From positions 1 through 33,052 of the forward strand of contig JAADJD010000055.1 of the NCBI GenBank assembly GCA_013150955.1: a stretch of 33,052 nucleotides of DNA, written 5' to 3'. Every line of letters begins with the position of its first letter. Position 1 is the stretch's first letter. The notes under the pieces are model-generated. The model made no database searches, was not told the DNA's origin, and worked only from the letters and a program-made list of their open reading frames with translations. The position numbers were made by a program, and so were the translations under genes. This document shows positions 1 to 33,052 of this stretch, piece after piece. The stretch is from Calditrichota bacterium (GTDB lineage: Bacteria; Calditrichota; Calditrichia; RBG-13-44-9; J042).

Positions 1-1754
1 TCAGCCACAGCCCAATATACTTCTTTGCGTTCTTCTTTGGTCAATCCCAATTCATCAAATACAATATCGTCTAACCTTTTTCTATCAGGTAGTGGTTTTG
101 GCTCTTGATCACGAATTGGTTTATTTATATTTAATCCATATTCTTCAAAAATTGATCTTAATTCTCTTTGAAAAATTGGTCTTATTTTTGAAATCTTTAA
201 TATTAAAATATTGTTAACTTCAAACTTCATGTTGTCTAATGCACCCTCAGCCAAATTTACCCTACCATTTATTTCACAAAACAAATTTTGAACCACACTA
301 TTAATTGAATTAATAATCCAATTGTCATTTTTTAGTTCATATGTTGTTATTGCATAAAAACGATCACTTATTAGATGCTTTCTTTTTAAAAAGGGAATAA
401 TAAATCTATCATTAAAAGCTTTAAACCATATAAAATCTGGAAGTAATTGCAATGTTATAGCCCACCAGTATTTCCTTGATCTACAAGTCGGCCTCAAATT
501 GGGCGGATTATAGCGACCACTCGGTTCTTTCCATTCGCTTTTTGTTTCTCCCCACTTGATGTACTCTAAAATAAACGCATTTTTTTTTCTTAATTCTCTT
601 TTGCTCTCATGGCACATTATAACCTTAAATTTTAAATCCTCTTCCTTTACGACAATGCTTTTAATCTCCCTGGGGCTTTTAACCACTGGCTTCAAATACT
701 CCGCCTCTACCAAAAATAGCTTATAATCCCGATCATTCTTTTTAAATTTCGACGGCTTAATCACCCGCAAACCGCGCTGCTTAATCTCTTCAATTGATTT
801 CAAATCCCGCAAATTTTGTACCCGGCCTAAATCCGGGTTTTTATCGGTAACGTCCTCCACATAAAAGAAATCGTTGGCACCGGTTTTAATTCCAAAACGT
901 ACTTCAGCAATATCTCCCAATCGGACTAACTTTCCCTTGCCCTTCTCTAAAATGGTAAAGAAAATCTCCGGGGCACGGAGGTATTTCCCACCCCATTTGT
1001 TGCCAACGTATTTCCCTTCACCAAATTTTTTCTTTTTTGCCCCTTTGATTAGTAGAGCACTATCTGTTTGCTTTTCTGGATATTCCCACCCTTCTTCCAA
1101 TAATTCCTCTTGTGTAATGGGGAACACGCGAAATTCTTCTTTTTTTACCAGCTCAGTGGCTTTATCAATGGCCAGTAAATTGCTGGTGGTTACAACTTCC
1201 TGGAATGCTTTTTTAAACGCCACAAATTTCACCGTGTGATGTAAAGCGGGCCAATTTCTACCTGCAGCGCTGATTGAGTCCCGAACAACAGGTGCACCAA
1301 ATAACACAATAACCGTATTTACATCCGCATGTTTAAAGCTGCGTTTGGCGTGGTTGTCGTAAATCGCATGCATCGGAACGTATTTGAGCAGGAATTCCTG
1401 TAAATCTTTGCCATAATCCACATCCAGCCAGGAATTAGAAGTGATAAAACAAAAGGTACCCCTGGGATTGAGCAGATTTAACCCATGGAAATAGAAATAG
1501 ATATAATAATCGCTGCGTCCGCTGATTTTCCGCCAGAATGGATAAATTGTTAACAGGGATTTTTGCAATTTTTCTTTGTAATCCCGCCTGTCTTTCAGTG
1601 TCACCTCATCCGCGGTCCGGTTGGGCGGTGCAATTTTTTCCTGCCGGACATAAGGCGGGTTGCCAATAACAATATCAAACCCGCCCTTTTCACCAAAAAT
1701 CTCCGCAAAGTCAATATCCCACACAAATGGTTTATTGGCCGGATTGGAAAGTTT
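1..1754 (-). pseudogene. C-terminal part of type IIG (Eco57I-like) restriction-modification enzyme, cut off from its start by a TAA and by the window edge
   Basis: The frame stays open from the window edge up to the TAA at 1755-1757 and continues the frame of the 1755-3689 ORF without a shift. About 30 codons past the stop it carries FDIVIGNPPYVR (NPPY at 1650-1661), the catalytic motif IV of N6-adenine methyltransferases. The sequence KISGRSDYYIYFYFHGLNLL and ITSNSWLDVDYG follow, typical of the Eco57I/COG1002 methylase fold. The rest should be the DNA target-recognition region; it includes W-rich and RFYAI segments. No start codon with a Shine-Dalgarno site was found just after the TAA, so independent translation is doubtful. 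The true C-terminus lies outside the window. Bases 1-660 are clearly more AT-rich than the remainder. Identification as an Eco57I-like enzyme is firm. Whether the gene is dead, split or misread is not known. Confidence 0.7.
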
Positions 1755-3689
1755 TTAGAGGATGTCTTTAAGTTGGGCAATTTCCTTTTGCGCATTCTGT
1801 TTTTGTTGTTCCAGCTGCCGATTTCGTTTATTACCGTTGCTGCCATTATCGGTTTCAAACATAGATGGTTGCGTTCCATGCTTCTCCCACTGACCTAACT
1901 GGCTAATTCTTTGCCGAATAAAATCCCGATAAATCCGAACTTCTTCTTCCAGCATTGCCTGAGGGTTTTTAAATTTGCAGGTGGAATCATTCAGGTAGAA
2001 TTTTTCTTTTTCCCGGGCCAATTTGGTTAATCTGCCTTTAATTTCAGATGGCATATCTTTGCCACGGACTCGTAAATCGACACCACCCAACTCCTGCACT
2101 AAAGAATCGCCGACCCGCAATTTTAAGTTAAAATTGGGTAACAAGGGATTCTTTTTAAGCTCTCCAAGTTCCATTTCGCTTTCTACAACTAATTGCAACC
2201 ACAACCGCAACTCGGTTGAGTGCACTGCCCAGGGCATTACATCCACTCCGTACAAGGAATTCTGGATGATGCGCTTCTTTAAGTTAAAAACGTCTATTTC
2301 CCTACCCGGTAGATGCCGATACACCAATCGATACAATTCTGTTAATACCAGCAGCATTCCCACCAAAAAAGCCCCACTCCCACATGCCGGATCGATTACT
2401 CTTAATGCATCCAATTTTTCTTCAAGTGTACCCCACAAATTGTTGGCTGTTAGATATTTCTCCGCTGCAGTCTTGTTTTCATCAAATAATAAATGATACC
2501 AGATGTCCTTTTCCACATCCGGTATGTTGGCATGCAGATATTCCACCAAACTCCGTCGACACATAAAATCCACTTCTACCCGCGGCGTGTAAAAAATTCC
2601 CAGGTCCTGTCTATCGTAAATTTCTTCGGCCACATTGGCCAGCGACTCATACACATACCCCAGCATTTCCGGGTCTACCGCTACTTCTACCTCCAGCGGC
2701 AAATCCTCCCGGATGGTAAAATTATACTTGTTTAAAAAATTAAATATTTGCTCGAAAAGATCATCGTTTAACTGGACATCAATCGTTCGGTCCAGTTCAT
2801 TTTCTTTGAACAATCCCCCATTCAAATACGGAGCCATTCGTAAGATATGATTGATTTCTTCGCCAAAATATGACCGATAGATAAACTTATTATTGAAGGC
2901 TTCCAGAAAAAGCACCTGCAACCATTCTGAAAAGAAGGTATCGGGTTTCACTTTTCCCTGTCGTTTCGATCGTTTGTATTCTTCCCAGAACCAGCTCACG
3001 AACCGGGGATTATTCCCCAACCATCGCTTCTTAGCAATGAAATAGTTAAACATTAATCGGTTCAATAACTGTAACGAAAATTCATGGGCCTGTCGGATGG
3101 AAATGCCCTGGTTCTTAACTGCATTTCGAATAGCGAAAAAAACTTTTTTATAATCTTCAAAAAACCTTTCGGTTACGCGTTCTCGATTAAACGCCTCTTG
3201 CCACTTTCGCCATATATCCCGGGAGGTTTTATCCTCCACCTTAACCTGTAAATCCAGGAGAATTTCCAGATCCGTGCGAAAGGGATTTTCCCGGTCGATA
3301 ACCAGCTGAGTAATTTTCAACTGAAACTCACCGGGGCCTTTTCTAATTTTTTCCGGTATGATGAAGTGATATTCTTTCCAATCCCCGGTAACAATCAATA
3401 GAAAGTATTGATAAAGGCTACTGAACTGCTGGACCAGTTGCCTGATGAAGGACCTATTTGTTTTGGTTGTCTCTACTAAAAAAATTGGCAGCTGGTTTTT
3501 AACAAAAGCAATTTGATAAATGTTTTGAATTTTTTCCGAGATTTCTTTACTGGAGACCAATTTGTTTATTTCTCTGATATAAGAAGGATCAAAAACTTCA
3601 TATCCAAGATTTTTAAAAAGATTATAAACATTTTCAGGTCTCAACAAATTTTTTACCAAATCCATTATATTTTCTTTTAACAAATCCAT
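1755..3689 (-). CDS. N-terminal part of type IIG (Eco57I-like) restriction-modification enzyme, ends at in-frame TAA
   Basis: The 644-residue product holds the N-terminal region and the S-adenosylmethionine-binding half of a combined restriction/methylation protein. Motif I, VIDPACGSGAFLVGML, lies at about residues 431-446, preceded by DLGIFYTPRVEVDFMCRRSL, the usual entry to this methylase domain, and followed by YGVDVMPWAVHSTELRLWL. The first 400 residues resemble the extended N-terminus of such enzymes, where a nuclease domain may lie, but I cannot point to a sure PD-(D/E)XK motif. The product ends in a Gln/Lys-rich stretch (RQLEQQKQNAQKEIAQLKDIL) at a TAA. The NPPY catalytic motif follows in the same frame, so this product alone should not methylate DNA. 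The intact protein would exceed 1,200 residues. It would normally recognise a DNA site, modify adenine and cut unmodified DNA. Confidence 0.75.
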   Translation of the reverse strand: MDLLKENIMDLVKNLLRPENVYNLFKNLGYEVFDPSYIREINKLVSSKEISEKIQNIYQIAFVKNQLPIFLVETTKTNRSFIRQLVQQFSSLYQYFLLIVTGDWKEYHFIIPEKIRKGPGEFQLKITQLVIDRENPFRTDLEILLDLQVKVEDKTSRDIWRKWQEAFNRERVTERFFEDYKKVFFAIRNAVKNQGISIRQAHEFSLQLLNRLMFNYFIAKKRWLGNNPRFVSWFWEEYKRSKRQGKVKPDTFFSEWLQVLFLEAFNNKFIYRSYFGEEINHILRMAPYLNGGLFKENELDRTIDVQLNDDLFEQIFNFLNKYNFTIREDLPLEVEVAVDPEMLGYVYESLANVAEEIYDRQDLGIFYTPRVEVDFMCRRSLVEYLHANIPDVEKDIWYHLLFDENKTAAEKYLTANNLWGTLEEKLDALRVIDPACGSGAFLVGMLLVLTELYRLVYRHLPGREIDVFNLKKRIIQNSLYGVDVMPWAVHSTELRLWLQLVVESEMELGELKKNPLLPNFNLKLRVGDSLVQELGGVDLRVRGKDMPSEIKGRLTKLAREKEKFYLNDSTCKFKNPQAMLEEEVRIYRDFIRQRISQLGQWEKHGTQPSMFETDNGSNGNKRNRQLEQQKQNAQKEIAQLKDIL

Positions 3690-3801
3690 AACCTCACATC
3701 CGTTTATGATTCATACTTTTAATCCCTGTAAGCTGAGGTGTGTTTGGAATTTAATAGATAGCTATCCGTTTTTACAAATATGAATTCTTCACCAACAATA
3801 T

Positions 3802-6738
3802 TCATTGGACACTACCATCCACCACCCCAACCAACACCTCAGCGGGGTGGTGGGCAGACTTTCCGGTGGCGTGGCGGATTTGTTGTCGGCAACTGAATCC
3901 CGAAGCGACAATGACCGCATCCGGTGGGGCGGAACGTACGGCGGGAAATAAGCGATGTTCTCCCATTTGTAACGAAATCGCATAGTGCTCCGCCTCGTAT
4001 CCAAAGGAGCCGGCCATCCCGCAGCAGCTGGAATCGATAATCGTTACCCGGGATCCGGGGATGGCCTCCAGCACGCGTCGTGTAGGCTCCATCCCCACCA
4101 GGGATTTCTGATGGCAATGGCCATGGACCAGCAGATGCTGCTCCTTTCGGGATTGCATCAGTCGTGTCAGAGATTCCAGGTGATTCGACACAAATTCCTC
4201 AAAGGTAAAAATCAGCTGCGAGGCCTGTTTTACCCGCTCATTTTCCGGCAATAGGTAATGATAATCATCCCGTAATGCCAGGATGCAACCGGGCTCCAAT
4301 CCCACAATGGGGCAATTTTGCTGAACGTAGGGCTGCAACTGCTGAACCAACGTGCGAGCCGCTTGACGGGCCGGTTCGATCATTCCCTTCGAAATCATTG
4401 GCCGACCGCAGCAGCCCAACCGGGGCACTATCACCCGGAAGCCCATCTTTTGCAGGAGTTGCACGGCTGCGCGGGGTATCCAGGGTTCATGATATTGACT
4501 GAACGTATCCACCATCAGAACCACGGTTGGTGCATTCTGATCCCGCGATGACAGCTCGCCTTTGGACAAATCCGACTGGCGGTACCCGCGGAAAAATGGT
4601 TGACGCGCGTACGGAGGCAATGTCCGGTGGCGACTGATCCCCAGTGTTTTTTCCAGAATCCAGCGGGTTATGGGTTGCCGCAGAATCGCATTGACCAGCA
4701 TGGCCTGGGGCCCGGCTGACCATCTGGCCACCTGATGAGCCCGGGCAAATAGCCGGTTTCGCAGGGGCATCCGATGAACGCGATAATACTGTGCCAAAAA
4801 TTCGGTTTTAATTTTGGCCATGTCCACTGACGAGGGACATTCCGCCTTGCAGGCTTTGCACTCCACACATAAGTCCAGAACCTGGAACATGCGTTCACCG
4901 GTCAACTCCCGAAAAGGCAACTTTCCGGACAGGGCGGCACGCAGGGCATTCGCCCGTCCCCGGGTGCTGTGCTCTTCCTCCCGTGTGGCCATAAAGCTGG
5001 GGCACATGGTACCGGTGGTTCGTTTGCGGCACACCCCGGCTCCGTTGCACATTTCAATGGCGCGATCAAAGCCCCCATCGTCAGAAAAATCCAGAATGGT
5101 TTTGACCGGTACCGTGCGATACCCGGAACCATAGCGCAAATTTTCCGTCATGGGCGGTCCATCCACAATGATTCCGGGATTAAATATTCCCCTTGGATCG
5201 AAAATATTCTTCACCTGCTTGAACAATCGATACAATTCCGGGCCGTAAAACCGTTCATTGATCCAGCTCCGCACCCGCCCATCCCCATGCTCGCTGGAAA
5301 ACACTCCCCCGTAACTGCTCACCAGTTCCGCGGCAAAGGAGGCAATCAAGGGAAGCTTTTCCACTTCGCTGGCCAATTTGGTGTTCATTAAGGGACGAAT
5401 GTGCAGGCACCCCGCACTGGCATGGGCGTAATACGCCACCCGTGTGCCCAACTCGTTGCAAAATCGCTCCACCTGATCCACATAATCCGCCAGGTGTTCC
5501 ACCGGTACCGCGGCATCCTCAATAAAAGGAATGGGTTTGTAATCCCCTTTGATGCTCATTAATAAGCCCAATCCCACCTTTCGCACGGTCCACACATTGT
5601 CCTGCAAACGGGGATCGATCGCCGGTACCACCGTACATCGGATTCGTTTGCGCTGCAGGTGATCCTTCAGATGCTGCACCCGACGTCGCAATTCGGGTTC
5701 ACTATCTCCATAAAACTCGGTGATTAACACACAGTTGGGCTCTCCCTGGATGAATGTTTGCAGCAACCGCGCGTATTGTGGCACTCCCTTGCACAGGGTC
5801 AATGCCATGTGATCCAGCAACTCCACTGCGGATGGATGCGTTTCCAGAATGGTGGGCACTGCTGAAAGGGCCTGGTAAAGACCGGGGAATTGCACCAGAG
5901 CCAGGGCAGTTTTTTTGGGGCGGGGAACCAGATTCAGCTTCACCTCCGTTATAACGCCCAAGGTACCCTCTGCCCCGCAGATGAGCTTGCTGAGATTAAA
6001 CCGGGTATCGTTTGAATAGCGGTGAGATACCCCTTCGATAAACCGATCCAGATTGTATCCCCCACAGCGCCGCCAGTGGCGCGGCGTTCCGCGACGAATT
6101 ACTTCCTGATGCTCCCGAATCAGCTGATGAATCTCGCGATAAATTTTGCCTTCCAGACCGGGACGCTTTTCGTAGCGGGGCAGCTGATCTGCTTCCACGG
6201 GTTGAAAATGTACCTGGCTCCCATCGGCCAGGATCACGTCCATTTCAAGGACGTGCTCTACCGTCATCCCATATAAAATAGAATGGGCTCCGGTGGAATT
6301 ATTGGAAACGATGCCGCCCATGGCAGCGCGATTGCTGCTGGCCGGATCCGGGCCGTACTGCAGTCCGTAGGGTTTGAGGTGGGCATTCAGCGCATCCAGC
6401 ACCACACCCGGTTGCACCCGCACCCAGCGTTCTTCCGGATTCACTTCCAGAATCCGGTCCAGATGTCGGGTAAAATCGATGATCAACGCCTGATTGATGG
6501 CTTGGCCGGCCAGACTACTGCCGCTGGTTCGGGCCAGGATGGGAACCGGGTACTCCCGTGCCAGCAAAACGGCCTGTTGCACATCCTCGATGGTGCGGGG
6601 AATGAGTACCCCCAGCGGCATGACCTGGTAGATGCTGGCATCGGTGCTGTAAAAAATTCGGCTGTAAGCATCCGTGCGAACATCTCCCTGAACGATATTC
6701 CTGAGATGGGCAAAGAATTGATCAACTATAGATTTCAA
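3802..6738 (-). CDS. FAD-binding and 4Fe-4S/CCG-domain fused oxidoreductase (D-lactate dehydrogenase-like)
   Basis: The 978-residue product is a fusion of a GlcD/Dld-type flavoprotein and a GlpC-type iron-sulfur protein. The FAD-binding PCMH domain is at the N-terminus (RTSGSSLAGQAIN near 70-82; GPDPASSNRAAMGGIVSNNS near 134-153), followed by the FAD-oxidase C-terminal domain to about residue 530. Ferredoxin-like cysteines sit at CNGAGVC (from residue 564) with a nearby CP, and at CVECKACKAECP (624-635). Two cysteine-rich CCG motifs, GCCGRP (about 775) and SCCGMAG (about 905), close the protein. This order and length match the FAD/Fe-S fused D-lactate or 2-hydroxyacid dehydrogenases (YdiJ-like), which pass electrons from D-lactate or a similar 2-hydroxy acid to quinone or another carrier. 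The exact substrate cannot be read from sequence. Translation probably starts at a TTG with GGGAG about ten bases upstream. No signal peptide or membrane span is visible, so the protein is cytoplasmic or peripheral. Confidence 0.88.
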   Translation of the reverse strand: MKSIVDQFFAHLRNIVQGDVRTDAYSRIFYSTDASIYQVMPLGVLIPRTIEDVQQAVLLAREYPVPILARTSGSSLAGQAINQALIIDFTRHLDRILEVNPEERWVRVQPGVVLDALNAHLKPYGLQYGPDPASSNRAAMGGIVSNNSTGAHSILYGMTVEHVLEMDVILADGSQVHFQPVEADQLPRYEKRPGLEGKIYREIHQLIREHQEVIRRGTPRHWRRCGGYNLDRFIEGVSHRYSNDTRFNLSKLICGAEGTLGVITEVKLNLVPRPKKTALALVQFPGLYQALSAVPTILETHPSAVELLDHMALTLCKGVPQYARLLQTFIQGEPNCVLITEFYGDSEPELRRRVQHLKDHLQRKRIRCTVVPAIDPRLQDNVWTVRKVGLGLLMSIKGDYKPIPFIEDAAVPVEHLADYVDQVERFCNELGTRVAYYAHASAGCLHIRPLMNTKLASEVEKLPLIASFAAELVSSYGGVFSSEHGDGRVRSWINERFYGPELYRLFKQVKNIFDPRGIFNPGIIVDGPPMTENLRYGSGYRTVPVKTILDFSDDGGFDRAIEMCNGAGVCRKRTTGTMCPSFMATREEEHSTRGRANALRAALSGKLPFRELTGERMFQVLDLCVECKACKAECPSSVDMAKIKTEFLAQYYRVHRMPLRNRLFARAHQVARWSAGPQAMLVNAILRQPITRWILEKTLGISRHRTLPPYARQPFFRGYRQSDLSKGELSSRDQNAPTVVLMVDTFSQYHEPWIPRAAVQLLQKMGFRVIVPRLGCCGRPMISKGMIEPARQAARTLVQQLQPYVQQNCPIVGLEPGCILALRDDYHYLLPENERVKQASQLIFTFEEFVSNHLESLTRLMQSRKEQHLLVHGHCHQKSLVGMEPTRRVLEAIPGSRVTIIDSSCCGMAGSFGYEAEHYAISLQMGEHRLFPAVRSAPPDAVIVASGFSCRQQIRHATGKSAHHPAEVLVGVVDGSVQ

Positions 6739-6884
6739 TACAATTATTCTCCCAGGACTTCAAAATAAAACACACTAAATAATACATCCAAAAAGAAAAA
6801 CCAACCCTATGGATAAAAGAAAATCTGGATACAGTGATAAAAAAGCTCAGAATTCAACCCTTCACTTAATGAATCAATTGTCCA

Positions 6885-7937
6885 TCACATATTAAACGAA
6901 AGCCCAAGATGAGGAACCACTCCACCACCTTGTTTATACCTGGCCCAATTCACCGAAAACCACAAAAATTTAAACCCAAATCCAAAGGTATTGTAGGACG
7001 ATTCACCATTTTTCAAATTAATAACCCGGCCAATTAGCACACTTACCATCTCACTGAATATCACTTTTGATCCAAAACACAAATAACTTAAAGCGGGATC
7101 ATCCAGAATGCGCTTGTTTAATTCCACATTAAAATTCACTCCCAACATTTTCGATTGATAAAAAGAATAAGTAGCACCAAAACGCAATAAAGCCGGAGGC
7201 GGGCTATCGGTTCCATCTTTAAAACGAATTTGTGATCCATAATTGCTAATTCCTAATCCCAAAGATATCCCTTTTCTACCCTCATTAACCGAACCAAATG
7301 TTAGAAACGGAAATAAATCAAAATATAAAACACCGAAATCAAACAACAAACCAGAGCCTTCGGGCTTGACAAGTTTACCATTCTCAAATAATAAAAGCAA
7401 AGTTGATCGTTTTATATAACTTAATCCTATACCTAAAGCGGCATTAGAACTTATCGCCTTTGCATAAGCAAATTTCAATTGATAATCCATATCCTCCGTG
7501 CTTCTCTGTACTATACTATACTCATTATCAATAAGATATTTTTTCGAATAGTACTTAATATGAATGGAACCACCTACATGTCCCAATTTTGGGATTTTTA
7601 ATACGGCAGCGCCATAGACGATATAATTTTTCGTATTAGCAGGAATAAATTCATAAAAATAATTAATTTTTTTCAGATTATCATCAGCAACATTTTGTGT
7701 TATTCTGCTCAAAACAATCGAAATATTTTTGACAAATATCATCGCAGCCGGATTATAATACAGCGCAAATGCATCGGTTCGATCTGCAACGCCCGCCGCA
7801 CCGGATGCAGCTACTTCAGGAGAAGCATTCCAGTACAAAAAACTAAATACCGATTGTTGCCCCAATACCCTTACGTTACTCAATAAAATGCAAAATAAAA
7901 TGAACAGACAAAGGAATAAACCTTCACGTGCCCTCAT
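6885..7937 (-). CDS. PorV/PorQ family outer-membrane protein
   Basis: The product has an N-terminal signal peptide (MRAREGLFLCLFILFCILLS, ending near VLGQ) and then the signature SGAAGVADRTDAFALYYNPA of the PorV/PorQ (FadL-like, UPF0164-type) beta-barrel family of the FCB group. The remainder is rich in alternating aromatic and glycine strands and ends in GLSFNM, as in outer-membrane barrels. I chose the ATG at 7935-7937 because GGGGGA lies just upstream and it puts the signal peptide at the N-terminus; an upstream ATG at 7991 lacks both. PorV and PorQ work with the type IX secretion system in Bacteroidota, but many relatives have no proven role and no other secretion gene is in this window. 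The gene is markedly AT-rich compared with its neighbours. It stands alone, with about 146 bases to the preceding gene. Confidence 0.75.
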   Translation of the reverse strand: MRAREGLFLCLFILFCILLSNVRVLGQQSVFSFLYWNASPEVAASGAAGVADRTDAFALYYNPAAMIFVKNISIVLSRITQNVADDNLKKINYFYEFIPANTKNYIVYGAAVLKIPKLGHVGGSIHIKYYSKKYLIDNEYSIVQRSTEDMDYQLKFAYAKAISSNAALGIGLSYIKRSTLLLLFENGKLVKPEGSGLLFDFGVLYFDLFPFLTFGSVNEGRKGISLGLGISNYGSQIRFKDGTDSPPPALLRFGATYSFYQSKMLGVNFNVELNKRILDDPALSYLCFGSKVIFSEMVSVLIGRVINLKNGESSYNTFGFGFKFLWFSVNWARYKQGGGVVPHLGLSFNM

Positions 7938-8126
7938 TTTTTCCCCCAATTTTTTATTTAGAATATATAGAATACCATTTTTAAGTGTCAAACTTTGACT
8001 TCATCTTAATGTATTTGCATTCAATAAAGAATTGTATGACGCATCATAGAAAGCATGTTGATACTAAAGAGAATATTATAAACCCGAATTTAGCATCTAC
8101 AACCTGCTATTCAACGATTTTATAAT

Positions 8127-8553
8127 CCCAAATAATGCGTTAAACCACGAACCACGCGAATGAATTCGAATCATATCAACAAAATAGCGAATATATCCGG
8201 GAAAACACTTTCATCCAGAGAGCATTAAGTGCATTTTATTGTTTTTATTGGTGTTCATTCGTGTAATTCGTAGGCGAATGCATAATCTGGGTTAATTTTA
8301 TTTGTGTTCATTCGTGCAATTCGTGGTTTAACCCAGAGAATGCGTTAGACCACGAATTACACGAATTAACACGAATAGAATTAATAAAATACATTGGATT
8401 ATTTCTGGATGAAAATGTGTTGCGTGGTTTTATTCGCGATTTAATTGATATTTTTTGGTTTCATTCGCGTGATTCGCGGTTTATTGAATTATTTGGGTTT
8501 AACGCATAATCTGGGTTAATTCGTGTAATTCGTAGGCTATCGCATAATTTGGG
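8127..8553 (+). mobile_element. Cluster of nested copies of a short inverted-repeat element (MITE-like)
   Basis: Bases 8127-8291 form a full-length copy that begins CCCAAATAATGC and ends GCATAATCTGGG. A reversed copy (8332-8497) sits inside the right arm of another partial copy whose terminus is at 8515, and a third right arm ends at 8551-8553 (TTTGGG). The whole cluster is flanked by the same five bases, ATAAT, at 8122-8126 and 8554-8558. TTAAT follows both internal right ends (8292-8296 and 8516-8520). This is what repeated insertion, with some recombination or deletion, would leave. No coding capacity is seen; the element would need a transposase supplied from elsewhere. Confidence 0.75.
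8332..8497 (-). mobile_element. Reversed copy of the short inverted-repeat element, nested, with TTTAA target duplication
   Basis: This 166-base copy is the reverse complement of the family consensus: it begins CCCAGAGAATGC and ends AATTATTTGGG. It is flanked exactly by TTTAA on both sides (8327-8331 and 8498-8502). Removing it together with one TTTAA restores an uninterrupted right arm, ATTCGTGGTTTAACGCATAA, then TCTGGG, of another copy. This makes it a clear secondary insertion. Confidence 0.82.
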
Positions 8554-8572
8554 ATAATCTCGTCTGAAACAA

Positions 8573-8602
8573 AAAACCCTGCGAGGAAAATCGCAGGGTT
8601 TT
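8573..8602 (-). terminator. Rho-independent terminator of the flavin reductase gene
   Basis: A perfect 12-bp stem (AAAACCCTGCGA / TCGCAGGGTTTT) with a six-base loop lies 28 bases past the stop codon at 8631. On the minus strand the stem runs into a T tract (TTTTTTG). The position just before the repeat cluster insulates the reductase gene from the downstream genes. Confidence 0.88.
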
Positions 8603-8630
8603 CATTACATCATACTTTGGGGAAATCCCT

Positions 8631-9131
8631 TCATCCCCCATAAAATACATTGTCGCCCAGATCTTTCAGGGTCAGCGTGACCTCATCGGGGCGGCCTTCT
8701 GGCGCTTCTCGCACCACGGCTTCCACCACTTCGCCCACAAAAACGGAATGATCCCCTTTCTCCACCGTGTCCACCAGGCGACATTCCACATACGCAGGCA
8801 CATCGTCCAGAACCGGCGCACCCGTTGTTCCCGTGGAAAAGGCAACACCGTTGATGGTATTTCCCTCTCGCTGAGTGGGTTTAAAAAACGCAAACGCCAT
8901 TCCCTGCTGCCCCTTTTTCAAGATGTTGAGGGCAAAGTAGCCGCTTTCCTTAATCAGCCGGTGGACGCCGGAATCGACTTTAACACCCAGTGCCAGCAAG
9001 GGAGGCTGAAACGATGCCTGGGTCACCCAGTTCACCGTGGCGGCGGCCACTTCGTCCCCTTTCGCTGCCGTCAACACGTACAGCCCATAGGGGATCATCC
9101 GTAACGCCGTTTTCTTGCTGGATTCATCCAT
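8631..9131 (-). CDS. Flavin reductase-like FMN-binding protein
   Basis: The product is 166 residues long from the ATG at 9129-9131. That start is set by GGAGGT nine bases upstream; a longer frame to 9200 has no such site. The sequence PYGLYVLTA, the stretch AAATVNWVTQASFQPPLLALGV, then FALNIL and HSVFVGEVVEA are the conserved blocks of the flavin reductase-like domain (split-barrel fold that binds FMN). Members reduce free flavin with NAD(P)H or act as small flavoproteins that work with rubredoxins or oxygenases. No partner oxygenase or rubredoxin is adjacent, so the physiological role is open. The protein is soluble and cytoplasmic, with no signal peptide. The gene is a single transcription unit with its own terminator. 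Confidence 0.85.
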   Translation of the reverse strand: MDESSKKTALRMIPYGLYVLTAAKGDEVAAATVNWVTQASFQPPLLALGVKVDSGVHRLIKESGYFALNILKKGQQGMAFAFFKPTQREGNTINGVAFSTGTTGAPVLDDVPAYVECRLVDTVEKGDHSVFVGEVVEAVVREAPEGRPDEVTLTLKDLGDNVFYGG

Positions 9132-9308
9132 ATCTATCTGACCTCCTTTTTTATTTTCGGTGCAACTATTGCGCTGGCAGAAAACTATGGATGATCCCAT
9201 TTAAAATCAAGTTCGGAAGCCATTTGCTTTCCAGCCGCCCCCCATTCCCGCAAAACCTGGTGGGCAAACGCCCTGCTGACTTCCGTTCAACCCAAATTGT
9301 GCATGAAA

Positions 9309-9473
9309 CCCAAATAATGCACTGAACCACGAATCACGCGAAAGAATTCGGAAAAAATCAACAAAATAGCGAATATATCCGGGAAAACATTTTCATCCAG
9401 ATAGAATCCAGTGCATTTTATTGTTTTTATTGGTGTTCATTCGTGTCATTCGTAGGCGAATGCATAATCTGGA
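9309..9473 (+). mobile_element. Short inverted-repeat element, full-length copy abutting the ccoH stop codon
   Basis: The 165-base copy begins CCCAAATAATGC and ends GCATAATCTGGA. Its interior is nearly identical to the 8127-8291 copy (for example the shared AATAGCGAATATATCCGGGA). The flanking pentamers are TGAAA (left) and TTAAA (right), a target duplication with one mismatch. Its last base is followed at once by the TTA that is the stop codon (TAA) of ccoH. Confidence 0.8.
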
Positions 9474-9974
9474 TTAAAAAATAAATCGCTTTTCATGATA
9501 GTAAGACACGCCATCCACTTCCCACTCCAATTTCACCGTCCACATGCCCCGTGCCAGGCGTGATGTATCCAGCACCTGGACACCGGTAGAATCCAGCTGC
9601 AGCGGGAGGGTAAAATCCAGCGCCGCATTGGATGGCCGATAAAATACAATCTTTCCCTGAACCGCCTGATGGGGCACATCATGGTTAAACTGAATGGTCA
9701 ACGAACGCGCCACCGGATCATGCTGCAGGGATACCACATCCCCCAGCGCGCGGGTACGCAAAATCCGCTGGATCTGCTCCTCGTACTGTAATCCCTTCTC
9801 GTAATAATTTTCGGTGACCAGATCAAACCGCTGGCCACTCAAATAAAACAGAAGACCAAACAGGAAACCCAGAAAACCCATTAACGTCAGGGCAATGCCC
9901 AGCGGCCACACCCAGGCTCCGGAACGTTTTTTTCCGCTGGATGCATCGTTTATGGGAACCGATGATTTGTTCAT
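9474..9974 (-). CDS. ccoH: FixH/CcoH family cbb3 oxidase assembly protein
   Basis: The 166-residue protein has one transmembrane helix (about residues 24-48, GIALTLMGFLGFLFGLLFYL) and a periplasmic domain. The signature DLVTENYYEKGLQYEEQI directly follows the helix, as in FixH/CcoH. FixH-like proteins are needed for assembly of the cbb3 oxidase, probably together with the copper ATPase CcoI. The start is supported by AGGAG upstream. The gene lies downstream of ccoG but is separated from it by about 430 bases that hold two repeat copies, so it may have its own promoter. The stop codon coincides with the border of a repeat element. The cytoplasmic tail is short and basic (SGKKRSGAW), consistent with an N-in orientation. 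Confidence 0.85.
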   Translation of the reverse strand: MNKSSVPINDASSGKKRSGAWVWPLGIALTLMGFLGFLFGLLFYLSGQRFDLVTENYYEKGLQYEEQIQRILRTRALGDVVSLQHDPVARSLTIQFNHDVPHQAVQGKIVFYRPSNAALDFTLPLQLDSTGVQVLDTSRLARGMWTVKLEWEVDGVSYYHEKRFIF

Positions 9975-10110
9975 AGGTGTTTCTCCTCTGGCTTCGTTTG
10001 CTTTCCCCGCTTTTCAGGTACCATCACCGATAACCAATCGGAAATTCAGTCAATTCTCGCGTCGTTTTCCTAATCGATCGATGAAACCCAGATCAAGCAC
10101 CCACACCCTA

Positions 10111-10276
10111 CCATTTAAGGTATATTAAACCGCGAATCACTTGAATAAAACAAAACACATCCACAAAATCATGAATAAATCCCGAAAACAAATTTTTATC
10201 CCGACACAATTCAAAGGATTTTACGATTTTTATTTGTGTTCATTCGTGTAATTCGTGGTCTCATGTATAATCTGGG
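10111..10276 (+). repeat. Diverged copy of the short inverted-repeat element
   Basis: The right end TATAATCTGGG and the arms AAACCGCGAATCAC and ATTCGTGTAATTCGTGG match the family. The left terminus is degraded (CCATTTAAGGTATATT), so its exact border is uncertain. The right flank is TTAAA. No matching left pentamer is seen. Confidence 0.6.
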
Positions 10277-10359
10277 TTAAAATTGACCGATTCAAAAAAA
10301 TTTGTTGCCCAGGCACCGGTAAATTTTGATTGCGGAAGCGTTGTCTTCTAACAATCTAT

Positions 10360-10408
10360 TCTTATTTGCATTCATTCGCGGGATTCGCGGTTTATAGTTT
10401 AATTCGGG
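10360..10408 (+). repeat. Truncated right end of the short inverted-repeat element abutting the ccoG stop codon
   Basis: Only the right arm is recognisable (CATTCATTCGCGGGATTCGC, then GGTTTATAGTTTAATTCGGG). Its last G at 10408 is followed directly by TCA, the reverse of the ccoG TGA stop, within the pentamer TCAAA. Another TCAAA occurs at 10292-10296 and could be the left duplicate, but the left end itself is not recognisable. Confidence 0.5.
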
Positions 10409-11815
10409 TCAAAATTCCGGGCTCACAAAGCGACTGGTCACCTTCTCCAGCAATTCGTTCCCATTGTAAACGCCGATCACCACTTTGATTTTGCTGCCGC
10501 GAATTTCTGACCGGGGAATGCGAATGAAGAAAGCCGATTCCGCCATGCCGTCGCCGGGCACGTGAATATCCTGCCCCGTGACCATGTAAATTTCCCCGCG
10601 TGGCTCCAGTAGTTTCAACTGGATATCGTACTCCCGGAACGACTTGTTGACCACCCGAACATTGTACAGATTCTGAATCCGTCCACCTTCCAGCTCCTGA
10701 TACAGGACTCCGGGCGTTCGCAGAATGGTCGTCTCCACCGGCGAGCGCGTGATCAGTAAATAGCTCAGCAAACCGGTAATGGCCACAAACAATACCGTGT
10801 AGGCCACGATGCGCGAGGTGATCTTTAGTTTTTCTCCCCGTTCGATGGCATCCATGGATGTGTACCGGATGAGTCCCCGGGGGCGCTGAATTTTATCCAT
10901 CACCAGATTGCAGGCATCGATACAGGCGGTGCAATTAATGCATTCCAGCTGGGTACCGTTTCGGATGTCAATCCCTGTGGGGCACACCTGCACGCATAGC
11001 CGGCAGTCGATACAATCGCCCAGGTGGGAAGTATCCTGGCCTTTGCGCAACTTTCCACGGGGTTCTCCCCGCTTGTAATCATAGGCCACCACAATGGTAT
11101 TGGCATCCAGCAACACCCCCTGAAGCCGCCCGTAGGGACACACCATGGTACACACCTGTTCCCGAAAGCGGGCGTAAATGCCATAAAACACCGCACTGAA
11201 CAGCAGCATCATGCTCAGGCCGGCAATGTGCTTCTGAGGCGGATCGGTTACAATTTCCCACAATTGATCAATACCGATGATATATGCCAGCAGGGTGTTC
11301 CCGATCAGAAACGAAATGCCAAAAAAGATCCCGTGCTTTAAAAGCTTTTTAAAGATCTTCTCCTTTGTCCAGGGTGCCCGATCCAGTTGCCGTTGCTTGT
11401 GCGCATCGCCTTCAATCCAGTACTCGATTCGGCGGAAGACCATCTCCATAAAAACCGTTTGCGGACAGGCCCAGCCACACCAGATTCGACCCAGCACCGA
11501 TGTAAATAGAATGATAAAAATGATGATCGCCAGAACCGCCAGGGCAAACAGGTGCAAATCCTGCGGCCAGAATGGAATGCCAAACAGGATAAACTTCCGT
11601 TCAACCACATTCAGCAGAATGAAGGGCTGACCATTCACTTTAATGAAAGGGGTACCAAACAGGATGGCCAGCAGAACGATGCTGACCAGAGTACGCGCCC
11701 GGTACAATGGCCCCCGGGGCTTTTTGGGATAAATCCAGATTCGTTTACCGGATTCGTCAATCGTGGCCACCCGATCGCGGAAACTCTCGCTACTATTGGC
11801 CGTGGCACTCATCAT
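10409..11815 (-). CDS. ccoG: Cytochrome c oxidase accessory protein CcoG (FixG/RdxA)
   Basis: The 468-residue membrane iron-sulfur protein has the full CcoG pattern. Transmembrane helices flank CGWACPQTVFMEMVFRRIEY (from residue 113). A further CPYGRLQG motif and two ferredoxin-type clusters follow, CIDCRLCVQVCP (268-279) and CINCTACIDAC, and then one more helix and a C-terminal immunoglobulin-like CcoG domain. CcoG takes part in cbb3 oxidase assembly; work on Rhodobacter points to reduction of Cu(II) to Cu(I) for the copper supply. The gene follows the ccoNO-Q-P structural genes after a terminator-like hairpin at 11915-11940. All conserved cysteines are present and the length is normal for the family. 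Its stop codon touches a repeat fragment. Confidence 0.93.
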   Translation of the reverse strand: MMSATANSSESFRDRVATIDESGKRIWIYPKKPRGPLYRARTLVSIVLLAILFGTPFIKVNGQPFILLNVVERKFILFGIPFWPQDLHLFALAVLAIIIFIILFTSVLGRIWCGWACPQTVFMEMVFRRIEYWIEGDAHKQRQLDRAPWTKEKIFKKLLKHGIFFGISFLIGNTLLAYIIGIDQLWEIVTDPPQKHIAGLSMMLLFSAVFYGIYARFREQVCTMVCPYGRLQGVLLDANTIVVAYDYKRGEPRGKLRKGQDTSHLGDCIDCRLCVQVCPTGIDIRNGTQLECINCTACIDACNLVMDKIQRPRGLIRYTSMDAIERGEKLKITSRIVAYTVLFVAITGLLSYLLITRSPVETTILRTPGVLYQELEGGRIQNLYNVRVVNKSFREYDIQLKLLEPRGEIYMVTGQDIHVPGDGMAESAFFIRIPRSEIRGSKIKVVIGVYNGNELLEKVTSRFVSPEF

Positions 11816-11914
11816 CCAACCTCTTCAGTTTTCCTTCAAAACGTCCATGTGGATGCGACATCATTCACAACTTTCAATTTTTCACATCCACGAAATTTCT
11901 ACCCTACAAAGCAA

Positions 11915-11940
11915 ATTCGCCCGTCTCAGGACGGGCGAAT
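11915..11940 (-). terminator. Hairpin between ccoP and ccoG, probable (partial) terminator
   Basis: A perfect 11-bp stem (ATTCGCCCGTC / GACGGGCGAAT) with a four-base loop lies about 85 bases after the ccoP stop. The minus-strand tail (TTTGCTTTG) is only moderately T-rich, so the hairpin may attenuate transcription into ccoG or stabilise the upstream mRNA rather than stop transcription completely. Confidence 0.55.
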
Positions 11941-12023
11941 CTTTTAACGTTGTGGTCATCCATAACAATCAATCCAGCTAAGCTTAACGCCATGGCACTC
12001 GAAAATCAATTGGAAGTTAAAAA

Positions 12024-12611
12024 TCAATTCACCGTTTCCGGAACGTACTTTTCGCCTTCGGGCGCTTTGGCATTGGGCGGATTGGTACCGCGCAGACTTT
12101 CCACGTAACTGGCAACCTTAATGATCTCGTCCGGCTTCAGCACCGTGTTCCAGGCGATCATCCCCTTGGCAGGCACCCCATTGGTAATGGTACGGACGAT
12201 GTCCTCAAACCGTCCACCGTGAATCCAGTATTCGTCGGTAAGATTGGGGCCAATCAGGCCTTCGCCCAACTTCCCGTGGCAGGGGGTGCAATTCTTGTCG
12301 AAGATGGCCTTGCCTTCCTGCAGGCTGGCCGGATCCATCTGCGGTTCCATCGCCTGGGCCACAGGCCCACCACCCGGTGTCGGCGTCTGCTGATACATCT
12401 GTGCGGCCCGCGCCATTTCTGCCTGATATTCTTCTATGGAAGATGGGCCAATCCCCAGCACATGATAGTAAATCAAATACGCCACGCTCCAGATGATGGT
12501 GACGTAAAACAAGGTCAACCACCAGGGGGGCAATTCGTTGTCCAGCTCCTGAATCCCATCAAAATCGTGATCTAAAAGTTCATCTTTTACTTTCTTGACT
12601 TTCTTAACCAT
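12024..12611 (-). CDS. ccoP: cbb3-type cytochrome oxidase subunit III, mono-heme CcoP
   Basis: The 195-residue protein opens with the CcoP N-terminal domain (HDFDGIQELDNELPPWW, one transmembrane helix at about residues 30-50). A Pro/Gln-rich linker and a single cytochrome c domain follow. The heme site is CTPCH at 108-112, and GMIAWNTVL supplies a likely Met ligand. Proteobacterial CcoP carries two c-hemes; only one CXXCH is present here and the protein is correspondingly short. I chose the ATG at 12609-12611, which has GGAGGGG upstream, over one five codons earlier. It overlaps the ccoQ end by eight bases, suggesting translational coupling. CcoP passes electrons from cytochrome c or the bc complex to CcoO. 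Confidence 0.9.
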   Translation of the reverse strand: MVKKVKKVKDELLDHDFDGIQELDNELPPWWLTLFYVTIIWSVAYLIYYHVLGIGPSSIEEYQAEMARAAQMYQQTPTPGGGPVAQAMEPQMDPASLQEGKAIFDKNCTPCHGKLGEGLIGPNLTDEYWIHGGRFEDIVRTITNGVPAKGMIAWNTVLKPDEIIKVASYVESLRGTNPPNAKAPEGEKYVPETVN

Positions 12612-12795
12612 TACGATCCCCTCCATTATTTAATGGTTCCGAATCTAAAGGGAGACGCTTCATTTTATTTACGAATTTTTTATCCAGCCGCACCACCCAG
12701 ACCAGAATGGCAAAGAACAATCCCATAAAAATGAACATGGCAATGATGGGCCAGATTTCCACGCCGGTCATGTTGGCAAACACTTCCTTAAACAT
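12604..12795 (-). CDS. ccoQ: Small membrane subunit, CcoQ-like
   Basis: The 63-residue protein has one transmembrane helix (about residues 14-36, WPIIAMFIFMGLFFAILVWV) and a charged C-terminal tail (RLDKKFVNKMKRL). Size, topology and position between ccoO and ccoP fit CcoQ, a non-catalytic subunit that stabilises the cbb3 complex. Sequence conservation in CcoQ is weak, so the assignment rests mainly on position. GGAGGT lies just upstream of the ATG. The stop overlaps the ccoP start. Confidence 0.8.
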   Translation of the reverse strand: MFKEVFANMTGVEIWPIIAMFIFMGLFFAILVWVVRLDKKFVNKMKRLPLDSEPLNNGGDRNG

Positions 12796-12852
12796 GTGAT
12801 GACCTCCATCTTTATTCGGGTGCCGGCAGAAGAGCCGGCCACCCGGATGAAT

Positions 12853-14988
12853 TTATTTTTTCAATTCCGCGGTTTTCTCGGCCTTAATATCGGTTCCCAG
12901 CCGCTGCAGATAAGCAATCAGCGCAATGATTTCTTTGTCCGGACTGATGTCGATGCGAGCGCTGCGCAGATTGGCTGCAATCTGTTCGGCCTGAGCCATC
13001 AGATCTTTATTGGCAATCTTATCGTACCCTTCAGGATAGGGCACGCCCAGCTTTTGCATGGCGCGGATTTTTGCCGCCGTTGTGGACGTATCCAGCGTAT
13101 TGGTGATCAACCAGGGAAATGGCGGCATGATGGAACCCGGCGAGGTGGAACGCGGATCCTTCATGTGATTAAAATGCCAGGCATCCGGGTATTTGCCACC
13201 CACCCGGTGCAGATCCGGCCCGATGCGCTTGGAACCCCACAGGAACGGATGATCGTACACAAACTCACCCGCTTTGGAATACTCTCCATATCGCTCGGTT
13301 TCCGAACGGAATGGACGGATCATTTGCGAATGACAGGTATTGCAACCCTCGCGAATGTAAATGTCCCGTCCCTGCAATTCCAGCGGCGTGTAAGGCTTTA
13401 CGCTGGCGATGGTGGGCACGTTGGACTTGACGGTAAAGGTGGGAATCAACTCCACCAGGCCACCAATGGAAACGGCCACCACCGTCCAGATGAAGAACTG
13501 CACCGGTCGGCTTTCCAGCCAGCGATGACCATACACATTTTTGTAATGATGCACTTCCTGCGCATGCAGCGGTGCCGCCTTGGCTTCTTCCTCGGGTACA
13601 AATTCACCGGCTTTGATCGTCTTTACCAGATTATACACCCCAACCAGGGCACCGGTCAGATACAGCAGACCACCAAATGCCCGCAGTGCGTACATGGGAA
13701 TCAGCTGCAACACTGTTTCCATAAAAATGGGATACTGCAACAAACCATCCTGGGTGAACTGCTTCCACATCAATCCCTGGGTAATACCGGCCCAGTACAT
13801 GGGAACGGCGTAGAAAATGATGCCCAGCGTCCCAATCCAGAAATGAAAGTTGGCCAGTTTCACCGAATGGATTTTGGTATTGTAAATCCGGGGGATCAAC
13901 CAGTACAACACGCCAAAGGTCAGGAAGCCGTTCCAGCCCAGTCCACCGATGTGAACGTGTGCAATCGTCCAATCCGTGAAATGGGACAATGCGTTAATGC
14001 TTTTGATGGAAAGCATGGGCCCCTCAAAGGTCGCCATTCCGTAAGCCGTAACCGCCACCACCATGAACTTCAGCACCGGGTCGTTCCGCACTTTATCCCA
14101 GGCGCCACGCAGGGTAAGCAAGCCATTCAACATGCCACCCCAGGAGGGGGCAATCAGCATGACTGAAAAGGTGGTGCCCAGGGACTGCGCCCAATCCGGC
14201 AAGGCGGTGTACAACAAATGATGTGGGCCTGCCCAGATGTAAATAAAGATCAGGGCCCAGAAATGAACGATGGATAGTCGGTAAGAATAGACCGGTCGGT
14301 TGGCGGCCTTGGGCAGAAAGTAATACATCAATCCCAGATACGGCGTGGTCAGAAAGAATGCCACCGCATTATGCCCATACCACCATTGAACCAGCGCATC
14401 CTGAACACCGGCAAACAGGGAATAGCTTTTAAACAAACTGACAGGAATCTCAAACGAATTGACGATATGTAACATGGCCACGGTAAAAAAGGTGGCAATG
14501 TAGAACCAGATGGCCACGTACATGTGGCGTTCCCGCCGCTTCAAAATGGTACCGATCATGTTAATGCCAAATACCACCCAGATGATGGCGATCAGAATAT
14601 CGATGGGCCATTCCAGTTCTGCATATTCTTTGCTGGTGGTGTAGCCCAGCGGCAGGGTAATGGCGGCCAGGACAATGATGAGCTGCCAGCCCCAGAAGTG
14701 GATTTTGCTCAACAAATCGCTGTACATCCGGGCTTTGCACAACCGCTGCAGCGAATAATAAACCCCCATGAATATTCCATTTCCAACAAACGCAAAAATC
14801 ACCGAATTGGTGTGCAAGGGGCGGATGCGACTAAACGTCAGCCATGGAATGCCAAAATTGAGCGCAGGGAAAACCAGCTGCAGTGCGATGGTTAACCCCA
14901 CCAGCATTCCCACAATTCCCCAGAAGACGGTGGCCAGTGCAAACAGGCGCACAATCTTGTTGTCGTACCGAAACGTTTCCATCTGCAT
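12853..14988 (-). CDS. ccoNO: Fused cbb3-type cytochrome oxidase subunits I and II (CcoN-CcoO)
   Basis: The 711-residue product joins the catalytic subunit CcoN (about residues 1-460) to the c-type cytochrome subunit CcoO (about residues 500-711). The CcoN part has about 12 transmembrane helices and the heme and CuB ligands, including [25 protein letters not shown] and [12 protein letters not shown]. The CcoO part has a membrane anchor, the heme site CNTCH (549-553), GPDLHRVGG and a MPPFPWL Met-ligand region. The enzyme reduces oxygen to water with high affinity and pumps protons. Such N-O fusions are known in Bacteroidota and relatives. The ATG at 14986-14988 has GGAGGT upstream and starts 13 bases after ccoS; a longer frame to 15042 would overlap ccoS and lacks a binding site. 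A long antisense frame on the plus strand is a shadow. Confidence 0.95.
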
Positions 14989-15001
14989 ACACCATACCTC
15001 C

Positions 15002-15172
15002 TTATTGATCGTTTTGATTTGGGGTTTCTTGATCCGAATCATCTATCAAAATTCGTACAGAAGGCGAATGGGGGTCATCGAATTGCCCATCTTTGACCGC
15101 CCACAAAAAGGCCAGTAAAAAGCCACCGGCCACAATCAAACTGGCAATGATCAATAAATATAAGATTGCCAT
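15002..15172 (-). CDS. ccoS: cbb3-type cytochrome oxidase assembly protein CcoS
   Basis: This 56-residue gene is easily missed because it is short. It encodes one transmembrane helix ([20 protein letters not shown], continuing AFLWAV) followed by [18 protein letters not shown], the conserved CcoS signature in which GQFDD and the downstream RIL are typical. AGGAGG lies eight bases before the ATG. It sits 29 bases after ccoI and 13 bases before ccoNO in one operon. CcoS is required for insertion of the cofactors (heme and CuB) into the oxidase. The acidic, Gln/Asn-rich tail is variable in the family. Confidence 0.92.
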
Positions 15173-15201
15173 AACCACGCCTCCTGTCTACTTTCCATCC
15201 G

Positions 15202-17661
15202 TTACCATAACCCCTTTTTCCGGGCCAACAGGTGGGTTAACCCGGTGGTGAAGGCCACCACAGAAATTGAACTTAACGGCATAAGAATCGCGGAAATAAC
15301 CGGTGAGAGGGTTCCCTGCACGGCAAAACTCAACCCGATTCCATTGTACATCAGCGAAATGCCAATGCTGGCCAGAATAATCCGCTTGCTGATCTTTCCA
15401 AACCGAATGAATTGTGGCAACAGCTTGAAATGCCCGGCATCCAATAGTGCATCGCAGGCGGGGAAGAAGGCACTCAAATCTTCGGTCACCGCGATGCCCA
15501 CATCACTCTGTTTCAGGGCGCCGGCATCGTTCAACCCGTCGCCAATCATCAGCACCACGCGGCCCTCCTTCTGCAAATTCTGGATGAAGGCCAGCTTCTG
15601 GTGAGGACTTTGCTGAAATAGCAGGGTGCTCTCTTCGGGGAACAGGCGACGCAAATGGGCCTTTTCGCCTTCGTGGTCTCCAGAAAGCATGGCCAGCCGA
15701 TAATGCCGGGCCAGCTGCTGCAGCACTGCCTGCAGCCCGTCACGGTAAACATTCCACACCTGATAGTATCCCTTGATTTGCCGATCGATGGCCACAAACA
15801 CGCGGGAACTTTCCGCCTGTGGATTTGCAGATGGGTGGACGTCTCCATCCGGTACAGTTGTCACACCCAAAAATTTTCGAGAACCGATCTGCACCTCGCG
15901 TCCCCCAATCCGTCCTCGAATGCCCTTACCGGGAATTTCCTGATAATCCTCCACCGGTAGCACGTCCATCCGGGGCAATGCCTGCCGAATGCGCCGGCTT
16001 AAGGGATGGGTCGAATGATAGACCAGAGAACGAACCAGACGTTCCTCTTCCGGCGAAAGGGCTTCCTTTCCATTCAGGGACACAAACTGTATGGCGGCAC
16101 GTCGGGCCTGGGTCAGCGTTCCCGTTTTGTCGAAAATGATGGTATCCACACGCGAGAGCATTTCGATCACGTGAGTATTTTTCAGATAGAAATGTTTGCG
16201 ACCAAATATGCGCATGGTGCTGCCCAGAGTAAATGGAACCGTCAGGGCGAGGGCACAGGGACAGGCAATGATCAGCACCGCGGTAAAGGCATTGATGGCC
16301 AGTCCAACATCGCGGGGCAGCCAGTACAACAGTGCCGCACTGGCTATGGCCAGCACAAACACCGTAAAATACCGGGCAGTCACATTGATGATGCTCTGGA
16401 AGCGGCTCTCGCGCTGTTTGCGGAATACCTCGTTGTTCCACAGCCGGGTTAGGTAGCTCTGGGAAACATCCTTGACCACCTCCAGCTCGATAGTACTCCC
16501 CATCTGGCGGGCACCGGCGTAGATCAAATCGCCCGATTGTTTGGCCACCGGCGCAGATTCTCCGGTTACAAAGCTGTAATCAATCCAACCATCGCCCCGG
16601 ATCAGTACCGCATCCGCCGGCACCAGCTCCTGATGCCGCACCAGAATCCGGTCGCCCACTCGTAATTGGGAAAGCGGAATGGTCTCTTCTCGATTGCCCG
16701 TCTTCCGGGTAATGGCAATGGGAAAATAGGATTTGTAATCCCGCTCAAAAGAGAGGGCATCGTAGGTCTTCTTCTGAAACAGTTTGCCCAGCAGCAGGAA
16801 GAATAGCAGCGCAGCGAATGAGTCCATATAGCCGGCACCCAGGCCAGAAAGGATTTCGTACACGCTGCGCCCAAACAGCGCCAGGATTCCCAGGGAAATG
16901 GGCAGGTCGATGTTGATGGTGCGGTGTTTTAATCCATTCCAGGCAGAGGAGAAATATTCCGTGCTGCTGTACAGCAACACCGGCAGCGCCAGCAGGATGT
17001 TCAAAATTCCAAAGAATTGCTTGAAACCGGGATCGATTTGACCACCGGAAAAATATTCCGGCAGGCTCAACAGCATGATGTTCCCAAAGGCAAATCCCGC
17101 CACCCCGATTTTTAAATACAAATCGCGGTTGCTGCTTTTGCGGGACTTTTTCTCCAGGTCTTCCAGGCTGATCTGTGGCTCATACCCGATGGAGGCCAGC
17201 AGGCCAACCACCTCACTCAGCGAAAGCGCTTTCTGGGAATAGGTCAGGGTCAGTTCTTTCCGTAAAAAATTTACCCGAGAAGAGAGAATCCCGGAATTCA
17301 GTTTGTGCAAACTTTCCAGCAACCAGATGCAGGAGCTACAGTGCATGGAGGGGATGAAAAAAGTGATCCGGGCGTGCTGGCCGTCACTAAAGTCAATGAG
17401 CTGGCGCTGGATGTGTTCGTCATCCAGGTAGGCAAAGCGTTCCGTGGCGTTTAACTCTCTGGGAGAATTGCCGGGATTCTGGGTCAGATCGTAATAACGG
17501 CACAGGTCATTGGCCTCCAGCAGCTCATACACCATGCGGCATCCCTGGCAACAAAAGACTTTGTCGCCCAGGACAATATCGGAGGTGGAACAGGGAAGGC
17601 CGCAGTGGTAACAGACTGACTGTTCCACGGCCACGGGTTTTACCGGCGATTTAATTTCCAT
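15202..17661 (-). CDS. ccoI: Copper-translocating P-type ATPase CcoI (FixI)
   Basis: The 819-residue protein begins with the cysteine-rich region typical of CcoI (CYHCGLPC at 17-24, FCCQGC at 37-41). A heavy-metal-binding domain with MHCSSC (C108, C111) follows. The membrane domain contains the ion-channel motif CPCAL (467-471). DKTGTLT with the phosphorylated Asp511 and the hinge GDGLNDA (707-713) complete a P1B-ATPase. TGESAPV is the phosphatase (actuator) motif. CcoI exports Cu(I) across the inner membrane for maturation of the CuB site rather than for detoxification. It is the first gene of the ccoI-S-NO-Q-P operon. Its own ribosome-binding site is weak compared with the strong sites of the genes below it, which could keep the assembly factor scarce. 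Confidence 0.95.
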   Translation of the reverse strand: MEIKSPVKPVAVEQSVCYHCGLPCSTSDIVLGDKVFCCQGCRMVYELLEANDLCRYYDLTQNPGNSPRELNATERFAYLDDEHIQRQLIDFSDGQHARITFFIPSMHCSSCIWLLESLHKLNSGILSSRVNFLRKELTLTYSQKALSLSEVVGLLASIGYEPQISLEDLEKKSRKSSNRDLYLKIGVAGFAFGNIMLLSLPEYFSGGQIDPGFKQFFGILNILLALPVLLYSSTEYFSSAWNGLKHRTINIDLPISLGILALFGRSVYEILSGLGAGYMDSFAALLFFLLLGKLFQKKTYDALSFERDYKSYFPIAITRKTGNREETIPLSQLRVGDRILVRHQELVPADAVLIRGDGWIDYSFVTGESAPVAKQSGDLIYAGARQMGSTIELEVVKDVSQSYLTRLWNNEVFRKQRESRFQSIINVTARYFTVFVLAIASAALLYWLPRDVGLAINAFTAVLIIACPCALALTVPFTLGSTMRIFGRKHFYLKNTHVIEMLSRVDTIIFDKTGTLTQARRAAIQFVSLNGKEALSPEEERLVRSLVYHSTHPLSRRIRQALPRMDVLPVEDYQEIPGKGIRGRIGGREVQIGSRKFLGVTTVPDGDVHPSANPQAESSRVFVAIDRQIKGYYQVWNVYRDGLQAVLQQLARHYRLAMLSGDHEGEKAHLRRLFPEESTLLFQQSPHQKLAFIQNLQKEGRVVLMIGDGLNDAGALKQSDVGIAVTEDLSAFFPACDALLDAGHFKLLPQFIRFGKISKRIILASIGISLMYNGIGLSFAVQGTLSPVISAILMPLSSISVVAFTTGLTHLLARKKGLW

Positions 17662-17774
17662 TCAAAATTGACGTTACATTCGCTTTAAGAATTACCCACT
17701 TCGTCCACTATTCAACTATTTTTCGGCAAATCAAAAGAGAAACCCAGACAAAAGGTCGTCAAATTTTAAATTTT

Positions 17775-17936
17775 CTATTCAATCACCTGCCGTGGAACAG
17801 TCATGCCCGTTTGTGCTTTCTCCATCAACAGACACCCTCCCCGGCAATCGCCGGCCTTGATCCACCGATGGAAGGCGCTGCCGGTCTTCTCATCCCCCGG
17901 AAGCCGTTTCAGGTTCTCAATCCACATCGTATTCAT
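17775..17936 (-). CDS. Possible 53-residue protein in the ccoI leader region
   Basis: A frame of 53 codons plus TAG lies in the 387-base gap between the TauE/SafE-like gene and ccoI, in the same direction. It would encode a protein beginning MNTMWIENLKRLPGDEKTG and containing WIKAGDCRGGCLLMEKA, with a DCRGGC cysteine pair. The composition is that of an ordinary soluble protein, not the Arg/Ser/Pro-rich look of shadow frames. No strong ribosome-binding site is seen (TGTGGA before the first ATG; GGAA further upstream of a second ATG three codons in). I do not recognise the family. The cysteine pair and the location suggest, as inference only, a metal-handling role. The rest of the gap holds nothing I can identify apart from a CCGGC/GCCGG inverted repeat inside the frame. 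Confidence 0.4.
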   Translation of the reverse strand: MNTMWIENLKRLPGDEKTGSAFHRWIKAGDCRGGCLLMEKAQTGMTVPRQVIE

Positions 17937-18048
17937 TCCACAAATCAATTCGGTTTAATAACAATTCTCATTCACAGAATAATTTTAACCTAAAAGTTAA
18001 CACATTCTCTCTTTTCTCAACATGAGCATTGTCAGTCAAAAACCTGAT

Positions 18049-18888
18049 CTATATCAACTTTTGAGATTTAAGAGTCTTAAATATAGAATAATTTTCATTG
18101 AAAACAATCCTTTTCTCATTTCCCTTCAACAGCGAGGCCTGCGCTGCCGTGGGCCTCACCTGCGAATGCTGATGATGCGGCATGGGGCGCTGGCCACTCA
18201 GTGCATGGATGCCCCGATAAACGGTGATAAATCCCAGCACAATCACCAGCAGCGTGGCCAATCGGAAAAACTGCTGTCGCCGTTGCAGGGAGATAAGATG
18301 GGCACCCACCCCCACCAGCATCAGAGCGGGTACAGTTCCCAGACCAAAAATGAACATGGTCAGCATTCCCCCCAGTGCACTTCCGCTGGCAGCTGCCTTG
18401 GCACCGGCCGCATACACCAGTCCACAGGGCACAAAACCCAGAATCAATCCCAGCTGAAAGACATTGCGCCGATTGACCTTCTGAAACAGATGCTGCAGGC
18501 CCCGCTTGAACGCGTGATACCCTGGAAAATAATCCCCGGTGGATCTGGGCAGCCATCCGCCCAGATCGAACCCCATCAAAATCATGACCACACCGGCAAA
18601 CACCTCCACTGCACCCTGAATGTGACGAATTTCCAGCATCACTTTCAGCGTTTCGCCGATCAGCCCGAAAAAGAGTCCCAGCAGCACGTAGGTCAACAAT
18701 CGCCCGCTGTTGTACAAAAAATGGGGGATCAGCGTTTGCCAGAAGGGACGTTTCTTTCCCGCATCCGCCTGATGGATTTTCAGGGAATAGGTCATGACAA
18801 ATCCCCCACACATCCCGATGCAATGGCCAAAACTGCTGAGCAGTCCGATGAAAAATACCGCAACAAAATCTATCTGCCAGATGTCCAT
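18049..18888 (-). CDS. TauE/SafE-like (UreH-type) membrane protein, probable cbb3 maturation factor
   Basis: The 279-residue integral membrane protein has about six helices in two related halves, each with a cysteine motif. These are GHCIGMCGG at residues 21-29 and FVPCGLVYAAGA in the second half. This pattern belongs to the COG2836 / UreH_2 group annotated as 'sulfite exporter TauE/SafE', which is frequently encoded beside cbb3 oxidase genes and is thought to move copper or another metal. The substrate is not established and a sulfite role should not be assumed. The C-terminus has a His-rich stretch (MPHHQHSQ). GGAG lies four bases before the ATG. The gene precedes ccoI in the same direction. 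Confidence 0.8.
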   Translation of the reverse strand: MDIWQIDFVAVFFIGLLSSFGHCIGMCGGFVMTYSLKIHQADAGKKRPFWQTLIPHFLYNSGRLLTYVLLGLFFGLIGETLKVMLEIRHIQGAVEVFAGVVMILMGFDLGGWLPRSTGDYFPGYHAFKRGLQHLFQKVNRRNVFQLGLILGFVPCGLVYAAGAKAAASGSALGGMLTMFIFGLGTVPALMLVGVGAHLISLQRRQQFFRLATLLVIVLGFITVYRGIHALSGQRPMPHHQHSQVRPTAAQASLLKGNEKRIVFNENYSIFKTLKSQKLI

Positions 18889-19058
18889 TGACTCCGCTTC
18901 CTGTTCACCCCCATGGTTGCGTCACACCCACTTTGTTACTTTTATCTCAAGCGTTGGCAAAATATACGATTGGCGAAAAAATCTGCCAAACAGAATTTTA
19001 AGTTATTTTTGTCTGAAATAGGGGTGGCCACCCAATCGATCCGGGGCGGCCGGCAGGA

Positions 19059-19925
19059 CTAAATGGCCGTTTCCAGTGAAGGGAAATTTTCCACGATCTG
19101 GATATCTTTGATAATTTCCAGCTCCAGGGTGGGTTTCTCGCCCTGATGGCGGGACATCAGCTCCTCGGCCAGCGCCAGGTAGGCAATGGCACCCGAGGCA
19201 GTTATATCCACCAGCGCCACCGGCTTTTTCATGAATGCCGAATAACCAATCGCGGTGTTTTTGGGAACGATGGTCTTGAAAATCAAATCGGAGTACAATC
19301 GGCGGGCCTCCTCAACGCTTAAACGGGACGCCTTGGTACCTTTTTCGTAGAAATTCAACAGAATCCCTTCGACATGCAGCGAAGGATTCACGCTGCTTTT
19401 GATCCGCTCGATGGTAGAGAACAATCGATCCATCACCTTAAGGGCAAAATAACCACACTGCAGGGGAACGATGACCGAGTTGGCCGCATACAGGCTGGCC
19501 AGGGTCAAATCGTTTAACGATGGTGGCGTATCGATGATGATGTAATCGTATTTATTCTGGCTGCGCCGCTGGATTTCTTCCAGCTTCAATTTCAACCGGA
19601 TGCGATTTTTGGCCATTTCCATCAGGCGCACTTCCCGTTCGTTGGTAAAAATATTGGCCGGAATGATTTCCAGATTGGCCAGTTGCTTTTCCGGTACCGG
19701 ATGCACCGTCTCCACACTGACAAAGGAGCCGGAGAACACCTCGAAAATACCGGCGTAGCTATTCTGCTGTTCAAACCCCAGACCGGCGCTGGCGGCACCC
19801 TGGGGATCAGCATCCACCAACAGTACCTTCTTCTCGGCGATGGCCAGACTGGCAGCCAGGTTAATGGCCGTGGTGGTCTTTCCTACCCCACCCTTGGGAT
19901 TACTGATTACAATGATTTTGCTCAT
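19059..19925 (-). CDS. ParA/Soj family ATPase without adjacent ParB
   Basis: The protein of 288 residues starts MSKIIVISNPKGGVGKTT, with the deviant Walker A (KGGVGKTT at 11-18). VDADPQG (Walker A') and IIIDTPPSL (Walker B) follow. The fold and length match ParA/Soj ATPases that position chromosomes, plasmids or protein clusters. I chose the ATG at 19923-19925 with AGGTGG upstream; a GTG four codons earlier is less well supported. No parB, and no recognisable partner, lies within the window. It may act on the chromosome, on an intracellular cluster, or with a distant partner. It is divergent from the LapA-domain gene, sharing a 168-base intergenic region. Confidence 0.88.
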   Translation of the reverse strand: MSKIIVISNPKGGVGKTTTAINLAASLAIAEKKVLLVDADPQGAASAGLGFEQQNSYAGIFEVFSGSFVSVETVHPVPEKQLANLEIIPANIFTNEREVRLMEMAKNRIRLKLKLEEIQRRSQNKYDYIIIDTPPSLNDLTLASLYAANSVIVPLQCGYFALKVMDRLFSTIERIKSSVNPSLHVEGILLNFYEKGTKASRLSVEEARRLYSDLIFKTIVPKNTAIGYSAFMKKPVALVDITASGAIAYLALAEELMSRHQGEKPTLELEIIKDIQIVENFPSLETAI

Positions 19926-20029
19926 CCTTGTCGCCACCTGTTTTATTCACTTTTGCTATATCATCGCCATTCAAAGAAAAAAATTAATATATGGATTTCC
20001 CCTTCGGATGAAAAGTTTTTATTACAGAA

Positions 20030-20058
20030 TTGGATATTTCTGTGACTTTAATTATACT
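20030..20058 (+). promoter_or_regulatory. Candidate sigma-70-type promoter of the LapA-domain gene
   Basis: TTGGAT (20030-20035) and TATACT (20053-20058) are separated by exactly 17 bases, with the start codon 35 bases further on. The -10 box is close to consensus and the -35 box is weak. Promoters in the FCB group can differ from this pattern, so the call is tentative. Confidence 0.35.
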
Positions 20059-20093
20059 TCTGATGATCCATCAATAATGAAGGGAACCGAACC

Positions 20094-20336
20094 ATGTCGG
20101 CAAAAAAAATGGGATTGGTACTGCTGATCACCCTGGTGTTGATCATTGCCTTTCAAAATTTAAAGCCCGTTCCCTTTCAAATTCTGTTCTGGCAGGTGCA
20201 GATTCCCCTGATCTGGATTCTACTGACGCCTTTTGTTCTGGGAATCGTTACCGGGTGGATCGTCACCCTCTATCGGAACCGCTCCCGGAAGCCGGCCGAC
20301 ACGGCACCCGCCTCACCCACATCATCCGAATCGTGA
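20094..20336 (+). CDS. LapA-domain (DUF1049) small membrane protein
   Basis: The 80-residue protein has two transmembrane helices (about residues 6-21 and 37-58). The pattern AFQNLKPVPFQILFWQVQIP between them and a short basic cytoplasmic tail (LYRNRSRKP) are characteristic of the LapA/YciS domain. In Escherichia coli, LapA works with LapB in control of lipopolysaccharide assembly; isolated LapA-domain proteins in other phyla have no proven role and no lapB is seen here. AAGGGA lies upstream of the ATG. The C-terminal tail is Pro/Ser/Ala-rich and probably disordered. Confidence 0.8.
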   Translation: MSAKKMGLVLLITLVLIIAFQNLKPVPFQILFWQVQIPLIWILLTPFVLGIVTGWIVTLYRNRSRKPADTAPASPTSSES

Positions 20337-20515
20337 TTTGCTCATTAAAACAGCAGACCCGTTCACAGAATGGACGATTCGAAAATGGGAAATTCGCAGA
20401 TGGTGTCCTTACCCTATCCAGCGACAAAAGGATTTACCGGCGACTGTAACGGCTGGGATGCCACTCTGTTCCAATTCCATTATGGAGAACCCAATCCAGA
20501 GGAGGCCAGCAGCCC

Positions 20516-22153
20516 ATGACCGGTATCGACTGGGCGGTATTGACGGTGTACATTTTTCTAATTTTGTTGATGGGTTACTGGGTCGGTCGGAGGCAGGAAT
20601 CGCGCGAGGATTACTATCTGGGTGGTCGGCGGATGCCTTCCTGGCAAATCGCGTTATCGATTGTGGCCACCCAGGTAAGCGCCATCAGCCTGATTGGAGC
20701 ACCGGCTTTTATTGCGGTGCGCAGCGGCGGCGGACTGATCTGGCTGCAGTACGAGTTTGCCATCCCTCTGGCCATGATGTTCATTATGCTGACTCTGGTT
20801 CCCATCTATCACCGCATCAAGGCCATTACGATTTACGAATACCTGGAGCATCGCTTTGGCACCGCCACCCGCACGGTCATCAGTCTGGTATTTTTGTTGA
20901 GCCGCGGGCTGGGCTCCGGGGTGGCCCTGCTGGCCACCGGAATTGTCACCGCCGTTTGCCTGAACCTTCCGCTATACGAAACAATCCTGCTGATCGGGGT
21001 CGTGTCCATCCTGTACACCACGTTCGGAGGTATTAAAGCCGATATTTATTCCGATATTCTTCAGCTAATCATCCTGTGGTCGGGCGCCTTTCTGGCCATC
21101 GGCATCCTCTGGAATTTGCTGGGCGACCAGGCCCTGGTGTTTAGCGCTTCGGAAACTCATCGGCTCCAGGTGTTCCAGCTGCAGGCCACCGGCTGGGGGG
21201 ATGGACAAACATTCGGTTTCTGGCCCATGCTCATCGGGGGCTTTTTCCTTTACCTTTCCTATTATGGATGCGACCAGAGCCAGAGCCAGCGCCTGTTGAC
21301 CACGGCCACCCCTGCCGAAGCCCAGAAGGCCCTGCTGCTGAATGGCCTGCTGCGCTTCCCGCTGGTACTGACCTATTCCACGGTAGGGATTCTGCTCATC
21401 CCCTTCCTACGCCTGCATCCTGACTTTGCCAATCAGCTGGTGGGGAAGCAACCCGATTTCCTGGTGCCGTATTTTTTGATTGAGTACATGCCCACGGGTC
21501 TGCTGGGTTTACTGATTGCGGGCATATTTGCGGCCTCCATGTCCAGTCTGGATAGCGCCATGAATTCCCTCAGCGCCGCCACTTATCAGGATTTTTTGAT
21601 TAAAATCCGCCCCTCGCTGCGCAACCTGTCCAATCGCCAGCAGGTGCGGTTGTCCCGCGGTCTAACAATTTTCTGGGGAACGGTGAGTACGCTCTTCGCC
21701 CTGGAAATGATCGGTGGCAGCGAAACGGTGCTGGAGCTGGTCAATAAAATTGGCTCTGCCTTCTATGGGCCCATCCTGGCCGTCTTCTGGATGGGCATGT
21801 TGAATCGGACAATGACACAAACCGGGGCCATTTCGGGGCTGCTAACCGGTGTTCTGACCAACATCTACCTCTGGCAATTTCATAGCCAGACCATTTCCTG
21901 GCTGTGGTGGAACGTGGTGGGATTCCTGGTCAGCTTTCTGGTGGGATACGCCGTCAGTCACCTGGACACACGCAACCGCACCGCGGTGGACGCGGCACTT
22001 TTACTCACACCGGCCGATCTGGTCACCATCTGGAAGTCCCATCGGCGCTATTTTTTGCTCCTGCTGGCCGCCTTCCTGCTAATCCTGACCATCAGCTTTG
22101 TACTGGAGCAGCAACTGGGAACGCCTGGTGACTTGACCTTAAACGTGTTTTAA
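20516..22153 (+). CDS. Sodium:solute symporter (SSS family)
   Basis: The 545-residue integral membrane protein has about 13-14 helices. Family marks are GYWVGRRQESREDYYLGGRRMP near the N-terminus, TQVSAISLIGAPAF in the first core helix, TTFGGIKADIYSDILQ and AASMSSLDSAMNSLSAATYQD, where the SSLDS region contributes to the sodium site. SSS transporters take up sugars, amino acids, vitamins or organic acids with sodium. The substrate here cannot be told from sequence. GAGGAGG lies about ten bases before the ATG. The 179 bases before it, after the LapA-domain gene, hold no recognisable gene; it may be co-transcribed with that gene. Confidence 0.9.
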   Translation: MTGIDWAVLTVYIFLILLMGYWVGRRQESREDYYLGGRRMPSWQIALSIVATQVSAISLIGAPAFIAVRSGGGLIWLQYEFAIPLAMMFIMLTLVPIYHRIKAITIYEYLEHRFGTATRTVISLVFLLSRGLGSGVALLATGIVTAVCLNLPLYETILLIGVVSILYTTFGGIKADIYSDILQLIILWSGAFLAIGILWNLLGDQALVFSASETHRLQVFQLQATGWGDGQTFGFWPMLIGGFFLYLSYYGCDQSQSQRLLTTATPAEAQKALLLNGLLRFPLVLTYSTVGILLIPFLRLHPDFANQLVGKQPDFLVPYFLIEYMPTGLLGLLIAGIFAASMSSLDSAMNSLSAATYQDFLIKIRPSLRNLSNRQQVRLSRGLTIFWGTVSTLFALEMIGGSETVLELVNKIGSAFYGPILAVFWMGMLNRTMTQTGAISGLLTGVLTNIYLWQFHSQTISWLWWNVVGFLVSFLVGYAVSHLDTRNRTAVDAALLLTPADLVTIWKSHRRYFLLLLAAFLLILTISFVLEQQLGTPGDLTLNVF

Positions 22154-22180
22154 GAAAGAATCGGAAGCGTTGCCACTAAA

Positions 22181-22345
22181 CCCAAATTATACAATAAACC
22201 GCAAATCACGCGAATGAAACCAAAAAATATCGACAAAATCGCGAATAAACCCTGGACCACATTTTCATTCAGACACAATCCAATGTATTTTACTGGTTTT
22301 ATTTGTGTTAATTCGTGCCATTCGTAAGCTATTGCTTAATCTGGG
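22181..22345 (+). mobile_element. Short inverted-repeat element, full-length copy with perfect CTAAA target duplication
   Basis: The 165-base copy begins CCCAAATTATACAATAAACC and ends AGCTATTGCTTAATCTGGG. The termini are imperfect inverted repeats of one another (CCCAAATTATACAATA versus CCCAGATTAAGCAATA). It is flanked by CTAAA on both sides (22176-22180 and 22346-22350). It lies between two convergent genes. Its right end touches the TAG stop codon of the NSS symporter, which is part of the duplicated CTAAA. Confidence 0.85.
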
Positions 22346-23710
22346 CTAAAAACTCTGAAACACGTTTAGCAGTACCACGGCAATGATAATAGGGGTGATG
22401 TACTTAATAAAAATTCCCCAGAGCTTTCCGTACGTAATCGACAATCCCGGCAGGGAACGATTCATGAACCCACTGCCTTCGTTAATTTCTTCCAGGGCGC
22501 GGTCAATGCCCCACACCCATCCAATAAACAGACTCAGCATCAGCGCCCCCAGCGCCAGCGATACGTTCCCCCAGATAAAATCCATCAAATCCAGAAAACT
22601 CTTCCCCTTAAAAAAGCTCAACTCGCTTAACGAAGCCACCGCTCCCTGGGACAATGCCGAGGGCACCCCCAGCAGAAAGGTCGCACCGCCCACCATCCAG
22701 ACGGCGATTTTGCGGGGCTTGCGTTTTTCATCCACCAGGTATGAAACGGCAACCTCCAGCAGGGAGATGGTTGAGGTTAATGCCGCAATGGACAGCAGCA
22801 AAAAGAAAGCCGCACCAATAATGGTTCCAAACGGCAATTGGGCAAAAATTTTCGGCAGGGTGATGAATACCAGTTTTGGCCCGGCATCCGGTGCTTCCCC
22901 CAGCGCAAACAGGGCCGGAAAGATCATCAATCCCGCCAGCAATGCAATGCTGGTATCAAATATGGCCACCGAAACACCCGAAGTGACCATGTTGTCTTTT
23001 TTGGAAAGGTAAGAACCGTATGTTACCATGGCGCCCATTCCGAGGCTCAGGGAGAAAAACGCCTGTCCCAGGGCCGCCAGTATCACCTGCCCGTTGATCT
23101 TGGAAAAATCCGGCTGCAAATAAAATACCAGTCCCTTGCTGGCACCCGGAAGGGTAACACTGCGCACAATCAACAGTAATATCAGAAACAGCAGCAGTGG
23201 CATCAAAATCTTTGACCACCGCTCAATGCCATTTTGAATGCCCCCATACACCACCAGCACGGTGAATAGCAGGAACAATCCCAGCAGGGGCACTGCCAGC
23301 CAGGGATTGGCAATGAACGACTCGAAGGGGACGGTATTGTGAAACAGGGTCTTAAAAATATATCCGAATGTCCAGCCGGCAATAACGCCATAATAGCTTA
23401 AAATAAAAAAGCCAGTAATCACCCCAAGCGCGCCCACCCCGACCCAGGGGCTATTGGGTCGAATGGCCTGGATAGCGCCCACGGGATTCCGCTGCGTGCG
23501 GCGCCCCAGCGCCAGTTCGCCGAACAAATAGGGCAAACAGATCAACGCCACCGCCAGCAAGTAGATCACCACAAATGCTGCACCGCCGTTCTGCCCGGTG
23601 ATGTAAGGAAATCGCCAGATGTTTCCCAATCCAATTGCCGATCCCGCCGCTGCAAAAATAAAACCCAGCTTCGAACTAAACTGCCCCCGATGTTCATGGC
23701 CTGCGTGCAT
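22346..23710 (-). CDS. Neurotransmitter:sodium symporter (NSS/SNF, LeuT-type) family transporter
   Basis: The 454-residue protein has about 12 helices. Its start, RGQFSSKLGFIFAAAGSAIG followed by LGNIWRFPYITGQNGGAAF, is the diagnostic first helix of the NSS family and supplies the sodium and substrate sites. Bacterial members are sodium-coupled amino acid transporters (LeuT, TnaT, MhsT types); the substrate here is likely an amino acid, but which one cannot be said. AGGAG precedes the ATG. It is convergent with the SSS symporter, and the two stops are separated only by a repeat element. The frame ends QSF followed by TAG, with the stop inside the element's target duplication. Confidence 0.92.
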   Translation of the reverse strand: MHAGHEHRGQFSSKLGFIFAAAGSAIGLGNIWRFPYITGQNGGAAFVVIYLLAVALICLPYLFGELALGRRTQRNPVGAIQAIRPNSPWVGVGALGVITGFFILSYYGVIAGWTFGYIFKTLFHNTVPFESFIANPWLAVPLLGLFLLFTVLVVYGGIQNGIERWSKILMPLLLFLILLLIVRSVTLPGASKGLVFYLQPDFSKINGQVILAALGQAFFSLSLGMGAMVTYGSYLSKKDNMVTSGVSVAIFDTSIALLAGLMIFPALFALGEAPDAGPKLVFITLPKIFAQLPFGTIIGAAFFLLLSIAALTSTISLLEVAVSYLVDEKRKPRKIAVWMVGGATFLLGVPSALSQGAVASLSELSFFKGKSFLDLMDFIWGNVSLALGALMLSLFIGWVWGIDRALEEINEGSGFMNRSLPGLSITYGKLWGIFIKYITPIIIAVVLLNVFQSF

Positions 23711-24072
23711 AGATCACTCCTGTAAGTTTGATTGTCCATCCATTATGGGTTCAACTCAACAATTTCATTCATTTCCTGGCATCTACCACCGCCTATTTTG
23801 CAAAATCCAAAATAAAAAATAGGATGCTGCGCGTAATTTATCAATATCTGTTTTCTTTTTTAAGCCAGCTCCAGATGCAGATCACCTCTCAAAATCCGGA
23901 CGCATGTTTGACCGTTTCTGAAAATCTGTTGATAAAACAAGCCGTGCCGTCCGGGGGAAGTCTTGCATCGTTCAAGATGCGTTTTGCAGATTGTCCCTCC
24001 CATCTGTAGGTTTTTACATCAAAATTTTTTAAAATTTATGAATGGAATAGAAAAGAGGTAAAGGAAACGATC
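23711..24072. other. Divergent intergenic region, no gene seen
   Basis: This 362-base stretch separates the leftward NSS symporter from the rightward acylase gene and should contain both promoters. A 93-codon plus-strand frame is present, but it has no clear ribosome-binding site and an unconvincing composition, so I do not call it. A short inverted repeat (GCATC/GATGC near 23965) is too weak to call a terminator. AAAGGAAA before 24073 is the acylase ribosome-binding site. Confidence 0.5.
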
Positions 24073-26229
24073 ATGAAACGGAGCATTCAGGTTGGACGGG
24101 ATTCACACGGGGTGGCTCACATCCGGGCAAACAATCGGGTGGATTTGTACTGGGGACAGGGATTTGTCCACGGGCGAGATCGCGGCTTACAGCTCCTGCT
24201 AATGCGCATTCTGGGAAAAGGACGGGCCTGTGAGTTGCTGGAAGATTCCGAAGAAATGCTGGCCATCGATCGGTTTTTCCGCCGGATGAACTGGCGCGGC
24301 CAAACGGAAGAACCGCTCCGCCAGCTAACGGCGGAAGAACGCCTGATTCTGGAAGCCTACAGCGATGGCATCAACACGGCCTTAGAGAAATATCCCTGGG
24401 AATTCAAGTTGCTTGGGTACCGCCCCGAACCCTGGACACCTGAAGACAGCCTGATGATGACCCGTATGGTGGGTTACCTGACTCTGGCACAATCCCAGGC
24501 CGAAATCGAACGGCTGTTCGTGGAAATGGTGCAGGCCGGTATCCCCGAAAGCCATCTTCAGGAACTGTTCCCTGGAATACTTGGCGGACTGGATATTTCC
24601 CTGATCCAGAAAGTTACCCTGACGGAGCGCCTGGTACCGCCTCAGGTGCTCTGGCAATTGCCCGTTCCCCGGATGATGGCTTCCAATAACTGGGTGGTTT
24701 CTGGCAAGAAATCAGCTTCCGGAAAACCGCTTCTGGCCAATGACCCCCATCTGGAAGTCAATCGCCTGCCTAACGTCTGGTACGAAGTGGTGCTGGAAAC
24801 ACACGACCGCTATGCCGTCGGGGGATCGATGCCGGGGTTTCCCGGCGTGTTGATCGGGCGCAATCCCGAACTGGCCTGGGGGGCCACCTATGCCTTCATC
24901 GATGCGGTGGATTCCTGGATCGAACACTGCAAGGACGGCCGGTATTATCGGGAAGGCGAGGGTTGGTTACCTTTTCAAGAACGGAAAGAAATCATCCAGC
25001 GCAAAAAGCATGGAGCGCAGGAAGTGGTATTTTACGAGAATGCCCACGGCGTGCTGGAAGGAGATCCCACCAGGGAAAGCTATTACCTGTGCACCCGCTG
25101 GGCACCGGGGGATGGTGGGGCACAGGCCGTGTCGGCGGTTCTTGAGCTTTTCAATGCCTCAACCGTCGAAACGGCCATGGCACGGGTACGCCAGATTGAA
25201 ACCGCATGGAGTTTTGTTTTCGCCGATATTCGGGGCAATATCGGATTCCAGATGTCCGGCCGTGTTCCCAGAAGACGCGAAGGTATTAGCGGATTCGTTC
25301 CCCTGCCTGGCTGGTTGCCTGAAAACGACTGGCAGGGATATCACGACCCCGAAGACCTGCCCCGCGCATACAATCCTGAACATCAGTTTTTCGCCACCGC
25401 AAATCATGATCTGAACGCCTACGGAAACATTCATCCCATCAATATGGCCATGGGCGCGTATCGTGCGGAGCGCATTGCCCGGCTGCTGCAACAGAAAGAG
25501 CGCTTTACCCTGGAAGATATGTGCCGCATGCAGTACGATGTTTATTCGCTGCAGGCCGAACGATTCATGCAATATCTTCGACCGCTGTTGCCCGATACGC
25601 CCGCCGGTAAGGCACTGGCGGAATGGGACTTCCAGTACCATACAGACTCCCGCGGAGCATACGTTTTCGAACAATTTTACAAGACCCTGTATCAGCAGGT
25701 GTTTGGAAAAAACGGGTTCGGTGAAGCCGTGGTGCAGTACCTGGACAGGGAAACCGGCATTTTCGTGGATTTTTACGCCAATTTCGATCGGATTTTATTG
25801 TCGGAACATTCGGTCTGGTTTGGCGGCCAATCCCGGGAGGATATTTACCGAAAAGCACTGGAGGAAATTGCTCACCTGGAGCCCCGCCCGTGGGGAGAGG
25901 TTCAAAAATTCGTGATGCAGCATATTTTATTCGGAGGAAAGCTGCCTCGCTTTCTGGGATTTGACCGGGGGCCACTGATCGGCATTGGCAACCGGGCTAC
26001 CATTCATCAGGGACAAATCTATCGCAGCGCTGGACGCGTGACCACGTTTATGCCGTCCTACCGCTTTGTGGTGGATCTGGCGGAAACTGGCCTGCACAGC
26101 AATTTGGCGGGCGGGCCATCGGATCGCCGATTTTCGCGCTGGTACTGCTCCGATCTGGAGAACTGGAAGCAGGGGCGTTTCAAAATTCTTTCGCCGGGCA
26201 CGGATGAAAATCTGCTCCCCTTTCGGTAA
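24073..26229 (+). CDS. Penicillin acylase (S45) family Ntn hydrolase, apparently without signal peptide
   Basis: The 718-residue protein matches the penicillin amidase family along its whole length: VGRDSHGVAHIRA at the start, GQGFVHGRDRGLQLLLMR, then ASNNWVVSGKKSASGKPLLA followed by NDPHLE at about 203-228, and PGFPGVLIGRNPELAWGAT. In this family the precursor is cut just before the serine (here Ser204), which becomes the N-terminal nucleophile of the beta subunit. Activities in the family include hydrolysis of penicillins, acyl-homoserine lactones and other N-acyl compounds; which applies here is unknown. Most characterised members are exported, but this one begins directly with the catalytic domain and shows no signal peptide. 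No better upstream start is visible; AAAGGAAA supports the chosen ATG. Confidence 0.9.
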   Translation: MKRSIQVGRDSHGVAHIRANNRVDLYWGQGFVHGRDRGLQLLLMRILGKGRACELLEDSEEMLAIDRFFRRMNWRGQTEEPLRQLTAEERLILEAYSDGINTALEKYPWEFKLLGYRPEPWTPEDSLMMTRMVGYLTLAQSQAEIERLFVEMVQAGIPESHLQELFPGILGGLDISLIQKVTLTERLVPPQVLWQLPVPRMMASNNWVVSGKKSASGKPLLANDPHLEVNRLPNVWYEVVLETHDRYAVGGSMPGFPGVLIGRNPELAWGATYAFIDAVDSWIEHCKDGRYYREGEGWLPFQERKEIIQRKKHGAQEVVFYENAHGVLEGDPTRESYYLCTRWAPGDGGAQAVSAVLELFNASTVETAMARVRQIETAWSFVFADIRGNIGFQMSGRVPRRREGISGFVPLPGWLPENDWQGYHDPEDLPRAYNPEHQFFATANHDLNAYGNIHPINMAMGAYRAERIARLLQQKERFTLEDMCRMQYDVYSLQAERFMQYLRPLLPDTPAGKALAEWDFQYHTDSRGAYVFEQFYKTLYQQVFGKNGFGEAVVQYLDRETGIFVDFYANFDRILLSEHSVWFGGQSREDIYRKALEEIAHLEPRPWGEVQKFVMQHILFGGKLPRFLGFDRGPLIGIGNRATIHQGQIYRSAGRVTTFMPSYRFVVDLAETGLHSNLAGGPSDRRFSRWYCSDLENWKQGRFKILSPGTDENLLPFR

Positions 26230-26349
26230 ATCCTCAGTTTGATGGAATTTGATGGCATAGATCATTTTTGCTGAACCCGCCGCCCCCTTGATTAATTGAG
26301 GAAAATTCCCTACAATTGATCATTTGGGGAAACGATCCGGGGGATCATC

Positions 26350-27222
26350 ATGCACACACTGCTGCATTACACTAACCGCCTATATGCGCTGGTTGAACGC
26401 TTCTGGCATGCCACCCGTACCTGGAAAATTGTGGTCAGCTTGATCATCCTGACCTTTTTACTATCCATTGGCATCATTGAATGTAAACGTCAGGATTGGC
26501 TACCCGGCAGCATTGCCGCCTCTATTCCGGAAAACCATTTTTACGCCGTTCACCTGGCATTTTCCATGTTGCTGGTTATCGAGGTGGTGGGACTGGTATT
26601 CGTGATTGCACGCAGCGTGGCCGATTCGGTGGGCAAGCAATTCGAGATCCTGTCCCTCATCCTGCTGCGGCAGGCATTCGAAGCCTTTGTGGAATTCGAA
26701 GAGCCCATCCGCTGGGTGGAGTTCAATCGCCCGGTGGTGGAAATCCTGGTTAATGCCGTGGGTTCGTTGCTGATTTTCATCGCACTGGGAATTTATTATC
26801 GGATCCAGAAACACCAGCCCATCACAGCGGACGAAGAAGAACAGTACCGATTTGTGGGAATGAAAAAGATGGTTTCCCTGCTCCTACTGGTCATTTTTAC
26901 GGCACTGGGCGTGGATCATACCATCCGGTACATGATTCAGGATGAGGTGTATTCCTTTTTCAGCACATTCTATACGATTTTAATTTTCTCCGATGTGCTC
27001 CTCATGCTCATCTCGCTCCGGTATTGTTCCACCTACCACGTAGTGTTCCGAAACTCAGGATTTGCTCTGGGAACGGTGGTCATTCGATTGGCCCTGACGG
27101 CACCACCCATTTTTAATGTGATCCTGGGTGTGGGTGCTGCGGGATTTGTGATTGTGCTCAGCCTGGCCTATAATGCCTTCTCTCCGGAAATTGCCGAAGA
27201 AGACCGCATCCGCATTGTTTGA
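26350..27222 (+). CDS. Integral membrane protein of unknown function, about seven helices
   Basis: I do not recognise this 290-residue protein with certainty. Hydrophobic segments lie at about residues 27-44, 64-88, 128-150, 173-189, 204-225, 238-256 and 257-275. Between the second and third helix is a polar loop, SVGKQFEILSLILLRQAFEA followed by FVEFEEPIRWVEF. After the fourth helix is DHTIRYMIQDE. The N-terminus is basic and the C-terminus acidic (SPEIAEEDRIRIV). GGGGGA lies just before the ATG, inside a small GATCC/GGATC inverted repeat that could mask it. The gene follows the acylase in the same direction after 120 bases and could share its transcript. A channel or sensor is conceivable from the charged helix-flanking loops, but that is a guess. 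Confidence 0.7.
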   Translation: MHTLLHYTNRLYALVERFWHATRTWKIVVSLIILTFLLSIGIIECKRQDWLPGSIAASIPENHFYAVHLAFSMLLVIEVVGLVFVIARSVADSVGKQFEILSLILLRQAFEAFVEFEEPIRWVEFNRPVVEILVNAVGSLLIFIALGIYYRIQKHQPITADEEEQYRFVGMKKMVSLLLLVIFTALGVDHTIRYMIQDEVYSFFSTFYTILIFSDVLLMLISLRYCSTYHVVFRNSGFALGTVVIRLALTAPPIFNVILGVGAAGFVIVLSLAYNAFSPEIAEEDRIRIV

Positions 27223-27266
27223 CGGGGGAAATTGATGGGCAATTATTACGCCATTGCGGGAGGCAC

Positions 27267-29075
27267 TTGCCCGTTTTCGGAGCATGGGTATTGTTGGCCG
27301 CAATCCCCAATCACCGGGCGGTTATTATCCCGAATTTTTCATTCGCCTACAAATGACACGAATTAAAACGAATAAAAACAATAAAATTGGATGTATCTGA
27401 ATAAAAATATATTCCGGGGTTTATTCGCGATTTTGTGGATATTTATTGGTTTCATTCGTGTGATTCGCGGTTAAATGCATTATTTGGGATTATTTTGCCC
27501 TTTCAGGGCGGAGGGGGTGTGGATTGGGTTGGCTCCTTTACCAGGGGCGTTGCCCCTGGCTATCCTGTTTTGCCCCTTCAGGGCGGGATGAAATAGGTGG
27601 TTCTTTCTGATTTCCGTGGAAAATTCGCATGGTTTTCCTGAATCTCGATGGCCGATATTTTGCCCCTTCGGGGCACATTTGCTTGAAGGGCAAAAATAGG
27701 GTAGCCCCGTGCAGGGCGCGGGGGGCACGTGATACTCACCGATGATACACCCGCTGCCTGAAGGGCAGCAATAGAATTTGTTCATTTCCGGGACGATGGG
27801 CATTGTTGGTTGGGATTTTCCGATTACCGGGCAGTTGCTATTTTGCCCTTTCAGGGCGGAGGGGATTTATGGTTTTGGGACGTTCCCATTACCAGGGGCG
27901 TTGCCCCTGGCTATCCTGTTTTGCCCCTTCGGGGCGGGATAAGACAGGTGGTTTTTTCTGTTTTTTCCTGGAAGATTCTCCTGGTTTTCCTGAATCCCGA
28001 TAGCCGATATTTTGCCCCTTCGGGGCACATTTGCCCGAAGGGCAAATAGATAATAGCCCCGTGCAAGGCGCGGGGGACACGTGATACCCACCGATGATCC
28101 ACCCGCTGCCTGAAGGGCAGCGATAGAATTGGCCCGTTTCCGGGGCATGGGCGTTGTTGGTTGGGGGTTCCCAATCACCAGGCGGTTGTTATTCTGCCCT
28201 TACAGGGCGGAAGGAGTTGTGGATTGGGTCGGCTCCGTTACCAGGGGCGTTGCCCCTGGCTATCCTATTTTGCCCCTTCGGGGCGAGATAAGACGGAGGG
28301 TTTTTCTGTTTTTTTCATGGAAGATTCGCATGGTTTTCCTGAATCCCGGTGGCCGATATTTTGTCCCTTCGGGGGCAGATTTGCCCGAAGGGCAAAAATA
28401 AGGTAGCCCCGCGCAGGGGGCGGGGGCATGTGATACCCACCGATGATCCATCCGCTGCCTGAAGGGCAGCAATAGAATTTGTTCGTTTACGGGACGATGG
28501 GCATTGTTGGTTGGGATTTCCCGATTACCGGGCGGTTGCTATTTTGCCCTTTCAGGGCGAAAGAAATTTATGGTTTTGGGACGTTCCCGTCACCAGGGGC
28601 GTTGCCCCTGGCTATCCTGTTTTGCCCCTTCGGGGCGGGATAAGACGGTAGGTTTTTCTGTTTTTTTCATAGAAAATTCGCATGGTTTTCCTGAATCCCG
28701 ATTGCCGATATTTTGCCCCTTCGGGGCACATTTGCCTGAAGGGCAAAAATAGGGTAGCCCCGCGCAGGGCGCGGGGGACACGTGATACCCATCGATGATC
28801 CATCCGCTGCCTGAAGGGCAGCAATAGAATTGGCCCGTTTCCGGGGCATGGGCGTTGTTGGTTGGGGGTTCCCAATCACCGGGCGGTTGTTATTCTGCCC
28901 TTACAGGGCGGAATGAGTTGTGGATTGGGTCGGCTACACTACCAGGGGCGTTGCCCCTGGCTACCCTATTTTGCCCCTTCGGGGCGGAGGGAAATTGTGG
29001 TTGGGAACGTTCCCATTACCAGGAGTGATCCCCCTGACTATCCTATTTTGCCCTCTTGAGGCACCCCATCATCTG
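27267..29075. repeat. Tandem array, 350-bp unit in an alternating 701-bp dimer, rich in GC palindromes
   Basis: The landmark ACCAGGGGCGTTGCCCCTGG starts at 27540, 27891, 28240, 28592 and 28941, giving spacings of 351, 349, 352 and 349. Each full unit also has GCCCTTTCAGGGC or GCCCTTACAGGGC, GCCCCTTCGGGGC, TTGCCTGAAGGGCAA-type, GCCCCGCGCAGGGCGCGGGG and GCTGCCTGAAGGGCAGC palindromes. Two unit types alternate: one with GGATTGGGTCGGCT (27520, 28220, 28921), one with GGTTTTGGGACGTTCCC (27871, 28572). The array therefore has four full units and partial ends. A fragment at 27267-27328 starts it and is split from the rest by an inserted element (27329-27488). Short frames of 60-100 codons repeat on both strands with each unit and are artefacts of the repeat, not genes. 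Function unknown. Confidence 0.88.
27329..27488 (-). mobile_element. Short inverted-repeat element inserted in the tandem array, ATTAT target duplication
   Basis: The 160-base reversed copy begins CCCGAATTTTTCATTCGCC and ends GCATTATTTGGG, with ATTAT on both sides (27324-27328 and 27489-27493). Joining the flanks through one ATTAT restores the array sequence CGGGCGGTTATTATTTTGCC, which matches the same place in the other units. The element therefore entered the array after the array existed. Confidence 0.85.
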
Positions 29076-29089
29076 GTGGGATAAACGGA

Positions 29090-29677
29090 TCAGGTGGCAG
29101 GCGTTTCCAGACCCAACTCCTGCTCCGAGAAAATCTCCGCGCTAAAAATATAAATTTCCGTTTCCGCATCCTGCCAGCAATCTCCCGGCAAACCGGCCTT
29201 CAAACAGGTCTGGCTTAAAAACACTTCGCGATCCCATCCCCATTCCGTGGCCACTTGGGGAAGCAACAATCCCCGATTGTACCCTTTCTTAATAAACAAT
29301 CCATGGGTTCCCACCTGGATTTCTTCAATGCGCTCAATCTTCTTTAACGGGGAAAGCACAGAAATCTCGATATCAATTTTATCCAGCTCTTCCGGCTGCA
29401 GGGGATTAAAACGGGGATCCTGAAACGCGGCCGCCACCGCCATTTCGGCCACTGCCTGATGCAATGGCTTAATACCCTCCACCAATCCAATACATCCGCG
29501 CAATTGCCCGCCTTCGTGAAGGGTCACAAACACCCCCAGGTGTTCCTTCAACTTGGGGGAAGGCGGTTCCGGAGGGGTAAAATCCGCCTTCCGCAAAGCC
29601 GCGGCGATGGCTTCACGGGCCAGCCGAAGCAGGTAACGTTTTTCGTGCTCGTTTAAACTCAAAATTGTTGACGCCAT
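29090..29677 (-). CDS. amrA: AmmeMemoRadiSam system protein A (AMMECR1 domain)
   Basis: The 195-residue protein is a single AMMECR1 domain. It shows GVFVTLHEGGQLRGCIGLVE with the invariant LRGCIG, AAAFQDPRFNPLQPEEL, the stretch IDIEISVLSPL, and GLFIKKGYNRGLLLPQVATE with its WGW continuation. In bacteria and archaea this domain is encoded with a MEMO1-like protein and a radical SAM protein; the joint reaction is not established. The ATG at 29675-29677 is preferred because GGAG lies eight bases upstream; an ATG four codons earlier is also possible. It follows the MEMO1 gene in the same direction after about 110 bases. The gene ends 15 bases from the edge of the large tandem array. Confidence 0.92.
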   Translation of the reverse strand: MASTILSLNEHEKRYLLRLAREAIAAALRKADFTPPEPPSPKLKEHLGVFVTLHEGGQLRGCIGLVEGIKPLHQAVAEMAVAAAFQDPRFNPLQPEELDKIDIEISVLSPLKKIERIEEIQVGTHGLFIKKGYNRGLLLPQVATEWGWDREVFLSQTCLKAGLPGDCWQDAETEIYIFSAEIFSEQELGLETPAT

Positions 29678-29795
29678 TGAATGCTCCATTTATCCATTTC
29701 CCGACCCGACAATCGGGTCAAATCTCATCAAATCCCCGGCATCAATCTACACGGCTTTCAGGGATTGGATCAAAATCCATCCTCTCCACAAGGCA

Positions 29796-30626
29796 TTAAT
29801 AAATAATGGCCGACAGATATCCCACCACATTGGATTTTTCCCCGGTAATATCGCCGGTATTGCGATAGAGCAAAACCCGCGCTTGCCTGGCTCCCATGGC
29901 GCGCGCCACGCGCATCACCACGGCCGTGGGGCCATATCCGCACATCTCGCAGCGCTTTTCATATACATCTGCCAGTAACTGGTCGGGATCAAATGCGTTG
30001 ATGTGACCCATCACCACCTGATCCAGCATCCGGGCGTCCTGATCGGAGTGATTGTGGGATAAATCGGTACTGGCGATCAGCAAGCAGTTCTCTCCTTTCA
30101 ACAAATCCGTCAGCACGTGGGTTAGCAGCTGAATGAATGCTTCGTTTTGATTGCCCATCATAATGGGCACCACCTGGATGGAATCCTGCACCCATTTCAG
30201 GAAGGGCAGCTGGGCTTCCAGGGAATATTCTCCAGACGAATAACCTTTCTCTGAAAGCCGTATATCCGGGTGCGCAAAGGTCAGGCGATCCACAACCGAC
30301 ATTTCGATCGAAAGATCGCCAATGGGGGTGCGCAATCCCCTACCGGGATATATGGAGATGAAATCAAAGGTCTCTTCATGACTGGGAGCGATGATCACCG
30401 CAAAATCATATTTCGGTTCCATGATTTGCCGATAGGCACGGGCGGCCACACCGCCGGAATAAAGGTAGCCGGCATGGGGAACGATGATCCCACGAATGGG
30501 TTTGGGGACATCGACGATGGGAGAATTTTCCAGGAGCAGGCTTAAATCCCTTTCCAGAACGAATTTGTCGGCCGGATAAAAAAATCCGGCCATGCTCGCA
30601 GGTCGTATTTTATCGCGCGACGTCAT
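29796..30626 (-). CDS. amrB: AmmeMemoRadiSam system protein B (MEMO1 family)
   Basis: The 276-residue protein has the MEMO1 pattern: RPASMAGFFYPAD near the start, IIVPHAGYLYSGGVAARAY, the stretch APSHEETFDFISIYPG, SLEAQLPFLKW, then ASTDLSHNH and CEMCGYGPTAVVMRVARAMG. MEMO1 is structurally related to class III extradiol dioxygenases. The His and Cys residues of these motifs line the metal site; human MEMO1 binds iron or copper. The bacterial function is unknown, but the protein occurs with AMMECR1, which follows here. The radical SAM member of the trio is not in the window. AAGGGG lies six bases before the ATG. The protein is cytoplasmic. Confidence 0.93.
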   Translation of the reverse strand: MTSRDKIRPASMAGFFYPADKFVLERDLSLLLENSPIVDVPKPIRGIIVPHAGYLYSGGVAARAYRQIMEPKYDFAVIIAPSHEETFDFISIYPGRGLRTPIGDLSIEMSVVDRLTFAHPDIRLSEKGYSSGEYSLEAQLPFLKWVQDSIQVVPIMMGNQNEAFIQLLTHVLTDLLKGENCLLIASTDLSHNHSDQDARMLDQVVMGHINAFDPDQLLADVYEKRCEMCGYGPTAVVMRVARAMGARQARVLLYRNTGDITGEKSNVVGYLSAIIY

Positions 30627-30757
30627 TTCGGCCCCTTTGGTAATTCGTCGATGAATAAATATAACAACGAAATTGGTGTAATGAAAAAAATTCTGCGAAT
30701 GAAGAGTGGGACGATGTGCGTCGCCTGATGAGTGGTGATTGGGGTGATTTTTTTACC

Positions 30758-31180
30758 GCAGGCATAAAGCCTGCGACTACCCTTGCCAACTGCCTACTGC
30801 CAACTGCTCACTGGCCAAATGGGCATAAAGCCTTCGGCTACCAACGTGCCCGACTCTCCAGAGTCGGTCGTCCCGCAAAGCAGGACGTGGGTCTGTCATC
30901 AGTTTTGTTCAGTTGCAGAAATGCGCAGGCATGAGGGCTGCGGCTACCACTGCCAACTGCCTACTGGAAACTGCTCAATGGCCAAATGGGCGGAAAACCC
31001 GCGGCTATCAACATCTGTAGCCCGACTCTCCAGAGTCGGTCGTCCCGCAAGGCGGGACGTGGGTTTGTCATCAGTTCTGTTCAGTGGCGGAAATGCGCAG
31101 GCATAAAACCTGCGATTACCCTTGCCAACTGCTTACTGGCAACTGCCAACTTGTTAAATGGGCATGAAGCCTGAGGCGAT
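30758..31180. repeat. Tandem palindromic repeat, period about 172 bp (left of the protease gene)
   Basis: Units start at GCAGGC 30758, 30925 and 31097. Each unit holds the inverted repeats GCAGGCATAAAGCCTGC, CCGACTCTCCAGAGTCGG and CGTCCCGCAAAGCGGGACG (with variants), and a CTGCCTACTGCCAACTGCTC-like stretch. The small frames inside it carry the repeat and are not genes. The 131 bases before it, upstream of amrB, hold nothing else recognisable. Confidence 0.85.
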
Positions 31181-31211
31181 GTGGATGATGAAAACCTTCT
31201 CAAAAATGCAA

Positions 31212-31239
31212 AAGGGGAATGCCACCGGACATTCCCCTT
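31212..31239 (-). terminator. Rho-independent terminator of the subtilase gene
   Basis: A perfect 10-bp stem (AAGGGGAATG / CATTCCCCTT) with an eight-base loop lies about 20 bases after the protease stop. On the minus strand it runs into TTTTGCATTTTTG. Confidence 0.88.
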
Positions 31240-31260
31240 GAAATTGACACTCCATAATTT

Positions 31261-32424
31261 TCAATAATGCGCAATCGGATCCGGATTACCGTCGGGATCC
31301 TGCAGGGCGTAACCATCGGTGTTAATCGAGCCCAGCAACAACAGCGCCGCCACGTGCGGGGTGGCCATGGAGGTGCCACTGATCGTATTGGTGCCGCCAT
31401 CCTTCCACAGCGAAAGGATACTCACCCCCGGCGCGGCATAATCGATGGGCGGGTTGCCCCAGTTGGAAAAAGAAGCAAACACATCATTGGCATCGATGGC
31501 CGAAACGGTGTAAACGTAGGTACCGTTCACGCGTGCCGGGGAATAGTTGTTGGCATCATCTCCATCGTTGCCCGCAGCGATGGCAAAATATATCCCCTTA
31601 GAAGACGCATTCAACACCGCATCATCCAGCGCCTGGGAAACCGGGCCGCCCAGACTCATATTGGCCACGTCCCCGGGCGAAGCATTCGCGCCCACGTAAT
31701 CCACACCATTGATCACCCAGGAATAATATCCACTACCAGACTGATCCAGCACTTTTACAGCAACCACGGTTGCCCCTGCGGCCACACCTACCACATCAAT
31801 GTCATTATCGATGGCGGCAATGGTACCGGCCACGTGGGTACCATGACCATTATAATCGTCTGCTGATCGGGCATCCCGACCCCGCTCCACAAAGGTCACA
31901 CTGCGGGAAACATCCACATTCAAATCCGGATGATCCAGATCCACACCCGTATCGATAATCCAGGCCACTTTCCCGGTACCATCGATCGGGCCACCCACCC
32001 GGATCACTCCCCAGGGAATTTCTTCCGCCTGCGAGGAACCCGGTCGTCCCCGAACCGGTGCCAGACGCACCACTCGATCGGGTTCAATATACTTCACCCG
32101 GGAATCTCCTTTTAAACGGCGAACTTGCGCCTCACTGAAATATCCCGCAAATCCCAGAATGGTATTCCAGTAGCGATGGGTAATCTGCCCCGGATCGACC
32201 CCGAATGCCCGGGCATATTGATCCAGCATTTCCGGCGATGCAGAGGGAAACTGCTCTTTGTCCAGTACCACAATGTAACGTCCTTCCGCCTTTAAGGAGG
32301 ACGTCGAAAGCCTGCCGGAGGCAACAGGGGACTCGCTCAACGACAGACTTTCGTTAATTGATTCGCAGGACAGCAAAAAAAGAAAAACGGCCAGAAAAGA
32401 TAAAATAAATCCGAACCGCCTCAT
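31261..32424 (-). CDS. Lipoprotein subtilisin-like serine protease (S8) with I9-type propeptide
   Basis: The 387-residue protein has a lipoprotein signal peptide (lipobox LLSC, Cys20). Residues about 49-120 are an inhibitor_I9-like propeptide (RYIVVLDKEQF ... KYIEPDRVV). The catalytic domain follows with Asp158 in IIDTGVDLDHPDL, His194 in NGHGTHVAG, the oxyanion Asn286 in AAGNDG and Ser352 in SGTSMATPHVAA, so the triad is complete. Export through the Sec path, lipid anchoring and self-processing are expected. It probably degrades proteins at the cell surface or in the periplasm. AGGAGG precedes the ATG. The gene stands alone with its own terminator, between two arrays of the same repeat. The C-terminus ends DPDGNPDPIAHY soon after the Ser motif, as in compact subtilases. 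Confidence 0.93.
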   Translation of the reverse strand: MRRFGFILSFLAVFLFLLSCESINESLSLSESPVASGRLSTSSLKAEGRYIVVLDKEQFPSASPEMLDQYARAFGVDPGQITHRYWNTILGFAGYFSEAQVRRLKGDSRVKYIEPDRVVRLAPVRGRPGSSQAEEIPWGVIRVGGPIDGTGKVAWIIDTGVDLDHPDLNVDVSRSVTFVERGRDARSADDYNGHGTHVAGTIAAIDNDIDVVGVAAGATVVAVKVLDQSGSGYYSWVINGVDYVGANASPGDVANMSLGGPVSQALDDAVLNASSKGIYFAIAAGNDGDDANNYSPARVNGTYVYTVSAIDANDVFASFSNWGNPPIDYAAPGVSILSLWKDGGTNTISGTSMATPHVAALLLLGSINTDGYALQDPDGNPDPIAHY

Positions 32425-32679
32425 AGCAACCTCCTGTGTTTATGACTGGTTATCCAAAGGGCATTCCTCAGGGAAGGATGGGAAAACTGCAGGAAGAGCA
32501 CCGTGTCAAAGTCCCTGACAAACAGCATGGCCAATTATACGTTTCCGAAAGAAAAAAATCAAATAGAATCCTGTAGTTTTTACAAAAAATTTTTCAAATT
32601 TTGAATTTGTCCTGGCAGATGGTATGGGAGCCTGAATTATTTCCCCGGATTTCAGGCCTTTATTTTAAAAAACATTGCC

Positions 32680-33052
32680 GCAGGCCCAAAGCCCGCGGCT
32701 ACCAACGCTTGTAACCCGACTCTCCAGAGTCGGGCGTCCCGCAAAGCGGGACGTGGATCTGTCATCAGTTTTATTCAATTGCAGAAATGCGCAGGCATAA
32801 AGCCTGCGGCTACCACTGCCAACTGCCTACTGGAAACTGCTCACTGGCCAAATGGGCATAAAGCCTGCGGCTACTAACGCTTGTAGCCCGACTCTCCAGA
32901 GTCGGTCGTCCCGCAAAGCGGGACGTGGGTCTGTCATCAGTTTTATTCAGTGGCGGAAATGCGCAGGCATAAAGCCTGCGACTACCCTTGCCAACTGCCT
33001 ACTGCCAACTGCTCACTGGCCAAATGGGCATAAAGCCTTCGGCTACCAACGT
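32680..33052. repeat. Tandem palindromic repeat, period about 172 bp (right of the protease gene, runs off the window)
   Basis: The same family as at 30758-31180 and in the same orientation; GCAGGC unit starts at 32680, 32791 and 32963, the first unit being shortened. The last 90 bases (32963-33052) are identical by eye to 30758-30847. The 255 bases between the protease start and this array hold the presumed promoter and nothing else I can identify. Confidence 0.85.

What the first reader, a model, noticed from the sequence alone, without database searches (positions are those of the whole stretch)
1640..1760. In-frame TAA splits a restriction-modification gene between methylase motif I and NPPY
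The frame before and after the TAA at 1755-1757 is the same and both sides match one enzyme, so a single base change is enough to explain the interruption. The upstream product keeps the SAM-binding motif (DPACGSG) but lacks NPPY. The change could be recent inactivation, a phase-variable state, or a sequence error. A naturally split enzyme is less likely because no good start follows the stop.
Basis: partly seen in the sequence, partly recalled or inferred. Interest (0 to 1): 0.5.

Follow-up and report, generated by a model that had tools for sequence, protein, structure and literature searches.

The report
Stop codon breaks defence methylase gene
A bacterial DNA-methylating defence gene, apparently acquired from elsewhere, carries one premature stop codon between the two halves of its catalytic core, most likely a recent and ordinary inactivation.

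Summary
On the minus strand one gene (ATG 3689-3687) is cut by an in-frame TAA at 1757-1755. The upstream 644 codons hold DPACGSG. The downstream 584 codons stay open, hold NPPY, and run off the window's first base, which is also the contig's first base.

Of 28 related loci, 27 read across this site in one frame without a stop; the closest (61% identical) is from the same order. The stop sits at the end of a poorly conserved, predicted helical hairpin inside the methylase fold. The half after the stop is as constrained as in that intact relative (10 against 9 private changes in 216 columns), so the stop is recent, or an error, or the half is still made.

In 19 of 28 loci the methylase sits near an HKD-Snf2 helicase. 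No close match to that helicase was found in the window's genome, but the contig breaks exactly there. The closest relative's helicase has two in-frame stops. Best reading: ordinary recent nonsense inactivation in a horizontally acquired, restriction-like system. Sequence error is not excluded; phase variation is unsupported; a natural split is unlikely. Whether the enzyme is a true Type IIG nuclease-methylase is not settled; its N-terminal E-x-K is missing here.

The parts
1758..3689 (-). Upstream half, 644 codons: N-terminal alpha/beta domain, helical region, SAM motif I DPACGSG (2393-2373) and the first strands of the methylase fold
1755..1757 (-). In-frame TAA (residue position 645), at the end of a predicted helical hairpin (helices 576-603 and 619-646)
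3..1754 (-). Downstream half, 584 codons open, cut by the contig end: NPPY (1661-1650), rest of the methylase fold, target-recognition region
1722..1724 (-). GTG, the first in-frame ATG/GTG/TTG after the stop and the only one of these before NPPY; no Shine-Dalgarno-like sequence
1..2 (.). End of the assembled contig (G000:C11 base 1), 13 codons before the gene's end by comparison with L032
3802..6738 (-). Neighbouring FAD-oxidase-like gene (label recalled, not scanned); its ortholog in same-genus genome G001 is followed by other genes and no methylase

Best explanation
An Eco57I-type N6-adenine DNA methylase, acquired horizontally as part of a restriction-like defence locus (in relatives: methylase plus HKD-nuclease/Snf2-helicase), has been inactivated recently by one nonsense change. 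The product would end after the motif I half of the methylase fold, without NPPY or the target-recognition region, so neither methylation nor target recognition by this protein is expected. Shown: the in-frame TAA, intact relatives, no decay after the stop, absence from the same-genus relative. Inferred: that the allele is real, that the product is inactive, and that its loss is tolerated because no working restriction partner remains.
For: 27 of 28 related loci (one search set) cross the site in one frame with no stop there. Constraint in the half after the stop is no weaker than in the closest relative L032: 10 window-only against 9 L032-only changes in 216 columns, 20 against 24 in 313 columns before it; deviations at columns invariant in the other rows are 3 of 161 against 4 of 172. 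TAA ends 6 of 16 window genes examined. G+C is 38-40% in the gene against 50% in the window. At E<=1e-60, 4 of 40 phylum genomes hold the gene, own included, and the same-genus G001 and same-family G002 and G003 do not. At the orthologous oxidase in G001 no methylase follows. Other copies are broken too: a frame change in the same linker in G056, frame changes in L047 and L007, L044 with its N half replaced, and the closest relative's helicase with two in-frame TAA.
Against: The gene shows no second lesion and no loss of constraint, which also fits a sequence error or a half that is still translated. The partner's absence from the genome is weak evidence because the contig ends where the partner would start. 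L032 shows the opposite order of loss: methylase intact, helicase broken.
Confidence: 0.7

Rival explanations
1. Sequencing or assembly error, or a minority allele in the assembled population: the real gene is intact.
For: Only one lesion in about 3.7 kb and full constraint on both sides. The gene sits at a contig end, where assemblies are less reliable.
Against: The site is about 1.75 kb inside the contig, the change is not an indel in a long homopolymer, and single-base errors of short-read assemblies are rare (recalled, not tested). Broken copies are common in this system.
Confidence: 0.18
2. A natural two-chain methylase: the N half ends at the TAA and the C half starts by reinitiation at GTG 1724, and the two halves assemble.
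For: The stop falls in a variable linker just before conserved KPFVWDIDFAEIF and at the end of a predicted helical hairpin. GTG lies 11 codons after the stop. Constraint persists after it. A distant relative, G056, is split in the same linker into 631- and 592-codon frames.
Against: No Shine-Dalgarno-like sequence before the GTG. 27 of 28 relatives are single-chain at this site, and G056 is the only such case in the 392 genomes of its phylum that were searched and has no comparable kin there.
Confidence: 0.07
3. Readthrough or recoding of TAA yields full-length enzyme.
For: The frame is unchanged and constrained after the stop. The closest relative's helicase also carries in-frame TAA, twice.
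Against: TAA is an ordinary terminator in 6 of 16 window genes. No known readthrough context was recognised (recalled knowledge). No suppressor tRNA lies in the window; the rest of the genome was not scanned for tRNAs.
Confidence: 0.03
4. Phase-variable OFF state.
For: RM methylases are often phase variable in other bacteria (recalled; paper listing).
Against: In-frame stop with no frame change, no tract of repeats at the site.
Confidence: 0.02

Closest known systems
Type IIG / IIL restriction-methylase enzymes (MmeI, BpuSI; PADLOC REase_MTase_IIG)
   Same: Size, motif I to NPPY order, C-terminal recognition region; best PADLOC profile hits for L032 and L036; MmeI found by profile and by fold.
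   Different: N-terminal E-x-K absent in the window and L032; a separate HKD-Snf2 helicase nearby in 19 of 28 loci; interrupted here.
BREX methylase PglX/BrxX
   Same: Best Foldseek match of the model by E-value (8q56, 3.3e-10, but TM about 0.26); weak profile hits.
   Different: Far below NCBIfam BREX cut-offs (for example 48.5 against 400 bits); no other BREX gene among the ORFs scanned.
PADLOC candidate C3a139 'HKD+Snf2'
   Same: The relatives' partner gene matches it, 202 bits for L036.
   Different: That model covers the helicase only, and no such gene was found in the window's genome.
DUF499-centred BREX-related (BR) Type-2 systems (PMC12839542; sections 28-30 and passages read)
   Same: N6-methylase plus HKD-nuclease/Snf2-helicase, proposed there as RM-like.
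   Different: BR methylases carry DUF1156 and the locus a DUF499 ATPase. Pfam shows no DUF1156 in L032 or L036, and DUF499 was seen only in the rearranged L044. Not every flanking ORF was scanned.

Membership tests
Eco57I-type N6-adenine DNA methylase | SAM motif I followed by NPPY in one reading frame, Pfam match above cut-off | tested here: met
   MmeI_Mtase 33.4 bits (cut-off 27) before the stop, Eco57I 91.6 bits (25.3) after it; the frame is interrupted by the TAA
Type IIG restriction enzyme | N-terminal PD-(D/E)XK nuclease active site | tested here: not met
   E-x-K in 14 of 26 alignment rows; absent in 10 including window and L032; 1 row without the motif in the aligned place, 1 row with a gap. 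No structure of this domain was compared on its own
Type IIG restriction enzyme | Cleavage and methylation by one polypeptide | not testable with these tools
   needs purified enzyme
BREX | PglX/BrxX above family cut-off with PglZ and BrxC nearby | tested here: not met
   NCBIfam BREX models 27.5-48.5 bits against cut-offs 400-900; neighbours were read as ORFs only
BREX-related Type-2 (DUF499) system | DUF499 ATPase and DUF1156 methylase | tested here: not met
   no DUF1156 in L032 or L036 methylases; DUF499 only in L044 among the 15 proteins scanned
Two-gene methylase plus HKD-Snf2 locus (as seen in relatives) | HKD-Snf2 helicase nearby | tested here: inconclusive
   present in 19 of 28 relatives; not found in the window's genome, but the contig ends there
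Phase-variable RM gene | simple repeat tract at the switch | tested here: not met
Natural split methylase | second half with its own start signal, and the split conserved in relatives | tested here: not met
   no Shine-Dalgarno-like sequence; 27 of 28 relatives continuous here

The most novel reading that the evidence does not exclude
The TAA is not a lesion: the linker between the motif I half and the NPPY half is a tolerated split point, and the enzyme works as two chains held together by the helical hairpin, as the independently split relative G056 may also do.
Probability: 0.06. Interest if true: 0.55.

Novelty: new member of a known kind. Interest (0 to 1): 0.2.

Why it matters
As it stands it is an ordinary example of turnover in a defence system: a horizontally acquired methylase carries a stop, and the closest relative has lost the partner helicase instead. 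If the two halves were both made and worked together, this would be a natural split methylase and a useful place to divide such enzymes. The surrounding family, a methylase near an HKD-Snf2 helicase with variable genes between them, may deserve attention more than this stop.

Tried and rejected
Phase variation by repeats: rejected. Genome-wide reassignment of TAA: rejected, 6 of 16 window genes end in TAA. A second copy of the gene's last 330 bases in the genome, to explain the contig break by repeats: of 23 matches, the other 22 were 15-50 bases long, so not supported. Bridging the gap through the gene that follows the oxidase in G001: its homologue lies on G000:C36, whose end holds other genes and a transposase-like frame (label from reading, not scanned) and no piece of the helicase at E<=0.1, so the gap stays open. 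XRE-peptidase cargo in the own genome: nothing found, and the tool warns that the empty answer lacks a control. Viral contigs: no relative. Closer kin around G056: 1 of 392 genomes, G056 itself. PDB by single sequence: nothing at E<=0.001. Literature: five searches; apart from PMC12839542 only listings and abstract beginnings were seen, and none of the listings named a two-gene Eco57I-type methylase plus HKD-Snf2 system. No dN/dS was computed, because at 61% protein identity synonymous sites would be saturated (judgement).

Clustering of breaks in the linker (window, G056, L044) and of contig ends in the C-terminal half was noticed, but I ran no formal test and claim nothing from it.

Full report
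Observation. The window's first 3.7 kb hold one minus-strand gene. It starts at ATG 3689-3687, preceded by GAGG, and meets TAA at 1757-1755 after 644 codons. The same frame then stays open for 584 codons to base 3; by base composition this has a chance of about 1e-20. The upstream half matches Pfam MmeI_Mtase and the downstream half Eco57I, and both match PADLOC Type IIG and methylase models. DPACGSG is upstream, NPPY downstream. The window begins at the first base of contig G000:C11 in a 66-contig genome of 99.73% estimated completeness; relatives show that the gene would go on, for 13 codons in L032.

Relatives. A scan of 84,980 species genomes gave 28 related loci, in archaea and several bacterial groups. 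In 27 of the 28, one alignment runs across the stop position in one frame with no stop there. The exception is L044, where the matching part starts at query residue 623, and the gene upstream is a DUF499 piece. Breaks elsewhere exist: L044 has further stops, L046 has one stop near its end, L047 has a frame change near residue 735, L057 and L058 are cut after residue 870 by an AlbA-domain gene. The closest relative, L032 (Caldithrix sp. RBG_13_44_9, which by its coordinates is G009 of the same order), is 61% identical and uninterrupted. The residue at the stop position differs among relatives and the segment is poorly conserved, while KPFVWDIDFAEIF just after it is strongly conserved.

Age of the lesion. 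With columns where at least 70% of the other rows agree, the window has 10 private changes and L032 has 9 in 216 columns after the stop; before it the figures are 20 and 24 in 313 columns. At columns invariant in the other rows, the window deviates at 3 of 161 and L032 at 4 of 172 (the last 29 residues were not in that alignment). A rough bound from the Poisson limit is under about 2% neutral change per site since the stop arose. So the stop is recent, or an error, or the second half is still in use.

Structure. AlphaFold2 on the read-through protein (1,200 of 1,229 residues, 26 rows; mean pLDDT 71.4, pTM 0.60) puts the stop at the end of a helical hairpin (576-603, 619-646) between the early strands (431-433, 479-481) and the strand before NPPY (671-676). 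The truncated product would therefore hold only part of the methylase fold. Foldseek's best matches by E-value are BREX PglX/BrxX, CamA, MmeI and BpuSI, with low TM-scores for the whole model (about 0.2-0.3 by query length). A profile search of PDB sequences agrees: CamA, BseCI, BrxX, MmeI.

What kind of system. In 19 of 28 loci an HKD(PLD)-Snf2 helicase lies nearby, downstream in 18 and upstream in L059. Of the nine without it, eight have less than about 1.6 kb of sequence after the match; only L058 has more (3.7 kb) without it. The helicase matches PADLOC candidate C3a139 'HKD+Snf2' and Pfam PLDc_2, SNF2-rel_dom and Helicase_C. Between the two genes lie varied genes: M78-peptidase regulators, an AAA ATPase, a radical SAM protein, Hsp70-like and Y1-transposase genes. 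The N-terminal E-x-K of the methylase is present in 14 of 26 rows and absent in the window and L032, so the restriction function in this clade more likely lies with the helicase partner; this is inference. A recent comparative paper (PMC12839542; sections 28-30 and passages read) describes related DUF499-centred systems with an HKD-Snf2 effector and an N6-methylase and proposes an RM-like action. The present loci lack the DUF1156 and DUF499 features tested, so I do not file them there.

State in this genome. The helicase was not found in the window's genome: the best matches were E 1e-7, 28-30% identity, whereas relatives are about 48-78% identical. The contig ends exactly where it would start, so absence is not proven. 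The gene is poorer in G+C (38-40%) than the window (50%), is absent at E<=1e-60 from the same-genus and same-family genomes G001-G003, and is missing behind the orthologous oxidase in G001. This fits recent acquisition. In L032 the helicase carries two in-frame TAA while the methylase is intact.

Judgement. Recent nonsense inactivation is the best explanation (0.70), sequence error next (0.18). A natural split (0.07) lacks a start signal and kin that share it; readthrough (0.03) and phase variation (0.02) have little support. The finding is ordinary.

Noticed in passing
L037:4258-7828, L044:5604-7045, L036:8494-8625, L047:8484-8618: Extra, diverged copies of the methylase gene's 3' end (about 45 codons) lie between methylase and helicase: three in L037, two in L044, one each in L036 and L047; none in 14 other loci examined. 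They may mark past exchanges or insertions at the gene's end.
   Followed up: partly
L058:6710-8134 and L057:2914-4039: An AlbA/Schlafen-domain gene cuts the methylase after residue 870 in two archaeal loci; in L058 the last 284 codons follow as a separate frame.
   Followed up: partly
L076:6576-6649 (G056): A frame change in the same linker as the window's stop splits the G056 methylase into 631- and 592-codon frames; the helicase beside it is intact.
   Followed up: partly
L032:11385 and L032:12624: Two in-frame TAA in the HKD-Snf2 helicase of the closest relative.
   Followed up: partly
window 1-3; L034:4012: The window's contig and L034's contig both end at nearly the same place in the gene's last codons (query 1229 and 1226); five more contigs (L042, L046, L048, L049, L052) end in or within 135 bases of the C-terminal half.
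   Followed up: no
window 8124-8556, 9289-9489, 10109-10411, 27325-27494: A dispersed repeat family (172-nt and 52-nt units, direct and inverted, 64-96% alike) between genes; further copies on contig C36 of the same genome.
   Followed up: partly
L036:7809-8503, L047:7799-8493: Palindromic 32-nt repeats (3 copies each) around a Y1-transposase-like gene just after the methylase.
   Followed up: no
L087:8308-10047 (G000:C36 end): A transposase-like frame runs off the end of another contig of the window's genome (label from reading, not scanned).
   Followed up: no

Follow-up and report, generated by a model that had tools for sequence, protein, structure and literature searches.

Element copies and genes in the window

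The window analysed here is the whole 33,052-nucleotide stretch of DNA from a Calditrichota bacterium (GenBank assembly GCA_013150955.1, contig JAADJD010000055.1, positions 1 to 33,052), which forms part of G000:C11 in a genome of 4.07 Mb and 66 contigs. It carries copies of a short non-coding element, two copies and one fragment of which directly abut the stop codons of genes. The relevant features are as follows.

8122..8296, + strand: MITE copy (ATAAT ... TTAAT), first in a nested cluster
8327..8502, - strand: MITE copy with a perfect TTTAA duplication, from direct sequence reading and hits to the terminal inverted repeat (TIR)
9304..9478, + strand: MITE copy at the ccoH 3' end; full-model profile hit, core 9309-9473, right arm toward the gene
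9474..9974, - strand: ccoH-like gene, from the ORF list; stop TAA is 9474-9476 reversed
10124..10285, + strand: second MITE copy, nearly full with a degraded left terminus (repeat family D2, seed alignment), beside the ccoG-side fragment
10363..10408, - strand: element fragment, left arm CCCGAATTAAAC..., a 26-bit profile hit that abuts the ccoG stop
10409..11815, - strand: ccoG (TIGR02745, E 3.7e-133); stop TGA is 10409-10411 reversed, within the pentamer
22176..22350, + strand: MITE copy with a perfect CTAAA duplication; core 22181-22345, right pentamer holding the symporter stop
22346..23710, - strand: NSS-family sodium-dependent transporter (NF037979, E 4.1e-41)
27324..27493, - strand: MITE copy with a perfect ATTAT duplication (27324-27328, 27489-27493), from TIR hits; nearest gene end about 100 bp away

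As the sequence-only reading had reported, the reversed stop codon begins at the base immediately after the element end in ccoH (TTA at 9474), ccoG (TCA at 10409) and the symporter (CTA at 22346). The element cores end at 9473, 10408 and 22345, and the flanking pentamer holds the stop in all three genes. The ccoH-side copy is flanked by TGAAA (9304-9308) and TTAAA (9474-9478, which holds the ccoH stop), an imperfect duplication, and the pentamer that flanks the ccoG-side fragment is TCAAA (10409-10413). Both symporter duplicates were found to be intact, as had been stated, with a perfect CTAAA at 22176-22180 and at 22346-22350. The name of the short ccoH-like protein was taken from its synteny with ccoG, and an NCBIfam search with this protein gave no hit.

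The copy at 8327-8502 was inserted in the right arm of an older copy, and the older arm resumes on both sides of it (remnants 8297-8331 and 8498-8520). The nested cluster to which these copies belong (8122-8557) ends with a further right-arm fragment and is a direct record of successive insertions. Solo 18-bp TIR remnants (CCCAAATTGTGCA...) often lie just outside the element ends, at 9288-9303 and in the flanks of other copies, as if the element had inserted repeatedly at a TIR-internal TTAAA and the older copy had then been lost. The copy at 27324-27493 adjoins a tandem array of approximately 350-bp units (27518-29072), each with CCAGGGGCGTTGCCCCTGGCTA and GCCCCTTCGGGGC palindromes, and a second repeat family with 91-bp and 300-bp units and CGCAGGCATAAAGCCTGCG palindromes occupies 30757-33052.

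Structure, abundance and orientation of the element

The profile and the element counts were obtained from 1.19 Mb of the genome in stretches, which is 29% of the whole. The profile describes a non-coding element of approximately 165 bp with terminal inverted repeats and CCC...GGG ends; its termini are CCCAAATAATGCATTAAACCGCGAATCACGCGAAT... and ...ATTCGTGTAATTCGTAGGCTAATGCATAATCTGGG, and the consensus ends are CCCAAATAATGC / GCATAATCTGGG. It is therefore short, non-coding and bounded by TIRs, as a MITE is. The 345 non-overlapping profile hits in the 1.19 Mb, 163 of them full length, account for 3.4% of that sequence, and extrapolation gives about 1,180 hits in the genome. The number and dispersal of these hits, the nested insertions and the empty sites in a congener are those of a mobile, high-copy MITE. 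In the whole genome a 40-base right-arm TIR pattern matched 477 times, compared to 0 times for the reversed control. An Rfam search of the window gave no hit, and an exact-pattern TIR scan of the GTDB genomes, with the genome's own records left out, matched no other species. The element is a previously undescribed, lineage-restricted MITE of a known kind, and among the genomes searched it appears to be confined to one species.

The right arm faces both the ccoH and the NSS transporter genes. The claim that the same right end faces the gene in all three cases did not survive, as the ccoG-side fragment (10363-10408, CCCGAATTAAACTATAAACCGCGAATCCCGCGAATG) is a left arm with an alignment score of 28 vs 15. 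Across the 1.19 Mb, 16 right ends and 14 left ends overlap a stop, and in tandem regions 36 elements have the same orientation and 31 the opposite one. A right-end-only orientation rule was rejected, because left and right ends on stops are about equally frequent and the ccoG copy is a left arm.

The element uses a short palindromic target

Of 162 full copies, 57 carry the same pentamer on both flanks, while 15 would be expected on partner shuffling, which defines a fixed 5-bp duplication. More than 90% of the ends have T at position 2 and A at position 4 of the pentamer, and the other positions are mostly A/T. The perfect duplications and this base preference together indicate that the target is WTWAW (A/T-T-A/T-A-A/T) and that it is duplicated on insertion; the perfect duplications in the window are CTAAA (22176/22346), ATTAT (27324/27489) and TTTAA (8327/8498). 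WTWAW fits only about two thirds of the ends that lie far from genes, which suggests that many MITE ends have decayed or are less specific. The element also uses its own copies as targets: element sequence flanks 129 of 494 ends, compared to 2 with shuffled flanks, and the hot spot is the element's own TTTAT.

Any match to WTWAW includes either TAA or its complement TTA, and 25% of the stop codons of this genome lie wholly within one. Genes hold 72% of the WTWAW sites. The possibility that WTWAW is a "safe" target, unusually scarce in coding DNA, was rejected, as its coding/intergenic density ratio is 0.46 and that of any A/T pentamer is 0.44.

Coincidence of element ends with stop codons

Genes were called with a home-made hexamer model (846 genes, 78-85% coding per contig), in which starts and small genes are approximate. 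End positions were measured for the outer ends of merged clusters, with hits left unweighted for the shared ancestry of nested clusters. In the 1.19 Mb, 130 element ends have a gene 3' end facing them at a distance of at most 100 bp, and in 29 of these the stop lies wholly inside the flanking pentamer. The genome-wide excess at stops, which had been proposed as the check on the sequence-only reading, is present when judged against a flat, position-blind null (4.2 expected), but it disappears when the target is taken into account. Weighting the sites by target preference gives 28-34 expected stop-containing pentamers, and 33.1 are expected when the preference is learned solely from ends that lie 30 bp or more from any gene, so that the excess beyond target preference that a terminator unit should show was not seen (29 observed). 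The insertion rate per WTWAW site is 20/257 (7.8%) at stops and 68/635 (10.7%) downstream (p = 0.24). Only two registers at stops are occupied because WTWAW permits those two: 15 pentamers coincide with the final five bases of the gene (NNstop), 14 lie one base further on (NstopN) and none is of the stopNN type. The description of the genes as ending in TTT-stop is correct for the window, but genes elsewhere also have ends of the ATAA, TTGA and ACTAA types.

The stop codons predate the insertions

The congener G001 has 1 TIR match, compared to the 477 in this genome. Its orthologues of ccoH, ccoG and the transporter are without the element and have the stop at the same codon. The ccoH orthologue in L068 ends in ..ARFVF* and the gene in the window in ..KRFIF*, with the position of the C-terminal codon unchanged, and the ccoG pair ends in SPED* in our genome and SPEF* in the congener, again at the same codon. 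The NSS transporter orthologue is 92% identical, and the empty site in the congener is GTTTTTAGTTCGGG where our genome has GTTTTTAG followed by CCC. The last bases of the transporter gene, including TAG, are common to both genomes: GTTTTTAG is followed by TTCGGG in the congener and by CCCAG here. The presence of the symporter stop before insertion, which had been deduced from the intact duplicates, is thus borne out in an element-poor relative. Among the stop-abutted genes with an orthologue in the fetched congener stretches, 8 of 10 end at the same codon and 2 of 10 differ by approximately 3 residues. The shared end codons in the element-poor congener indicate that the stops predate the insertions.

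Distribution of the element among genes

No element cluster was found inside a predicted gene, even though genes hold most of the WTWAW sites; this result covers predicted genes, because a gene destroyed by an insertion would be called in pieces or missed altogether. We infer that purifying selection, rather than target avoidance, keeps the genes empty. Between genes, the number of insertions per 100 WTWAW sites is 15.0 in convergent, 6.5 in tandem and 1.7 in divergent regions, and insertion density drops toward start codons. Avoidance of promoters and operons explains most of this gradient. A residual enrichment between convergent genes remains (60/401 sites, vs 84/957 for tandem sites 100 bp or more away from a start, p = 0.003) and bears on the possibility that the element is retained as a 3'-end unit. 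Folding of the element as RNA gives a long, imperfect hairpin (-42.4 kcal/mol, z = -2.8).

An IS1380-family element as the likely mobiliser

The genome encodes an IS1380 transposase (NF033539, 219 bits with a cut-off of 180), which is the sole transposase above the IS1380 cut-off among 16 genomes of the order. The gene (L061:1-1401, G000:C18) is cut by the contig end and is apparently frameshifted near its 5' end, and for this reason no intact autonomous IS copy was seen. The outer TIR is shared, with the upstream IS end CCCAGATTACGCAATAG matching the MITE end CCCAGATTATGCATTAG at 15 of 17 positions, while the inner TIR of the MITE (about 30 more bases) is absent from the IS. The IS end is present five times in the genome, and three of these occurrences are interrupted by the end of a contig; the IS is therefore probably multi-copy and collapsed in the assembly. 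The four occurrences besides the transposase copy all follow TTTAA, and one of them lies inside a MITE.

The agreement in target between the IS and the MITE comes from these TTTAA copies and from relatives of the IS, the other end of the genome's own IS being missing from the assembly. The relatives are 46-62% identical and have CCCARATTNNSCATTAG-type termini, for example CCCAGATTGTCCATTAG and CCCAAATTTCCCATTAG. Perfect 5-bp duplications, all NTNAN, were found in 8 of 11 (ATTAT, ATTAA, ATTAA, TTCAA, TTCAT, TTCAA, CTCAT and TTTAA); the end pairs were picked for maximal duplication identity from few candidates, and the inverted repeats agree independently at 15-20 of 20 bases. From the termini and target, the IS1380-family transposase encoded in the same genome is the most likely to mobilise the MITE in trans.

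Explanation of the stop-codon coincidence

Our data are best accounted for by target choice plus survivorship, without recognition of gene ends, and we assign this reading a probability of about 0.9. In the proposed mechanism, the IS1380-family transposase of the same genome would move the MITE in trans and cut the palindromic WTWAW with a 5-bp stagger, thereby duplicating the pentamer. Stop codons are ordinary target sites, because every WTWAW contains TAA or TTA and a quarter of the stops lie inside one. The duplication leaves a complete pentamer next to the gene; the stop is thereby regenerated and the gene unharmed, while insertions in coding sequence have probably been purged by selection. 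The precise abutment of element and stop follows from target choice and survivorship together.

The sharp two-position spike, with 29 ends where the flat null expects 4.2, is what would be seen if the transposase or a partner protein read gene ends or terminators besides the pentamer. The same spike is given by the target alone, however; stops are hit at a slightly lower rate per WTWAW site than downstream sequence, and non-genic WTWAW sites, including those in other copies, serve equally well as targets. That stop codons are recognised in addition to the pentamer was rejected on the lack of excess over the target-aware expectation, and such recognition is extremely improbable. The proposal that the machinery prefers TTTAR-type sequences at gene ends is therefore right in that a short sequence (WTWAW) is preferred, but this sequence is used anywhere and not at gene ends or terminators in particular. 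There is equally little chance that the element truncates genes and its flank gives them a new stop. The pentamer always carries TAA or TTA and could provide one, and two of the ten tested genes do differ from the congener at the C-terminus; the eight others, which include all three window genes, end at the same codon without the element, and the last bases of the symporter gene, TAG included, are unchanged. For these genes the element was rejected as the supplier of the stop.

A role as transcription terminator or mRNA 3'-end unit, for which the element would be retained at the ends of genes, is very unlikely, if somewhat less so. Insertion density per WTWAW site peaks between convergent genes, where it exceeds that of the promoter-distant tandem sites, and the RNA hairpin is long. 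On the other hand, stops show no excess once the target motif is accounted for, orientation is unbiased both in tandem regions and on stops, any palindromic MITE would give such a hairpin, the flank is not a U-tract, and the same gradient is expected if promoters and operons are avoided. The other possibility raised from the sequence alone, that the element is retained as a 3'-end or terminator unit, thus finds no support in the stop coincidence, the orientation or a U-tract. A doubtful further possibility, to which we give slightly more weight, is that the MITE, besides its selfish spread, now also serves between convergent genes as a recruited terminator or insulator that acts in both directions. 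If true, this would account for the 1.7-fold insertions per target site in convergent compared to promoter-distant tandem regions.

Relation to known elements

No relevant precedent for an element located on stop codons was found in a search of the literature. REP/BIME repeats are palindromic, intergenic and concentrated outside genes, and the element resembles such 3'-end repeats in being a palindromic intergenic repeat that lies mostly outside genes. It has target duplications and nested insertions, and is therefore a transposon insertion and not an enterobacterial REP unit. PiggyBac elements have CCC...GGG ends. The MITE shares with them these ends and a TTAA-centred palindromic target, a likeness in sequence features, but piggyBac makes 4-bp duplications at a strict TTAA and the MITE 5-bp duplications at WTWAW. 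The IS1380 family serves as the bacterial outgroup of piggyBac (PMC10813416).

The IS1380 family (ISEcp1, IS1247; NF033539 / PF13701) is linked to the element by the transposase in the same genome, termini starting CCCAGATT and 5-bp duplications. ISEcp1 is reported to make 5-bp duplications (TATGA) and to favour AT-rich targets (PMC2887853), and IS1247 has 5-bp repeats (PMC3281130). The MITE differs in being non-coding and approximately 165 bp long, and in its palindromic WTWAW target in place of TATGA. With bacterial type I MITEs, as distinguished from type II (PMC3542288), it has in common its short non-coding structure, TIRs, target duplications, many intergenic copies, and an outer TIR common to MITE and resident IS. 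It is unusual among them in its abundance, 3.4% of the sampled sequence compared to a cited "up to 2%" (PMC3281130), and in its occurrence in a single species among the genomes searched.

These results document a very abundant MITE, seen in a single species of its genus and tied to a resident IS1380 element. They also suggest a general rule, by which a transposon with a TA-centred palindromic target will seem to "choose" stop codons that its own duplication regenerates. A target-aware null is thus needed before a function is proposed for repeats that are claimed to mark or make the ends of genes.
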